Source: Bryocella elongata
Lineage (GTDB): Bacteria; Acidobacteriota; Terriglobia; Terriglobales; Acidobacteriaceae
Assembly (NCBI RefSeq): GCF_900108185.1
Contig: NZ_FNVA01000002.1
Coordinates: 434,001 to 498,000, forward strand
Direction of reading: 5' to 3'
Length of the DNA: 64,000 nt
The notes beneath the pieces were generated by a model. The model made no database searches. It saw nothing but the letters and a program-made list of their open reading frames with translations, and had not been told where the DNA came from. Numbering within the stretch: the first letter of the stretch is position 1; every line of letters begins with the position of its first letter. Positions 1 through 64,000 of the stretch are shown here, piece after piece. Both the position numbers and the translations under genes were made by a program.

Positions 1-651
1 GGACCGTCGAACTTTGACGCGCGCCATGCGTTCAAGGGGACGGCGTCGTATGTTCTGCCGTTCGGCAAAGGACAGATGTTCCTCAACCACAACGCGTTCC
101 TGGACGAAGCAGTGGGTGGCTGGCAGCTCTCGGCCAACTTCTCCCTACAGACGGGCAATCCCTTCACTGTGACGGTCCCTGGCAGTCTCTCGGCTACGTA
201 CGCCGGCTCGGGCAATCAGTACCCGAGCTATGCGGGTAACGCGAACCTGCCCAAGGGACAACGTACGCTGGCTCACTGGTACAACACCAGCTACCAGCGC
301 AACTCGACGAACGGCGGACAGACGGTGCTGTTCGCTGGCGATACCGCGCCGGCGTTCATCATCCCTGAGTACGCCACGTTCGGCAACGTGCATCGCGACA
401 GCGTGTACGGTCCTGGATACGAGTACTTCGACCTGTCGATGGGCAAGAGCTTCAACCTGTACAAGGAACGGTACAAGTTCCAGCTGCGCATCGATGCCAA
501 CAACGTCCTCAATCACCCGACGTTCGCTCTGCCGGGCACCGGTCTGAACACTGGTAACGTGGGCTCCGGCAATACCGGAACCGCGGGCAAGATCACCGGT
601 ACGATCGGCAGCGGACGCGTGATTCAACTTGGTGGCCGGTTCTCCTTCTAA
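1..651 (+). CDS. TonB-dependent receptor, C-terminal part (cut by window start)
   Basis: The frame is open from base 1 and ends at 651, giving the last 216 residues of an outer-membrane receptor. It contains FDARHAFKGT followed by YVLPFGKGQ and GWQLSANFSLQTGNPF, strands typical of the beta-barrel end of the large Oar-like TonB receptors of Acidobacteriota, and it closes on the aromatic GRFSF expected of an outer-membrane barrel. Such receptors import oligosaccharides or other large nutrients using TonB energy. The TPR and CRTAC1 genes follow on the same strand, the usual arrangement for this receptor type. The N-terminus, plug and signal peptide lie outside the window, so the substrate cannot be guessed. 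Confidence 0.85.
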   Translation, partial: GPSNFDARHAFKGTASYVLPFGKGQMFLNHNAFLDEAVGGWQLSANFSLQTGNPFTVTVPGSLSATYAGSGNQYPSYAGNANLPKGQRTLAHWYNTSYQRNSTNGGQTVLFAGDTAPAFIIPEYATFGNVHRDSVYGPGYEYFDLSMGKSFNLYKERYKFQLRIDANNVLNHPTFALPGTGLNTGNVGSGNTGTAGKITGTIGSGRVIQLGGRFSF

Positions 652-748
652 GGGTGCTGCCTCCGCAACCCCGGGTGGGCGCGTGCAACTTCGCGTCCAC
701 CTTTTCTTTTTTGCCGGGCCCAATGGTGCGGTGCTGTAATGGAGAACC

Positions 749-1969
749 ATGCTGGTTGTTGGAATGTACCGCCGCCATCTCGGGATCGGGCTCGTTGCGG
801 CTGCGCTCTCCCTTGGCAGCGTCGCAGTCGCGCAGGGTGACAATGCGAGCCAGGCCCGCCAGCATGCTGTGCGCGCCGATGCCGCGCTCAAGGCTGGGCA
901 CCCGGATCAGGCGATTCCAGAGTTCGAAGCGCTGCTTCGTATCGATCCGACGAATGTCGACGCGCAGGCCAACCTTGGTGTGCTGCTGTACTTCAAACAA
1001 CGCTTTGATTTGGCAGAGGAACACTTTCGCTCAGCGCTCGCAGGGGAGCCGTCGTTGAGCAAGATCCGAGGCCTGCTGGGCCTCAGCGAGCGGGCGCTGG
1101 GACAGCGCGATGCTGCGATTGACGATCTGCAGCAGGCTCTGCCGCAGCTGGATGAACCGAAGTTCGCGAAGCAAGTGGGGCTAGCTTTGCTTGAGCTGCA
1201 GAGCGCGAAGCAGGATCTTGCCGGGGCGGTTGCAACCGCGCAGCAGCTGCGCAGTAAGGCTCCGGAAGACCCCGAGATCTTGTATGCGAGTTATCGCACG
1301 GCCACGGACCTTGCGGGTGACTCGTTGCTGAGCCTGTCCCTCGCAGCGCCGAATTCGGGGCAGATGCAGATGGCGATCGCGCACGAGCTGCTGCGTGTAC
1401 GTGATCTGCCAGGAGCGATCGCGAGCTTTCGAAGAGCGATTGTTGCGAATCCTGCGCTTCCGGGGGTGCATTTTGAGCTGGCGGAGGCGCTGTATGCCTC
1501 GCCGAATACGGCGGACCACCCGTTGGCGGAGCAGGAGTATCGGAAGGCTGTCGCGGCGAACCCGCAGGATCTGCAGGCCAAGGTGCGACTGGCCGATGTG
1601 CTGGTCGAGCGCAGCGCGATGGACGAGGCTGCCGGGCTCTATCAGCAGGCCCTGAAGGCGAACCCTCACAATGTGGACGCAGCGGTAGGGTTAGCGCACA
1701 TCGACAGCGAGCGTGGCGATGACGCGGCGGCGCTGCCTCTGCTGGAGCAGGCGATTGCGGATGATCCTTCGAACATGCTGGCGCGGTTTCGTTTGAGCAC
1801 GGTGGATCGCAAACTGAAGCGGCTTGAAGATGCGAAGCGCGAGCTGGCGGAGTATCAGAAGCTCAAGGCGCTGAAGGACAAGCTGCGCGGGACATACAGC
1901 ACGATGAAGCTCGCGGCACCGGGAACGAGCGATGCGGAGACGCCTGAGTCCGGCGGGATGTCGCATTGA
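749..1969 (+). CDS. Exported TPR-repeat protein
   Basis: A 406-residue protein with a hydrophobic N-terminal stretch (IGLVAAALSLGSVAVAQ) that looks like a signal peptide, followed by roughly eight 34-residue tetratricopeptide repeats (for example AGHPDQAIPEFEALLRIDPTN, and later SAMDEAAGLYQQALKANPHN). TPR proteins are protein-interaction scaffolds and no catalytic motif is visible. ATG at 749 is preceded by GGAG with 4 nt spacing; ATG at 764 is an alternative. The stop overlaps the start of the CRTAC1 gene (TGATG), so the two are translationally coupled. It probably works in the periplasm with the receptor upstream and the CRTAC1 protein downstream; that role is inferred. Confidence 0.85.
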   Translation: MLVVGMYRRHLGIGLVAAALSLGSVAVAQGDNASQARQHAVRADAALKAGHPDQAIPEFEALLRIDPTNVDAQANLGVLLYFKQRFDLAEEHFRSALAGEPSLSKIRGLLGLSERALGQRDAAIDDLQQALPQLDEPKFAKQVGLALLELQSAKQDLAGAVATAQQLRSKAPEDPEILYASYRTATDLAGDSLLSLSLAAPNSGQMQMAIAHELLRVRDLPGAIASFRRAIVANPALPGVHFELAEALYASPNTADHPLAEQEYRKAVAANPQDLQAKVRLADVLVERSAMDEAAGLYQQALKANPHNVDAAVGLAHIDSERGDDAAALPLLEQAIADDPSNMLARFRLSTVDRKLKRLEDAKRELAEYQKLKALKDKLRGTYSTMKLAAPGTSDAETPESGGMSH

Positions 1970-3705
1970 TGCGTCGAGTGTGCGCGGGGCTTCTCTTCCT
2001 GGTGGGAATGCGGTTGATGGCTCAAGCGCCAGCTTCGACTGCGGCGCGTCCCGTTGTGACGCCGCAACTGGTGGACATCACGGCGTCCACAGGGGTGCGC
2101 TTCAAGCATCTTTCCAGTTCGGATCAGCGGTACATCGTGGAGTCGATGAGCGGTGGGGTTGCGTTGCTGGACTATGACGGCGACGGTTGGCTGGACATCT
2201 ACTTCACCAATGCGCCCAGTGTGGCGATGGCGCTGAAGGGCGAGACGGCGCGTAGTGCTCTGTTCCACAACAATCACGACGGCACATTTACCGATGTGAC
2301 CGACAAGGCCGGCGTTGCGAACCCGTGCTGGGCGATGGGCGCTGCGGTGGGGGATTACGACAATGATGGCTGGCCAGATCTGCTGGTGAGCTGCTTCGGC
2401 GGCGTGAAGTTGTACCGCAATCAGCACGATGGAACATTTCGCGATGTGACGAAGGATGCGGGGTTGGCTGCGGACACAGCTTGGGCTACGGGCGCGGTCT
2501 TTGGCGACTACGACAACGATGGCTTTGCCGACATCTTTGTTCCGCACTATGTGGACTTTCACCTGTCGGATCTTCCGGAGTTTGGTTCGAAGTCGACATG
2601 CCGTTATCACGATGTGGCGGTGCAGTGCGGCCCGCGCGGGCTGAAGGGCACCACGGACCTGCTGTTCCACAACAACGGCAACGGGACTTTTACCGAGGTG
2701 GGAGCGGAAGCCGGCGTATCGAATCCGCAGCACTACTTCGGGCTGGGCACAGCGTGGACGGACTTCGACAACGATGGGAAACTCGATCTGTTCGTCGCGA
2801 ACGATGGGCAGGCGAACCTGCTGTTCCACAACGAAGGGGACGGACACTTCAAGGAGTCAGGGCTCGAGGCGGGTGTCGCGCTGAGCGACGATGGCCTCGA
2901 GCAGGCGAACATGGGCGTGGCCGTGGGCGACTACGAGAACAAGGGCCGCATGAGCGTGGCTGTGTCGCACTTCAGTGACGAGTACATGACGCTGTATCGC
3001 AATGACGGTGGGCTTGCGTTTACGGATGTTGCGCGGCCGGCTGGGGTGGCTGCAGCGACGGTACCGTATGTGGGTTGGGGCGATGCGTTTGTGGACCTCA
3101 ATAACTCAGGCTGGCAGGACCTGGTGCTGGTAAACGGGCACGTGTATCCGCAGGTGGAGGAGACCAGGCTGGGTATCCACTATCGCGAGCCGGGAGTGGT
3201 GTTTCTCAGCACGCACGATGGCAAGTTTCGCGAGGCCACGCAACAGGTGAGTCCTGCGCTTGGGTTGCCTCGGGTGAGCCGCGGGCTTGCGGTGGGCGAC
3301 CTGTTCCATCGCGGTGCGCTGGATGTGGTGATCGAGAACCTCGATGGCGAGCCAACGATCCTCTCTTCGCGGCCTGACCCGGCGAATACGTGGATCTCAC
3401 TGACGCTGGAGGGCGCACCGAAGAACAAGCTCGCGCTGAACACGCGGGTGCGGGTTATGGCTGGTGGGGTGACGCAGACGGCGGAGCCGCGTTCGGGCGG
3501 AAGCTACCTTTCGCAGAGTGATCTGAGTCTCCACTTCGGCCTGGGACGAGCGGGTGCCATCGACAGGATCGAAGTCGATTGGCGCGATGGGCCGCCGCAG
3601 GTGTTCACGAACGTCGCTCCGAACCACTTCTATGCTCTTCGCGAAGGACAGCCGCTGCGCGTGGTGACGTTCTTGCCGGCGGCACGCCCTGCTGTGAAGC
3701 GATAG
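1969..3705 (+). CDS. CRTAC1 / ASPIC-UnbV family exported FG-GAP protein
   Basis: About 578 residues. After a short signal peptide (GLLFLVGMRLMAQA) come repeated calcium-binding FG-GAP blades: DYDGDGWLDIYFTN, DYDNDGWPDLLVS, DYDNDGFADIFVPH, DFDNDGKLDLFVAND. The C-terminal ASPIC/UnbV domain contains GLGRAGAIDRIEVDWRDG. The fold is an integrin-like beta-propeller; proteins of this family are secreted and thought to bind carbohydrate or protein, but no enzyme activity is established. I place the start at ATG 1969, which overlaps the TPR stop; a TTG one codon upstream (1966) is possible. The TPR-CRTAC1 pairing next to TonB receptors recurs in Acidobacteriota. Confidence 0.88.
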   Translation: MRRVCAGLLFLVGMRLMAQAPASTAARPVVTPQLVDITASTGVRFKHLSSSDQRYIVESMSGGVALLDYDGDGWLDIYFTNAPSVAMALKGETARSALFHNNHDGTFTDVTDKAGVANPCWAMGAAVGDYDNDGWPDLLVSCFGGVKLYRNQHDGTFRDVTKDAGLAADTAWATGAVFGDYDNDGFADIFVPHYVDFHLSDLPEFGSKSTCRYHDVAVQCGPRGLKGTTDLLFHNNGNGTFTEVGAEAGVSNPQHYFGLGTAWTDFDNDGKLDLFVANDGQANLLFHNEGDGHFKESGLEAGVALSDDGLEQANMGVAVGDYENKGRMSVAVSHFSDEYMTLYRNDGGLAFTDVARPAGVAAATVPYVGWGDAFVDLNNSGWQDLVLVNGHVYPQVEETRLGIHYREPGVVFLSTHDGKFREATQQVSPALGLPRVSRGLAVGDLFHRGALDVVIENLDGEPTILSSRPDPANTWISLTLEGAPKNKLALNTRVRVMAGGVTQTAEPRSGGSYLSQSDLSLHFGLGRAGAIDRIEVDWRDGPPQVFTNVAPNHFYALREGQPLRVVTFLPAARPAVKR

Positions 3706-3747
3706 GCAGGGCTCACTGCGCAGCAAGTTGCTGTGGAGCGTCCCGGG

Positions 3748-5199
3748 CTACCAGATGAAGGTGGCGACGGCTCCCGCGGGCAGCGTGGCTTCGGCTTGCT
3801 TCTTGCCAACGGCGATGACGAGCTTCGCATCGTCCTTGGAAGGGTTGCTGACGAGGAGAACGTGTTTGCCCTTGGGTGTGCGGAAGGCCACATGCGGCGC
3901 AGTGTCTGCCGGTGCATTGGAGGCGATGCGGATCGATCCGGGCGGTACGAACTTGGAGGCATGCGCTGCTGTGTAGTACGCGGAGAGGCGCTTGACGTTG
4001 TCGCCGTCGAGCGTCATTGCGCCGGCGCACATGGGGCAGCCGCCATCATTGGTGTGCGGGCCGTTGTTGGGATCGGCCGCGAGGTTCCAGAGCAGTACGT
4101 TGCGGCTCCAGTTCTCCATGGCGCCGATGACGACGCGAGCTTCTGGCTGAGCGATGGAGCTGTCTGTGATGCCGGTGGTGCGATTGCGGCGCGGGACGAC
4201 CATCTGCTCGGTGAAGTAGATGTTGGTTCTGGGGAAGGCGTCGTGGACCTGGGTGAGGGCCGAGATCTGGCCGAGATAGAGATGGAAGCCTGCGCCGTCG
4301 GTGTAGCGGGAGGAGTCGGGGTCTTTGAGGATAGTCTCAGGATACTGCGGGTGGTCGCAGTTGTGGTCGAAGGCAATGATGCGCGTGTGCAGTCCCGCCT
4401 TCGAGATTGCGGGGCCGAGGGACTTACCGATGAAGGTGGCCTCCTGCTCGGCGGTCAGCACCATGCTGGGGGTGTTCTTGGGGTTTTCCGGCTCGTTCTG
4501 CGGGGTGATGGCGTCGATGTGGATGCCGCGCGACTGCATGCCCTGGAGATAGAGGACGAGGTAGTGCGCGTAGGTGTCGTAGTCCTCGGGCTTGAGTGTG
4601 CCGCCTTTGACTTTGCCGTTGTCCTTCATCCATGCGGGTGCGGTCCAGGGCGAGGCGAGGATCGTGATCTTCGGATTGATGGCGAGGATCTCTTTGAGGA
4701 CGGGGATGACGTCCTTCTCGTCCTCGTGCAGGGTGAAGTGCGCGAGCTGCGGATCGGTCTCTCCCGCGGCGAGGTCGTCGTAGGTGAAGACGTACTCGTT
4801 CATGTCCGACGCGCCGATGGATACGCGAATGTAGCTGGTGGCGATGTCGTTGGGACCGTTGCCGAAGAGTTCCTGCAGCAGGGCCTTGCGCGCTCCCGGA
4901 GACATCTTCATGAGCAACTGAGCGCTGCCGCCGGTGAGGGCGTGACCGAAGCCATCGACGGTCTGGTAGGTGGTGCTGTCATCGATGTGGATGGCAGAGG
5001 GTGTGTCGGACGCCTTGTGCCACTTCAGGGGCTCGCTCTGCTGCTTGAGCAGGCTGCTCTGATCGGCGGTTGTCAGCCAGACGGTGACGGGCTTCTGGGC
5101 AGCGCTGGCAAGGGTTCCGCATGTGGCGAGGGCCAGCAGCGCAGAGGCCGCGCGAGAGCGGAAGGGAAGGCGCTCGACGAAGGTTGGACGCAGAGGCAT
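3748..5199 (-). CDS. Exported GH30 glycosyl hydrolase (glucosylceramidase-like)
   Basis: 483 residues from the ATG at 5199, which has AAGGA upstream at good spacing; an in-frame extension to 5286 lacks such a site. The N-terminus (SALLALATCGTLASA) is a likely signal peptide. Family GH30 features: VDGFGHALTGGSA near residue 81, the acid/base glutamate in ITPQNEPEN (E236) and the nucleophile in IYFTEQM (E331). GH30 enzymes split beta-glucosidic, beta-1,6-glucan or xylan-type bonds; the substrate here is not decided by the sequence. It is convergent with the CRTAC1 gene and divergent from the esterase, within a region rich in carbohydrate enzymes. Confidence 0.87.
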   Translation of the reverse strand: MPLRPTFVERLPFRSRAASALLALATCGTLASAAQKPVTVWLTTADQSSLLKQQSEPLKWHKASDTPSAIHIDDSTTYQTVDGFGHALTGGSAQLLMKMSPGARKALLQELFGNGPNDIATSYIRVSIGASDMNEYVFTYDDLAAGETDPQLAHFTLHEDEKDVIPVLKEILAINPKITILASPWTAPAWMKDNGKVKGGTLKPEDYDTYAHYLVLYLQGMQSRGIHIDAITPQNEPENPKNTPSMVLTAEQEATFIGKSLGPAISKAGLHTRIIAFDHNCDHPQYPETILKDPDSSRYTDGAGFHLYLGQISALTQVHDAFPRTNIYFTEQMVVPRRNRTTGITDSSIAQPEARVVIGAMENWSRNVLLWNLAADPNNGPHTNDGGCPMCAGAMTLDGDNVKRLSAYYTAAHASKFVPPGSIRIASNAPADTAPHVAFRTPKGKHVLLVSNPSKDDAKLVIAVGKKQAEATLPAGAVATFIW

Positions 5200-5373
5200 G
5201 GAGATCCTTGGGCCGGATATGGGTTGAGCGAGAAGCCAGCTCGCCGCGGCGTCACTATTCAGCCCGAGACGAGCCTTGATTGTCAATCCCTTCGTGCGAA
5301 AACAAACGCTTGTCTCAAGTACGCGCGAGAGCTGAATCTAGGTTACGCTGTTCGCGGGAATGGGAGCGATGAT

Positions 5374-6894
5374 TTGCTGACACGAAGGAGTCTGTTGGGC
5401 GGAGCCGCGGCTGGTGTACTGGGCTGCGCTTTGCCGCGGATAGCCTGGGCCTTTGCGGCCGGGGAAGGTGTGGAGGTTCTGACTCCGCTGGGACGTGTGC
5501 GGGGCGCAGAAGCAGATGGCTGCCGAAGCTTCCTGGGACTGCCGTTTGCGCAGCCACCAGTGGGAGCGCGGCGATTTCGTCCGCCGTCTCCGCCGTTGCC
5601 GTGGCAGGGAGTACGCGCCGCGACCAGGTGCGCTCCCGTCGCGATGCAGCCGGGAGACTCGTATCCGCAGAGTGAAGATTGCCTCTATTTGAACGTCGTG
5701 GCGCCTGCCGGCAAAGGGCCGTACCCCGTGCTGGTGTGGATTCATGGCGGAGGCTTTACGGGCGGGCGGGCCTGCGATCCGCTGTGTGATGGAGCGCAGT
5801 TTGCGCGCGACGGCGTTGTCTGCGTCAACATAGCGTATCGGCTTGGAGTGTTTGGTTTCCTTGATGTGGCTCCGTTGCTGGGCGCGGAGTACGCGGGCAG
5901 CGCCGTCAACGCGATGCGCGATGTGATCGCCGCGCTGGAGTGGGTGCAGAAGAATATCGCGGCGTTTGGCGGAGACCCAACGCGGGTGACCGTGGGTGGG
6001 CAATCGGCCGGGGCCAAGATGACGGACCTGCTGATGGGCGTGCCCTCGGCGAAGGGGCTGTTCCACCAGATGATCTCGGAGAGCGGCGGGGCGGAGCGGA
6101 TCTGGCCGATGGAGCAGGCGCAGAAGATCGCGACGAGCTTTGGTGAGATGTGGAACGCGACCACTGGCGATGAGGTGAAGATGCTGCTCAAGTCGCCAGC
6201 GTCTACGCTGATCTCAGCGCAGGGGAGCTTCTATCGCGAGCCTCCGGTGCACTTCCCGCTGCGGTGCGAGATCGATGGGCAACTGTTTCCGGGGTCGCCG
6301 CTGGAGGCGATCCGTGGGGGCTCGACGCGCGGAAAGCGGTTGCTGCTGGGAACGAACCGCGAGGAGAGCGCTTCGTTCATAGGGCCGCACCCGGAGCATG
6401 ACCCGGGACCTTCCGATCTGGGCAACCTGAGCGTGGATGTCTTCAGCAAGGTGGCGGAGCACTACGCGCAGGTGTACCCAGGGATGAGTGATGATCTTCG
6501 CCGAGTACGCTCGACGACGGCGGAGGAGTACTGGATTCCCTCGCTGCGAGTCGCGGAGGCGCATGTTACCGGAGGTGGTGCGGCCTTCGTGTATCGCTTC
6601 GATGATGCGGTGGCCAAGGGCCGCTTTGCGGGCGAGGTGCCTCATACGCATGAGTTGCCGCTGGTCTGGGACCAGACGAAAGGGCTCTCCGCCGATGATG
6701 CGCTGCTGGCTCACGAGATGCACGCGACGTGGGTGGCCTTCATCAAGGGCGACGCGTTGTCTGTCGGTGGAACTGCGTGGCCACGATATGACGCGACGCG
6801 GCGTCCGACGATTTTGTTGCAGCACGAACCTGTGGTTGAGGACAGGCCAGCGGATGCGGAATATCATCTGTGGGACGGTCTGCTGACACGATGA
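5374..6894 (+). CDS. Type-B carboxylesterase with Tat signal
   Basis: 506 residues. The open frame extends far upstream through the antisense strand of the GH30 gene, but the real start is best placed at TTG 5374, with GGAG 7 nt upstream; this yields LTRRSLLGGAAAGVLGCA, a twin-arginine export signal. Carboxylesterase hallmarks follow: EDCLYLNV, oxyanion loop WIHGGGF, nucleophile elbow GGQSAG (S211), glutamate in GTNREES (E330) and the histidine region EVPHTHELPLVW (H424). Enzymes of this family hydrolyse carboxylic esters, including acyl groups on sugars. It is divergent from GH30 over about 175 bp and lies upstream of GH3 on the same strand. The substrate is unknown. Confidence 0.87.
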   Translation: MLTRRSLLGGAAAGVLGCALPRIAWAFAAGEGVEVLTPLGRVRGAEADGCRSFLGLPFAQPPVGARRFRPPSPPLPWQGVRAATRCAPVAMQPGDSYPQSEDCLYLNVVAPAGKGPYPVLVWIHGGGFTGGRACDPLCDGAQFARDGVVCVNIAYRLGVFGFLDVAPLLGAEYAGSAVNAMRDVIAALEWVQKNIAAFGGDPTRVTVGGQSAGAKMTDLLMGVPSAKGLFHQMISESGGAERIWPMEQAQKIATSFGEMWNATTGDEVKMLLKSPASTLISAQGSFYREPPVHFPLRCEIDGQLFPGSPLEAIRGGSTRGKRLLLGTNREESASFIGPHPEHDPGPSDLGNLSVDVFSKVAEHYAQVYPGMSDDLRRVRSTTAEEYWIPSLRVAEAHVTGGGAAFVYRFDDAVAKGRFAGEVPHTHELPLVWDQTKGLSADDALLAHEMHATWVAFIKGDALSVGGTAWPRYDATRRPTILLQHEPVVEDRPADAEYHLWDGLLTR

Positions 6895-6989
6895 ATCCGC
6901 CCGCACGGCGTGCAGTGCGGGAGCTGAAGAGACAAGCGGTTCTCTGCTGATTTACGATCCTTCTCGCGATTATTAAACGAACGAAATGG

Positions 6990-7019
6990 AGTTAGTGTGC
7001 CAATAGTTAGTGTGCCAAT
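6990..7019 (+). repeat. Perfect 15-bp tandem duplication at the GH3 start
   Basis: The unit AGTTAGTGTGCCAAT occurs at 6990-7004 and again, base for base, at 7005-7019. Each copy contains an in-frame GTG codon (6997 and 7012), and the Shine-Dalgarno-like GGAG at 6988-6991 precedes only the first. The duplication adds five codons to the N-terminus of the glycosidase. Confidence 0.95.
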
Positions 7020-9630
7020 GATGATTGCATCCCGCCGGAAGGCCCATGTTTACCGCGGTCTCGCTGCTCAGCTTTCAACCATTGCCGTGGCGGCGTGCGT
7101 TGCAGCAGGAGCGCTTGCGCAGGCACCGCATCCGCTGACGGATGCCGATCGTCAGCATATCGATGAGATTGTGCACAGCATGACGCTGGATCAGAAGCTG
7201 GACTACATCGGAGGAACGGGCTTCGCGGTTCGAGCTGTGCCGTCACTGCATCTTCCGGCCTTTGAGATGTCGGATGGACCGGTGGGCGTGCGGTCCAACA
7301 GCGGACTTCCGTCGACGACGTATGCGGGCGGCATCGGGTTGGCGGCCAGCTGGGATCGCGAGCTCGCAGCGCGTGTGGGCGCGGGGATCGGGCGCGATGC
7401 GCGGGCACGCGGAGTGCACTACATGCTGGGGCCGGGGACGAACATCTACCGCTCGCCGCGCAACGGGCGCAACTTCGAGTACTTCGGCGAAGACCCGTAC
7501 CTGGCGTCGGAGATGGTGGTCGGCTACATCGAAGGCATGCAGAAGGAGGGTGTGAGCGCGACGATCAAGCACTACATCACGAACAACTCCGAGTTTCTGC
7601 GCCATGATTCGAACTCGGTGGTGGATGAACGGTCGCTGCGTGAGCTGTACATGCCTGCCTTCGAGGCTGCGGTGCGGCGCGCGCATGTAGGGGCGATCAT
7701 GGACAGCTACAACCAGATCAATGGGCAGCATGCGACGCAGAACGGCTATCTGAACATCGATGTGGCGCGGAAGGACTGGGGCTTCCAGGGCGTGGTGATG
7801 TCGGACTGGAACGCAACTTACGATGCCGTGGCCGCGGCCAACGGTGGGCTCGATCTCGAGATGCCGACGGGGAAGTTCATGAATCGTGCGAACCTTGCCG
7901 AGGCTGTGAAGTCGGGCAAGGTGCCGGAGGCGACCATCGATGACAAGGTGCGGCACATCCTTGCGCCGGCGATGATGTTTGGCTGGCTTGACCGCGAGCA
8001 GCGCGATCCTTCGATCTCACTGGATGACAAGGATAACAATGCCGTTGCGCTGGACTCGGCTCGCGAGTCTGTGGTGCTGTTGAAGAACGAAGGCACCTTG
8101 CTGCCTTTGGATAAGGCGCATGTGAAGACGATTCTGCTGGTGGGTCCGAACGCGTATCCGGGCACTGCTGTTGGAGGCGGAAGCGCGGGCGTGGTGCCAT
8201 TCCACAACGTGAGCCTGCTCGAAGGTATGGGCTCTGTGGCTCCGGGTGTGAAGGTCTTGTATGAGGCAGGGCTGCCGACGCTGAGTGAGCTGGCGGGGCG
8301 CACGAGCTTCACCACCGCTGCTACCGATGGCAAGCCGGGCGTCACGCTGGAGATCTTCGAGAATAAGGAGTTTGAGGGCAAGCCGCGCAGCCTTGTCGTG
8401 CAACACATCAGCAATGAGGGCCTGGGACGCAATGTTCCGGAGAGTCTGCGCGCGATGTTGAACATGGGTCCCGGTGGTGGCGCCGGGCGCACCAGTGTGC
8501 AACGGTACACCGGCTACTATCACGCGGAGTCGGAAGGCGAGTATCTCGTGGCGCTGGCTGGCGGAGGCGAAGGCGCCGGGAATCGTGTGTATCTCGATGG
8601 CAAGGAGCTCATCGATAACTGGACGTTAGTGAAGGCCCTCGAGCCGCACCTGACGATGCATCTGAGCGCAGGAGTGCATAAGGTCGTTGTGGAGTCTTAT
8701 GGCGGAGGCATGCTTGGCACGCGACTTCACCTGGCGATTGTGCCGGAGTCTACGCTCGTGAGCGATCGAGTGAAGCAGGCCGCGGCTCATGCAGATGTCG
8801 TCGTCGTCGCTGCGGGCTTCTACGCGACGCCGGAGATGGGGACAGAAAGCGAAGGTGGAGACCGCACCTTCTCGCTGCCGTACGGACAGGACGAGCTCAT
8901 TCGCAGCATGGCGGAGGCGAATCCGCACACGATTGTGACTGTGACATCGGGCGGCAACGTGGACTCGAGCCGCTGGATTGACCGCGTCCCTGCATTGTTG
9001 GAGCAGTGGTATGGCGGGCAGGCTGGGGGCCATGCGCTGGCGGAGATTCTCTTCGGGGTTGTCGATCCTTCAGGCCGACTGCCTGTGACCTTTGAACGTC
9101 GCGCTGAGGATAACCCCACCTTTGCGAACTACTATCCTGCCGATGGCTCCATCGATATTACTTACAAGGATGGCCTGTTCGTGGGCTATCGCGGCTACGA
9201 GAAGAACAAGGTACAGCCGCTGTTTCCGTTTGGCTTTGGACTTACCTACACGAGCTTCCGCTACTCGAACCTGAAGGTGACGGGGCCCAAGGGGAGCACG
9301 ATGGCGACGGCGGAGTTCGATGTGACCAACACCGGCAAGCGTGCAGGAGCGGCGGTCGCGGAGTTGTATGTCGAAGATGGTCACGCACCGGTGGAGCGCC
9401 CCATGCATGAGCTCAAGGGCTTCGAGCGTGTGCAGTTGACGCCGGGACAGACTCGGCATGTCAGCATTCCACTATCAGCTCGGGCGTTTGCTTACTACGA
9501 TGTTGCGGGCAAGCACTGGACGATCGCGCCGGGTAGCTTCACGCTGCAGGTGGGTGACTCATCGGTCTCGCTCCCGCTGCATGGGTCGGTTTCGCTCACG
9601 GCTGCGCAAGTCGCGGGGGCTTCGTTCTAG
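6997..9630 (+). CDS. GH3 beta-glucosidase with PA14 insert and Fn3-like tail
   Basis: 877 residues from GTG 6997 (GGAG 5 nt upstream); GTG 7012 or ATG 7018/7021 are alternatives. A hydrophobic N-terminus (TIAVAACVAAGALAQA) suggests export. The GH3 barrel shows MSDGPVGVRSN and the nucleophile in GVVMSDWNATYD (D270). The second alpha/beta domain is interrupted by a PA14-type module (YTGYYHAESEGEYLVAL onward), a carbohydrate-binding insert found in many GH3 enzymes. A fibronectin-III-like domain (AELYVEDGHAPVERPMHE) closes the protein. Its likely role is release of terminal beta-linked glucose or xylose from oligosaccharides in the periplasm. It is convergent with the two-component system genes. 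Confidence 0.92.
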   Translation: MPIVSVPMMIASRRKAHVYRGLAAQLSTIAVAACVAAGALAQAPHPLTDADRQHIDEIVHSMTLDQKLDYIGGTGFAVRAVPSLHLPAFEMSDGPVGVRSNSGLPSTTYAGGIGLAASWDRELAARVGAGIGRDARARGVHYMLGPGTNIYRSPRNGRNFEYFGEDPYLASEMVVGYIEGMQKEGVSATIKHYITNNSEFLRHDSNSVVDERSLRELYMPAFEAAVRRAHVGAIMDSYNQINGQHATQNGYLNIDVARKDWGFQGVVMSDWNATYDAVAAANGGLDLEMPTGKFMNRANLAEAVKSGKVPEATIDDKVRHILAPAMMFGWLDREQRDPSISLDDKDNNAVALDSARESVVLLKNEGTLLPLDKAHVKTILLVGPNAYPGTAVGGGSAGVVPFHNVSLLEGMGSVAPGVKVLYEAGLPTLSELAGRTSFTTAATDGKPGVTLEIFENKEFEGKPRSLVVQHISNEGLGRNVPESLRAMLNMGPGGGAGRTSVQRYTGYYHAESEGEYLVALAGGGEGAGNRVYLDGKELIDNWTLVKALEPHLTMHLSAGVHKVVVESYGGGMLGTRLHLAIVPESTLVSDRVKQAAAHADVVVVAAGFYATPEMGTESEGGDRTFSLPYGQDELIRSMAEANPHTIVTVTSGGNVDSSRWIDRVPALLEQWYGGQAGGHALAEILFGVVDPSGRLPVTFERRAEDNPTFANYYPADGSIDITYKDGLFVGYRGYEKNKVQPLFPFGFGLTYTSFRYSNLKVTGPKGSTMATAEFDVTNTGKRAGAAVAELYVEDGHAPVERPMHELKGFERVQLTPGQTRHVSIPLSARAFAYYDVAGKHWTIAPGSFTLQVGDSSVSLPLHGSVSLTAAQVAGASF

Positions 9631-9654
9631 CTCGACTGATCGAAGCAAAGGGAA

Positions 9655-9691
9655 GACGATGCGCTCTCGCAATATGCGGGGGCGCATCGTC
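9655..9691. terminator. Bidirectional terminator-like hairpin
   Basis: Perfect 10-bp arms GACGATGCGC (9655-9664) and GCGCATCGTC (9682-9691) with a 17-nt loop, between the convergent GH3 and response-regulator genes. There is no strong T-run on either side. Confidence 0.55.
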
Positions 9692-9701
9692 ATTTGCGCA
9701 A

Positions 9702-10397
9702 TCAGGCATCGGGACGAGCGAAACGATAGCCGATGTAGTTCTCCGTGAGCAGATACTTCGGATGTGCGGGATCTTCTTCGAGCTTGCGCCGCAGCTGGTT
9801 CATGTAGGTCCTCAGGTATTCGCGTTCATCTCCGTACTCGGAGCCCCACACTGAGGTGAGCAAAGAGCGATGCGCGATGGGGCGGCCGGCGTTCTTCATG
9901 AGGACGTGAAGAAGCGAGAATTCGGTGGGGGTGAGGTGAACGATTTCACCTCCTCGGCGGACCTGATGGCCTTCCAGGTCGAGCCGGATCTCACCGATGG
10001 CAAGCAGGCTTTGCTCTGCACTGCGCCGCACGGCCTTCCTGCGCAGCGCAGCGCGAACCCTTGCGATGAGCTCAGGAAGATGGAAGGGCTTGGTGACGTA
10101 GTCATCTGCTCCGGCATCGAGAGCATTCACCTTGTCATCGATATGGTCTCGCACTGTAAGCACGATGATGGCGAGGTCGGGATGTGCTTCACGCATGACT
10201 CTGCAGGTAGCCATGCCACCCACGCCAGGCATATTCAGATCGAGCAGCACGACCTCGATCGGGTGGGTCGCGAGTAGCCGTAGAGCGTACTCACCTGTTG
10301 CCGCCATTTCAGTGTTCAAACCGAGTGCGGTCAGTGTTCCGTGAAGGCTCTCCAGCAACGCGGGGTCATCTTCGACGATGAGAATCGAACCTTGCAT
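9702..10397 (-). CDS. KdpE-like OmpR/PhoB-family response regulator
   Basis: 231 residues from the ATG at 10397, which has a GAGAGGAG ribosome-binding site; a longer in-frame extension is not credible. The receiver domain has the acidic pair in VEDDPA, phospho-acceptor D53 in LLDLNMPG, T81 and K103 in YVTKPF. A C-terminal winged helix (HLTPTEFSLLHVLM, ending in YRFARPDA) binds DNA. The start lies inside the end of the kinase gene (32-bp overlap), so kinase and regulator form one translationally coupled pair. No potassium-pump genes are visible nearby; the divergent neighbour is a TonB receptor, a plausible target (inference). Confidence 0.9.
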   Translation of the reverse strand: MQGSILIVEDDPALLESLHGTLTALGLNTEMAATGEYALRLLATHPIEVVLLDLNMPGVGGMATCRVMREAHPDLAIIVLTVRDHIDDKVNALDAGADDYVTKPFHLPELIARVRAALRRKAVRRSAEQSLLAIGEIRLDLEGHQVRRGGEIVHLTPTEFSLLHVLMKNAGRPIAHRSLLTSVWGSEYGDEREYLRTYMNQLRRKLEEDPAHPKYLLTENYIGYRFARPDA

Positions 10398-11829
10398 CGA
10401 ACTCCTCTCCAGAAGGGATAGTGATGGTGAAGGTTGTGCCCGAGGACGGATCGCTCGAGAGAAAGATGGTCCCTCCGAGCGCTTCAATCGCCCGCGTGGC
10501 GACAGACAATCCAAGACCGGTACCGGGTGCGCTCTGCTCAACGCGCGGGCTGCGATAGAAGCGCTTGAAGATGAGCCTGGACTCCTCGGGTGGGATATAC
10601 GATCCGTCGTTGTGGATCGCAATCGTCACGTATGACCCTTCCGCCTGAAGGTCGATTGTCACGATGGATTCGGGGGGGCTGTACTTGAGTGCGTTCTCGG
10701 CGACCTGAAGCAGCGCCATGCGCAGCAGTTCAGGGTCTGTAGAGACTGAAATGATGTTGCGCGCGCCGGTTCGCTCAACACGTCGAGCTGCCGGTGAATC
10801 CAGCTCATGCAGCACGTCGGATGTGAGCTCGAGTAAGTCAATCACCCTGCGCTTTGGCGTGATCTTTGCATCGAGCCTCGCGGTGCGAAGCAGCTTGTCG
10901 GTCAGGCCTGCGATGTAGTGCGCCTGGTCTTCAATGCGGGCGAGGAGTCGAGTCTGCGGCTCTGTCATATGACCCATGGCGATGACGCCGGCACTCGCGA
11001 CAGAGATGGTTGTGAGTGGGGTCTTGATGGAGTGGGCCAGGCCGTCGAGGACGCTGCTACGCAACTGCTCGGAGTTCTTCTCGAACTGTGCCTGCACCTC
11101 GCTGGTCAATGCCCGCGCGCGCTCGAGGGTAAGAGCGACGAGCGTGGCGATGGAGCCGAGGATTGACTCGTCCGGCATAGATCCTTGCAGCTGGAGACTC
11201 CCGATGGGCCGAACCCCTGAGCGCAGTAAGCGGATTGATTGCCGTGACCGCGGCAGGTCGAAGTCCTGTGCGGCCATGAAGGCTGCCTGCAGAGCTTCGC
11301 GGCTCGTGGTGGTTCCAGTGGAGATGTAGCGGCTTTCGATATCGTCCCAGAGACTCACTTCGTCGAAGGCAAAGCATTCCCTGACGGTGTAGCAGAGTTC
11401 TGTCGGCAGAGATTCTCTCCAGTCGAGAACGAGGCATCGTTCAGCGAGGTGGTGGAGGGAGAGCTGTGCGGCATCCCGCTCGATCAGGGTGGTGGTCTTC
11501 TCGGACAGCCGACTTGATAGCCGGCTGATGGTGAGCACGACGATCAGAAAGCAGGCCAGGGTCGCGACGTCCTGCGCGGAGCTCATGCGGAGCGTGTAGC
11601 GAGGCTCGGTGAAGAAGAAGTCGAGGGTCAATGTGGTAGCGCAGCAAGCGGTGGCGGCCACGTTGAAGGGAAGCCGCCAGGCGATATAGAGCAGCGGCAT
11701 AAGGAAGAGCGGAATGGCCGTCGCGAGCGGGACGGCGCGTGAAAGCGCCGCTCCGGCAGCGACAAGGATCGCGCTGCAGCAGAGTGCGGCAACGATCGAC
11801 CTCATGCTGTTGCGCTCGCCCGACCTCAT
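10366..11829 (-). CDS. KdpD-like sensor histidine kinase lacking the N-terminal KdpD/Usp domains
   Basis: 487 residues. The N-terminus has about four membrane segments (residues 10-100) of the DUF4118 type found in the middle of KdpD (contains LDFFFTEPRYTLRMSSAQD), then a GAF-like region, then a HisKA domain with H266 in LAHSIKTPLTTI and an ATPase domain (N-box VAENALKYSPPES, GTGLGLSVATRAIEALGG). Full-length KdpD is about 900 residues and begins with a cytoplasmic sensor and a Usp domain, both absent here. ATG 11829 is used; ATG 11805 is also possible. Membrane-bound; it would phosphorylate the overlapping regulator. The signal is unknown. Confidence 0.85.
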   Translation of the reverse strand: MRSGERNSMRSIVAALCCSAILVAAGAALSRAVPLATAIPLFLMPLLYIAWRLPFNVAATACCATTLTLDFFFTEPRYTLRMSSAQDVATLACFLIVVLTISRLSSRLSEKTTTLIERDAAQLSLHHLAERCLVLDWRESLPTELCYTVRECFAFDEVSLWDDIESRYISTGTTTSREALQAAFMAAQDFDLPRSRQSIRLLRSGVRPIGSLQLQGSMPDESILGSIATLVALTLERARALTSEVQAQFEKNSEQLRSSVLDGLAHSIKTPLTTISVASAGVIAMGHMTEPQTRLLARIEDQAHYIAGLTDKLLRTARLDAKITPKRRVIDLLELTSDVLHELDSPAARRVERTGARNIISVSTDPELLRMALLQVAENALKYSPPESIVTIDLQAEGSYVTIAIHNDGSYIPPEESRLIFKRFYRSPRVEQSAPGTGLGLSVATRAIEALGGTIFLSSDPSSGTTFTITIPSGEEFDARFDSHRRR

Positions 11830-11851
11830 GTTTCAAGGCTAGAGCAGAAGC

Positions 11852-11870
11852 CATAAGGAGTTCGTAAGGA
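11852..11870. promoter_or_regulatory. Candidate response-regulator operator (11-bp-spaced direct repeat)
   Basis: Within the 114-bp divergent region between the kinase and the receptor gene, CATAAGGA (11852-11859) recurs as CGTAAGGA (11863-11870), exactly 11 bp later. OmpR/PhoB-type winged-helix regulators bind tandem half-sites one helical turn apart, so this is a reasonable operator for the adjacent KdpE-like protein. That assignment is inference only. Confidence 0.4.
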
Positions 11871-11943
11871 TGAGGTTTATGCCTTCCTGAGCGAAAGAGG
11901 TGTCGGATGAGAAGTACCGGCTTGACCGGCATATGAGGACGAC

Positions 11944-14900
11944 ATGAATACCTTTGGAGGCTTTCCCCTTCATCTCTCTTTCGCATCGCTGCGCGCTACC
12001 CGGCGGGGGGCGTTGCGCTCTGTGCGACGCACAGCAATGTTATGGCTCACACTCTTCGCCCTTTCGATTTGCGCGATGGCGCAGTCGACTTCGGGAAGCG
12101 TTCGCGGCGCCGTGGCCGATTCGACAGGGGCGGCTGTCCCTGGCACTGCAGTCACCATCTCGTCGGTGGATCAGGGGTCACACGTTACGGCGACGACGGA
12201 TAACAGCGGAGCTTTCAGCTTCGAGAACCTCAAGCCCGGTACGTATTCGTTGACGGCAGAGCACGCGGGTTTCGCAGGGACGAGGATCGCGTCGGTTGTC
12301 CTGGGCGCGAGGCAGGATGTTCGCTTGTCGGTCACGCTGCAGGTCGCTGCTTCGGCGGATACCGTTGAGGTACAGGGCGGTGTCGATCAGATCAATACGG
12401 AAGATGCTTCGATCGCTGACGACAAGAGCAACACGCTGATCACCGAGCTTCCTCTGAACAATCGCGCGAGCACGACAAGCCCGCTCGGCGCGCTCGCGCT
12501 TTCGGCGAACGTGCAGCAGGATAGCTCGGGCTATATCGCTCTTGGTGGTGCGTCGTCCTCGATGGTGAACTTCTCGGTCGATGGTGTGTCGACGGTGAAC
12601 GTGCGCCAGAACGGAGCGCTGCAGGATGCCTATCCGTCGCAGGAGGGTATCGCCGGAGTGAAGGTTACGGCCTTCAACAACAGCGCTGAGTTCTCGCAGG
12701 TCGGTGATGTGACGTTCACCACAAAGTCCGGCTCGAGGAACTTCCATGGAAGCCTCTTCGAGTATCTCCAGAACGATGCTCTGGATGCCAATCCCTATGG
12801 CTTCTCCGGGAAGGCTCCGAAGCACTTCAACACGTTTGGAGGTTCGCTGGGTGGACCGGTGACGATCCCGCATCTCTACTCGGGCAAGTCGACGTTCTTC
12901 TTCTTCGACTATGAAGGCAATCGGCGTTCCACCGCGACGCTGCAGCAGTTTCTTGTGCCGACGGCAGCGGATCGTGCCGGGAATCTTACGGACATCTGCG
13001 GCCCCGCGGTGACGAGCATCAACCCAACTGCAGCTGCGCTGCTGAAGTACATACCGCTGCCTAACCAGGCCGTGACGTTGAGCTGTGGCACATCGACGGG
13101 TTTCAACTACGAGAACTTTCAGCGGATCCCGGCGAAGACGGATGGTGCGGACCTTCGCGTCGACCAGAACCTGGGCTCGCGTAACATGCTCTACGCGCGC
13201 TTCAGCAGGAAGAACATTCAGTCCGACGTGGCCAATGCTTTCCTTCCGAACGATAGCGACAGCATCCACAACCGCAGCCTGCTCGTTTCGGATACGTTCA
13301 CGATCACGCCGAAGCTCCTGAACGAAGCGCGGTTTGGTTTGACCTATGTAACTACGAGCGTGAACTTCCCGATTGAAGGAGCCGCTGCATTACAGCAGCT
13401 CGACCTCAACGGAGTGGACATCAGCCAGCACGCGTTGACGCATGCGTTTCCTACGTTCAATTTCAACGCCGGTACGGGCTTCACGCCTATCGGCCGTGAC
13501 AAGGCGGGTGTGACGCAGTCGAAGACGACGCAATTTTCCGACAACCTTACATGGACCTTTGGCCGCCACACGCTGAAGGGTGGTGTGGATCTTCGTCATC
13601 TTCGCTACTTCGATCTGGAAAGCTTTGCTCCGGAGTTCGCGTCGGATGATTTCGGCAACTTTGTCTTTCAGCCGAGCTGGGGCCAGAACGCCAGCGATAT
13701 CTTCACGGGCAATGCGTTTGGCGACTTCCTTTCGGGCAAGCCGACGACGGAGTACTTCGCGGTGTCGAGCCCGGATGTGGGTGGTACGGCGACACAGTAC
13801 AGCTTCTTCGTGCAGGACGAATACCAGGTGAACAGCAGGCTGACGCTGAGCTACGGCCTGCGGTGGCAGTTCCTTCCATCGTTCCAGGAGGATGGTGGAA
13901 ACCTCGCGAACTTCGATCAAAACACGGGTTCGATTGTGGTTCCCGATAACCTTGCCGCTTACCTTCAGCAGCAGGGCCTTACGGCTTCGAATCTCGCGTT
14001 TCAGCAGTCGTTCAACTCATGCGGTCTCGCGGGGCGCAACACGCAGTTGCAGTGCACGCCTTATTTGACCGCGAGCCAGGACAAGCTGCCGAACGGGCTT
14101 CGCAGGACGTACTTCGGCAACTTCCAGCCGCGCGTTGCGTTTGCGTACCGGCCCTTCAACGATACGAAGACGGTAGTGCGTGGAGGCTTTGGCGTGTACA
14201 CGATCACGAATCTTGGGCCGCTATCGTTCAACAACAGCGGCAATCCGACGTCGAACCTGCATATCTACTCGAACTGCGATCCTTCCAACCCTGACTGCGG
14301 CAACACCTCAGAGATTACTTTCCCCAACACCCGGCCTGCAACGACCGGTGTTACTTACGGTGGAGGTGGTCTTGACCAGGGTGTGGATCCGAATTATCGC
14401 GATCCGCAAGCGAATCAGTGGAGCCTCACGGTGGAGCGGCAGGTTGGCAAGGACTATTCCCTGCGTGCGAGCTATGTGGGCATGCATACCTATCGGCTCA
14501 GTGTGACGGAGGATCTGAACCAGATTCCTGCCAGCACGACCGCATACGATACGGGCGCAACGGCAGGGCCGTTTGTCGATACGCGTGCGCCCTACCAGAA
14601 CTGGACGACGCTGTATTCGACCTTCAATGCGGGCAAGGCGAACTACGATGCGATGGAGTTAGAGGCTTCGCATCATATGGTGCACGGTGTGTATTTCGAT
14701 GCGAACTATACGCTTGCGAAGAACCTTGCAGATAACCAGGGTGATACTCCAAGCGGCTATGCGGGGGAAGTGAACTACGGCGTCCCGATCGCGGATCGCT
14801 TCCACATCGCGCGGGACTACGGCAATGAGGAAGGCACGCGCCGGCATCGTTTCCTGTTCACGGCGATCTATCAGCTGCCGGTGGGCCAAGGGCATGCGTG

Positions 14901-15408
14901 GCTCAATGGCAATGGTGTTCTCAGCCGCATTCTTGGCGGATGGGAGCTCAACACAATCACGCTGCTGGAGACCGGGCCTTGGCTTACGCCGAGCATCAGT
15001 GCGAGCGCTGACCAGTCGAATACGAATGTCGTGAATCGTGGAGCTTCGCTTCGCCCGGATGTCGTGTCGAAGAGCTTCTACACGGGGCAGTCGCGTTCGA
15101 GCTACTTCAATCTTAGCGCGTTCTCTGCAACTCCAGCGGGAGCGGGGCGCTTTGGCAACGCTGGCGTTGGCATCCTGCAGGGGCCAGGAACACAGGCAGT
15201 CTCTCTGGGGCTTGCGAAGACGTTTGCGATCTCGGAGGCGGTGCATGTGCGGTTCGAGTCAACCTTTACGAATGCGCTGAACCACACCAACTTTGCGCCG
15301 CCCTCGACGCAGATCGACAACGCGACGTTCGGCCAGCTGACGGCTGCGACGACTGCGGAGAATGCGGGTAACCGGACGGGACAGGTGGCGCTGCGGATCG
15401 ACTTCTAG
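11944..15408 (+). CDS. TonB-dependent receptor, Oar-like
   Basis: 1154 residues from ATG 11944 (GAGG 6 nt upstream). A signal peptide (MLWLTLFALSICAMAQ) is followed by a carboxypeptidase-regulatory-like domain (GSVRGAVADSTGAAVPGTAVTI), a plug region (VDQINTEDASIADDKSN, then GGASSSMVNFSVDGVS) and a long barrel ending in QVALRIDF with a terminal Phe. Outer-membrane receptors of this architecture are characteristic of Acidobacteriota. The gene is divergent from the KdpDE-like pair and convergent with the putative regulator at 15502-16842, from which a strong hairpin separates it. The substrate is not predictable, but neighbouring glycosidases suggest oligosaccharides. Confidence 0.92.
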   Translation: MNTFGGFPLHLSFASLRATRRGALRSVRRTAMLWLTLFALSICAMAQSTSGSVRGAVADSTGAAVPGTAVTISSVDQGSHVTATTDNSGAFSFENLKPGTYSLTAEHAGFAGTRIASVVLGARQDVRLSVTLQVAASADTVEVQGGVDQINTEDASIADDKSNTLITELPLNNRASTTSPLGALALSANVQQDSSGYIALGGASSSMVNFSVDGVSTVNVRQNGALQDAYPSQEGIAGVKVTAFNNSAEFSQVGDVTFTTKSGSRNFHGSLFEYLQNDALDANPYGFSGKAPKHFNTFGGSLGGPVTIPHLYSGKSTFFFFDYEGNRRSTATLQQFLVPTAADRAGNLTDICGPAVTSINPTAAALLKYIPLPNQAVTLSCGTSTGFNYENFQRIPAKTDGADLRVDQNLGSRNMLYARFSRKNIQSDVANAFLPNDSDSIHNRSLLVSDTFTITPKLLNEARFGLTYVTTSVNFPIEGAAALQQLDLNGVDISQHALTHAFPTFNFNAGTGFTPIGRDKAGVTQSKTTQFSDNLTWTFGRHTLKGGVDLRHLRYFDLESFAPEFASDDFGNFVFQPSWGQNASDIFTGNAFGDFLSGKPTTEYFAVSSPDVGGTATQYSFFVQDEYQVNSRLTLSYGLRWQFLPSFQEDGGNLANFDQNTGSIVVPDNLAAYLQQQGLTASNLAFQQSFNSCGLAGRNTQLQCTPYLTASQDKLPNGLRRTYFGNFQPRVAFAYRPFNDTKTVVRGGFGVYTITNLGPLSFNNSGNPTSNLHIYSNCDPSNPDCGNTSEITFPNTRPATTGVTYGGGGLDQGVDPNYRDPQANQWSLTVERQVGKDYSLRASYVGMHTYRLSVTEDLNQIPASTTAYDTGATAGPFVDTRAPYQNWTTLYSTFNAGKANYDAMELEASHHMVHGVYFDANYTLAKNLADNQGDTPSGYAGEVNYGVPIADRFHIARDYGNEEGTRRHRFLFTAIYQLPVGQGHAWLNGNGVLSRILGGWELNTITLLETGPWLTPSISASADQSNTNVVNRGASLRPDVVSKSFYTGQSRSSYFNLSAFSATPAGAGRFGNAGVGILQGPGTQAVSLGLAKTFAISEAVHVRFESTFTNALNHTNFAPPSTQIDNATFGQLTAATTAENAGNRTGQVALRIDF

Positions 15409-15430
15409 CAGTCTGCCAGCAACCGTTCGT

Positions 15431-15469
15431 GGTCAAGGGTGGATTCACTATGTGAATCCACCCTTGACC
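15431..15469. terminator. Bidirectional terminator, 18-bp perfect stem
   Basis: Arms 15431-15448 and 15452-15469 are perfectly complementary over 18 bp around the 3-nt loop TAT. It lies between two convergent genes that stop at 15408 and 15502, the expected position for a shared terminator. Confidence 0.8.
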
Positions 15470-15501
15470 TTTGCTATCGAGCCTGAGCCGTATGTGAAGG
15501 C

Positions 15502-16842
15502 TTACTGCAGGACGACAGTGAGGATCTTGGCGGAACCTTCGCTCCCGTTCACGACGTCGGTGCTGAGGACTGCTTCAAAGTCGCGATCGCGAAATGCCTT
15601 GTCCCCCAGCAGCTTTCGCAGCTCGGCCGCTCCCTCAGGACTTACGAGCAGCTCCCCAGCTGCGGCGGTGCCACTCATGCCGATACCTGCAGCGATCATC
15701 TCTGTCTGCCCGGTGACGTCGTCGTGGATGCGAGCGATGAGCGCGTAGTCGCGGGTCACGCTGGGCAGCTTCATCTTGAGGTCGAGCGACCAGCGGCGAT
15801 TCGCCGGGTCCTTGTGATCCTGAATCCAGTAGGCGTCCGCGTCGCTCCCTGCGAAGCCGTAGCGCAGGCGGCTGAAGACGCGAAGCGCCCACTGATTGTC
15901 CATGCCGCCGATCAGTACGGCGGGTCCCTGGCGAAGGTCGTCCAGCGTCGTGCTGTTGTTGAGCCGGGCGTGCGACTCGGCGTGCAGGGTCGTCAGCAGG
16001 TCGGAGATGCGCGTCATGGCGGTGACGTCGGCGAAGACCACGTTCTCGCCGCCGGTCTCGAGCTGGAGGAAGCTGACCCATGGGCTGGAGGCTGCGGGCT
16101 CCGGGTCGGCATCGTTCACGGGGCGCTCGAGTGTAGCGTTGTCGCCGAACTTTCCGCCCGCCATGGGGAGGATGAAGGTGACCGGTTTGTGCTGGGACAC
16201 GATGGGCTCCCACAGCTCTTCGAGCGGCGTCGGGCGGGTCTCGCGCCAACCTATATAGGAGCCGGCCGAGGCGAGGAGCAGGGCGGTCGCAGCCACTGCG
16301 ATCCAGAACTTCCGCGACGACCGCCACCGAGAGGCCGTGTGGATGAGCTCAGCGGACGTGTGGGTATCTTCGAGCGGGGGCAAGCCTGGAGCTGGCAAAG
16401 GAGCGAGCTCGGCGCGGGGATGGGCGTCTGCTTCAGGCGGCGCCCCATCGGCGAGGTGTTCAAGTCGACCGTCACGGCCAGGCCGAAAGATGGGCTCGTA
16501 GGAGCCGGGCATCAGCTCGATGCGCATCTCGTGATCGTGACCGTCGTCGTGGTAGTACTGCGCGATGCGCTTGCGGACCTCGGCGATGGTGACGCGCACT
16601 ACCGGGTCCGCCGCGGTGTCATAGTCCGCCGGACGGCCGAAGACCTGAACGCCGATGAGGCGCTCCTTCAAGAACTCACCGTGGCCCGCCAGCGCCTCCT
16701 CCACGATGAAGCGGAGGAGCGCAGGGTAACGACGGCTGTTGCGAAAGTGGCTGGTCTCGAGCAGACGACTCATCTGCTGGCGAACCACCTCGCGGTCCCG
16801 CTCACTTTGCGGGATCCATGGTGTGGCCCCGTCTACATGCAT
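15502..16842 (-). CDS. Membrane protein with N-terminal regulator-like domain (function unknown)
   Basis: 446 residues from the ATG at 16842; an extension to 16902 is possible. The first 130 residues (SHFRNSRRYPALLRFIVEEAL, then FGRPADYDTAADPVVRVTIAEVRKRI, then MPGSYEPIFRP) match a domain common at the N-terminus of acidobacterial proteins often annotated as adenylate-cyclase-like or winged-helix regulators, although no cyclase domain is present. One transmembrane helix (FWIAVAATALLLASAGSYIGW) follows, then about 230 residues likely to be periplasmic (for example VLIGGMDNQWALRVFSRLRYGF). The layout suggests a one-component membrane regulator that could control the divergent receptor gene. Function is inference. 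Confidence 0.55.
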   Translation of the reverse strand: MHVDGATPWIPQSERDREVVRQQMSRLLETSHFRNSRRYPALLRFIVEEALAGHGEFLKERLIGVQVFGRPADYDTAADPVVRVTIAEVRKRIAQYYHDDGHDHEMRIELMPGSYEPIFRPGRDGRLEHLADGAPPEADAHPRAELAPLPAPGLPPLEDTHTSAELIHTASRWRSSRKFWIAVAATALLLASAGSYIGWRETRPTPLEELWEPIVSQHKPVTFILPMAGGKFGDNATLERPVNDADPEPAASSPWVSFLQLETGGENVVFADVTAMTRISDLLTTLHAESHARLNNSTTLDDLRQGPAVLIGGMDNQWALRVFSRLRYGFAGSDADAYWIQDHKDPANRRWSLDLKMKLPSVTRDYALIARIHDDVTGQTEMIAAGIGMSGTAAAGELLVSPEGAAELRKLLGDKAFRDRDFEAVLSTDVVNGSEGSAKILTVVLQ

Positions 16843-16905
16843 CAGCGATATACCTCTCTGCCGCCGCTGCTGAGGATATGTGACTGCTCCCCAACGTGGC
16901 AAGTC

Positions 16906-16926
16906 AGGTAAAGAGCCTCTTTACCT
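16906..16926. promoter_or_regulatory. 21-bp near-perfect palindrome, candidate operator
   Basis: AGGTAAAGAG (16906-16915) and CTCTTTACCT (16917-16926) are exact inverted repeats around a single C. The site lies in the divergent region between the putative membrane regulator and the next TonB receptor. Its size and symmetry fit a dimeric repressor or activator site. Confidence 0.45.
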
Positions 16927-17128
16927 ATCCTTGTAAGTGGCTTTATTTCAATTGTTTGAATAGATGCCTCCGGTGATGTTCCTGAAAGAGCCTTCACAGA
17001 GATGCAACGCGGTTCCTATTCTCCGTGCCGATTGCTAAACGACCCGCAGCCCGCTGTGAACGTAATGACTGAGCGGCGAAGCTGTGGCCATCTCCACGAA
17101 AGCAACCAGACGCAGGACAGGAAACGAC

Positions 17129-20100
17129 ATGAATCAGACAATATCAATACCTCTTCAACGCACCGGCCAGTGCATTGCGAAGCTTCGGAGGATGGGATGG
17201 GCGACAGGTCTCGCCTTTGCCTTTTGCCTCTCCACCTCGTCCGCTCGAGCGCAGCTCACCACTGCAGACATCCTCGGCACGGTGACGGACCCGACCGGGG
17301 CAGACGTCCCGAACGCTACCGTGACCCTGAAGAATCTGGGCACGAACGAAACCCGCACCGTGAAGACGGATAGCAGCGGCAACTATATCTTCCCGCTGCT
17401 GGCCCCGGGCCATTACAGCATCTCGGTAGCGGCGAGCGGCTTCAAGGCCTCGCGCACCCCAGACCTTGCGGTGGAAGCTGGCGATCGTGCCCGTGCCGAT
17501 GAGGCCCTGGCGATTGGCGCGGAGAGCGAGGTCGTGAACGTCGAGGCACAGACGCCTCTGCTGCAGTCCGACAACTCAACCGTGAGCTCGACCGTGACGG
17601 CCCAGGCAGTGCAGGATCTTCCGCTAAACGGCCGCAACTACGTGCAGCTGGTCCAGCTGGTGCCGGGTGCGAACGAGGGCCCAGGCAACGGACTGACCAG
17701 CGGTGGCCGTCCGGATGACCGCCGTCCCTCGAGCAGCTTCTCAGTCAACGGCCAGGACGACACCCTGAACAACACCACGGTCGATGGCATCGACGACAAC
17801 GAGCGCATCATCGGCACGACGGGTATCAAGCCCGTGGTGGAGGCGATCCAGGAGATCACCGTCCAGACCAACAACTACACCGCAGAGGCCGGTCGCACGG
17901 CGGGTGGTGTGGTCTCCATCATCACCCGGCAGGGAACGAACAAGTTCCACGGCACGGCGTATGAGTTCTTCCGCAACGACATCTTCGATGCCCGCAACGT
18001 CTCGCAGCAGACCGGCCGCAAGCCCGAGCTTCGCCAGAACCAGTTTGGCGGTTCGTTCTCTGGCCCGATCTTCCGCGACCGCACGTTCTTCTTCGGCGAC
18101 TACGAAGGTCTGCGCACGGTATCCGGCGTCACGTACAGCAAGACCGTGCCGGATATGTACGAGTACGACGCGATCCACAGCCTCAACGGAGAGACGCCGC
18201 AGACGCTGATCAACGCAGGCAATGGGACCGCGGGTAATGGGATCGATCCGATTGCTCTGAACTACCTGATGTTGTTTCCCGCGCCGAATACTCCAGGTTG
18301 CACGACACCCACCCCGGTACCTTCGGCCAACTGCCTTACCAACAACTCGGTCATCAGCCCGAACAAGACGCAGTCTGGCAACAGCTTCGATGTGCGCGTC
18401 GATCACAAGTTCAACGACCGCAACCTGTTCTTCGGCCGCTACGACTCGAACAAGTACAACACCTTCACGCCTCCGGGACTGGGCACCGTCAACGGCATCC
18501 AGGTCAGCGGCGGTCGCTATGACTTCGATGGCCCCGCGACAGATTACGCGCAGCAGTATGGCTTCGGCTTCACGCACATCTTCACGGCGAATCTGCTGGT
18601 GGATCTGCGCGCGGCTTACACGCGCATCAATAACTTCTCTGCTCCGCTGAACTATGGCACCAGCCCCGACACGAAGCTGGGGTTCGGCACCAACATGAAC
18701 TTCAACCAGTACTCCAACTACCTGACGCCGATTCAGTTCGGACCGTTCTCGGACATCGGTGATGGTGCGTACGTGCCGCTGGCTGATATCGATAACTCGT
18801 TCCAGTACCAGGCTAACGTCAGCTACACGCGTGGCAACCATAACTTCAAGGCTGGCGCCAGCTACATCCGCCGCCAGGCTCGCAACGTGCAGAGCTCGTT
18901 TGCCGCTGGGCAGTATGGCTTCGGACTTGTGACTGACACGGTTGCCAACAACAATGTGAAGACGCAGGACAACAACCTTGCATCGAGCCTTGTTGGCGCC
19001 TTCAGCTCGGACAGCCGTAATTATGATCTGAACCCGCCTGACTATCGCACCTACGAGCCGAGCTTCTTCGTTGAGGACAACTGGAAGGTGACCTCAGCGA
19101 TCAGCATTCAGCTTGGCGTGCGCTACGACGTGTTCACGCCCTTCACCGAAGCGCACTCGCATATCTCGAACTTCGACTTCAACCAGGCGTTGGGTTCTAA
19201 TGCGGGCAATATCAACAGTGCTCTGAAGATTGCAAATGTGAACGGGGTTGACGGGCACGCTGGCATCAAGACCGATTACTCCAACGTTGCTCCGCGCATC
19301 GGCTTCTCGGCGCGCATTCGTCCTGGCACCGTGTTGCGCGGCGGCTATGGCATGAGCTTCTTCCCCGGTAACTACACTTCGAATGCTGACCTGAAGAACA
19401 TTCCCTTCGTCTCGGTCTTCAGCCCTAACTGCCAGTCGAACCTCGCGGTCGTGATCGAGACGAACGCGAACGGCGGCACGTTGCCTTCCGGCCAGAACGG
19501 AGCATGCTCCACCGTCGGCGCTCCGGGAACGTTCGATGCTGGTCTGCCGGTTCCGAGCGCTCCTGTGATCAGCAGTCTGCCTGCAGTCGCGAACCTCTCG
19601 TTCGTTGCTGAAGATCCGAAGTTCCGCAGCGCTCTCATCCAGCAGTTCAACCTGCAGATCGAACAGCAGTTTGGACCGAACGTCTTCACCATCGGCTATG
19701 TCGGCAACACCGGCCAGCACCTGCCGGAGACCATCAACGACATCAACTCGCCAGCACCGTTCAATCCTGACTCGAACCCAGCAGGCTCGGCATACAAGCT
19801 GGGTACAGTGCTTCCGCTGCTTTCAAGCGTGGGCTGGATGCAGTCGGAAGGTATGTCCAACTACAACGCGCTGCAGATGTCCTTCCAGCGTCGCTTCTCG
19901 CACGGCCTCTCGTTTGACACGAACTACACGTGGGGCAAGGCGATGAGCGACATCACCGGCTTCTCCGCTGAGGGTGGCGGCCGCAGCTGGAGCAATGCGG
20001 ATCCAACACGCATTCGCCAGATTGAATATGGTGTTGCAGAGAACGACATCAAGAACCGCTTTGCATCGTCGGTGAACTACGCGCTCCCGTTCGGCAAGAA

Positions 20101-20650
20101 CTTCACGGGCTTCAAGAAGGCTCTGCTTGGCGGCTATCAGATAAACTCCATCGCGGTGTGGCAGAGCGGCAAGCCGTTCGACATCGTCAACAGCGGTTCA
20201 GGCAATGACGTCACCACGGAGACGATTGGAAGCAAGACCTACACCGATGCGTTCAGCAACCGCTCCACGCCGCAGAACAGCGGTGGTCCGGATCGTCCTA
20301 ACATCGTGGGCAACCCGCATGTTGGACATCCGACGCTGGGCGCGTACTTCAACACGGCAGCGTTCGCCCCGCAGCCCATGGGGACGATCGGCACAACGCA
20401 GCGCGATGCGCTCTTTGGGCCGCACTACCGCCACGTTGACCTGTCGCTCTTCAAGGACTTTACGGTCACCGAGCGAGTTGGTCTCCAGTTCCGTGCGGAG
20501 TGCTTCAACGTCTCCAACACACCGAGCTACTACCTGAATGATGGCAGTGGCAACGTGCAACTCGGCAACAGCTCCTTCGGCACGGTAACAAACGCGGACC
20601 CGAACTATACTCCGCGCCAGTTCCAGTTCGCATTGAAGGCGTCGTTCTAA
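17129..20650 (+). CDS. TonB-dependent receptor, Oar-like
   Basis: 1173 residues from ATG 17129, chosen over GTG 17084 because AGGA lies 6 nt upstream. The signal peptide is WATGLAFAFCLSTSSARAQ. A carboxypeptidase-regulatory-like domain (ADILGTVTDPTGADVPNATV) is followed by a plug with the frequent DLPLNGRNYVQLVQLVPGA and FSVNGQDDTLNNTTVDGIDD motifs, then a large barrel ending in RQFQFALKASF. The TSSFG-like C-terminal pattern (GNSSFGTVTNADPNYTPRQ) is typical of the family. The GH1 gene 105 bp downstream on the same strand probably belongs to the same uptake unit, suggesting import of beta-glucosides (inference). Confidence 0.93.
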   Translation: MNQTISIPLQRTGQCIAKLRRMGWATGLAFAFCLSTSSARAQLTTADILGTVTDPTGADVPNATVTLKNLGTNETRTVKTDSSGNYIFPLLAPGHYSISVAASGFKASRTPDLAVEAGDRARADEALAIGAESEVVNVEAQTPLLQSDNSTVSSTVTAQAVQDLPLNGRNYVQLVQLVPGANEGPGNGLTSGGRPDDRRPSSSFSVNGQDDTLNNTTVDGIDDNERIIGTTGIKPVVEAIQEITVQTNNYTAEAGRTAGGVVSIITRQGTNKFHGTAYEFFRNDIFDARNVSQQTGRKPELRQNQFGGSFSGPIFRDRTFFFGDYEGLRTVSGVTYSKTVPDMYEYDAIHSLNGETPQTLINAGNGTAGNGIDPIALNYLMLFPAPNTPGCTTPTPVPSANCLTNNSVISPNKTQSGNSFDVRVDHKFNDRNLFFGRYDSNKYNTFTPPGLGTVNGIQVSGGRYDFDGPATDYAQQYGFGFTHIFTANLLVDLRAAYTRINNFSAPLNYGTSPDTKLGFGTNMNFNQYSNYLTPIQFGPFSDIGDGAYVPLADIDNSFQYQANVSYTRGNHNFKAGASYIRRQARNVQSSFAAGQYGFGLVTDTVANNNVKTQDNNLASSLVGAFSSDSRNYDLNPPDYRTYEPSFFVEDNWKVTSAISIQLGVRYDVFTPFTEAHSHISNFDFNQALGSNAGNINSALKIANVNGVDGHAGIKTDYSNVAPRIGFSARIRPGTVLRGGYGMSFFPGNYTSNADLKNIPFVSVFSPNCQSNLAVVIETNANGGTLPSGQNGACSTVGAPGTFDAGLPVPSAPVISSLPAVANLSFVAEDPKFRSALIQQFNLQIEQQFGPNVFTIGYVGNTGQHLPETINDINSPAPFNPDSNPAGSAYKLGTVLPLLSSVGWMQSEGMSNYNALQMSFQRRFSHGLSFDTNYTWGKAMSDITGFSAEGGGRSWSNADPTRIRQIEYGVAENDIKNRFASSVNYALPFGKNFTGFKKALLGGYQINSIAVWQSGKPFDIVNSGSGNDVTTETIGSKTYTDAFSNRSTPQNSGGPDRPNIVGNPHVGHPTLGAYFNTAAFAPQPMGTIGTTQRDALFGPHYRHVDLSLFKDFTVTERVGLQFRAECFNVSNTPSYYLNDGSGNVQLGNSSFGTVTNADPNYTPRQFQFALKASF

Positions 20651-20755
20651 GCAGCAGCGGCAGGTCGCAATCACTCTCGGGCCGCCGGACAGCAGAGTTC
20701 CATGTCCGGCGGCCTGTGTGTCTCTTGGCAACACGGCTTCTCATGCAGGAGGGTT

Positions 20756-22219
20756 ATGTTCGGCAATATTTCCAGACGCGCACTCGCACGTCTGCTCGGT
20801 GGCTCAGCGGCTGCTGCAACTCTTCCGAATCTGGTGTCTGAATCGGGTGCACAGACTCCTGCCGAGCGCGTGGCGGGGCATCGCAGTTTTCCTCCAGGCT
20901 TCCTTTGGGGATCGGCCACGGCCTCGTACCAAGTGGAAGGTGCAGTGCATGAGGGGGGGCGCGGTCTCTCTATCTGGGACACGTTCTCGCATATGCCGGG
21001 CAAGGTCGATAATGGCGACACTGGCGATGTGGCAGACGACTTCTATCATCGCTACCGCGAAGATATTCAACTGATGAAGAACCTCGGGCTGAAGAGCTTC
21101 CGCTTCTCGGTGGCGTGGACTCGTATCTTCCCGAATGGCACTGGCGCGCCGAATCAGCAGGGCGTTGATTTCTATCTTCGGCTTACGGATGCTCTGCTGG
21201 AGGCGGGGATCCAGCCGTTCTGCACGTTGTATCACTGGGATCTGCCGCAGGTATTGCAGGACCGAGGTGGATGGGAGAACCACGACACTGCGAAGGCCTT
21301 CGCCGACTATGCGGGGTATACCGTGAGTAAGCTCGGCGATCGCGTGAAGCACTACATGACGATGAACGAACTCCGCACGTTCGTAGAGGTTGGCAACCAG
21401 GAAGGCCGACACGCACCGGGCCTCAAACTATCACGAGGCCGGCTTGCTCAGCTTACGCATCACGTGGTGCTGGGCCACGGGATGGCGGTGCAGGCGATAC
21501 GCGCGAATGCGCCCGCGGGAACGAAGGTTGGCGTTGCGGAGAATCCTGTAGCGACGACGCCGGTCATTGAATCGCAGGAGCATATTGAAGCAGCCCGCAA
21601 AGCCTTTCGCGAAGAGAACGCGATGTATCTGACGGTCATCAAGGAGGGACGTTACACGGAGCAGTATCTCAAACGGCTAGGCAGCGACGCGCCGAAGTTT
21701 ACTGCGGAAGACCTGCGCATCATCTCGAGCCCCATGGATTTTGTGGGGACCAATGTGTACCAGCCGGCATACGTACGCGCTGATGCGAACGAGCGTGGCT
21801 ATGCGATGGCGCCACCACCAGCGTCCTATCCGCACATGTACAGCCCGTGGCTTACGATAGGCCCCGAGGCTTTGTACTGGGTGCCGAAGCTGGTGAGCGA
21901 GCTTTGGGATGTGCGCGAGATCTACATCACAGAGAACGGGACGTCTTCGACGGATACGATCGCGGCCGATGGGCATATCTACGACACGGACCGGGTGATG
22001 TTCCTTCGCAACTACCTGACGCAACTGCAGCGGGCCGTCAGCGAAGGTGTGCCGGTGAGAGGCTATTTCCTGTGGAGCCTGCTCGACAACTTCGAATGGG
22101 CCGATGGTTACGACAAGCGCTTTGGGATCACATATGTCGATCTGCACACGCAGAAGCGAACCCCAAAGCTGAGTGCAAAGTTTTACGCGGAGGTTATTCG
22201 GACGAGCCGGGTCGCATAG
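20756..22219 (+). CDS. Tat-exported GH1 beta-glucosidase
   Basis: 487 residues from ATG 20756, just after a strong AGGAGG. The N-terminus FGNISRRALARLLGGSAAAA is a twin-arginine signal. GH1 signatures: FPPGFLWGSATASYQVEGA near residue 45, acid/base E205 in MTMNELRTF, nucleophile E393 in IYITENGTSS, and WSLLDNFEWADGYDKRFGITYVD near the end. The residue after the acid/base is usually proline (NEP); here it is leucine (NEL). The enzyme should hydrolyse beta-glucosides in the periplasm, downstream of the TonB receptor. A hairpin terminator follows at 22280. Confidence 0.9.
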   Translation: MFGNISRRALARLLGGSAAAATLPNLVSESGAQTPAERVAGHRSFPPGFLWGSATASYQVEGAVHEGGRGLSIWDTFSHMPGKVDNGDTGDVADDFYHRYREDIQLMKNLGLKSFRFSVAWTRIFPNGTGAPNQQGVDFYLRLTDALLEAGIQPFCTLYHWDLPQVLQDRGGWENHDTAKAFADYAGYTVSKLGDRVKHYMTMNELRTFVEVGNQEGRHAPGLKLSRGRLAQLTHHVVLGHGMAVQAIRANAPAGTKVGVAENPVATTPVIESQEHIEAARKAFREENAMYLTVIKEGRYTEQYLKRLGSDAPKFTAEDLRIISSPMDFVGTNVYQPAYVRADANERGYAMAPPPASYPHMYSPWLTIGPEALYWVPKLVSELWDVREIYITENGTSSTDTIAADGHIYDTDRVMFLRNYLTQLQRAVSEGVPVRGYFLWSLLDNFEWADGYDKRFGITYVDLHTQKRTPKLSAKFYAEVIRTSRVA

Positions 22220-22279
22220 TGTTCGAGACGGCACGGTGTGCTGTGCTGTAACTCACGTTCTGAAGATGTCTGTTGGTGG

Positions 22280-22313
22280 ATGGCTGCGTTGGAACTGCGC
22301 AGCCATTTTTTTT
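22280..22313 (+). terminator. Rho-independent terminator of the receptor-GH1 unit
   Basis: 9-bp stem ATGGCTGCG (22280-22288) / CGCAGCCAT (22298-22306) with a 9-nt loop, continuing into an eight-T run (22306-22313). Confidence 0.85.
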
Positions 22314-22407
22314 GTCAGAGGCACTTCGCACAGCAACGTCCCAGGTTTCCCAGGTAAGGGTGAACCTTGGGAGGACGATAGAGCCTTCTCTGAATGCTTG
22401 ATTTGAA

Positions 22408-22484
22408 TGGTCGGGGCGATTGGATTCGAACCAACGACCCCCTGCTCCCGAAGCAGGTGCGCTACCAGGCTGCGCTACGCCCCG
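22408..22484 (-). tRNA. tRNA-Pro (anticodon CGG)
   Basis: Read on the minus strand, the acceptor arm CGGGGCG pairs with CGCCCCG, followed by the discriminator A and an encoded CCA (22408-22410). The anticodon stem CCTGC/GCAGG encloses the loop TTCGGGA, giving anticodon CGG (plus-strand bases 22448-22450). The T-loop GTTCGAATC is canonical. Length is 77 nt. Confidence 0.96.
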
Positions 22485-22699
22485 ATCCCTGGTGTTTGAA
22501 CTTCGGTGAACAAGTGCAGACGCACCGGCGGGGAAAGCTCATGCCGTGCCCCTGCTTACCGACTGTCTCAGTCTACCAGAACTTTAGCTGACGCGGTGTG
22601 GGGTGCCTCGCCGCTGCTGGAAGAGCCGTCCGGGAACGTTGATCGCGCTCGTATCTGCGTCGTCTGGTCTTCTGTCACGGACATCTGCATAGGCAAAAC

Positions 22700-22738
22700 G
22701 AGATGAGGGCGCGATCGGTTTGATCGCGCCCTCATCTC
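22700..22738 (-). terminator. Terminator of the OmpA-like gene
   Basis: A perfect 17-bp stem, 22700-22716 with 22722-22738, around the 5-nt loop GGTTT. It lies 25 bp beyond the stop of the minus-strand OmpA-like gene, and on that strand is followed by GTTTTG. Confidence 0.8.
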
Positions 22739-22762
22739 ATTGCCGTTTTGGTCTCCGTCCCT

Positions 22763-24436
22763 TTACTGCTGGGGCGGAATCCCCGTTCTGGCTGCCATTG
22801 GTTTGCGCTTGTGGAGCGGCTTCAGCCCAGCCGACGTGGTGCCGTAGGCCTGGCCGTGCCGCTTGATCGTCGACTCATCGAAGACCTGCGTGTTGGCATC
22901 GTTGAAGGTAGCGCCCGCCGGCACCAGCACATCGTTGACGGTGCGACCGGAGGTATCGCCGACGCGAAGCTCAACGCGAGCCGGGTCGATGCCCTTTTCC
23001 TGCACCAGGTACTGGCGTGCATTCATGGCGCGTTCGGCAGCGGATTGTGGCACCTCATCGGGCGAGGCATTGCCGATCATCACCAGCTTCGCATCGGTGT
23101 GCTGTTGCATGGAGAGTGCGACGTCGTCGAGACATCCCTTGGCTTCGTTGTCGACGCGGACGGGGCGGCGCTTGTCGCGGCTGAAGGCGATGCTGCAGAG
23201 GCTCTGCGTCTGCGGAATCACCGGCACCGGCAGCGCGTTGACCGTGACACTGGTCGCCGCCGTGGCCGACTGGCCGAGGTCATCGACGGCACTGCAGCCG
23301 ATGTTGATCAGCGTTGCGCCGAGACCTGCGGTGTTCAGCGTGGCTGTGGTGCCGTTGCTCGTGATCTGGCCGGCGGAGGTGGTGTATGAGTAGGTCAGCG
23401 GGCGGTTCTGCGGGCTCGTGCCTACCGTGCTGATCTGGACGCCGGTACCCGACGTGACCGTGCTCGGATTGGCGGAGCAGGTGACGGTGGGAGGCTCAAA
23501 TGCCTTGACAGTGAACGGCGCAACGCAGGATGCCTGCTGGCTGGCCCTGGCGCCCTGGCTCACATGGCCGCTGACCGTGTACTGTCCCGGAGCCAGGCCT
23601 GTGGTGTCGATGGTTGCCGTCTCGCCCTTGGAGGTGACCTGCCCCCCGTTGGCGGTCCAGGTGTAGTCGGCCTTGTGCCTGGGGTTCAGGTAGAGCGTGC
23701 TTCCGGTGACGGTGACGGGGTCGCCGGGATGAATGCTGACGGGCTCCGCGGTGCAGCCCAGCATGACGGACTGCGATACCTCAGGCGCGCCGAAGCGATA
23801 GACCAGGCCGCCCGAGAGGTGTACGGCCTTGAGATCGCCCACTCCGCCCAGCGTCTGGTTGTAGACGGCGGGGTGCGGGAAGTGGGTGTGCGAGTAGTCC
23901 ACGTCCGCCTGTACGGCCCGGACGGCAAGATGCTTGTTCCAGAAGGGAAGGACGAGGTCGACGCCACCGCCGCCGGTGACTCCCGTGCCCCACGTGATGG
24001 GCTGCGCTGCTGGGCCGCCGGCGCGAACGCCGCCTGCCAGCAGGTGGACGAACGGCACCACGGGGCCGAGCTGCCACCGAACCACCGGGCCAGCTTCGGC
24101 CGAGGTGAAATGGTTGTCGCACTGCCAGCCGTAACACGTCGGCAGGAACGAGTAGTGCTCCAGCGAACCGGAGAAATAGACCCCCTGCACCTGCACGCCG
24201 AACCAGTGGTTGAAGTAGCCGGTGACGCTGGCCGTGGCGTTGAGATTCGAGGTCGGCGTGTAGGAGATCTGGTTGACGGCGCTATTGAAAGGCCGCAGAT
24301 AGCCGTAGCCGCCGTAGATCTCGAAGTGGGTATCGGGGTATTCGGAGGCCGATTTGGGGGCCTGGGCAGACAAGGCCGCCGGGGCCAGTGACAGGCCAAG
24401 GGCGATGGCGGAGGAAAGGATCGTGCGACGCAGCAT
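22763..24436 (-). CDS. OmpA-like surface protein: N-terminal barrel, two Ig-like repeats, OmpA C-terminal domain
   Basis: 557 residues from ATG 24436 with signal peptide LSSAIALGLSLAPAALSAQA. Residues about 35-230 look like an eight-stranded outer-membrane barrel (FEIYGGYGYLRPFNSAVN, ending LSGGLVYRFGAP). Two related Ig-like segments follow (VMLGCTAEPVSIHPGDPVTVTG and VTCSANPSTVTSGTGVQI, each leading to TxTxNTAGL or TIDTTGL). The C-terminal part (DVALSMQQHTDAKLVMIGNA, ERAMNARQYLVQEKGIDPARV) matches the OmpA/MotB peptidoglycan-binding domain. It probably tethers the outer membrane to the wall. It is a single gene, divergent from the sulfate operon. Confidence 0.82.
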   Translation of the reverse strand: MLRRTILSSAIALGLSLAPAALSAQAPKSASEYPDTHFEIYGGYGYLRPFNSAVNQISYTPTSNLNATASVTGYFNHWFGVQVQGVYFSGSLEHYSFLPTCYGWQCDNHFTSAEAGPVVRWQLGPVVPFVHLLAGGVRAGGPAAQPITWGTGVTGGGGVDLVLPFWNKHLAVRAVQADVDYSHTHFPHPAVYNQTLGGVGDLKAVHLSGGLVYRFGAPEVSQSVMLGCTAEPVSIHPGDPVTVTGSTLYLNPRHKADYTWTANGGQVTSKGETATIDTTGLAPGQYTVSGHVSQGARASQQASCVAPFTVKAFEPPTVTCSANPSTVTSGTGVQISTVGTSPQNRPLTYSYTTSAGQITSNGTTATLNTAGLGATLINIGCSAVDDLGQSATAATSVTVNALPVPVIPQTQSLCSIAFSRDKRRPVRVDNEAKGCLDDVALSMQQHTDAKLVMIGNASPDEVPQSAAERAMNARQYLVQEKGIDPARVELRVGDTSGRTVNDVLVPAGATFNDANTQVFDESTIKRHGQAYGTTSAGLKPLHKRKPMAARTGIPPQQ

Positions 24437-24565
24437 CAGGCAGATGTCTCCCAGTGGACGCTTGATATAGTCGTTTCCACGTTAGCGCGGATACTTGCCG
24501 AACGCGCGCGGAATCTCGACTTGCGGCTCCAAGATAGGTACCTGTGTGATGCATGGGCGAGCGCG

Positions 24566-24599
24566 GGGTTTGCTCCGCAAGGGCCCGGGTTTGCCCCGC
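24566..24599 (+). repeat. 13-bp direct repeats two helical turns apart, overlapping the cys promoter
   Basis: GGGTTTGCTCCGC (24566-24578) and GGGTTTGCCCCGC (24587-24599) differ at one base and start 21 bp apart. The second copy covers the predicted -35 box. This is a plausible regulator site, unproven. Confidence 0.35.
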
Positions 24600-24619
24600 G
24601 CGGCCCGGGAACGTACAAT
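24591..24619 (+). promoter_or_regulatory. Predicted sigma-70-type promoter of the cys leader
   Basis: -35 box TTGCCC (24591-24596), a 17-bp spacer and -10 box TACAAT (24614-24619, five of six consensus bases). Transcription would begin about 7 nt later, at 24626-24627, which is the ATG of the cysteine-rich leader, leaving no 5-prime untranslated region. Confidence 0.5.
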
Positions 24620-24626
24620 CGAGAGG

Positions 24627-24707
24627 ATGAACCTGCTCTCGACACTCGGCGTCCGCTGTTGTGCCTCGGGGGCGTGTTGTCTCTCCGGCTGTTGTTGCGA
24701 GCTTTAG
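24627..24707 (+). CDS. Cysteine-rich leader peptide (26 aa) upstream of cysD, probably leaderless
   Basis: The frame reads MNLLSTLGVRCCASGACC then LSGCCCEL and stop: seven Cys in 26 codons, clustered as CC, CC and CCC. GAGAGG abuts the ATG with no spacing, so it cannot serve as a normal ribosome-binding site, and the predicted promoter puts the transcript start at the ATG itself. Polycysteine leaderless frames upstream of cysteine-synthesis operons act as cysteine-responsive attenuators in mycobacteria. Here the position before cysD-cysN-cysH, whose pathway ends in cysteine, argues for the same logic: ribosome stalling at Cys codons when Cys-tRNA is scarce. A longer in-frame start at 24495 is less likely. 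The function is inference. Confidence 0.6.
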   Translation: MNLLSTLGVRCCASGACCLSGCCCEL

Positions 24708-24759
24708 TTCGCCCTTCCGGAGCCGCCTGAAGGTTCTATCCCGAACCCGGCGACTTTTT
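24683..24759 (+). promoter_or_regulatory. Candidate transcription attenuator downstream of the cys leader
   Basis: Three mutually exclusive pairings can be drawn. Within the leader, CTCCGG (24683-24688) pairs with CCGGAG (24717-24722). CCTTC-GG pairs with CC-GAAGG (24713-24733). A terminator-like hairpin GGTTC (24732-24736) / GAACC (24743-24747), extended by GCCG (24722-24725) / CGGC (24748-24751), is followed by TTTTT at 24755-24759. The last two share bases 24732-24733. The stems are short, so this is a hypothesis needing folding and experiment. Confidence 0.35.
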
Positions 24760-24832
24760 CCCCACTCCACAATCTGATCCTCAGCGCCTCGGCATCTTCG
24801 CCTTTGGCTGCTGTCCTCACCGGAGGCCCCTC

Positions 24833-25777
24833 GTGTCCACAATCGCCGATGCTCCAATTGATGTTGCACAGCTTCATCGCGAGCGCATGAATCATCTTCA
24901 GGCGCTCGAAGCGGAGAGCATCTATATCCTTCGCGAAGCTGTCGCTGAGTTTGCCCGGCCAGTCATGCTCTACTCCATCGGCAAGGACTCCAGCGTGATG
25001 CTGCGGCTGGCGCAGAAGGCGTTCTTCCCCGGCAAGATCCCTTTTCCTTTGCTGCACGTGGACACCAGCTACAAGTTCCCCGAGATGATCGCCTTCCGCG
25101 ACCGGTACGTGAAGGAGATTGGTGCCGAGCTGATCGTGCACCGCAACGAAGAGGCCATTGCCGACGGTGCGAGCCCCTGGAAGCTGGGCACCCAGAACTG
25201 CTGTGGCGCGCTGAAGACGCGCAGTCTCCTCGACGGGCTGGAGGAGGGTGGCTTCGATGCCGCGTTCGGTGGGGCTCGCCGCGACGAAGAGAAGTCCCGC
25301 GCCAAGGAGCGGGTCTACAGCTTCCGCGACAGCGCAGGCCAGTGGGACCCCAAGAACCAGCGCCCGGAGCTGTGGCAGCTCTACAACTCCCGGCTGCGGA
25401 AGGGCGAAAGCATCCGGGTCTTCCCGTTGAGCAACTGGACGGAGCTCGATATCTGGCTCTACCTCTACTCCGAACAGATTCCCATCGTGCCGCTGTACTT
25501 CGCCGAAGAGCGCGACGTGGTGGTGCGTGGTAACACGCTGACCCTGGTCGATGAGACGACGCGACTTCTGCCACACGAGAAGGTGGAGAAGCGTAAGGTG
25601 CGCATGCGTTCGCTTGGCTGCGCGCCTTGCACAGGCGCCATCGAGAGCGATGCCGATACCTTGCCGGCGATCATCTCTGAACTCATCACCTTCCGTCGCA
25701 GCGAGCGTGAGAACCGTGCCATCGACCATGACGAAGAAGGTTCGATGGAGCTGAAGAAGCGCGAAGGATATTTCTAG
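24833..25777 (+). CDS. cysD: Sulfate adenylyltransferase subunit 2
   Basis: 314 residues from GTG 24833, with GGAGG 6 nt upstream. The PP-loop ATP-pyrophosphatase motif [14 protein letters not shown] lies near residue 47, followed by the CysD-typical [36 protein letters not shown] and [10 protein letters not shown]. With the GTPase CysN it makes adenosine 5-phosphosulfate (APS) from sulfate and ATP in the cytoplasm, the first step of sulfate assimilation. Length and motifs are normal. It is the first full gene of the operon, 125 bp after the cysteine-rich leader. Confidence 0.96.
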
Positions 25778-25878
25778 AGGCTGTTGCTTGCCATTGGCTC
25801 TTCGACGTTGTGATTCACCGCACGCCACACAACGACCAGCAACGCAGTCTCTCCCGATTGATCTCAAGGACCACCGCC

Positions 25879-27528
25879 ATGTCGACATTGATTACCGACC
25901 CCCGCGAAGCTGCCTTTCGCGCCTTCCTCGACGCTCACCTCGACCAGGAGCTGCTGCGCTTTACGACAGCGGGCTCCGTGGATGACGGGAAGTCGACCCT
26001 CATCGGCCGTCTGCTGCATGACACCCGCTCGGTCTATGAAGACCAGCTCGCTGCCGTGCGCGCCAGCCGCGTAAACCGCGCAGGCAATGGCCAGGTCGAT
26101 CTCTCGCTGCTCACCGATGGCCTCCGCGCCGAGCGCGAGCAGGGCATCACCATTGACGTTGCCTATCGCTACTTCTCGACGTCGAAGCGCAAGTTCATCA
26201 TCGCGGATACACCCGGCCATGAGCAGTACACCCGCAACATGGCGACCGGAGCTTCGACCGCTGATGTGGCGATTGTGCTCATCGACGCGGCTGCCTTCGT
26301 GAAGGCCGATGGCCTGTTGCCGCAGTCGCGCCGCCACACCAACATCGCTTCACTGCTGCGCATTCCACACGTGGTCGCTGCCGTGAACAAGATGGACCTT
26401 GTTGGCTACTCGGCTGAGGTCTTCGACCGCATCGCTGCTGAATTCACCAAGCTTTCAGCCGAGCTCCAGCTCGAGAGCGTAGCTCTCGTTCCGGTCAGTG
26501 CGCTGGCGGGGGACAACGTCGTCGATCCCTCAAAGAACATGCCCTGGTACACCGGGCCGACGCTGCTCGAATACCTGGAGACGGTGCAGTTGCAGGTGCG
26601 CGATGAGTCGCAGCAGCCGTTGCGCTTTCCGGTGCAGCTCGTCGTGCGTCCCGATGCAAACTTCCGCGGCTTCGCAGGACGCATCGAGCGCGGTGAACTT
26701 CGCGCAGGACTCAGCGTGCGGGCGCTGCCTTCAGGCCGCGTGACGAAGGTCAAGTCGATCGTGACCTACGATGGCGAGCTGAAGAGTGCGGCCTCGCCGC
26801 GCTCCGTCACGGTGGAGCTTGAGGACGAGATCGATCTTTCCCGCGGCGAGATGCTCATTGCGGAGAACGAGACTGCGCCACTGGTGACGAATCGTATCCG
26901 CGCCATGCTGGTCTGGATGCTCGAGCAGCCGCTTGAGCTGGGGACGAATTACCTGCTGAAGCACACCACACGCACCGTGCGTGCGACCGTCAGGGCCATC
27001 CGTCATCGCATCGACGTAAATACCGGCGAGCGTCTCGCCGCGACGAAGCTCAACCTCAACGATATCGCCGAGGTAGAGCTCGAGACCAGCCTTCCGCTCT
27101 TCTTCGATCCCTATGCCGAGAGCCGTGCGATGGGCTCGTTTATCCTCATTGATCCCGTGACCAACGCGACCGTGGGCGCTGCCATGATCGTCGCTGCGGC
27201 GGACGAAACCTCGGGCTCCGAGCCAACCGCAAGCCTTCGGCGCTTCGCGTTTGTACACTTGAGCGGCGACGATGCTGCCGCTCGCGCAACCGCGCTGCGT
27301 GAGTCGCTGCTTGCCATCGGCCGCAACGCCATCATCGTCGACGATGCGAAGATCTCACCGTCCTCGCTACCCTCAGTCGCCCGCGCACTGGAGCTCGCCG
27401 GCGTCATCGGCATCTCGGCGCGGGAGCAGCTCGACGAGGTTTCGCTGGTGGCATTACGCGAGTCCGCCGGGGAGGCGTTCTTCACCGATGAAGTCGCGGC
27501 AACCCACTGGATTCAAGCTACAGAGTAA
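25879..27528 (+). CDS. cysN: Sulfate adenylyltransferase subunit 1 with degenerate C-terminal APS-kinase remnant
   Basis: 549 residues from ATG 25879 (AAGGA 8 nt upstream); the upstream in-frame ATG at 25810 is unlikely. The GTPase domain has GSVDDGKST, DTPGHEQ and NKMD; beta-barrel domains follow. CysN alone is about 475 residues and CysN-CysC fusions about 630. Here a tail of about 95 residues (454-549) resembles CysC: FVHLSGDDAAARATALRESL aligns with the APS-kinase P-loop region, but the GxxGKS/T loop is replaced by GDDAAAR, and the DGD-N-R-GLN segment is missing before VARALELAGVIGIS. The GTPase should be active, the kinase part not. It drives CysD. Confidence 0.93.
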   Translation: MSTLITDPREAAFRAFLDAHLDQELLRFTTAGSVDDGKSTLIGRLLHDTRSVYEDQLAAVRASRVNRAGNGQVDLSLLTDGLRAEREQGITIDVAYRYFSTSKRKFIIADTPGHEQYTRNMATGASTADVAIVLIDAAAFVKADGLLPQSRRHTNIASLLRIPHVVAAVNKMDLVGYSAEVFDRIAAEFTKLSAELQLESVALVPVSALAGDNVVDPSKNMPWYTGPTLLEYLETVQLQVRDESQQPLRFPVQLVVRPDANFRGFAGRIERGELRAGLSVRALPSGRVTKVKSIVTYDGELKSAASPRSVTVELEDEIDLSRGEMLIAENETAPLVTNRIRAMLVWMLEQPLELGTNYLLKHTTRTVRATVRAIRHRIDVNTGERLAATKLNLNDIAEVELETSLPLFFDPYAESRAMGSFILIDPVTNATVGAAMIVAAADETSGSEPTASLRRFAFVHLSGDDAAARATALRESLLAIGRNAIIVDDAKISPSSLPSVARALELAGVIGISAREQLDEVSLVALRESAGEAFFTDEVAATHWIQATE

Positions 27529-27552
27529 GGCCGTCGGGCCATAGGAGCACGC

Positions 27553-28254
27553 ATGACTGAGACCATCACCAATCTCACCGAACAGGCGGAAGCGCTCTCG
27601 GCAGCTGAGCTCGTCGATGCAGTCGTCGAGGCCTCCAGTGGCAAGGATGTCTGCTTCACCTCGAGCTTCCAAACCGAGGACATGGTCGTGCTGCACCTGC
27701 TGAAGCAGCGCCTGCCCGATGTGCCCGTGATCTTCCTCGAGACGGGCTATCACTTCGTCGACCTGATTGAGTACCGGGATCGCGTCGTGAGGGAGTGGAA
27801 CCTGAACCTCGTGAATGCGCTACCGCAGACCACGCTCGCAGAGCACGAAGCCCAGTTCGGCCTGCTGCACATCATCGATCCGGGACAGTGCTGTGCGATC
27901 CGCAAGGTTGAGCCTTTGATGCGTTCGCTCGAGCCATTTTCATGGTGGTTCACGGGGCTGCGCCGCGAACAGTCGCCCACGCGCGCGAACCTGAAGAAGG
28001 TCGAAGACCATAAACTGCCCACCGGCAAGATGATGAAGAAGGTGAGCGTGCTCGCGGACTGGACCTGGGCGCAGGTCGATGCCTACGCGACGGAGCACAG
28101 CATCCCCCGGCTGTCGCTGTACGATCGCGGCTATACGTCGATTGGCTGCGAGCCCTGCACGAAGGTTCCCGAGGCCGGGGCTGATCCCCGCAGCGGACGC
28201 TGGGGCGGCGCGAAGCTGGAGTGCGGCATCCATACCTTCAGCGAGAAGGCGTAA
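27553..28254 (+). CDS. cysH: Iron-sulfur adenylyl-sulfate (APS) reductase
   Basis: 233 residues from ATG 27553, 24 bp after cysN. The N-terminus has the SSFQTEDMVVLHLL nucleotide-binding region. The paired cysteines in GQCCAIRKVEPL and GCEPCTKVP ligate the [4Fe-4S] cluster that distinguishes APS reductases from the PAPS-specific enterobacterial CysH, and the catalytic cysteine is in ECGIHTF. It reduces APS to sulfite with thioredoxin or glutaredoxin as donor. The cluster ligands agree with the missing APS-kinase activity in CysN: this operon has no need to make PAPS. Sulfite reductase is not in the window. Confidence 0.94.
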   Translation: MTETITNLTEQAEALSAAELVDAVVEASSGKDVCFTSSFQTEDMVVLHLLKQRLPDVPVIFLETGYHFVDLIEYRDRVVREWNLNLVNALPQTTLAEHEAQFGLLHIIDPGQCCAIRKVEPLMRSLEPFSWWFTGLRREQSPTRANLKKVEDHKLPTGKMMKKVSVLADWTWAQVDAYATEHSIPRLSLYDRGYTSIGCEPCTKVPEAGADPRSGRWGGAKLECGIHTFSEKA

Positions 28255-28308
28255 ATTGAGAGCAGTCGTCACGCGATTGCTTGCCTGACGTAACAAGGAT
28301 TCTGCCCG

Positions 28309-29361
28309 ATGCGCGAGCGCCGCAACATCGTTGAGCTTTGGAAGCGCGGCAACGCCGTGGCAATGGCCACACTGGTGCGCGTGGAAGGCTCGAGTTACCG
28401 GCGCGCCGGGGCGCGGCTGTTGATTGCCAGCAACGGCGAGTATGCGGGGGCGATCTCCGGTGGTTGCCTGGAGGCCGAGGTGCTGCGCAAAGCGCAGTGG
28501 ATGGTGCGCGACGGAGCTCACATCGAGCGCTACTCGACACTCTTCGACGACACCGCTGATATCCCCTATGGGCTTGGCTGCGGCGGTACGGTCGATGTGT
28601 TGCTGGAACCCGCCGACACCGCTGAGTTCGAAGCACATCTCGAAGCGCTGGAAGCTTCGCTCCGCGGCGAGCGACGTCGCATCATCACGCAGCTGCCGGA
28701 GGGCGGTGCGAAGTTCGCGCGATGCGTGCTGGATGCTGCCGGCTCTGCGGTCTTTCGCAGTGGCCCTGCAGTCATCGATGCTTCGCTGCCTCTGTATGAC
28801 GAAATCCTTGCAGCTCCGCAGCGGCTGATCGTCTTCGGCGCCGGGGACGACGCGCAACCCATGGTTCGCATGGCGAACATGCTCGGCTGGCGCACTGTCG
28901 TCCTCGACAGCCGCGCGCAGTGGGCGAAGCGCGAACGCTTTCCCGAAGCGGAGATCGTTGCCACGTCTGTGTCCGGCTTCACAATCGAGCGGGACGATGC
29001 GGTAGCGATTCTCACACATAGCTATGAGCAGGATCGCGAATGGCTCACGCGCTCGCTCGCCGCACACCCACGTTATCTCGGTTTGCTTGGGGCGAGGCAT
29101 CGCAGCGCGTTACTGGTCAGAGACGCCGCGAGCGAACTCGGCTGGACGCTGGAGCGCGCCTGCGCTGGACTCTTTGCTCCCGTCGGCATGGATCTTGGCG
29201 GCGACGGCGCAGAGGCCATCGCGCTGGCTGTGATTGCGGAGATACAGGCCTGCGTGCAGGGCAAGATTGGATCCTCGCGCCGCATGACCGCAGAGATGGT
29301 GGAAGAGCAGGTCACGCGCGGATCGGCCGCTCGTTACCAGCAGACGCAGTGTGCCTTGTGA
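28309..29361 (+). CDS. xdhC: XdhC/CoxI-family molybdenum-hydroxylase maturation protein
   Basis: 350 residues from ATG 28309 (AAGGA upstream). The N-terminal XdhC domain shows MATLVRVEGSSYRRAGARLL and SGGCLEAEV, and the C-terminal Rossmann domain has IVFGAGDDAQPMV and YLGLLGARHR. XdhC proteins bind molybdenum cofactor and help insert its sulfurated form into xanthine-dehydrogenase-type enzymes. The gene follows cysH by 54 bp on the same strand and its stop overlaps the MobA-like start; the hydroxylase it probably serves lies convergently at 29974-33819. Whether it is co-transcribed with the cys genes is not decided by the sequence. Confidence 0.88.
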   Translation: MRERRNIVELWKRGNAVAMATLVRVEGSSYRRAGARLLIASNGEYAGAISGGCLEAEVLRKAQWMVRDGAHIERYSTLFDDTADIPYGLGCGGTVDVLLEPADTAEFEAHLEALEASLRGERRRIITQLPEGGAKFARCVLDAAGSAVFRSGPAVIDASLPLYDEILAAPQRLIVFGAGDDAQPMVRMANMLGWRTVVLDSRAQWAKRERFPEAEIVATSVSGFTIERDDAVAILTHSYEQDREWLTRSLAAHPRYLGLLGARHRSALLVRDAASELGWTLERACAGLFAPVGMDLGGDGAEAIALAVIAEIQACVQGKIGSSRRMTAEMVEEQVTRGSAARYQQTQCAL

Positions 29362-29954
29362 GTTCGCAAGCTTCACCGCGAATCGCGACGGTGGTGTTGG
29401 CGGCGGGGCTTTCGACGCGCCTCGGCCGGCCGAAACAGCTCGAGGTGCTTGATCCCGATTCGGGTGACACTCTCGTCGAGCGCGCCGTACGCTCCGCGAT
29501 CGCCGCGGGTCTCTCGCCCATTGTTGTGGTCATCCGCAGCGAAGAACTGCTGGCTCCATTGCAAGCCCTCGGAGCGATTGTGCTGTTCAATCGGCAGAGT
29601 TACAAAGGGCTTGCGTCATCAATTCGTGTCGGCGTCGAGGCTGCGTTGCAGCTTGAACTTGACGGCGTGGTGCTGATGACCTGCGACCAGGTCGCACTTA
29701 CCGCAGACCATCTTCGCGAGCTGTTGACCGCGCCAGATCGAGTGACTGGCTCGTATTACATGAGCCGCATTGGAGTGCCGGCGTACTTTCCACGCGCGAG
29801 CTTCGAAGCTCTCCTGCAACTGGACGGCGACGTTGGCGCGCGCGAACTTCTGCGCGGCGCACGCAGCGTTGCTTGCGAGGAGCTTGCACTCGACGTGGAT
29901 ACAGAGCAGGACCTGAAGCGTGCCAGGGAGTTCGTCGTGAAGTCGCGATCCTAG
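29358..29954 (+). CDS. mocA: MobA-like molybdopterin nucleotidyltransferase (MocA type)
   Basis: 198 residues from GTG 29358, which overlaps the xdhC stop (GTGA), so translation is coupled. The open frame extends further upstream inside xdhC but that part is out-of-frame shadow. The nucleotide-binding motif VVLAAGLSTRLGRPKQLEVL is classic for NTP transferases of the MobA/MocA group, and MTCDQVAL provides the metal-binding aspartate. MocA makes the molybdopterin cytosine dinucleotide cofactor used by xanthine-dehydrogenase-type enzymes, which fits the xdhC partner and the hydroxylase genes opposite. CTP versus GTP use is inferred from context. Confidence 0.83.
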   Translation: MSSQASPRIATVVLAAGLSTRLGRPKQLEVLDPDSGDTLVERAVRSAIAAGLSPIVVVIRSEELLAPLQALGAIVLFNRQSYKGLASSIRVGVEAALQLELDGVVLMTCDQVALTADHLRELLTAPDRVTGSYYMSRIGVPAYFPRASFEALLQLDGDVGARELLRGARSVACEELALDVDTEQDLKRAREFVVKSRS

Positions 29955-29973
29955 ACCGTCATCGTGGTGCTGA

Positions 29974-30849
29974 CTAGAGGACGAGTGAGCGGAGAAACTC
30001 CTCAAGCAGGTTCGCCGCAACGATAGAGCGATAGCGCCCGGTGGAGCGGATGTCGTCGATCGGTTTAGCTTCGAACGCAAGAGCCGCGCGGCCGGCTCGC
30101 ACCGTCGCTTCAAGGTCGGCCTTCGCAATCGACAAGCCCGTCAATGCCGCTTCGATCCCCGTGCAGCGCAGCGGACGGTCCGCGAGCGATGCTGCGCCGA
30201 TGCGGATCTCGGCAATCGTCTCGCCATCGAGCTTTGCGAGGCACGCGAGCGCGGTCTTGGAGATGGCCTGCGCATTGCGCGTGCCGACCTTGCGAATGTG
30301 CTGCTTCCACCCAGCGAACGTGCGCGGCACAGTGATGGTGTGCAGCAGTTCGTCGGGTCGCAGCGCCGTGCGTTTGTAGCCGAGATGGAACTCCGTGTAA
30401 GGAACGGTCCGCGTCCCATTGGTGCTGATCAGCGTGACGGTCGCTCCATAGGCGAGCAGGGCGGGAGGTGTATCGGCCGCGGGCGACGCGTTGCAGATGT
30501 TGCCGCCCAGCGTGCCGCGATTCTGGTTTGCCACCGAGCCGGTCCAGGAAGCAGAGCTCGCCAGCAGTGGAAGATCGCGGGCGATGTCGGCGTTGCGGCG
30601 AATGTCGGTGAACGTGGTCCCGGCACCGATGTGGATCGCATCGTCGTCAACGCGGATGAAGCGCAGCTCCTTCAGGTGATTGATGGAAAGAAGCGACTTT
30701 GCGGCAAGGCGGCCGACGCCAAGCGCGACCATCAACTCCGTGCCGCCAGCGATGGGCGTGTGCTTTCCGGGCTCAGCCGCAAGCTGCGCGAGCACAGCAG
30801 CGAGCGTTGTCGGCGCGGTAAGTTCGTATTGAGTGACGTCAGAGCGCAT
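29974..30849 (-). CDS. Molybdenum hydroxylase FAD-binding (medium) subunit
   Basis: 291 residues from ATG 30849. The FAD-binding motifs PIAGGTELMVALGVG (near residue 31) and NRGTLGGNICNASPAADTPPALLA (near residue 110) are typical of CoxM/XdhB-type subunits, with KVGTRNAQAISK further on. It passes electrons from the iron-sulfur subunit to an acceptor. It is last in a minus-strand operon (large, small, medium), 60 bp after the small subunit. It converges with mocA, 19 bp between stops. Confidence 0.92.
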   Translation of the reverse strand: MRSDVTQYELTAPTTLAAVLAQLAAEPGKHTPIAGGTELMVALGVGRLAAKSLLSINHLKELRFIRVDDDAIHIGAGTTFTDIRRNADIARDLPLLASSASWTGSVANQNRGTLGGNICNASPAADTPPALLAYGATVTLISTNGTRTVPYTEFHLGYKRTALRPDELLHTITVPRTFAGWKQHIRKVGTRNAQAISKTALACLAKLDGETIAEIRIGAASLADRPLRCTGIEAALTGLSIAKADLEATVRAGRAALAFEAKPIDDIRSTGRYRSIVAANLLEEFLRSLVL

Positions 30850-30909
30850 AAGGGAAAGAGGCGAGATACGAGATACGAGGTGCGAGGGACGGGTTGCGGT
30901 CTGGAATGA

Positions 30910-31407
30910 CTATGTGCTGATTGTTGTAAGCGCTTGGGCGGCCTTCTGCACCGACTCGAAGATGCGCATGTAGCCGGTACAGCGGCAGAGGTTTCCGGCG
31001 AGGCCTTCCTTGATCTGCTCCAACGTCGGGTTGGGGTACTTGTCGAGCAGATGATGCGTGGCGAGGATCATGCCTGGCGTGCAGATGCCGCACTGCGCTC
31101 CGCCGTTCTCGAAGAAGCACTGCTGGATGGGATGCAGATGGGCGGGTTCTCCTTCTGCCGCAGCGCTGGGTGCGACGCCTTCGATCGTGCAGACGGATGC
31201 TCCATCCGCGTGCAGAGCCGGCACAAGGCAGCTGTTCACCAGCTCGCCGTTCATCAGCACGGCACACGCACCACACTCGCCTTCGCCGCAACCTTCCTTG
31301 GTGCCGGTCAGGTGCGCGTCCTCGCGTAGAACATCGAGCAGCCGCTTCATCGGTGGCACGTCGAGAGACTGGCTCGTGCCATTGATCGTGATCTGAATGG
31401 TGCTCAT
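30910..31407 (-). CDS. Molybdenum hydroxylase [2Fe-2S] (small) subunit
   Basis: 165 residues. Plant-type [2Fe-2S] ligands C40, C45, C48 and C60 lie in KEGCGEGECGACAVLMNG and NSCLVP; the second cluster uses C106, C109, C141 and C143 in AQCGICTPGM and LCRCTGYMRI. This is the standard two-cluster small subunit of the xanthine dehydrogenase / CO dehydrogenase family. Its ATG directly follows the TAG of the large-subunit gene with no gap, so the two are translationally coupled. Confidence 0.95.
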   Translation of the reverse strand: MSTIQITINGTSQSLDVPPMKRLLDVLREDAHLTGTKEGCGEGECGACAVLMNGELVNSCLVPALHADGASVCTIEGVAPSAAAEGEPAHLHPIQQCFFENGGAQCGICTPGMILATHHLLDKYPNPTLEQIKEGLAGNLCRCTGYMRIFESVQKAAQALTTIST

Positions 31408-33819
31408 CTAAACCGTGACCTCAGGAGCTTCCACTTCGGTGTCGCGGTCGACGGTAGCGTCGATGTCTTCACTGCCGCCGTGCAGATGGCCGAGCGAGGT
31501 GAAGCGTTCGAAGATGTCTTCGGGCAGCAGTGGAATGCTGTGGAAGCTGACGCCGGTTGCGTTCTCGATGGCGTTGAGGATCGCGGGACCGGGGCCGTCC
31601 ATTGGCAGCTCGCCGATGCCCTTGGCGCCTCCGGGGCCGTGCACGCTGGGAACCTCTTCGAAGTGCACATGGATCTCGGGAAGATCGGCGCTCGTGGGCA
31701 TGATGTAGTTGGTCATCTGGTTGTTCATCATGCGACCCTCCTTCCATTCGCAACGCTCGTAGATCGCGTAGCCAATGCCTTGGGCTACGCCGCCTTCGAT
31801 CTGGCCCTTCGCGAGCACGGGGTGCAGCACGCGGCCCACCTCCTGCAGCGCGTCGAAGCGCGTGCAGGTCGCCTGATAGGTGTTCATGTCGACGGCGACC
31901 TCTGCAACGTAGATGGCCCACGCAAAGCCCGGATAGGCCTCGCCGCGATAGAGCTGATCGTCCCAGAACACGGGCGCCTGCGGCTCATAGCGTACGGAGG
32001 TGCGGAGTGTTTCGTGCTCTGCGAAGTACCGTTCTGTGGCGGCGAAGAACGTGTCGCGGTCGCATGTTTCAGGTAGAGCAGAGTACGTGCGAAGTGTTTC
32101 GAGCAGCTTCAGCGACGCGCGTTCGACGAGCTTGCCCACGATCATTGCAGTACGGCTCGCCACCGTGGGACCGGAGTTTGGCACGACCGCCGTGTCGATC
32201 TTCGCGAGATACACATCGTCATAGGCAATACCCAGCGTATGTGCTGCCACCTGGCTAAGGATAGTATTTGTGCCCTGGCCAAACTCTGTTGAAGAGACGA
32301 GCACGCATACGCGTGCGGGCTGGCCGGCAGTGGCCTTATCGACGCGCAGCACGACCTCGGAGTTGAGCCGTCGTTCGCCTGAGCCGGTGAAGCCAGCACC
32401 ATGCAGGAAGGCCGCGAAGCCCACGCCGCGCTTGATCGGCGAAGTCTTGTTCTCTTCTGCAAAGCGGGCCAGCTTCTCGTGATAGCCATGCTCCTTCAGA
32501 ACGCGTGTGAGCATGGCGTTCATGTCGAAGGCTTCGTGAAGCTTCTGGCCGGTGACCGTAACGTCTCCGGTGCGGAGGAAGTTGCGGCGACGCAGTTCTT
32601 CTGGCGTAAGGCCGACGACCTTCGCAACGCGGTCCATGTGGCGCTCGATGCCGAAGAGTGCCTGCGGCGCACCAAAGCCGCGGAAGGCGCCGTGCGGAGG
32701 AATGTTGGTTGCCATGGCCTTGGACCGCACCCGCAGGAAGGGCCAGCGATACGGCCCTGGCGCATGCAGTGTGGCGCGTGAAAGAACCGTGGGCGAGAGC
32801 GTGGTGTAGGCCCCACCATCGAGCGCGACTTCAATCTCCGCACCCAGCAGCATGCCGTCCTTCGAGAGCGCCGTCCTATGGCGTGTGCGCGACGGATGGC
32901 GTTTGGTGGTGCCGGCCATATCCTCGGCGCGGTCGTAGACGATCTTCACCGGATGGCCGCACTTCATCGCGAGCAACGCAGCGTGCGATCCGATCACGGA
33001 AGGAAAGTCTTCCTTGCCACCGAAGGCTCCGCCGGTCTCGACCTGGATGACGCGGCACTTGTCTTCGGGAAGATTGAAGACGACCGTCAGCGCGTGTACG
33101 AGATAGTACGGGCATTGCATGGAGCCCTGCACGCAGAGGCTTTCGATGTTGCCGTGCTCGTCGCGAAAGCACTCGGCGATGACGCCGTTGTTCTCGATAT
33201 AGAGCTGCTCCTGCGCGCCCGTAGAGTATTCGCCTTCGACGATGAAGGCCGCTTCTTCAAAGGCCTTTGCAAGGCCAGCTTCGGTCTCCTTTGCCTCGCC
33301 GGAGTACAGCTGGTATTGGCGGAAGCAGTTGGCGGAGCCGAAGGTTGCAGAGCCTGCAGCTTCGTTGGGCTCCCACATGATGCGCTCCGCGTCGCCGCTC
33401 TCGACGGCAGCCTCGCTCTCTTCGATGGTGAACACCCCGGGCAACGGGTCGTACTCGATGCGGATCGCGGCCTTCGCCCGAAGCAGAGCGGCCTTGCTGG
33501 GATGAGCGATGAGGAGGATCGGCTCTTCGGGATGATTCACGAAGCCGTCCGCCAGGCAGGGATGATCCTTGATGAGGTGGACGATCACGTTCTCGCCGGG
33601 GATATCCGAGGGACGTACGATGGCGTACTCACTCCAGTCGATCTCATCGGAGAAGGTGATCGAGCGGATGCGTCCGCGCGCAATCGTACTGCGCACGGTG
33701 GCGCCATGCCACATGCCGGGAAGCTCGATGTCGTCGATGTACCTGGCGGCGCCCAGCACCTTCGCGCGGCCCTCCTTGCGGAGGGGAGAGGCGCCGATAA
33801 GGCTTGGAGGTTCAGGCAT
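31408..33819 (-). CDS. Molybdenum hydroxylase molybdopterin-binding (large) subunit
   Basis: 803 residues from ATG 33819. Motifs of xanthine-dehydrogenase-type large subunits are GAARYIDDIELPGMWHG at the N-terminus, QVETGGAFGGKEDFPSV, GAFRGFGAPQALFGIERHMD, EFGQGTNTILSQVAAHTLG and the active-site region GPGGAKGIGELPMDGPGPAI with the catalytic glutamate. It hydroxylates an aromatic heterocycle or aldehyde. The sequence does not prove a purine substrate. No signal peptide is seen, so the complex is cytoplasmic. First gene of the L-S-M operon, divergent from the MBL-fold gene; it probably needs the XdhC and MocA encoded opposite. Confidence 0.93.
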   Translation of the reverse strand: MPEPPSLIGASPLRKEGRAKVLGAARYIDDIELPGMWHGATVRSTIARGRIRSITFSDEIDWSEYAIVRPSDIPGENVIVHLIKDHPCLADGFVNHPEEPILLIAHPSKAALLRAKAAIRIEYDPLPGVFTIEESEAAVESGDAERIMWEPNEAAGSATFGSANCFRQYQLYSGEAKETEAGLAKAFEEAAFIVEGEYSTGAQEQLYIENNGVIAECFRDEHGNIESLCVQGSMQCPYYLVHALTVVFNLPEDKCRVIQVETGGAFGGKEDFPSVIGSHAALLAMKCGHPVKIVYDRAEDMAGTTKRHPSRTRHRTALSKDGMLLGAEIEVALDGGAYTTLSPTVLSRATLHAPGPYRWPFLRVRSKAMATNIPPHGAFRGFGAPQALFGIERHMDRVAKVVGLTPEELRRRNFLRTGDVTVTGQKLHEAFDMNAMLTRVLKEHGYHEKLARFAEENKTSPIKRGVGFAAFLHGAGFTGSGERRLNSEVVLRVDKATAGQPARVCVLVSSTEFGQGTNTILSQVAAHTLGIAYDDVYLAKIDTAVVPNSGPTVASRTAMIVGKLVERASLKLLETLRTYSALPETCDRDTFFAATERYFAEHETLRTSVRYEPQAPVFWDDQLYRGEAYPGFAWAIYVAEVAVDMNTYQATCTRFDALQEVGRVLHPVLAKGQIEGGVAQGIGYAIYERCEWKEGRMMNNQMTNYIMPTSADLPEIHVHFEEVPSVHGPGGAKGIGELPMDGPGPAILNAIENATGVSFHSIPLLPEDIFERFTSLGHLHGGSEDIDATVDRDTEVEAPEVTV

Positions 33820-33935
33820 CAGATTTGCTCGCGACTTGGATTCGAGTATCCGATGAGAATAGTACGAAACGGGGCTCCGGCGCTACGGCCAGGATGGATC
33901 GTCGGCGCGGCTGATGGAAGCTGGAGAGGTTTCAG

Positions 33936-34874
33936 ATGATGAGAGGCGGGCACAGCGTGGTGAAGCTCATTGCGATGCTGGCGGTGTTTGCGGGGACATC
34001 GCACGCCGAGTTCGCTCCCCCGAAGCAAGTGGCCGCGGGTGTTTGGTTTATGGAAGGAGACCCGCACAAAGGCTATGCGAACACCGTCGTGATCGAGATG
34101 CAGCGCTACCTCATCGTGGTGGATGGCAGCTACCCGGGCCGGGTCGAGGAGCTGCTGCAGGAGATTCCGCGGCTCTCGCCCAAGCCGATTCGCTATGCCT
34201 TCATGACCCACCATCATGGTGACCACGCCTACGGCAATGCGTTGTGGACGAAGGCCGGCGTCACGACGCTCGCAACGCAGGGCGTGCGCGAGGAGATGGA
34301 TCGCTACGAGCCTGAGCGCTGGCTTACCACCAAACCAAAGCGCGAGGACATGTGGACCTTACCGTATGACGATGTCGAACGACCTCGGCAGACCTTTCGC
34401 GGACGGAAGTTTGTGCTCAAGGATGGCACGCGCGAGGTCGACTTTCTGTATATGGGCTGGGGACATACACGTGGCGATGGCTATGTATGGCTGCCCAGGG
34501 AGCATGTCCTGTGCACCGGTGATGCAGTCGTGAATGGGCCGCGCAATAAGCTGTGGGATGCGGACCTGGCCAACTGGCCCCATGTGATTGAGAGGGCTGA
34601 GGCTCTGCGACCGGAGATCGTGCTGCCTGGCCACGGTCAGCAGGGTGGGATGGAGATGCTGGAGGGCCAGGCACGCTTCCTGCGAGATCTTCGGAATGCC
34701 TGCGAAGAGTATCTGCGCCGCGGACTCAGCGTCGAGCAGGCGACAAAGTCGCTCAAGCTTCCCGCCGTCGACGCGACTTGGGTCCGCGACGATATGACGC
34801 AGGACATCGAGATTGAGTACTCGGAGATCAAGGCAGGGAAACCCGCTGGATCACTCCCGCACACCTGGCAGTGA
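33936..34874 (+). CDS. Exported metallo-beta-lactamase-fold hydrolase
   Basis: 312 residues from ATG 33936 (GGAGAGG 7 nt upstream; ATG 33939 is equivalent). The signal peptide VVKLIAMLAVFAGTSHAEF is followed by the MBL-fold signature THHHGDHAYG (H92, H94, D96, H97), GWGHTRGDGYVW, CTGDAVVNGP and LPGHGQQGG, which together give a complete di-zinc site. The substrate could be a lactone, thioester or other ester; classic beta-lactamase activity is possible but not indicated. It is divergent from the hydroxylase operon (116 bp) and convergent with the acyl carrier protein gene. Confidence 0.87.
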   Translation: MMRGGHSVVKLIAMLAVFAGTSHAEFAPPKQVAAGVWFMEGDPHKGYANTVVIEMQRYLIVVDGSYPGRVEELLQEIPRLSPKPIRYAFMTHHHGDHAYGNALWTKAGVTTLATQGVREEMDRYEPERWLTTKPKREDMWTLPYDDVERPRQTFRGRKFVLKDGTREVDFLYMGWGHTRGDGYVWLPREHVLCTGDAVVNGPRNKLWDADLANWPHVIERAEALRPEIVLPGHGQQGGMEMLEGQARFLRDLRNACEEYLRRGLSVEQATKSLKLPAVDATWVRDDMTQDIEIEYSEIKAGKPAGSLPHTWQ

Positions 34875-34888
34875 TGGTGGCGCGGGAG

Positions 34889-35143
34889 CTATCGTCCCTG
34901 CGCTGCCAGCTTGTTCTGGATGAGCTCGGCCAGGTGGCCGACGTTGTGGATCGACTCCAGCTCGGCGGTGTGGAACTTCACACCGAACTTCGCTTCCACG
35001 GCGACAATCAGGTTGATGTGGTTGAACGAATCCCAGTCGGGTACGTCCGCGGCCGTCAGTGTTGGGACGGCGACGAGTTCTTCGTCGTCGAAGAGATCAC
35101 GAAGGATGGACGTGAGCTGGTCGTAGATGGCTTGCTGCTGCAT
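34889..35143 (-). CDS. Stand-alone acyl carrier protein
   Basis: 84 residues from ATG 35143, preceded by GAGG at 4 nt. The phosphopantetheine site is S39 in DVPDWDSFNHINLIVAVEAKFGV; the usual DSL triplet is DSF here. The length and acidic helices fit the ACP fold. Essential fatty-acid ACP normally sits beside fabF/fabD; none is visible here, so this is a second, specialised carrier protein. The gene upstream on the same strand encodes a membrane channel-like protein and gives no hint of its acyl or aminoacyl cargo. Confidence 0.85.
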   Translation of the reverse strand: MQQQAIYDQLTSILRDLFDDEELVAVPTLTAADVPDWDSFNHINLIVAVEAKFGVKFHTAELESIHNVGHLAELIQNKLAAQGR

Positions 35144-35158
35144 GAATCCTCAACAGGG

Positions 35159-35164
35159 ATTATA
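35159..35164 (-). promoter_or_regulatory. Perfect -10 box (TATAAT) for the acyl carrier protein gene
   Basis: On the minus strand TATAAT lies 15 bp before the ACP start codon; no convincing -35 box is found at 16-18 bp. The predicted transcript start at about 35152 leaves just enough room for the GAGG ribosome-binding site. Confidence 0.35.
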
Positions 35165-35315
35165 GCGAGCGGGGCCACCGGCTCAGGCTTCGACTTGTTG
35201 ATCAGACATAGGTTCTGCAGCCATGGTTCCATTTGCCGCCTCGATTGCCGTGGCCCATTTCCGTCGCGGGCAACACTTTAGCACGACACGGCGATGGTGC
35301 CTACATTTGTTGCCT

Positions 35316-36074
35316 TCAAAAATGACGGAGCTTCGAACGCGCAGGCTCGGGCTCGGTCAATGGTTGTGATTCTGTGGGTTTCGCCACAAACGGGCGATCG
35401 ATGTTGCGTTCGATCGACCGCGTCACAAGATCGCGCGAGCCCAGCCCAATGGCCAGCGCCAGCGTAAGAACAATCCCCCCAAATAAGATGCCGAAGGCCA
35501 GCTCAACGATGTGTCCACCGACCTGCAGGTGGTCCAGCGCCATCGCTCCCGCCAGCACCAGGACGAGCCACTTCACGCCCAGCGAAAGGAACCGGGCATA
35601 TTGCATCTGTGCGTTCACCGCGCCGATAAGAACGGAACGCGCCAGGAACCGCGCGAGGATCGATCCCGCCAGCACAATGAGCACCGCTCCGGTGATGTGT
35701 GTGACGTAGGGCAGGAGGAAGATGGAGATCGTTGAGTTGGCGGAGTACGAAGCGTCGAAGGCCGAAAGTCCCACCGCCACGCCGATCAGCACGCAGCCCC
35801 AGAAGACGAAGCGCGAGGCCAGCAGCGTGGGAGAATGCGACGGCGACCAGTCGGCGACCGAGGCGTTCGTGTTGATGGGCTGACGCGACGCCAGGCGTTC
35901 GTCGAATCGCACCGAAACGAGGACGCGGCGGAGCAGCACGCTCAGCCCCCAGCCGATGAGGGTAAAGAAGACCACCGCCAGCAGGAACGCCGCGATGCCC
36001 GGCAGGAAGTTGGCCAGCACGAGCACCACGCGGTGCATCGATTGACGTAATGCGGAGCCGATTTGCTGTCCCAT
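35316..36074 (-). CDS. Multi-helix membrane protein of the MscS/CmpX type
   Basis: 252 residues with about five hydrophobic segments: FLPGIAAFLLAVVFFTLIGWGL, FVFWGCVLIGVAVGLSAF, ITGAVLIVLAGSILARFL, LSLGVKWLVLVLAGAMAL and VELAFGILFGGIVLTLALAIGLGSRDLV. The last, glycine-rich helix ending in GLGSRDLV resembles the conserved TM-helix repeat of CmpX-like mechanosensitive channel relatives. A cytoplasmic MscS beta domain is absent. Given the trehalose and glucan genes upstream on this strand, a role in osmotic response is attractive but unproven. The gene starts 55 bp after the GT-like gene stops. Confidence 0.65.
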   Translation of the reverse strand: MGQQIGSALRQSMHRVVLVLANFLPGIAAFLLAVVFFTLIGWGLSVLLRRVLVSVRFDERLASRQPINTNASVADWSPSHSPTLLASRFVFWGCVLIGVAVGLSAFDASYSANSTISIFLLPYVTHITGAVLIVLAGSILARFLARSVLIGAVNAQMQYARFLSLGVKWLVLVLAGAMALDHLQVGGHIVELAFGILFGGIVLTLALAIGLGSRDLVTRSIERNIDRPFVAKPTESQPLTEPEPARSKLRHF

Positions 36075-36129
36075 GGGTACCTCTCTTTGCGTTCGTCCGA
36101 CGTAGGTTGCAGGGCCGTCGATTTCAGGC

Positions 36130-37386
36130 CTAAGGGTTGAATCGATCCGGCCAGCGCCAACGCGCGACCACGTAACCGCGCTCGAGCTCGAAGGCCTGCG
36201 CGGTCTCTGTCATCATTTGCGCCGCTGAGGCTGGATCGACCTCAGCCGCGCGGGCATGCGATGCGACCCAGGCCATGTACAGCGGCGTAAACGCTCCCAG
36301 CAGGTGGCCCCGGTTGAGGGTCCGCAGCCGGTACGCCAGCGCGAAGTCGTACACGATGCGGGCCCATACCTGCGGAGCCACCGAAAAGCTCTCGGGCGGC
36401 GCAAGAGATAGCCTCTTCAGCGCCAGCAGCGTCTGTGGCGGAAGCAGCAGCGACCAGAGCTCCTGCAGGCTCTTGTAGGCAAGCCGGAAGTTGTCGATCA
36501 GCTCCAGCACCTCGGGCGAGACCTCGACCGCGCTGGTGGGTGGCGGGTGCGGAATCCCCGCCTGCGCGGAGGGTATCCCCGCAGCTCCAGTGGGAGCAAA
36601 GATGCGCGCTCGCTGCCAGTAGCTGGCCTTGGTCTCGATATCCGCAAAGAGCGAGGCCGCAACCGCGGTGAAGAGTTCATTGAAGGTGCTCTCGGGAGGA
36701 TGTGGCAGCGTGTAGCCCTCGAGCGTCACCTCGCGAATGTGGCAGCCCGCGACGGCAGCCTCGCTCACCGGCCACAGCATCGCATCGTTGGCCGCGCTGG
36801 CAGATCGATGCGCCACCGTGCCGAGTCTCTCCAGCAGGCGTCGCGACAAGAGGGCGTCCGTCGGCAAGGGATAATGCACGTCCGCTGCAAAGAGCGCCCG
36901 CGTCAGTGGGTACAACAGCGCCGCGTTGACCAGCCCCTGCTCTTCGCCCGGCATGGGGCGTGGCGTTACGAGGTCGACTGGCCGGTCTCCGCTGGTATCG
37001 GCCAGCTTGCGCAACGCCCCCGGTGTCGCCCATGGGCCATGCGATCCCAGCAGGAGTGCGTAAGGAGCGTCATAGTCGCGAGCCGCGTGTGCCGCTTCGG
37101 CGAAGTCAGTCGCCGTCAACACCCACGCTCCCTGCGGTGCGAGCGTGTGCCGCACACCCCAGCGCATTCCCGGGGGCAGTGGCGAAGGCGCCGGCTCCGG
37201 GGAGATCACGACGATCGAGCTTCCGGCAAAGGCTGCTTCGAGCGCACTTACCGTCAGCGCGGAAGCCTCGCCCGGCTGGCCCGCCAGCCAGACCAGAAGC
37301 TCCGGCGTCGTCGCAGAACTTTCCCCAGCGGCGGAGTCGGTCGTCACTGAGGCGTGATTTGTTTCGAGCATGGGAGAGGTCGCCAT
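36130..37386 (-). CDS. Glycosyltransferase-like protein resembling glucosylglycerate / mannosylglycerate synthases
   Basis: 418 residues. VDLVTPRPMPGEEQGLVNAALLYPLTRALFAADVHYPLPTDALLSRRLLERL resembles the central part of GGS/MGS-type glycosyltransferases (DLV-P, then YPLTRALYG, then GD-LSR). The C-terminal part (LWSLLLPPQTLLALKRLSLAPPESF, then VWARIVYDFALAYRLR, then LLGAFTPLYMAW) also fits that family. The N-terminus lacks the usual NE(A/Q) and DSD nucleotide-sugar motifs; LLLGSHGPWAT stands where the DxD might be expected, so catalysis is doubtful. It begins 10 bp after treS, in the same operon. It could make or regulate a compatible solute or glucan; function is inferred. Confidence 0.5.
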   Translation of the reverse strand: MATSPMLETNHASVTTDSAAGESSATTPELLVWLAGQPGEASALTVSALEAAFAGSSIVVISPEPAPSPLPPGMRWGVRHTLAPQGAWVLTATDFAEAAHAARDYDAPYALLLGSHGPWATPGALRKLADTSGDRPVDLVTPRPMPGEEQGLVNAALLYPLTRALFAADVHYPLPTDALLSRRLLERLGTVAHRSASAANDAMLWPVSEAAVAGCHIREVTLEGYTLPHPPESTFNELFTAVAASLFADIETKASYWQRARIFAPTGAAGIPSAQAGIPHPPPTSAVEVSPEVLELIDNFRLAYKSLQELWSLLLPPQTLLALKRLSLAPPESFSVAPQVWARIVYDFALAYRLRTLNRGHLLGAFTPLYMAWVASHARAAEVDPASAAQMMTETAQAFELERGYVVARWRWPDRFNP

Positions 37387-37396
37387 CGTTTGTCTT

Positions 37397-40840
<3,444 letters not shown>

Positions 40841-40947
40841 CGAGCGGGCGTACCTCAAACGAATCTTTGGGGTTGGATGCAGAGTGCGCGACTGGCGATG
40901 GTTGGCGGGTATACTTTCGACCAGCGGGTCATCCTCGGGAGAAGCGA

Positions 40948-41175
40948 ATGAAACCACTGGATTGGTCACAGTGCGCTAGGGTTGAGAGCATCCCTGACAA
41001 GGTCGGGGGAGCGTGGGTGCTGCGCGGCACGCGGACGCCGGTGAAGGTGATCTTTGAGAACCTTGAAGTGGGACTGACGGTTGACGAGATCATCGAACAG
41101 TTTCCGGTAAGCCGGGAAGAGATCGAAAGCGTCCTCGAGTTCGTAGCGTCATCGCTCGAACAGAACGCTGCCTGA
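40948..41175 (+). CDS. DUF433 family protein (antitoxin-like)
   Basis: 75 residues from ATG 40948 with GGGAGA about 5 nt upstream. The core KVGGAWVLRGTRTPVKVIFENLEVGLTVDEIIEQFP, followed by VSREEIESVLEFVA, is the DUF433 helix-turn-helix signature. DUF433 genes often precede a PIN-like DUF5615 gene as a putative antitoxin-toxin pair. Only a 20-codon frame follows here (from about 41180), so no recognisable partner exists. The gene sits opposite to and between treS and DUF2199, apparently inserted into the glgE-treS block. Confidence 0.8.
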   Translation: MKPLDWSQCARVESIPDKVGGAWVLRGTRTPVKVIFENLEVGLTVDEIIEQFPVSREEIESVLEFVASSLEQNAA

Positions 41176-41256
41176 CGCTGATGCGAATTTGTTCGTTGGT
41201 TAGTGCGTCGCGTGTTCTTATGTCGGCAGAGCGCTTGACATAAGCGAAAACGGCTA

Positions 41257-41760
41257 CTAGTCATGCAAGACGAAAGATGCTATTTCTTGCGCCTCGGAGA
41301 GAGTCAATCCGCAACGCTGAGTTGTGCCGAGCGGGTGGTCTGCCTCATCAAGGAAGAAGAGTGGGCGTTCGCCGACAGGCCGAATCTTAATCGTGAGTTT
41401 GAGGTTACGCGTAGTTGGCGTATAGGGGCCAAATCCGTTGGCGAGTCTGCCCTTGAACGGCCCAGTAGTCGATTCACGGCCCTTCAGTTGCCAACTGTCG
41501 TGGATCTGGTCAAAGTCTTCCTCAGATACAGATGCCCACACACCCCATAGGAACGGATCCGGCTCGCCGTGAATTGGAATCTCGATCAGTCCTCGAACAT
41601 AAAACTCTTTCTCGTCGATGATGCACTGATCCGAGGTGATGAGCGCCCGGGCGTCGCGTTCATCCGCGCTCATGTTGGCAAAATTGTCCGGAAAGTCTGC
41701 GGCAAAACTGAGCGGAACATCCTCGTGGTTCTGCCCGCAGGTGGAACAGATCCAGGCCAT
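41257..41760 (-). CDS. DUF2199 domain protein
   Basis: 167 residues from ATG 41760, 4 bp after the glgE stop. The N-terminus WICSTCGQNHEDVPLSFAADFP has a CxxC pair that may bind zinc, and WGVWASVSEEDFDQIHDSW is typical of DUF2199. No enzyme function is established for the family. The tight coupling to glgE suggests co-expression, but nothing links it to glucan metabolism directly. Confidence 0.8.
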   Translation of the reverse strand: MAWICSTCGQNHEDVPLSFAADFPDNFANMSADERDARALITSDQCIIDEKEFYVRGLIEIPIHGEPDPFLWGVWASVSEEDFDQIHDSWQLKGRESTTGPFKGRLANGFGPYTPTTRNLKLTIKIRPVGERPLFFLDEADHPLGTTQRCGLTLSEAQEIASFVLHD

Positions 41761-41764
41761 TCAC

Positions 41765-43843
41765 CTACCTCACAATACGAAACACATGCGCCGGAAGCGC
41801 CGGGTTCAGGCTGACGTAGTTGTACTGTCCGTTCCACCGGTAGCGCGCCCCGGTCAGCAGGTCTTCCACCTCGAACGAATCCTCCCATGGCAGTCCCAGT
41901 GATGGCATCCAGAGATTGACGATGCCCGATTGGGTGTTCTTCGGATCGAGGTTCACGACTGTCAGGATGGTGTCTGCTTTTGCGGCTGCGGCCAGCGCGG
42001 CCTGTCCCTTGGCACCGAGCTGGTCGCTTGGTAGCTCCGGTGCGGTGGACTTCGAGTAAACGATGAGCTGGTCGTTCGCCACCGTGTGAAAGCGCGTGTT
42101 CGCGTTGGCCTGCAGGGCCGGATGCGCGGCGCGGATCGCGTTGAGCTGCGTGATAAGCGGCGCGATGGAATAGGGTGCGTCGAAGTCCCACGTGCGCAGC
42201 TGGTACTTCTCGCTGTCGAGGTACTCTTCGCTGCCGCTCTTGCCGGGCATCGTCGGTCCGGGGCGGCCTTCGAGCAACTCGTACGCGGGGCCGTAGATGC
42301 CATAGTTTCCGCTCAGCGTCGCAGCGAGGATCACTCGCTGCTGGAAGATCGCGCGCCGCTCAGCCAGGTCTTCCACCTGGAACTGGGCGTGCAGGATGTC
42401 CGGCGTGTTGGGCCACACGTTGGGGCGGAAGAAGTCCGCCACGGGAGCGTTGTTGATCTCGGTGAAGTAGGCCTCCAGCTCGGCCTTACCGGTGCGCCAG
42501 GTGAAGTACGTGTAGCCCTGCGTGTAACCACCCTTGGCCAGCGAGTACATCACGTGCGGCCGCGTGAAAGCCTCAGCCAGGAAGAGCGTTTCGGGCGCTG
42601 ACTTGCGCACCTCGGCGAGGCACCACTCCCAGAAGGGCAGCGCCTTGGTGTGCGGATTGTCCACGCGGAAGACGCGCACGCCGCGGTCGACCCAGAACTT
42701 GAAGACGCCATAGAGCGCCTCCCACAGGTTGCGCCAGTCGGGCGATTCAAAGTTGAGCGGGTAGATGTCCTGGTACTTCTTCGGCGGATTCTCGGCGTAC
42801 TGGATCGAGCCATCGGGCCGGATGATGAACCAGTCAGGATGTTCCTTCACCCAAGGATGTTCGGGTGCGCATTGAAACGCAACGTCCAGCGCGAGCTCCA
42901 TGCCGTGGGTCTGCGCGGCGGCGACGAGCAAATCGAAGTCCGCGAAGGTGCCGAGCTCGGGCAGCAGCGCGGTGTGTCCGCCTTCCGCCGCGCCGATGGC
43001 CCACGGACTTCCCACATCGCCATCGAGCGCCGAGACCGAGTTGTTCTTGCCCTTGCGATAGCTGCGGCCGATGGGGTGAATCGGCGGCATGTACACGATC
43101 TGGAAGCCCATCGCAGCGATGGCCGGCAACCGCTTCTCGACGTCCTTGAAGGTGCCATGAACGCCTTCGACGTTGGCTGCCGAACGTGGAAAGAGCTCAT
43201 ACCAGTTGGAGTAGCGCGCCCGCTCGCGATCGACCCAGATCTCCAGCTCGCGGTCGGATCGCGCCGCAAAGCGCAGGTCGGGGTAAGAATCGGCCAGCGA
43301 GATGATTTCATCGCTGACGGGATAGCCGGCGTAGTACGGCAGGTTTTGTTCGGCCAGTGTACAAAGGTCGGTGGCGGCGGCCTTCAGCTGTGCGGCATCT
43401 GCGCCGCGCGCGCGATCTCCGGCAGCGTCCAGGAGATTGGCTCCGATGCGAAGAGCCAACGGAATGTCTTGTGGAACGGCATTGGCGGATGGGTTCGTTG
43501 GATCAGGCTGCGCACCGAGACGCTTTACCAGGTCGCTGGACCACGTGTCGAAGTGGTCGACCCAAGCCTCGATCTTGAAGCGCCAGGTGCCGAGGCGGTC
43601 GACCGGAAACGTTGCGGCCCACATGTCGTTGGGAAGCTCCGTGAACCGAGCTGTCCCCCAGGTCGTGTCGGAGGCATGGCTATAGAGGAGCCGAGCGGCG
43701 ACGTGGTCGTGCCCGTCGGAAAAGATGGCAGCGGTGACAGTCACGTTATCGCCGACGGTGCGCTTGGCCGGATAGCGCCCACCGTCAATCTGTGGCTGGA
43801 TCCCCTCAACGATGACGCGGCGGCGGCCTTCAATCGGTTTCAT
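41765..43843 (-). CDS. glgE: Alpha-1,4-glucan:maltose-1-phosphate maltosyltransferase
   Basis: 692 residues from ATG 43843. The N-terminal domain (RRRVIVEGIQPQIDGGRYPAKRTVGD, WAATFPVDRLGTWRFKIEAWVD) is the DUF3416 region of GlgE. The GH13_3 barrel has the nucleophile in RGVRVFRVDNPHTKALPFWEW, the acid/base in ETLFLAEAFTRP and GGYTQGYTYFTWRTGKAEL. GlgE transfers maltosyl units from maltose-1-phosphate onto alpha-glucan. Maltose-1-phosphate would come from the TreS-Mak fusion encoded downstream. Length and motifs are normal. It is divergent from the GH15 gene. Confidence 0.95.
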   Translation of the reverse strand: MKPIEGRRRVIVEGIQPQIDGGRYPAKRTVGDNVTVTAAIFSDGHDHVAARLLYSHASDTTWGTARFTELPNDMWAATFPVDRLGTWRFKIEAWVDHFDTWSSDLVKRLGAQPDPTNPSANAVPQDIPLALRIGANLLDAAGDRARGADAAQLKAAATDLCTLAEQNLPYYAGYPVSDEIISLADSYPDLRFAARSDRELEIWVDRERARYSNWYELFPRSAANVEGVHGTFKDVEKRLPAIAAMGFQIVYMPPIHPIGRSYRKGKNNSVSALDGDVGSPWAIGAAEGGHTALLPELGTFADFDLLVAAAQTHGMELALDVAFQCAPEHPWVKEHPDWFIIRPDGSIQYAENPPKKYQDIYPLNFESPDWRNLWEALYGVFKFWVDRGVRVFRVDNPHTKALPFWEWCLAEVRKSAPETLFLAEAFTRPHVMYSLAKGGYTQGYTYFTWRTGKAELEAYFTEINNAPVADFFRPNVWPNTPDILHAQFQVEDLAERRAIFQQRVILAATLSGNYGIYGPAYELLEGRPGPTMPGKSGSEEYLDSEKYQLRTWDFDAPYSIAPLITQLNAIRAAHPALQANANTRFHTVANDQLIVYSKSTAPELPSDQLGAKGQAALAAAAKADTILTVVNLDPKNTQSGIVNLWMPSLGLPWEDSFEVEDLLTGARYRWNGQYNYVSLNPALPAHVFRIVR

Positions 43844-44079
43844 GGTCTTGTCAAACTCTCACGTCGTTAGATTCATTTGGTCCGAACGCAATCACCATAG
43901 CTTGCGCTCGAGCGGCGGGCTGGGCCGAACCTGCATCGAAGCAATCAGTACCCGCGGCGCGAAGCATGCCGCAGGTTGAGATCAACGCACTCCAACCTTA
44001 TACCTCTCCCGCAGCCTGGCTGCATGAAGAGCTGGGCTGTTGGATGCATGTTCCAGGAACAAGCAAGCAGGAGGACCGA

Positions 44080-45930
44080 TTGCCGGAGTGGTTCAAGAAG
44101 AAGGACACGACCCCGCTCCACGCCGTGCGGATCGAGGATTACGCCGTCATCGGCGACTGCGAGACCGCGGCGCTGGTCAGCCGCGAAGGTTCGATTGACT
44201 GGCTGTGCTGGCCGTCATTCGCCTCGAGCGCGTGCTTCGCTGCCCTGCTGGGGACTGCGAACAACGGCTTCTGGCGCATCCGGCCCAAGGGCAAGATCCT
44301 CGAGACCCGCCGCCGCTACCGCCCGCAAACCATGATTCTGGAGACGACCTTCTTCACCGAGGAGGGTGAGGTTTGCCTGGTGGATTTCATGCCCCCACGT
44401 GGGAAGTTTTCCGATGTTGTGCGCATGGTGCAAGGGGTCCGTGGCAAAGTCGAGATGCACATGGATCTGGTGCTGCGTTTCGACTACGGCCTCACGATCC
44501 CCTGGGTAACCATGCGTGACCAGGAACTTGTCGCAGTGGCCGGCCCGAACCTCGTGGTGCTGCGCTCCAGCTGCGCCGATGGCCCTGTGGCCGAGCTGCG
44601 TGGCGAGGCGATGACGACCGTCAGCGACTTCACCTTGAGCAAGGAGCGACAGGTCTGCTTCACCATGAGCTATGGGTCTTCTGTGGAGGAGGTTCCCCGG
44701 GCCATCCACCTCGACCATGCGCTGCGCGACACCGAGTCCTTCTGGACACAATGGGCCGCGGTCAACCAATACAACGGCCCTTACAAGGATGCCGTCGAGC
44801 GCAGCCTGATGTTGCTGAAGACGCTTACGTACAAGCCCACCGGTGGCATCGTAGCCGCGGTAACCACGAGCCTTCCCGAGGGCATTGGAGGCGAACGCAA
44901 CTGGGACTATCGCTACTGCTGGCTGCGGGATACCGCCTTCACTCTGCTGGTCCTCCTGCGCGCCGGATATGTGGAAGAGGCCGTGGGCTGGCGACTTTGG
45001 CTGCTTCGCGCCATCGCCGGATCCCCAGACCAGCTGCAGACCGTCTATGGCATCTGTGGCGAGCGCAAGCTGGTGGAGTGGGACGCCGCGTGGCTGCGAG
45101 GTTACGAGGATTCGCGCCCCGTACGCATCGGCAATGCGGCTAGCGAGCAATTCCAGCTGGATGTCTTTGGCGAGGTGGCCGTCGCGCTCAGCCGCATGCC
45201 GGAAGCGGAAGACGATCTGCGTACCTCCTCCGTGGCCCTGCAGGCCTCGCTGGTGGATCACCTCTGCCACATCTGGACCGAGCCGGACGAAGGCATCTGG
45301 GAGGTGCGCGGCAAGCGCCAGCACTTCGTTTACAGCAAGGTGATGGCGTGGGTGGCACTGGATCGCGCCATCAAGCACTACAAGAAGTACGACGGCTCCG
45401 GCGATGTGAAGCGTTGGCGCAAGAATCGCGACATGCTGCACAAGGAGATCTGCAGGAAGGGCTTCAGCAGGAAGCTCAATTCCTTTACCCAGGCCTACGG
45501 CTCCGATGCGCTCGATGCTTCCTGCCTGCGGCTGGTCATCGTGGGCTTCCTGCCGCCTGACGATCCCCGCATCATCGGCACCGTGGATGCCATCCAGAAG
45601 GGCCTTATGCGCGATGGCCTGGTGCAGCGCTACGACACCTCGAAGACAAAGGATGGCCTTCGCGGCAGTGAAGGAACCTTCCTCGCCTGCAGCTTCTGGC
45701 TCGTCGTCGCACTGCATCTCATCGGCCGTCAGGAGGAGGCACGAGTGCTCTTTGAGAAGCTCCTGTTGCTGAGCAACGATGTAGGCCTGCTGAGCGAGGA
45801 ATACGATCCCGTGGAGCGACGGATGCTGGGCAACTTTCCGCAGGCCTTGTCGCACATCGCGCTTGCTCACGCAGCGTTCGCCCTCTCTGGTCAATGGACG
45901 CCCGAGCCCTACACAGGATCAACGACATAA
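44080..45930 (+). CDS. GH15 glucoamylase/trehalase family protein
   Basis: 616 residues from TTG 44080, chosen because a perfect AGGAGG (44069-44074) lies 5 nt upstream and the protein then begins PEWFKKKDTTPLHAVRIEDYAVIGDC, close to where family members usually start; ATG 43966 would add 38 unexplained residues. GH15 motifs: RIEDYAVIGDCETAALVSREGSIDWLCWP, SLPEGIGGERNWDYRYCWLRD and LLSEEYDP near the end, which carry the catalytic acid region. The enzyme releases glucose from alpha-glucan or trehalose; which one is not clear. It is divergent from glgE and precedes treY. Confidence 0.88.
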   Translation: MPEWFKKKDTTPLHAVRIEDYAVIGDCETAALVSREGSIDWLCWPSFASSACFAALLGTANNGFWRIRPKGKILETRRRYRPQTMILETTFFTEEGEVCLVDFMPPRGKFSDVVRMVQGVRGKVEMHMDLVLRFDYGLTIPWVTMRDQELVAVAGPNLVVLRSSCADGPVAELRGEAMTTVSDFTLSKERQVCFTMSYGSSVEEVPRAIHLDHALRDTESFWTQWAAVNQYNGPYKDAVERSLMLLKTLTYKPTGGIVAAVTTSLPEGIGGERNWDYRYCWLRDTAFTLLVLLRAGYVEEAVGWRLWLLRAIAGSPDQLQTVYGICGERKLVEWDAAWLRGYEDSRPVRIGNAASEQFQLDVFGEVAVALSRMPEAEDDLRTSSVALQASLVDHLCHIWTEPDEGIWEVRGKRQHFVYSKVMAWVALDRAIKHYKKYDGSGDVKRWRKNRDMLHKEICRKGFSRKLNSFTQAYGSDALDASCLRLVIVGFLPPDDPRIIGTVDAIQKGLMRDGLVQRYDTSKTKDGLRGSEGTFLACSFWLVVALHLIGRQEEARVLFEKLLLLSNDVGLLSEEYDPVERRMLGNFPQALSHIALAHAAFALSGQWTPEPYTGSTT

Positions 45931-46140
45931 CGCCCCGGTTGGCATGGGGCGGGCTACATGCTGAAGCTGAGTGCAACCTGAGACCTCCTTTCGGGACTCT
46001 ATCTGTAAGGACAATGAGTTGCTTCCGGCCCGTGGTGTGCAGTCCGTGCGAAGGCATGGATTGTGCCTCGTGACGACCCGTGTGCCGGATATTCGAAAAC
46101 GAGTCGCATCTGCGACGCAGCCCATGGAGAACGTGAACGC

Positions 46141-48792
46141 ATGAAGCGGATTCCAGCTTCAACCTACCGGCTGCAGCTTCATAAGCAGTTCACCTTCGAG
46201 GACGCTGGCAAGATCTCCGACTACCTCAAGGAGCTTGGGGTTTCGCACGTCTATAGCTCACCTTATCTGCAAGCCGCGCCCGACAGCATGCACGGCTACG
46301 ATGTCGTCGACCATCGCAAGGTCAACGAAGAGCTCGGTGGTCTCGAGGGCCACACGCAATTCTCGCAACGCCTCGGCGAAGTAGGACTTGGCCAGGTGTT
46401 GGACATCGTGCCGAATCACATGAGCCTCGCCCGCCAGAACCGCTACTGGTGGGATGTGCTAGAAAACGGCATGAACAGCCGCTATGCGGGCTTCTTCGAT
46501 GTCGACTGGAACCCAAGCGAAGAGCGCCTCCGCGAAAAGGTGCTCGTGCCGATCCTGGGGGACCAGTACGGCCGCGTGCTGGCCGCCGGCGGCATCGTCG
46601 TAAAGCGCTCAGGCAGCACCTTCGTCGTCGATACCTCCGGACAGACGTTCCCAATCTCTCCCGAGAGCCTATCGACGATACTCGCTCGTGCCGCCGACTA
46701 CGCGCGCAGCGATACCTTGAACTTCGTCGGCGCAAGTTACGGACGCTTGCCTTCCACCGACATGAACGATCGTCGCACGGTGCTGGCTCGGCATCGCGAC
46801 AAGAATGTACTGCAGACGCTTCTCGACCGCCTATGCAATGAAGAGCAGGGCGTATGCGATGCGGTGGATCGGGCGGTGCGTGAGCTCAATGCAGATCCTG
46901 ATGCCCTCGATGCCTTCCTTACGCAGCAGCATTATCGCCTGGCGTACTGGAAGACCGCCGACCAGCAGCTGGTCTATCGGCGCTTCTTCGACGTCAACAC
47001 CCTTATTGGCCTGCGCGTCGAGCGCGAGTTTGTCTTCGACGAGACCCATGCGCTCATCCTGAAGTGGCTGAAGAGTGGGGTGCTCGACGGGGTGCGCGTG
47101 GATCATCCCGATGGTCTGCGCGACCCGATGCAGTACTTTCAGCGACTGCGTGACCGTGCACCCGAAGCCTGGATTATCGGCGAGAAGATCCTCGAACCCG
47201 GCGAATGGCTGCGCGACTGGCCCATCGAAGGCACCAGCGGCTATGACTTCCTCAACATAGTGCTTGGTGTGCTCGTCGATCGCGATGGCGTGGAGCGGCT
47301 TGGCGAACTCTGCGCGGAGTTTGCCGGTGATGCAACTCCGTTCCCGGCGATCGCTCACGATAAGAAGATCGCAGTCACCCAGGAGGCGCTTGGTAGCGAT
47401 GTCAACCGCCTTGCCACAATCTTCGTAAACATCTGCGAGAGTCATCGCGAAGAGCGCGACTTCACTCGCGCAGAGATTCGCCGCGCCATTCGTGAGGTTG
47501 CGGCCTGCTTCTCGGTCTATCGCACCTACGTGGTGCCTGACCGCAACGAAATCCGCGAGGAGGATCGCAAGCGTATCGAGCGCGCCTGCGAGAGTGCGAA
47601 AAATAATCGGACGGACATCGACGGCCTGTTGTTCGACTTCATGCGCGATGTGCTCACGCTGAAGATATCGGGCAAGGATGAGACCGAATTCGTCCAGCGG
47701 TTCCAGCAGTTTACCGGTCCCGTGATGGCCAAGGGCGTTGAAGATACCGCGTTCTACTGCTTCAACCGCTTGACCGCTCTGTGTGAGGTCGGCGGCGACC
47801 CCGATTGCGGCGGCTTCACGGTTGAGGCCTTCCACGACTATCAACGCAAGGTGCTCGCGACCACGCCGTATACGATGACGACTCTCAGCACGCACGACAC
47901 GAAACGTGCCGATGACGTGCGCGCGCGCATCGCTGTGCTCAGCGAAATTCCACACGAGTTTGCCTCGGTCGCCTCCCGGTGGAGCGAATACGGCAGGCGC
48001 TATCAGCTTGGCGATCTCATCGACACGGGCACCCAATGGTTCCTGTATCAGACTCTCGTTGGCGCATGGCCCATCACGCAGGAACGGCTGACGGAATACA
48101 TGCTGAAGGCCATGCGTGAAGCCAAGGAGCGGACCAGCTGGGTATCGAACAACGCCGAGTACGAGACCGCTCTCGGTCAGTACATCGAAGCGATGCTTGG
48201 CGATACCGTATGGGTCGGGGAGATCGAAGCCTTCGTCGCGAAGATCCTTGAAGCAGGGCGGTTCAACTCGCTCACGCAGACCCTGCTGAAACATACCGCT
48301 CCAGGTGTTCCAGATCTCTATCAGGGAGGCGAGTTGTGGGACCTCTCACTCGTCGATCCTGACAATCGGCGGCCCGTGGATTATGAAATGCGTCGCGCTC
48401 TGCTGGCAGAGATGAAACATCTGGATGTGCGTGGTGTGATGGCTCGCATGGATGAGGGGCTGCCCAAGCTCTGGCTGATCCACCATGCGCTTTGCCTGCG
48501 CAATGAGCAGCGGGACTGGTTTGGCGCTGAAGCCTCCTACGAACCGCTGACCGCAACAGGGCGACACGCCGAATGCGTCCTCGCTTATGCCCGCGGAAAG
48601 AACGTCGTCACAGTTGGGCAACGCCTGGGCATGCGTCGCGAAGGCGAATGGGCCGACACGCGGCTCAAACTTCCCGAGGGCGCATGGCTCAATCGTCTGA
48701 CCGGCGAGCGGCTCGAGATCGAGAGGGCCCAGGAGATCGCGCTGAGTGCACTGCTCATGGAATTCCCGGTTGCGCTGCTGACCCGGAACTAG
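46141..48792 (+). CDS. treY: Malto-oligosyltrehalose synthase
   Basis: 883 residues from ATG 46141; an ORF extension to 46063 is unlikely because the conserved N-terminus begins MKRIPASTYRLQLHKQFTF. GH13_26 motifs: ELGVSHVYSSPYLQAAPDSMHGYDVVDH, VLDIVPNHMS, GVLDGVRVDHPDGLRDP, EAWIIGEKIL and TTLSTHDTKRADDVRARI. TreY turns the reducing end of an alpha-1,4-glucan into a trehalosyl unit, which TreZ then cuts off. The treZ gene follows 48 bp downstream on the same strand. Confidence 0.96.
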   Translation: MKRIPASTYRLQLHKQFTFEDAGKISDYLKELGVSHVYSSPYLQAAPDSMHGYDVVDHRKVNEELGGLEGHTQFSQRLGEVGLGQVLDIVPNHMSLARQNRYWWDVLENGMNSRYAGFFDVDWNPSEERLREKVLVPILGDQYGRVLAAGGIVVKRSGSTFVVDTSGQTFPISPESLSTILARAADYARSDTLNFVGASYGRLPSTDMNDRRTVLARHRDKNVLQTLLDRLCNEEQGVCDAVDRAVRELNADPDALDAFLTQQHYRLAYWKTADQQLVYRRFFDVNTLIGLRVEREFVFDETHALILKWLKSGVLDGVRVDHPDGLRDPMQYFQRLRDRAPEAWIIGEKILEPGEWLRDWPIEGTSGYDFLNIVLGVLVDRDGVERLGELCAEFAGDATPFPAIAHDKKIAVTQEALGSDVNRLATIFVNICESHREERDFTRAEIRRAIREVAACFSVYRTYVVPDRNEIREEDRKRIERACESAKNNRTDIDGLLFDFMRDVLTLKISGKDETEFVQRFQQFTGPVMAKGVEDTAFYCFNRLTALCEVGGDPDCGGFTVEAFHDYQRKVLATTPYTMTTLSTHDTKRADDVRARIAVLSEIPHEFASVASRWSEYGRRYQLGDLIDTGTQWFLYQTLVGAWPITQERLTEYMLKAMREAKERTSWVSNNAEYETALGQYIEAMLGDTVWVGEIEAFVAKILEAGRFNSLTQTLLKHTAPGVPDLYQGGELWDLSLVDPDNRRPVDYEMRRALLAEMKHLDVRGVMARMDEGLPKLWLIHHALCLRNEQRDWFGAEASYEPLTATGRHAECVLAYARGKNVVTVGQRLGMRREGEWADTRLKLPEGAWLNRLTGERLEIERAQEIALSALLMEFPVALLTRN

Positions 48793-48840
48793 TCGGTCGT
48801 CGTTGGTGCAGAGTGGTACCGCTGCAGAGGAAGGAAGATC

Positions 48841-50610
48841 ATGCATCGCTTCGGAGTTTGGGCGCCGCGCGCGCAGAAGATGTCTGTGAAGTTTGGTGAT
48901 GGCAAGTTCGCAATGGAAGGCCCGAACGCGCGTGGCTGGTGGAAGCTCGAGCTGAAGGATTGCGACTGTGGCGATCGATATGCCTTCCTGCTCGACGATG
49001 ACGAAACGCCCTATCCTGACCCGCGCAGCCTCCGGCAGCCCGAGGGGGTGCATGGCCTCAGCGAACTGTACGATCACAGCGTCTTTGCATGGCACGACCA
49101 GCTGTGGCGCGGAGCTCCCAAGACGGGAGCCGTTCTCTACGAGCTGCATATTGGAACGTTCTCGAAGGAAGGCACCTTTGACGGTGCGATCCAACACCTC
49201 GACTATCTGCGGGACCTTGGGATAACACATGTGGAACTGATGCCGGTGGCGGCCTGGGCAGGCAATCAGGGCTGGGGATACGACGGAGTCTCGATCTTCG
49301 CGACGCACGAAGCGTATGGCGGTCCCGATGGTCTGAAGCGCTTTGTCGATGCGTGCCATGCGCGGGGACTCAGTGTCATCCTCGACGTGGTCTATAACCA
49401 CTTTGGTCCGGTGGGGAACTACACGAACAAGTTCGGGCCGTATCTCACCGATCACCACAAGACTCCGTGGGGCAATGCGGTGAATCTGGATGAAGCGGGC
49501 AGTGATGAGGTGCGTCGTTTCTTCGTCGACAATGCTTTGATGTGGCTTCGCGATTACCATATCGACGGCCTGCGGCTCGATGCGGTGCATGCTTTCATCG
49601 ATCTCTCCGCGGTGCACTTCCTTGAACAGGTCTCGAGCGAGGTGGAGCGCCTGGGCGCTACTCTGGGACGCGAGTTCTATCTCATTGCGGAGAGCGATCT
49701 CAATGACCCGCGCATCGTGCGCCCTCGTGAGGCACAGGGCTATGGCATGGACTCGCAGTGGAGCGATGACTTCCACCATGCGCTCTTCACGCTGCTCTAT
49801 GACAAGGAGCCGGGGCGTGCCTACTACTCCGACTTTGGCTCTGTTGGGGACCTGCACAAGGCACTGAAGCATGCCTTTGTCTACGACGGCCAGTACTCGC
49901 AGTATCGCCGGCGCAAGCATGGCCGTCCTGCAGAAGGCCTTGCAGCACATCACTTCATCCACTTCGATCAGAATCACGATCAGGTAGGCAATCGTGCGCT
50001 GGGCGAGCGCCTGGAGCACCTCGTCGGCATCGACGCGGCCAGGGTGGCAATCGGGATCGTGCTGTTGGCGCCGTATGTTCCCATGCTCTTTATGGGCGAA
50101 GAGTTTGCGGCATCGACGCCATTTCTTTACTTCGCCGACCACGAAGACGAAGAGATGCGCAAGGCTGTCTCCGAAGGTCGCAAGCGTGAGTTCTCCGCGT
50201 TCGGCTTCTGGGATGAGGTGCCAAACCCGGAGGACGTGAAGACCTTCGAGGACTCCAAGCTCGACTGGAGTGAGGTGGAAGACGGCAAGCATGCGGAGAT
50301 GCTGTCGTGGGTGAAGGCCCTCATCAAGCTGCGGCGCAGTACCGTTTCGCTCAATGATGGAAGCATGCAGCGGTTGCGGGTCTCAACGGATGACGTGCGG
50401 CGCACGCTCGTGATGCAGCGCGACGAAGTTCGCGTCCTGGTGAACCTCGGGCGCGAGACTCAGCGTTTTGACCTGTTGCAGCAGGAGGGGCTCCTGCTGG
50501 CTTCGCGTTTCGATCTTTCCCAGGACGACACGCACATCGAGCTTCCGCCGATGACTCTTGCGGTCCTTCACTGCTCCGAAGAGACGATGGACAATCGCGA
50601 GGTTCAGTAG
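48841..50610 (+). CDS. treZ: Malto-oligosyltrehalose trehalohydrolase
   Basis: 589 residues from ATG 48841, with AGGAAGG upstream. N-terminal carbohydrate-binding region (HRFGVWAPRAQKMSVKFGD), then GH13_10 barrel motifs: VLYELHIGTFSKEGTFDGA, VELMPVAAWAGNQGWGYDG, VVYNHFGPVGNY, YHIDGLRLDAVHAF and FYLIAESDLNDPR. TreZ releases trehalose from the maltooligosyltrehalose made by TreY. Together with TreS-Mak and GlgE, the window encodes both a route to trehalose and a route from trehalose back to glucan. Confidence 0.96.
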   Translation: MHRFGVWAPRAQKMSVKFGDGKFAMEGPNARGWWKLELKDCDCGDRYAFLLDDDETPYPDPRSLRQPEGVHGLSELYDHSVFAWHDQLWRGAPKTGAVLYELHIGTFSKEGTFDGAIQHLDYLRDLGITHVELMPVAAWAGNQGWGYDGVSIFATHEAYGGPDGLKRFVDACHARGLSVILDVVYNHFGPVGNYTNKFGPYLTDHHKTPWGNAVNLDEAGSDEVRRFFVDNALMWLRDYHIDGLRLDAVHAFIDLSAVHFLEQVSSEVERLGATLGREFYLIAESDLNDPRIVRPREAQGYGMDSQWSDDFHHALFTLLYDKEPGRAYYSDFGSVGDLHKALKHAFVYDGQYSQYRRRKHGRPAEGLAAHHFIHFDQNHDQVGNRALGERLEHLVGIDAARVAIGIVLLAPYVPMLFMGEEFAASTPFLYFADHEDEEMRKAVSEGRKREFSAFGFWDEVPNPEDVKTFEDSKLDWSEVEDGKHAEMLSWVKALIKLRRSTVSLNDGSMQRLRVSTDDVRRTLVMQRDEVRVLVNLGRETQRFDLLQQEGLLLASRFDLSQDDTHIELPPMTLAVLHCSEETMDNREVQ

Positions 50611-50686
50611 CTGCAGCCACCCCTTTCTCTGTCACGTGGGGCTGAGATAATTGCGCAAGTCACAGCCCCTGCGTGACGGAGGTCGC

Positions 50687-51253
50687 TTGCACGACGAGAG
50701 CCGCAAACCCATCAGGACCATCAGCAGCCGGGAGATCTACCGCAACAAGTGGTCGCGGTGGCGCGAGGACATCATCGAGCGAGCCAACGGCCAGCGTGGC
50801 ATCTACGGCGTACTGGATAAAGACCCGGCGTGTATCGTCATCCCCATTGAGCATGCGGCAGATGGCGACTACGTATGGCTCGTGCATCAGTACCGGTACA
50901 CCGTGGGCGCAAGCTTTTACGAGCTGCCGCAGGGCGGTTGGGAAGATGCCAACGTCGACATTGAAGAGATGGCGCGCGGTGAGCTTCGCGAAGAGACAGG
51001 GCTTACTGCGGAGCTCATGCAGCCCATCACAAAGCTCTGGATTGCCTACGGTGCGATGAATCAGATCCATCATGTCTTCCTCGCCGAAGGTCTCACGCAG
51101 GGTGAGACGGATCGGGACGACGAAGAGGACGACATGACGGTACACCGTGTGCGCGTCGAGGAGTTTGAAGCGATGCTGCTCGACGGGCGGGTGATGGATA
51201 ACTGCACGGCGGCTGCGTGGGGCGTTTACCTGGTTTGGAAGCGCGGCCGGTAG
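50687..51253 (+). CDS. Nudix hydrolase
   Basis: 188 residues from TTG 50687, which has GGAGG 4 nt upstream; TTG 50651 would give 200 residues but lacks a site. The Nudix box is GGWEDANVDIEEMARGELREETGL; the conserved Arg of the REUxEE core is Gly here, with an Arg one position earlier, while both glutamates remain. YRYTVGASFYELPQGGWE resembles ADP-sugar / ADP-ribose pyrophosphatases. A role in ADP-glucose turnover beside the glucan genes is possible but speculative. It follows treZ by 76 bp. Confidence 0.82.
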   Translation: MHDESRKPIRTISSREIYRNKWSRWREDIIERANGQRGIYGVLDKDPACIVIPIEHAADGDYVWLVHQYRYTVGASFYELPQGGWEDANVDIEEMARGELREETGLTAELMQPITKLWIAYGAMNQIHHVFLAEGLTQGETDRDDEEDDMTVHRVRVEEFEAMLLDGRVMDNCTAAAWGVYLVWKRGR

Positions 51254-51258
51254 GGGTA

Positions 51259-51279
51259 CCCCCCCCCCCCCCCCCCCCC
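51259..51279. repeat. Homopolymeric poly-C tract, 21 nt
   Basis: Twenty-one consecutive C bases begin 5 bp after the Nudix stop codon. Long homopolymers slip during replication and can switch neighbouring genes on and off; assembly or sequencing error in its exact length is equally possible. Confidence 0.9.
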
Positions 51280-51523
51280 ATTTTGCGTAAATGCTCAAAA
51301 CAGAGACTTTAGGTCTGGACCTCTCATTTTTGGAGGTCGTGTTTCGAGTGTGCTGGTCTGCGTGGCGGGGTGAGGTGAAGAACAGGCCTACTTCCATTGT
51401 AGAGAGTGGGGCAGGGAAGTACGCCAGATGCTGGGTGGTTTTTCCGGGTGCTCTGGAGCGCTATGGGTTGGCGGCTGTGCGGGTAGCGCTTCAGGCTGAG
51501 GCAAGTAGCGAGCCTGTTACGAA

Positions 51524-51549
51524 GCTCTCGCCCGGCGAAGGGCGAGAGC
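51524..51549. terminator. 10-bp perfect hairpin, terminator-like
   Basis: GCTCTCGCCC (51524-51533) and GGGCGAGAGC (51540-51549) pair perfectly around a 6-nt loop. No T-run follows. It lies between the Nudix gene and the convergent deaminase gene. Confidence 0.45.
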
Positions 51550-51609
51550 GGTGGCGATAGGCCGACTTATCGGTGCGAATTCTGGATGAGGCCGTGCGAC
51601 TCCAGAATC

Positions 51610-53196
51610 TCAATCGTGAAGGACTTCGACCTTCACTTGAATAAACAACTCCTGCAGAGGTTGGAAGTACTCTCTCCATGTAGCTTCTAACCAAAGCCAA
51701 GATGCCCCTTCGTAGGGCGCAGACGGTATTCGCAAGTCTATAACTGCTTTTGCTTCGGGCAGATCCAGAAGATCGACGAGATCGTCCCTGATTGCATCAA
51801 TGTCTCGGTTGATCTGGCTGATCAATGCCCCATTGAAAACGGCTTCTTGCGGGCCAGGTGGAAAAGCAAACTTGCATTGAATGCAATTGATTTTGCTGAT
51901 CAGCTTATAAAGCTTTCGCTTTTCTTGTATGGCCCGATCTTCTTTGGCTTTGAGAATCCCTGCGCTTGGCTGAGTGAAAGAGCGGATAAAGTCGCGATTC
52001 AACTCCAAAAGCTCGTTGGCGAGCGCTGGCGGGAATAATGTCACCGCGATGCCTGCTGCCTGAAGCTTTAATACACCATTACCGCGAATTTCCGGGTTTG
52101 GATCTAGAACCCCGATAACGACGCGAGCAACTCGTCTTGCAATTAGACGGTCAGCGCAAGGAACTTTCGGAGAATTGCGCCCTGTGCAGGGCTCCAATGT
52201 GGCGTACACCGTGCAGCCGGCCAACGTCTCATCTTTTAACTTTTTCTCAAGCGCTGCGTATTCTGCGTGACACGCTTCGAATTCACCTCTATGCGCTCTC
52301 GCTAGAACTCTTCCATCTTTTACTACAACGCACCCGACCTTTGGGTGAGGCCGATCATCTTCATTTTTGCTCTTTCGCGCTTCTTCCAAGGCCATTTTGG
52401 CGAAATCCTCGTCCGACACCATCGAGTGAGGGCGAACGGGTGGAATCACTTCGAGTTCTTTGATGAAGGCTTGCAGCATAGTCTTCTTGTCACGGATGTG
52501 CTGCACATGCCACGCTTGCTTTTCTTCATCAGCCTGACGCGCGTAAGACATTGTCACCGCATAATGTTTTGCATTTTGTGACCGTTCGCCGAAGGCGCGA
52601 CGGACAATCTTCAATGTCAGCCGTTTCCATGTCTCTACCCTGACATCGTCATGACGTAGTGATTCCACCTCGTCATTGAGTTGAGTCTGCAACAATCGAA
52701 TTGCCTCATCCGCTGGAAGCAGTTCCTCACTCGACGCTATGGTCTCCGTAGTAGGTCGTGGCAGATTTTGTGCTTGAGTTCTCTCGGCCTCGGCAAATCT
52801 TTGCTCAAGGTGCCTTAAATGGGCGATCCGGCCCCCAACCTGCTCCCAATGAATCGAACCGGGCTGTCCTTCTTGTTGACGTCGAACCCAGTAATCTAGT
52901 TCTTTCATTACCCCTTCGCGATTCTCGGGGAATGTCACTTGGAGCTGTTCCTCTAAACTTCTGGCATTCATAATCGCTACCGCCTCATCCACTCCCTCTT
53001 GCGTCAGCGCGAGTGATCCATGACGAGTTTCAGTAATAACTCCCGCCGCCAGGAGCTCGTTTCTAAATTCGCGCTCCTCTGGGCTTATGGGGGGTCTTCG
53101 ACTGGAGACCGTAAATCTGCCAGATTCGCCGGAATTCAGATAGTGCAAAGAGCAGAGGAGATCCTCAACCCGTTTTGATTTTGTGTCTTTAGGCAT
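51610..53196 (-). CDS. Multidomain protein: N-terminal wHTH-like region, helical linker, RibD-type deaminase domain
   Basis: 528 residues from ATG 53196. Residues 35-80 (EFRNELLAAGVITETRHGSLALTQEGVDEAV) look like a winged helix. Residues 165-250 (IRLLQTQLNDEVESLRH, then FGERSQNAKHYAV) resemble helical regions placed before TIR or similar effectors in bacterial immunity proteins. Residues 262-390 match the RibD deaminase: HPKVGCVVVKDGRVLARAHRG, zinc ligands H310 and catalytic E312 in ACHAEYAAL, C337 and C347 in LEPCTGRNSPKVPCADRL, then VVIGVLDPNPEIRGNGV. The RibD reductase half is absent; residues 391-528 are unrecognised. Likely a nucleotide- or base-modifying enzyme, not riboflavin synthesis. 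Base composition looks less GC-rich (26 of 60 G/C at 51901-51960), suggesting acquisition. Confidence 0.7.
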   Translation of the reverse strand: MPKDTKSKRVEDLLCSLHYLNSGESGRFTVSSRRPPISPEEREFRNELLAAGVITETRHGSLALTQEGVDEAVAIMNARSLEEQLQVTFPENREGVMKELDYWVRRQQEGQPGSIHWEQVGGRIAHLRHLEQRFAEAERTQAQNLPRPTTETIASSEELLPADEAIRLLQTQLNDEVESLRHDDVRVETWKRLTLKIVRRAFGERSQNAKHYAVTMSYARQADEEKQAWHVQHIRDKKTMLQAFIKELEVIPPVRPHSMVSDEDFAKMALEEARKSKNEDDRPHPKVGCVVVKDGRVLARAHRGEFEACHAEYAALEKKLKDETLAGCTVYATLEPCTGRNSPKVPCADRLIARRVARVVIGVLDPNPEIRGNGVLKLQAAGIAVTLFPPALANELLELNRDFIRSFTQPSAGILKAKEDRAIQEKRKLYKLISKINCIQCKFAFPPGPQEAVFNGALISQINRDIDAIRDDLVDLLDLPEAKAVIDLRIPSAPYEGASWLWLEATWREYFQPLQELFIQVKVEVLHD

Positions 53197-54225
53197 AATG
53201 AAGTTCTTGCTGAGCCATCGAAAGCCAACTTGAGTGTATCCTCGGGCAACTCATTCTAATAGATACCGGTAAACGCGCTTACCACCAGTTCGTGGAGTAG
53301 CGATGGGTCGCGCCTTCAGCGCTCTGGTGGTTTGTGGGCGTGCACCTGGGGTTGCGCTTCGCTCCACCCCAGGCTGATATGTCGTCGGGCCTTTGGCCCT
53401 TGGAGTTGGCGGCGTGATTGCGGGTTTGTGCTTTGGCTGGCATCCTGCGAACCCATGTCTCAGAATCGAGACATGGGGCACCCGGCTGGTATGGTTCGCG
53501 CCGATGGCGCTGAAGGGGCGCCAGACGCGGGTCCCTGAAGGGGGCAGGCCTGGTGACGCAGATTGTCTTCGGGAATGACAAGCAAAGAGATACAAAGGCA
53601 ACAGCTGATGCTCTCCGAGGATGACAACGAGAAAAGCAAGAGCAGCCGCAGAGTTCTTGCGGAAATGACAATGACAAGGCGGCCTGGCTGTAGGTCTATC
53701 TGCGGAAACGCTATTGTCACCGGTTTAGTGGGCAGCGATGGGCCGCGCCTTCAGCGCTTGGGTGTTTTGTGGGCGCGCACCTACCAGCCTGGGGTTGCGC
53801 TTCGCTTCACCCGAGGTTGGTATGGGGCGCGCCGATGGCGCTGAAGGACCGATGGACGTCTTCTCATTACCCCTACAGGTGCGTGAGGTGATTCGATGTT
53901 GGGTCCTATTGTGTGAAGCCAGGTACTTCCGTCTCGGGCTGCCGCGCAGCGCTGACTCCCAGGGCACCTTTGTTTAAGTAGTGCTAGCGTACCCCAGCGG
54001 CTAAAGCCGCGCTGATTCTGCGGGCTTTACGGCACGACTGAAGTCGTGCCCTTAACGAAACAAGAAGCAGGTTTCTCCGCTACGCGGGACGATGAGACCG
54101 TCCCGCTTCGGTCGAAATGACACATCCTGGGTGGGGCGGAATCTGTCGAAACGACACATCCTGGGTGGGGTGGAATCTGTCGAGACGACAGATATTGGGC
54201 GGCGCGGAATGCACCGGTAGAAACC
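53197..54225. repeat. Non-coding repeat island (about 1 kb) of palindromic and dispersed repeats
   Basis: No credible gene is present. A REP-like unit occurs at 53297-53381 and 53733-53847, with a partial third copy at 53477-53517. In the second copy CCTTCAGCGC (53748-53757) is the inverse of GCGCTGAAGG (53838-53847). Three short hairpins follow: GCGGCT/AGCCGC (53997-54010), GGCACGACT/AGTCGTGCC (54031-54050) and GCGGGACG/CGTCCCGC (54084-54106). Similar intergenic palindromes are common in Acidobacteriota. Confidence 0.75.
54111..54212. repeat. Three tandem 34-bp imperfect repeats
   Basis: Units at 54111-54144, 54145-54178 and 54179-54212 each begin GTCGARAYGACA and end GGAAT. Units 1 and 2 differ at only two positions (T/C and C/T); unit 3 is more divergent. 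They end just beyond the stop of the VWA gene (54226). Confidence 0.85.
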
Positions 54226-55449
54226 CTAATTGATGTGCTTGGAGCGGCGGGACATGAAGTCCATCAGGAGGTAGTTGCCGAGGTTCTGGGGTGTGGTGAA
54301 GTAGGCTTTGCCGCGGCACATGGCGCTCATCTGTTGCACGAACTGTACGAGAGCGTAGTCCTGGGCGAGCATGAAGGTGTTGATCATGATGCCGGAGCGT
54401 TTGCAGCGGCCGACCTCTTCGAGGGTTTCGGAGATGACGAGGGGGTCGAGGCCGAAGGCGTTTTTGTAGATGCGGCCGTCTTCGAGCGTGAGTGCCGAAG
54501 GCTTGCCGTCGGTGATCATGACGATCTGCTTCATGTCCTTGCCGGAGCCGCGCAGGATGCGCTGGGCTACGCGGAGGCCTTCGCGGGTGTTGGTGTAATG
54601 CGGGCCGACCTTGACGCGCGGGAGTTGCGAGATGGGGATCTCTTCGGCGGAGTCGTGGAAGAGGACGAGGGAGAGCGAATCGCCGGGGAACTGGGTGCGG
54701 ATGAGGTGCGAGAGCGCCATGGCGACGCGCTTGGCGGGGGTGAAGCGGTCTTCGCCGTAGAGGATCATGGAGTGCGAGCAGTCGAGCAGCACGACGGTGG
54801 CGCAGGAACTCTGGTAGTCGGCCTGCTGGACGTGGAGGTCGGCGTATTCGAGATTGAGGACGCCTGAGCCATTCGGTGCGCCTTCGCGGGCGAAGACGGA
54901 GTTCAGCGTGGCCGTGATGTCGAGATTCAGGGTGTCGCCAAACTCGTAGGGCTTGGAGCTGCCGTTGGTCTCGACGCCCGCGGCTTCGTGGCGGGTGTCG
55001 TGGCGGCCGAGCGAGCTCTTGCCCAGCGGGCCGAGGAGGTCGCGCAGGGCCTTGTAGCCGAGGAAGTCCATCGCCTTGTCGGTGACCTCGAAGCGGGCGT
55101 CGCCTTCGCCTTCACCCTGTTCGCCCTGGCCCTGGGAAGGCTCTTCGGCGTTGAGGTACTGTTCGGCCTTCATGCGCTGGATGATCTTGTCGATGAGCTC
55201 TTCGACCTGGGGCTCTTCGAGCTCGTCGTACTTCTCCTGGCCGTCCTCATCGAGGAGTTCGCCGGAGTCGAGCGCCTGGCGGATGGCCTCGCGCAGGCTC
55301 TCCATGGAGTCGTCCATGTTGGCGTTGGGGGAGAAGGGATCGTAGTAGCCGGAGTCGAGCAGGAAGTCCCCAAGCTGCGAGAGCAGATCGTCGAGGTCGA
55401 AGCTCGTGGAGAGATCGCCGGTGAACTTCGTATAGCGGGTGAGTTTCAT
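54226..55449 (-). CDS. VWA-domain protein
   Basis: 407 residues from ATG 55449 (AAGGAG upstream); the extension to 55581 runs through repeat DNA. The N-terminal half is acidic and rich in Glu and Gln ([19 protein letters not shown]). The C-terminal half is a von Willebrand A domain with the metal site [18 protein letters not shown], then [15 protein letters not shown] and [18 protein letters not shown]. Such proteins often pair with MoxR-type AAA ATPases; no ATPase gene is adjacent here. Its role is unknown. Confidence 0.83.
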
Positions 55450-55525
55450 CGGGGGCCGACTCCTTGGTTCCCATTGTAGATTCGCGCGGGTGCGGCGGGG
55501 ATTCAGGGGACGTTCTCCGTTGTCG

Positions 55526-55595
55526 GTTGTCCGTTCTCTGTAGATCGGCATCCCGGGAGAACTCCTCGGACAACGAAGCACGGAGAACGGACAAC
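55526..55595. repeat. 13-bp inverted repeat upstream of ftsQ
   Basis: GTTGTCCGTTCTC (55526-55538) and GAGAACGGACAAC (55583-55595) are exact inverted repeats 44 bp apart, with further GGACAAC and GTTCTCCG motifs around. It lies in the divergent region between the VWA gene and ftsQ. Confidence 0.8.
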
Positions 55596-55711
55596 GTGCG
55601 TTCGGTTTCCTCGGTCGATACCCTCGGGAAACTCGCTGCCTTCCGGCCGCATCGGGCTGGTATGTTCAAGTCTGGCGATTCTTCCGCGGCCTTGCTCTGG
55701 GCTCAGCGGGT

Positions 55712-56989
55712 ATGAAGATGGGAACCAAGCGCGGCTCAACCGCTGCGGTGCTGGAAGCGCCGGAGGACAGTTATACCTCCGCGAGCGCCTACTCGCACCC
55801 GGCACCTGTTGGCTCACTCCGGCGTGGCTACGACGCCGGCGATGGCGCAGGTGCTGACGCGGCGGACCGTTCCTCGTACTCCCGGCGTGCGAACGGCGCG
55901 CGGGGGGCGAAGGGACTGCGTGTGCGCTTCCGCGGCCTGCCCCGCACCCTGAGCGGTCGCCTCATGGCGGGCGGAGCTCTTCTGCTGGTGGCCGGCATCC
56001 TCGGGGCGGTTGGCCTGGTCGTCCGCCAGTATCTGACGCACAGCGAGCGGTTTCTCCTCGCCAGCGCGGATCAGGTCGAAGTCCTTGGCAATCATGAGCT
56101 CTCCCGGTCGCAGGCGCTGGGTGTCTTCGCCAACGACCTCGACCGAAACATCTTCCACATGTCGCTGGCCGAGCGCGAGGCTGACCTCGAACGCCTCCCC
56201 TGGGTGCAGCACGCCACGGTGATGCGGCTGCTGCCGAATCGGCTCCGCGTGGCCATTGTGGAGCGGACGCCGGTAGCCTTTGTGCGGCAGGGAACGCAGA
56301 TCGGTCTCGTCGATGCGACGGGTGTGCTGCTGGATATGCCGTCGGACGCCGCGGGCGACCCGCACTACTCCTTTCCGGTGCTCACCGGCATCAGCGCGGC
56401 TGATCCGCTCTCGACCCGCAAGGCGCGCATGGGGCTCTATACCGACTTTATGAAGGCCATGGCGGCGGGTGGCGAGCAGATCACGGACAGCCTCAGCGAG
56501 GTGGATGTGACCGACCCCGAGGATGTGAAGGCGATCGTGGCGCGGGATGGCTCCGACATCCTGGTGCACTTCGGCGACGAGAACTTCCTGGCCCGCTACC
56601 AGACGTTCGACCAGCACCTGCCCGAGTGGCGCCAGATGTATCCCAAGCTGGTTTCGGCGGATATGCGCTACTACAGCAAGATCGTGCTGAACTCGGGTAC
56701 AGCCGGACCGCCGGCGCCGGTGAGCACAGCGACGGGCCCGAGCGCGGCCGATGCTGCGGCTGCAGCCCTTGCGGCCGCACCCAAGGCTGCAACGCCAGCC
56801 GCGAAGGTTGCGGCGTTGCCGAAGTCGAAGACGGCGCAGTCGAAGGCAGGCGCGGGCAAGCCGCAGGCGGGTATCGCCGCGCCTCACCCGTTGACGTTGA
56901 ACAAGACGGCGCATCCGGTGAAGAAGGTCCCGGCCGCGTCACATCCCAGGCCGAAGCAGGCGCATCCCGCAGGAGGGCCCCAGCGATGA
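55712..56989 (+). CDS. ftsQ: Cell division protein FtsQ
   Basis: 425 residues from ATG 55712. A long basic cytoplasmic N-terminus is followed by one membrane helix (LMAGGALLLVAGILGAVGLVV, about residue 85), a POTRA domain (FLLASADQVEVLGNHELSRSQAL, then LPWVQHATVMRLLPNRLRVAIVERTPVAFV) and the FtsQ beta domain. The tail is an Ala/Pro/Lys-rich extension of about 90 residues (from GPPAPVSTATG), longer than in most FtsQ. FtsQ links the early and late divisome in the periplasm. The ftsA start overlaps its stop. Confidence 0.92.
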   Translation: MKMGTKRGSTAAVLEAPEDSYTSASAYSHPAPVGSLRRGYDAGDGAGADAADRSSYSRRANGARGAKGLRVRFRGLPRTLSGRLMAGGALLLVAGILGAVGLVVRQYLTHSERFLLASADQVEVLGNHELSRSQALGVFANDLDRNIFHMSLAEREADLERLPWVQHATVMRLLPNRLRVAIVERTPVAFVRQGTQIGLVDATGVLLDMPSDAAGDPHYSFPVLTGISAADPLSTRKARMGLYTDFMKAMAAGGEQITDSLSEVDVTDPEDVKAIVARDGSDILVHFGDENFLARYQTFDQHLPEWRQMYPKLVSADMRYYSKIVLNSGTAGPPAPVSTATGPSAADAAAAALAAAPKAATPAAKVAALPKSKTAQSKAGAGKPQAGIAAPHPLTLNKTAHPVKKVPAASHPRPKQAHPAGGPQR

Positions 56990-58212
56990 ACGGCAAGGGC
57001 AACAATCTCATCACCGTGCTCGATGTGGGCAGCTCGAAGACGACCGTGCTGGTGGCAGAGCTGCTGGACGGTGTGTTGCGCTATCGCGGTCACGGCGTGG
57101 AGAACTCGCGCGGCATGCGCCGTGGCGTCATCGCTGATCTTGGGCCTGCAGCCGACGTCGTGAACCTGGCTGCGCTGGCGGCGGAGAAGGCCTGCAAGGC
57201 TCCCATTGAGACGGCTGTCGTCGGTGTGGGCGGACCGCACATCCGCGGTATGAACTCGCAGGGCGGCATCAGCATGGGCAGCCGCATGAAGGAGATCACC
57301 CGCGAGGACGTGCGCAGTGCGATTGACCGCGCGCGGTCGATTGGGTTGGCTCCGGACCGCGAGGTGCTGCACCTTCTGCCGCAGCAATTTATTCTGGACG
57401 ACCAGGCTGCCATCCACGATCCCATCGGCATGGTGGGCAATCGGCTGGAGGTCTGCCTGCACCTCACCACGTGCTCCGGCTCCGCGCTGCAGAACGTTGT
57501 GACGTGCGCCAACAAGGCGGGTCTCGAGGTGGTCGACACCATCTACGAGGGCATCGCTTCGGCTGAGGCTGTGCTTTCGGCCGATGAGCGTGAGCTGGGT
57601 GTGTGCCTCGTGGACATTGGCGCGAGCTCCACCGAGCTGATCGTGTACTTCGAAGGCGCAGTCGCCCACACGGCGGTGCTGCCGATCGGCGGCGATCACT
57701 TCACCAACGACCTTGCGGTCGGCCTGCACATCAGCGTGCAGGAGGCCGAGCACCTGAAGCGCACCTTCGGCAGCGCTGTCGTGACCAGCGTTCCGCAGCT
57801 CAACGAGATTGAGGTCGGCGGGGACCTTTCCACCGGCGGGGGCGCGGCACGGATGGTGCGGCAGCGCTATCTCGCGGAGATCCTCGAGCCGCGTGCGCTG
57901 GAGCTGCTTCGCATGTTGCGCGACAACCTGCGCAACGGCGGCGTGCTGGAAGCCATGGGCGCGGGTTGTGTCTTCACCGGCGGCGGCGCTAACCTTACTG
58001 GCCTGATGGACCACGCGGAGAGCCTGCTGCGCGTGCCTGCGCGCATCGGCTACCCTGTACCGCTGAGCCGCATGCCGCCGGATCTGGCGCGGCCGGAGTT
58101 CTCCTCCGCCATAGGGATGCTGCTCTACACGCACCGCACGCAGGTTCGCAGGGCCAGCGAAGAGCAGGGGCTCAAGCAGAAGCTGAAGGCGATCTTCGCG
58201 GGAACGTATTAG
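56986..58212 (+). CDS. ftsA: Cell division protein FtsA
   Basis: 408 residues from ATG 56986, overlapping the ftsQ stop (ATGA) with AGGAGGG 8 nt upstream; the longer frame to 56626 is shadow. Actin-like ATPase motifs: ITVLDVGSSKTTVLVAEL, LGVCLVDIGASSTELIVYFEGA and CVFTGGGANLTGLMDHA. The SHS2 insertion is at EDVRSAIDRARSIGLAPDREVLHLLPQQFILD. The C-terminal LKQKLKAIFAGTY is a short amphipathic membrane-targeting helix. FtsA anchors FtsZ filaments to the membrane. Confidence 0.95.
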   Translation: MNGKGNNLITVLDVGSSKTTVLVAELLDGVLRYRGHGVENSRGMRRGVIADLGPAADVVNLAALAAEKACKAPIETAVVGVGGPHIRGMNSQGGISMGSRMKEITREDVRSAIDRARSIGLAPDREVLHLLPQQFILDDQAAIHDPIGMVGNRLEVCLHLTTCSGSALQNVVTCANKAGLEVVDTIYEGIASAEAVLSADERELGVCLVDIGASSTELIVYFEGAVAHTAVLPIGGDHFTNDLAVGLHISVQEAEHLKRTFGSAVVTSVPQLNEIEVGGDLSTGGGAARMVRQRYLAEILEPRALELLRMLRDNLRNGGVLEAMGAGCVFTGGGANLTGLMDHAESLLRVPARIGYPVPLSRMPPDLARPEFSSAIGMLLYTHRTQVRRASEEQGLKQKLKAIFAGTY

Positions 58213-58229
58213 GAGCAGCGCTGGCGCGT

Positions 58230-58283
58230 TAGCGGCTGCTCTATTAGCGGCTGCTCTATCGGTGGTTGCTTTATCGGTGGTTG
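58230..58283. repeat. 15-bp tandem repeats after ftsA
   Basis: TAGCGGCTGCTCTAT occurs twice (58230-58244, 58245-58259), followed by the variant CGGTGGTTGCTTTAT (58260-58274) and a partial fourth unit to 58283, in the gap between the convergent ftsA and amidohydrolase genes. Confidence 0.85.
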
Positions 58284-58308
58284 AAGGGCGCGGCCGTATT
58301 GGGGGGCT

Positions 58309-59694
58309 TTACTTTGGGTCGGGTTTCGCGTCGATGCGCAGGATCGTCTGCAGGAGGACGTTGGCGCCGTTGGCGATGTCGGGCCAGCGGGAGAGCTCCT
58401 TCGGCGAATGGCTGATCCCCCCGATGCTGGGGACGAAGATCATGCCCATGGGAGCGAGCTTGGCGACTTCCTGGGCATCGTGACCCGCGCCGCTGGGAAG
58501 ATGCATTGCCGTCAGGCCCAGCCCGGCGATCGAGGCCTCGATATCGCTCTGAATCGCCTTGTTTGCCAGCGCGGGACGCGCCCGCTCGAGATGGGTCATG
58601 GTGATCTCGGTGCCCGTCTGCCTGGCGATCTCCTGTACCCGGAGCGCCATCGCTTTGCCCAGGGAATCGATCGTGCTTTCCGAGAGATCGCGGAACTGGA
58701 TCGACAAGCTCACCCGCCCCGGAATCACGTTGGGAGCATCCGGAAAGACCTCGAAGCGCCCCACTGTACCGACCTGGCGGCCGGGCATCGCGTTCGTCAC
58801 GTCGCGAACCGCCTGCACGATGTAGGAGGCGGCATAGAGGGCGTCCTTGCGGCCCGCCATGGGCGTGGTTCCGGCATGGTTGGCGAAGCCCTTTACCTCC
58901 ACTGCATAGTCATCGATGCCGACGATGCCATCCACGACACCGATCTGGATGCCGGCCTTCTCCAGGTTTCCGCCCTGCTCGACGTGCAACTCGAGGTAGC
59001 AGCACATCGATCCCGGCTTTCGCAGCACCTCGGCCAGCCTGTCGGGGTCGCCGCCGATCTTGCGCAGGCCATCGCGCATGGTGATGCCGTAGAAATCGCG
59101 ATTGAGCGTCGCCGCGCCCGGCGTCTCCAGCAGGGACGCGCTGCCGTGGGTTCCGCCTTCTTCGTTGGACCAGATGGCGACCTCCAGCGGGTGGCGCGTT
59201 GGGATGTGGTGATCATTCAAGGTGCGAATGGCCTCGATCGCTCCCATCGAACCGACATCGCCGTCGAAGTTTCCTCCGTTGCGCACCGAATCGATGTGCG
59301 ATCCAAAGACGATGGGCTTGAGCGACGGGTCGCTTCCGGCTCGCTTGCCAATGATGTTTCCTGCGGGATCGATGTGGGGATCGAGTCCGGCCTCGCGCAT
59401 CAGGCCCATCACGTAGGCTCGGCCCGCGACGTCCGCATCGGAGTAGGCCACCCGGCTCACGCCGTCGGCAAAGGTGCCACCGGCTGGGCGGCCGAAGGTG
59501 CTCAGGGTCTCCAGGGACTCCTGCAGGCGCGGCGCGTTGACCCGGGCTGCGGTTTCGCTCTGGGCGCGGCCAGCAGCCGGAATGGCCATTATCAGGAAGG
59601 CGAGCGCCAGGGGCGCGGAGGCCGGAATCGCCGAAATTCCGGGGCATCGCGGCGGCTGCCTCGTTCCCAATACCCGCGTGGTCATTCGCTGCAT
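58309..59694 (-). CDS. Exported M20-family amidohydrolase (carbamoylase / allantoate amidohydrolase type)
   Basis: 461 residues from ATG 59694. A signal peptide (PLALAFLIMAIPAAGRAQS) is followed by metal-binding motifs FGSHIDSVRNGGNFDGDVG, WSNEEGGTHGSASLL and LELHVEQGGNLEKAG, and later FANHAGTTPMAGRKDAL and GAGHDAQEVAKLAPMGMIFVPSIGGISHSPKE. These are the signatures of N-carbamoyl-L-amino-acid hydrolase and allantoate amidohydrolase. The signal peptide is unusual for a family that normally works in the cytoplasm. It lies on the opposite strand between ftsA and ftsZ and is not a division gene. Confidence 0.88.
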   Translation of the reverse strand: MQRMTTRVLGTRQPPRCPGISAIPASAPLALAFLIMAIPAAGRAQSETAARVNAPRLQESLETLSTFGRPAGGTFADGVSRVAYSDADVAGRAYVMGLMREAGLDPHIDPAGNIIGKRAGSDPSLKPIVFGSHIDSVRNGGNFDGDVGSMGAIEAIRTLNDHHIPTRHPLEVAIWSNEEGGTHGSASLLETPGAATLNRDFYGITMRDGLRKIGGDPDRLAEVLRKPGSMCCYLELHVEQGGNLEKAGIQIGVVDGIVGIDDYAVEVKGFANHAGTTPMAGRKDALYAASYIVQAVRDVTNAMPGRQVGTVGRFEVFPDAPNVIPGRVSLSIQFRDLSESTIDSLGKAMALRVQEIARQTGTEITMTHLERARPALANKAIQSDIEASIAGLGLTAMHLPSGAGHDAQEVAKLAPMGMIFVPSIGGISHSPKELSRWPDIANGANVLLQTILRIDAKPDPK

Positions 59695-59876
59695 GGCTTC
59701 GTCTCCCGGATGGATTGTGATTTTTGTCAGCCTACACCCCGTCCCGGTCAGGTCTTCGTCTAACCTGCAAAGGCATCAACTTTGGGGAACGCGGGAGCAA
59801 GCGACTCACCCGGCTCAAGGGCCGTTCTTCGGGCTCCCCAAGACGATTCCGCATCCCGTTCGGTAGACTGGTATTC

Positions 59877-60617
59877 ATGATTTTCGGTAAGCGGTTTGGT
59901 GGGTGGAGGTCCGGCCTCGGGCTGGCCCTGGTTTCGTGTGGGCTGACTGCCCTTCCGGTGGCAAAGGCACAGACGCAGGCTGGCGTATACGTGGGCTATG
60001 CGGCGACGCGAATGAGCGACATCTCCTGCCTTTCGACCTCGGTCGCCTGTTCGAACGGCACGGCCGCTGTGAACGGTACGACGGTCTCAACCGGTCACCT
60101 GAACCCGTCAGGCGTGTTCGTGGGCGGCTACTACGACTGGCGCAAGTTCGGACCCATGACGCTGGGCTTCGACGTCCGCTACATGGATGCACGCTCCAAC
60201 AAGAGCGCTGTCACCTCCGGCGGCGGCGAGAACATGGTCACCTCCAACACCGTTCTGGGTGGTGTCCGCGGTTCGTTCCCGACGCCGATCCACTGGATTC
60301 GGCCTTACATCCAGGCTTCCGTGGGCCACACCAGTTCGAACGTCACAGAACCCACCTGCATCACGGGTGGGGGCGGGACGCTGCTTTGCAGCTCCACGAC
60401 GGTGACCAGCCCGGTACCGCGCCAATACGACAGCTTCTTCACCGTCGAAGGCTTTGGTGGCGTGGATATCCGCATCTCGAGCTTCCTTTCGCTGCGTGCG
60501 ATTGAGCTTGGCTACGGCAACATGAACCGCCTCGGCAATGGCACGAGCGGCACCACGAGCTCGGTTGGCCTTTCGTCCGTCGGCGCTGCAGTGATCCTGC
60601 ACCTGCCGCAGCGGTAA
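59877..60617 (+). CDS. Outer-membrane beta-barrel protein
   Basis: 246 residues from ATG 59877. The signal peptide (SGLGLALVSCGLTALPVAKAQT) precedes strands of an eight-stranded porin-like barrel: AGVYVGYAATRMSD, GVFVGGYYDWRKFGPMTLGFDVRYMD, GGVRGSFPTPIHWIRPYIQASVGHTSSN and the end SVGLSSVGAAVILHLPQR. No enzyme motif is seen. It stands alone between the amidohydrolase and ftsZ and has its own terminator. Confidence 0.75.
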   Translation: MIFGKRFGGWRSGLGLALVSCGLTALPVAKAQTQAGVYVGYAATRMSDISCLSTSVACSNGTAAVNGTTVSTGHLNPSGVFVGGYYDWRKFGPMTLGFDVRYMDARSNKSAVTSGGGENMVTSNTVLGGVRGSFPTPIHWIRPYIQASVGHTSSNVTEPTCITGGGGTLLCSSTTVTSPVPRQYDSFFTVEGFGGVDIRISSFLSLRAIELGYGNMNRLGNGTSGTTSSVGLSSVGAAVILHLPQR

Positions 60618-60633
60618 GGGCGTTTTCGTTCGT

Positions 60634-60663
60634 GCCATGAGCCGCCTGCGGGCGGCTCATGGC
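60634..60663. terminator. Terminator hairpin after the barrel gene
   Basis: 13-bp perfect stem GCCATGAGCCGCC (60634-60646) / GGCGGCTCATGGC (60651-60663) with loop TGCG, 17 bp after the stop. Only a short GTTT follows. Confidence 0.7.
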
Positions 60664-60896
60664 GTTTCAGGGCCCCGAGCTTCGCGCGGAGGGTGATCTC
60701 CTTCGCCCATGCCGTTCCAGGGCAGGCAGAGTCTTACCAACAACAGGTATTTCGGGAAGTTTCTTCACGAAGGCGGCTTTTCTGTAGCCCAACTGGGTGC
60801 ACGAGGGAAAGTTTGCGGAGAATTTCCCCGGCCTGCCGTTGCACAATGAGTTAACGCGGGCCTTGGCACGCGTGTGTCTGAAGGAGCCTTACTCTC

Positions 60897-62627
60897 ATGT
60901 CCAATCAGCCTGACGACGCGCTGCGGATTCACTATCACGACGAGGTGCAGCGCAATGCGCGCATCAAGGTCATCGGTGTCGGCGGCGGTGGCACCAACGC
61001 TGTCAATCGCATGATCGCAGCCAGTGTGGAGGGCGTGGAGTTCATCGCCGCCAACACGGACGCCCAGGCGCTCGAGCAGTCGAACGCCCCGGTGAAGCTG
61101 CAGCTGGGCGTCAAGCTGACCAGCGGCCTCGGCGCAGGTGCGAATCCGGACATCGGCCGGCGCGCGGCTCTTGAGGACTCCGACAAGATCATTGAAGCGC
61201 TCGAGGGCGCGGACATGGTGTTTATCACCACCGGCCTTGGCGGAGGCACAGGCACGGGCGCTGCCCCGGTCATCGCTTCGCTGGCCAGCGAGATGGGCGC
61301 GCTGACCGTTGCGGTCGTCACCAAGCCATTCGCCTTTGAGGGCAAGCGCCGCGCCAAGCAGGCCGAGCGCGGCGTGCAGGAGCTGCTGGAGTCCGTCGAC
61401 ACGCTGATCGTCATCCCCAATGAGAAGCTGCTGGCCGTTGCCAAGGACGCGGGGTTCTTTGAGAGCTTCCGCATCGCCGACGACGTGCTGCGCCAAGGCG
61501 TGCAGGGGATCTCAGACATCATCACCATCCCGGGCGTCATCAACCGCGACTTCGCGGACGTGAAGACGACCATGGCGGGCATGGGGTACTCCGTGATGGG
61601 GACTGCCGTTCGCTCCGGCCCGGATCGCGCCCGTGAAGCTGCGATGGCCGCGATGGCCTCGCCGCTGCTCGAAGCCGGTGCGATCGACGGCGCGAAGGGC
61701 ATCCTGATCAACATCACGGGCTCGAGCTCGTTGAAGCTCAACGAGGTGAACGAGGCCTCGACCATCATTCAGAACGCCGCACACGAGGATGCCAACATCA
61801 TCTTCGGCGCGGTGCAGGATGAGCGCATGGGCGATGACGTAAAGATCACCGTCATTGCCACTGGTTTTCGCGACGAGCAGCCCGCGCGCCGCGAGCGCAT
61901 GCTCTCCGGCGCTCTGACCGGCCATGATCACGATGCGGCGGAGTTCGTTCCGGAACCTACCCCGGTGGCTGCGCGCGTCGCCAATGTGCCCTTCGCCAGC
62001 GAAGTTCAGGCTGCTGCAGCTCCGATTCCTGTCATCACGGCTCCGGTCGCGCATGCCGCGGTTGCAGCGGCTCAGCCTTCTGCGCCATTCGCCACCACCG
62101 CGCAGGCGCCTGTGGCGCAGGCACCTGTGGCGCAGGCTCCCATGACTCCGGCTCCCATGGCTCCGGCCGCGCCGACCTTCCCGGCCGCGCTCTCCAGCGC
62201 CATGCACTCCGCTGGTTCGGGCGCGATCCCCATGCAGGAGCCTGCTCCGGGCTATTTTGAACCACGCGGAACTCCGCGCCAGGCCGCTCCGACCCTCAAC
62301 TTTGAGGATCCCCAGCCGCCGCGTCCACGTTCCCTCGAAGCGCACCAGCCCCCCAGCGCGCCGCGCATCGCAGCCCCTGGCTCCTACGTGCCTTCGGCCT
62401 CGGCTGTGCCGCAGCCGGAGCTGGTCCCCGTACCGGCGTCGGTCTTCGACGACGACTTCTTCCGCAAGCCCAACGAGGAGCTGCGCGACAATCCTGAAAA
62501 GGTGACGCCGCCCGAGTCCGCGTGGCCGGAAGCCCGTATCCCAAGTTTCGCGGGGTATGCGCCTGATTCTGGAGACCATAACGACGACGAGCTGGAGATT
62601 CCTGCCTTTCTGAGGCGTAACCCATAG
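60897..62627 (+). CDS. ftsZ: Cell division protein FtsZ
   Basis: 576 residues from ATG 60897 (GAAGGAG upstream). The tubulin-like GTPase has [34 protein letters not shown] and the T7 loop region [14 protein letters not shown]. The conserved tail [14 protein letters not shown] binds FtsA and other partners. Between core and tail lies a linker of about 230 residues, Ala/Pro-rich with repeated [13 protein letters not shown], much longer than the 50-70 residues common elsewhere. FtsZ polymerises into the division ring. It has its own upstream region of 279 bp after the barrel gene. Confidence 0.97.
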
Positions 62628-62771
62628 TGGTATTGCTCCCCAGCGATTTGTTCCAGGAAGCTACAGCGCTGCAAGGAATGCGCCGATAAGTGGGGAGAGT
62701 TTCAACCTCACACCTTCAGGCGGAGGACGATTCGTCGTTCTCTGCCGCACCGGGAGGGTCTTTTTAGGCTC

Positions 62772-64000
62772 ATGACACACCAGCCCTTTTCCAGAATGTT
62801 CCGGCGCCTCGCAACGGCAACCGCGCTGACGCTGCTTTCGGCGGCGACCGCCTTTGCCGGCACGACGGTACACCACCGCGCCGCGGCGAAGGAGCGCAGC
62901 TCCGGCCGGGTAAGCTCCCACGTGGCTCCCACGGCGCACTCACGCCACGCGGCTGCCGCGCATACGGCTGCTTCCCGCACTTCGAGGGTTCCTGCGGAGA
63001 GAGCTTCGGCGGGTCGCCGCACGGTGCATGGCCGTGCCGCTGCTGTCCCCGTCGTCACCCGGCGCCACTATTATGGCGAACGCTTCACGGCCTCCAGCTT
63101 CGCCGATACGTCCTCGGTCACGGCCGGGGACGTCACCGCCGGTGAGGATCCGGTGGTGCGCGCCGCAGCCATTGAGGCGCTCGGCAACATGAACGGCACC
63201 GTCGTCGCGATCGATCCCTCGAGCGGCCGGATTCTGGCGATGGTGAACCAGAAGCTGGCGCTGAGCTCTGGCGCGGAGCCCTGCTCGACCATCAAGGTCG
63301 CCGTGGCGCTCTCGGCGCTGAAGGAAGGCCTGGTCAAGGCCGATACCCCGGTGAATCTCGGCGGCCACTACTCGCTGGATCTCACCCATGCGCTCGCGAA
63401 GAGCGTGAACCTGTACTTCGAGGTGCTGGGGCGCGCGATGGGCTTCGAGCGCGTGAAGCACTACGCGAACCAGTTTGGCCTGGGCGAGCTGGCGGGCTAC
63501 AACATCCCCGGCGAGCAGCTGGGAACCTATCCCGACAACGAGCTTCCGCAGGCGCAGGGTGGTGTGGGCCGCATGTGTTCCTTCGGCGAGAGCATCTCCA
63601 TGACGCCGCTGCAGCTGGGCGCGCTGGTCTCGGCGATCGCCAACGGCGGCACGCTCTATTACCTCCAGCACCCCACCAGCCCGGACGAGCTGACCGCCTT
63701 TGAGCCCAAGGTGAAGCGGCTGCTCGACATCAAGGACGTCATTCCTGAGATCCTGCCCGGCATGCAGGGTGCGGTGAACTTCTCTAACGGGACTGCCCGT
63801 TCCCTGCGCGCCAACTTCCAGCAGTTCCCGGTCTTCGGCAAGACGGGCACGTGCTCCAACAACGGCACGCGCTTCGGATGGTTCGTGAGCTATGGCGATG
63901 CTCCCACCGGGCGCATCGTCACGGTGATCTTCCTCGAAGGCGGCAGGCCGACGTTTGGTCCCAAGGCTGCGGAGCTGACCGGAGAGTTCTATCGCGCGAT
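62772..64000 (+). CDS. Exported penicillin-binding transpeptidase-domain protein (cut by window end)
   Basis: The frame is open from ATG 62772 to the window edge (about 409 residues, no stop). The N-terminus FRRLATATALTLLSAATAFAGT is a signal peptide or anchor, followed by a basic, His/Ala/Arg-rich stretch of about 70 residues of low complexity. Transpeptidase motifs follow: S172-TIK in AEPCSTIKVAVALSAL, S213-VN in HALAKSVNLYFEV and K357-TG in VFGKTGTCSNNGTRFGWF. SMTPLQLGALVSAIANGG is typical of penicillin-binding transpeptidases. It would cross-link peptidoglycan in the periplasm. The C-terminus is missing. Confidence 0.85.
   Translation, partial: MTHQPFSRMFRRLATATALTLLSAATAFAGTTVHHRAAAKERSSGRVSSHVAPTAHSRHAAAAHTAASRTSRVPAERASAGRRTVHGRAAAVPVVTRRHYYGERFTASSFADTSSVTAGDVTAGEDPVVRAAAIEALGNMNGTVVAIDPSSGRILAMVNQKLALSSGAEPCSTIKVAVALSALKEGLVKADTPVNLGGHYSLDLTHALAKSVNLYFEVLGRAMGFERVKHYANQFGLGELAGYNIPGEQLGTYPDNELPQAQGGVGRMCSFGESISMTPLQLGALVSAIANGGTLYYLQHPTSPDELTAFEPKVKRLLDIKDVIPEILPGMQGAVNFSNGTARSLRANFQQFPVFGKTGTCSNNGTRFGWFVSYGDAPTGRIVTVIFLEGGRPTFGPKAAELTGEFYRA

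Follow-up and report, generated by a model that had tools for sequence, protein, structure and literature searches.

What is a frame of 26 codons, seven of them for cysteine, doing upstream of a sulfur-assimilation operon in an acidobacterium? The frame lies ahead of cysDNH within a 64,000-nucleotide stretch of the Bryocella elongata genome (hereafter the window; contig NZ_FNVA01000002.1, positions 434,001 to 498,000). In mycobacteria, leaderless polycysteine upstream frames reportedly act by attenuation, as Canestrari is said to have described in 2020, and a sequence-only reading of the window had proposed a cysteine-sensing leader of that kind here. We suggest, with a probability of roughly 0.8, that positions 24627-24707 constitute a gene for a leaderless leader peptide, through which charged tRNA-Cys is sensed in cis and cysDNH expression is set. 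The proposal draws on the frame itself, the spacing of its promoter, its conservation and its codon bias, and on the terminators and antiterminator co-variation of other leaders, all of them features of sequence, on which the frame is a real cysteine leader and very probably a regulatory one. Of the two forms in a wider, seemingly undescribed set of leaders, the one in the window is the less well understood.

The leader frame and its promoter

The leader, MNLLSTLGVRCCASGACCLSGCCCEL, runs on the plus strand from an ATG at 24627 to a TAG at 24705-24707, as read from the sequence, and its cysteines are grouped as CC, CC and CCC: Cys11-Cys12 (TGT TGT, 24657-24662), Cys17-Cys18 (TGT TGT, 24675-24680) and Cys22-24 (TGT TGT TGC, 24690-24698), the last run ending two codons 5' of the stop. 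Upstream on the same strand stand a -35 element, TTGCCC (24591-24596), and a -10 element, TACAAT (24614-24619), separated by 17 bp; a promoter scan recovers the pair as the sole promoter-like site between 24400 and 25000 (shuffled sequences averaged 0.1). The start codon follows 7 nt downstream of the -10 element, a spacing that is similar in most congeneric cysD loci. By the usual count, transcription starts at the seventh base 3' of the -10 element, which places the predicted +1 at 24626, or else at the A of the ATG at 24627. The hexamer GAGAGG abuts this ATG with zero spacing and would fall outside the transcript, so that the leader is left without a usable ribosome-binding site. The sequence-only reading had described a seven-Cys frame ending 125 bp before cysD, a promoter whose predicted start falls within one base of the ATG, and the lack of a ribosome-binding site; rereading reproduces the frame exactly, reading and scan alike confirm the promoter, and the placement of GAGAGG bears out the third point.

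Between the leader stop and the cysD start codon lie 125 bp (24708-24832, plus strand) of C-rich, G-poor spacer (C 0.40 and G 0.20 over the first 100 nt), which contain the cysD Shine-Dalgarno sequence (SD), GGAGG, at 24822-24826. There follow, all on the plus strand, cysD, for a sulfate adenylyltransferase subunit (24833-25777, GTG start), cysN, for the large subunit (25810-27528, given as the longest frame, whose true start may be further in), and cysH, for (phospho)adenylyl-sulfate reductase (27553-28254); a frame of 557 codons diverges upstream of the leader from a start at 24436. The leader peptide matched no NCBIfam model at E up to 1, and at the gathering score the window's RNA matched nothing in Rfam but a tRNA. 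That tRNA gene lies at 22411-22484 on the minus strand.

Conservation at acidobacterial cysD loci

Loci for comparison came from a scan of named genomes, of which 80 cysD loci were kept and among which the window's best cysD matches are titled Acidobacteria and Terriglobus, and from a search of 61 genomes, 38 of them matched, that gave 30 cysD loci including the window itself. Minus-strand loci were reversed, and with two loci lacking upstream DNA (L027, L052) and two duplicates (L085, L097) left out, the final set comprised 61 acidobacterial loci and 45 from other phyla. A fixed criterion for leaderless frames (TAnnnT placed 5-8 nt ahead of the start codon, a length of 8-60 aa and a distance upstream of no more than 600 nt) picked out frames with at least two, three and four Cys in 25, 17 and 13 of the 61 acidobacterial loci, as against 5, 4 and 2 of 61 when the opposite strand was read and 5, 2 and 1 of the 45 loci from other phyla. 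Curation by eye, which allowed a few bases of leader, gives 43 of the 61, a count that this way of working biases upward and that includes a frame without an ATG, GTG or TTG start (L108) and one cut by the contig end (L008). Close relatives had been expected, on the sequence-only reading, to carry Cys-rich frames at this place; leaders are indeed present, but their richness is uneven, since 33 of the 43 have at least three Cys, eight have two and two, both congeneric (L001, L092), have one. Overall the curated leaders span 1 to 11 Cys, and the remaining peptide differs widely between groups. The congeneric leaders L001, L002 and L092-L099 have one or two Cys yet retain both their leaderless start and a core, R(I/V)xRC(P/S/Q), which may do more than count cysteine.

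A phylum-wide cysD search matched 35 of 119 genomes and yielded 29 further loci, of which 24 were scanned and five weak ones omitted. Leaders were present at six of seven loci of the window's family (three found by script, three by eye) and, by script only, at none of 17 outside it. The 18 loci of the main set that lack a leader include five titled Bryobacterales or Bryobacteraceae, two titled Sulfopaludibacter, one titled Acidobacteriaceae (L026) and one titled Holophagae (L032). Four of 13 such loci examined (L010, L023, L025, L061), none with a Cys frame, matched a regular expression for CTATnGACA 36-48 nt before the cysD match; this motif is possibly a protein operator, which would put the operon under another regulator at these loci. 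Across 13 leader-bearing loci, Rfam matches at the gathering score were limited to a tRNA and part of a group II intron (RF02001; L009 1-119, minus strand).

Codon choice sets the leaders apart from the genes that they precede. Across the 43 leaders cysteine is encoded as TGT 152 : TGC 58, whereas the cysD genes that they precede use 8 : 180 (p 1e-49); the leaders' remaining NNY codons end in T 140 : C 257 (p 2e-18 against the Cys codons). The relatedness of the loci makes these p values, like the others given here, too small, and the contrast is nonetheless large. In the window's own genes the ratio is 1 : 3 in cysD and 1 : 5 in cysH. UGU is hence rare in cysD yet dominant in the leaders, as if preferred where the ribosome should be slow. 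A test for third-position excess was negative (129, 136 and 145 differences at the three codon positions among related leaders), and changes spread so evenly lend no support to a constraint on the leader peptide.

Two forms of cysD leader

Sixteen of the 43 cysD leaders (L005-L009, L011, L013, L017, L019, L021, L100, L102-L104, L106, L107) are followed by a hairpin resembling an intrinsic terminator, with dG from -12.4 to -27.3 and a T-rich tail (poor in L100), each equalled by 0-3 of 100 shuffles. Weaker hairpins follow five more (L022, L028, L030, L031, L105), that of L028 beating all 100 shuffles. The other 22, which comprise the window and its close relatives and are here called the window type, have no conserved intrinsic terminator, and a hairpin rises above chance in L088 alone among them (3 of 100 shuffles). 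Neither these terminator-like hairpins nor the leaders before other genes described below had been part of the sequence-only reading.

The two forms also differ in where their cysteines lie, the median number of codons from the last Cys to the stop being 0 in the 22 window-type leaders and 7 in the 16 of the terminator form (p 3e-5). Of the 22 window-type leaders, 20 place their last Cys within 0-2 codons of the stop, and the last CC, where present, is 0-3 codons from it (12 of 12), whereas the last CC of the terminator form lies 9-15 codons away in 11 of 14 and 1 or 5 codons away in the rest; L102 and L104 are exceptions, combining a terminator with a last CC one codon short of the stop. Start codons of cysD divide along the same line: GTG or TTG begins the gene in 18 of 22 window-type loci and in 0 of 21 with other leader types, where starts were picked by SD score and a recheck altered one (L001, to ATG, reducing 19 to 18).

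In the terminator form, the end of the leader is complementary to the terminator 5' arm in seven of 16 loci at p<0.05 against dinucleotide shuffles (Fisher p 1.6e-7), and cognate pairs of leader and arm beat non-cognate ones (n=16, p 0.0002, which is the floor of this test; p 0.0006 for 12 dereplicated loci). A fold common to the window type was sought with RNAalifold and rejected: nine diverse leaders share almost no structure (-0.4 kcal/mol), and two sets of near relatives each have a structure of their own, none being common to both.

Leaders upstream of sulfite reductase

Sulfite reductase, which mycobacterial nirA encodes, is preceded in the window's own genome by a second leaderless Cys-Cys leader (L142 1513-1674; G000:C4, about 596500; alignment A1), and likewise in 16 congeners, which makes 17 of the 19 searched genomes of the genus. 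The search for this gene (here sir) matched 30 of 31 genomes, and the upstream stretches were then read; the leader also occurs in three genomes from a different family of the order (L112, L126, L138). Its core is often RIAACCPCP, and TGTTGT, GCCCAC and GTGGG are invariant in 17 of 17 aligned sequences. The own-genome terminator, GCCCACG..CGTGGGT followed by TTTTTG, has a dG of -16.0. Folded without the terminator 3' arm, the leader after the first Cys pair meets the 5' arm or adjoining bases in 12 of 17 cases, judged by reading, and cognate leader-arm pairs beat non-cognate ones (n=17, p 0.0002; 12 dereplicated, p 0.001); for the own-genome sir leader alone, the leader-to-arm shuffle test gave p 0.91. 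A phylum-wide sir search (51 of 119 genomes) found leader and terminator in five of eight new loci of the window's family and in none of 21 new loci outside it. We hold it highly likely, from these sequence patterns, that the sir leaders and the terminator-form cysD leaders are classical transcription attenuators.

Leaders before other genes

The window's own genome (5.67 Mb, 16 contigs) was scanned with four patterns, giving 20, 19, 18 and 39 hits; 30 of the 39 in the largest scan had a locus to read. In-frame leaders with terminators were found before sir, a PF03601 gene, DUF6152, DUF1684 and a CxxCH protein that no Pfam model matched. A hairpin of -13 or better accompanies five of 16 in-frame short hits versus two of 65 other hits, with 12 of 200 random window stretches as a control. 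Five congeners were scanned with one of the patterns, and candidate leaders there precede cysteine dioxygenase, three more CxxCH proteins, carbonic anhydrase and others. Among 28 curated leaders of genes other than cysD, 26 have a hairpin of -13.2 or better (also 26 at a threshold of -12.4), some of these leaders having been picked with the terminator in view because candidates were listed for a -35 match or a terminator. The leader-to-arm shuffle test was significant in five of the 28 (Fisher p 0.002), a weak result, after which the comparison of cognate with non-cognate pairs was made. The search pattern is no commoner than its reversed control; membership of a regulon rests on frame, promoter and terminator. 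In 20 regions from four congeners, nine had a hairpin of -11 or better and 11 did not, and several (L346 and L357 among them) probably reflect chance.

Particular targets recur to different degrees. Four of 31 genomes have DUF6152; a Cys leader stands before it in every one of them, and a terminator in three. Its loci include L150/L273 (G000:C9:44693), where DUF6644 is the next gene, L347 and L363; in two congeners a second Cys-Cys frame diverges from the same intergenic region. We found no mention of DUF6152 in the literature searched. The PF03601 protein (L191 / L250, G000:C16:31613) has a very Cys-rich leader, MKLSHTSATCCMCCCMLRCRAGVCTL, and a terminator, and since two of 30 PF03601 loci (L250 and L246) have a Cys leader this target is not generally conserved. 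The gene for cysteine dioxygenase, an enzyme that degrades cysteine, identified by Pfam in L344 and by likeness to it in L350 and L358, is preceded in these three congeners by MAF..CCRC frames without an intrinsic terminator. One protein family of the own and congeneric genomes (L149, L348, L353 and L362, the last assigned by its N-terminus) has Cys leaders and terminators; three of these four proteins contain a CTQCH motif, and L149 has no Pfam match.

We see even odds that these observations reflect a ribosome-sensed cysteine regulon in members of the window's order, with leaderless, UGU-rich leaders and two interchangeable output platforms coexisting in one cell. Its targets would then be, with the same evenly balanced confidence, cysDNH, sulfite reductase, cysteine dioxygenase, DUF6152, c-type-cytochrome-like genes and, in some genomes, the PF03601 gene, and its platforms, for which we would wager neither way, would be an intrinsic terminator or a terminator-less arrangement with stop-proximal Cys codons.

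Proposed mechanism and output at the window's cysD

We posit that, when cysteine is plentiful, the ribosome would reach the leader stop codon and downstream expression would be low, and that when cysteine is short it would stall on the UGU codons and downstream expression would rise. In the sir leaders and many cysD leaders of this genome and its relatives within the order, stalling on the Cys-Cys pair, which in most sir leaders lies 12-16 codons before the stop, would leave the leader's end available for pairing to the terminator 5' arm. The window's cysD leader would be of the second form, with no such terminator and with its last Cys codons adjoining the stop, and here the stalled ribosome would most likely shield the start of the C-rich spacer, in a Rho-dependent, tna-type arrangement, or couple to cysD initiation. 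We take the sensing step to be the same as in the terminator-bearing leaders; for all the leaders we infer the transcript start, translation and the response to cysteine, and for the window's cysD the output step as well. Since SD occlusion finds no consistent support, this output may be Rho-dependent, translational or of another kind.

A Rho-dependent output is a tentative reading to which we give somewhat less than even credence: once the ribosome leaves the stop, Rho would load on the C-rich spacer, and a stop-proximal stall would mask the site. The stop-proximal cysteines of 20 of 22 window-type leaders are consistent with it, as are the lack of a conserved intrinsic terminator and an SD region without pairing bias towards the leader, and the mean C/G skew is 0.18 in window-type spacers but -0.03 in the DNA ahead of their promoters (Wilcoxon p 5e-7), with 0.33 in the window. 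The same has been proposed for mycobacteria in the available text of Seliverstov (2005; PMC1262725). The skew, however, does not tell the window type (0.18) from the terminator form (0.11; p 0.17), and a ribosome stalled early would expose the spacer rather than hide it. Stop-proximal stalling and a C-rich spacer thus fit Rho dependence, and neither is specific to it.

Translational control, in which leader RNA would occlude the cysD SD and the stalled ribosome would open it, strikes us as plausible and rather doubtful. The weak start codons of 18 of 22 window-type cysD genes suggest control of initiation, the Cys runs lie near the stop as in mycobacteria, and in the window the predicted SD accessibility goes from 0.06 to 0.18 on modelled stalling. 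Across the type, however, modelled stalling raises accessibility in four of 22 loci and lowers it in four, and co-variation of leader and SD is absent in 17 loci, where cognate pairs do slightly worse than non-cognate ones (p 0.975, start-24..+0); none of 11 start-anchored intervals reached p<0.05, and one of eight stop-anchored intervals gave p 0.027, uncorrected.

A weak intrinsic terminator of the window's own is an unlikely controller of cysD. The hairpin CGCC..GGTTC..GAACC..GGCG, followed by ACTTTTT (24724-24759, plus strand, dG -10.1), does end in a run of T, and five other Cys leaders of the same genome have intrinsic terminators, but 22 of 100 shuffles equal it, which is chance level, and no counterpart was found in congeneric cysD leaders; it was rejected as a candidate. 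It is very improbable that the peptide works in trans, for instance as a metal or redox binder, as seven Cys in 26 residues might suggest, given that cysteine number varies from 1 to 11, that the rest of the peptide is variable between groups and that no NCBIfam model matches. Chance is unlikely for the cysD leader frames, and for the window's frame we consider it the most remote reading of all: the frame is short and without third-position excess, but the excess under the fixed criterion, the 43 curated leaders, the codon bias and the invariant sir motifs argue against it.

Discussion

If the window's frame is the cysteine-sensing leader that we propose, a major soil phylum would control its sulfur assimilation by cysteine through a translation-based sensor, one that possibly arose apart from its actinobacterial counterpart, and the same sensor would be wired to different outputs within one genome. 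Frames this short are missed by ordinary gene calling. The system would allow a direct test of why terminator and terminator-less forms coexist, and of leaderless translation in Acidobacteriota. It also offers functional leads for several families of unknown function: were the regulon real, sulfur-linked functions would be predicted for DUF6152, DUF6644, DUF1684 and the CxxCH family.

No description of cysteine leaders in Acidobacteriota was found among the titles listed by literature searches, which leave subscription papers largely uncovered and hence are no proof, and among attenuators predicted for acidobacteria almost none has a known function, according to the accessible part of one study (PMC2965389). 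Related systems are known elsewhere. As far as the available text goes, Streptomyces lividans has leader peptides (LeuL, TrpL, IlvL and others), several of them leaderless, with or without a Rho-independent terminator (PMC8079986); these serve other amino acids, and none of the eight listed there is called cysteine-dependent. The uORFC-8-2 motif before cysS in Rhodobacterales combines two tandem Cys codons with an intrinsic terminator in the portion available (PMC8632094), but it precedes a tRNA synthetase gene in alphaproteobacteria and is dominated by UGC, whereas the leaders described here are UGU-dominated and their targets are sulfur-assimilation genes. With attenuators of the trp, his and leu type, the sir leaders and 16 cysD leaders share regulatory codons, an antiterminator arm and an intrinsic terminator; they differ in being leaderless or nearly so, in their cysteine codons and in belonging to Acidobacteriota, and the window's own leader differs further in having no terminator.

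The closest likeness is to the mycobacterial attenuators. Accessible parts of the literature report cysteine leaders without terminators in Mycobacterium, P. acnes and B. longum (Seliverstov 2005; PMC1262725), mycobacterial cases that include cysA2 and nirA (Shell 2015; PMC4633059), and, in M. smegmatis, SD occlusion that a stalled ribosome opens (PMC9031893 and PMC13236596, citing Canestrari 2020). The sequence-only reading's proposal of a cysteine-sensing leader in Acidobacteriota stands in so far as the frame is leaderless, conserved at orthologous loci and mycobacteria-like in anatomy; SD occlusion, the mechanism reported for mycobacterial attenuation, lacks consistent support here (four up and four down of 22 loci, no co-variation in 17). 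In both systems the ATG lies at the transcript start (here a predicted one), the Cys runs are near the stop, no terminator is conserved and the genes downstream are sulfur genes, nirA being a target there and sulfite reductase here. Unlike the mycobacterial attenuators, the present leader belongs to another phylum, stands before cysDNH and shares its genome with a terminator-equipped form.
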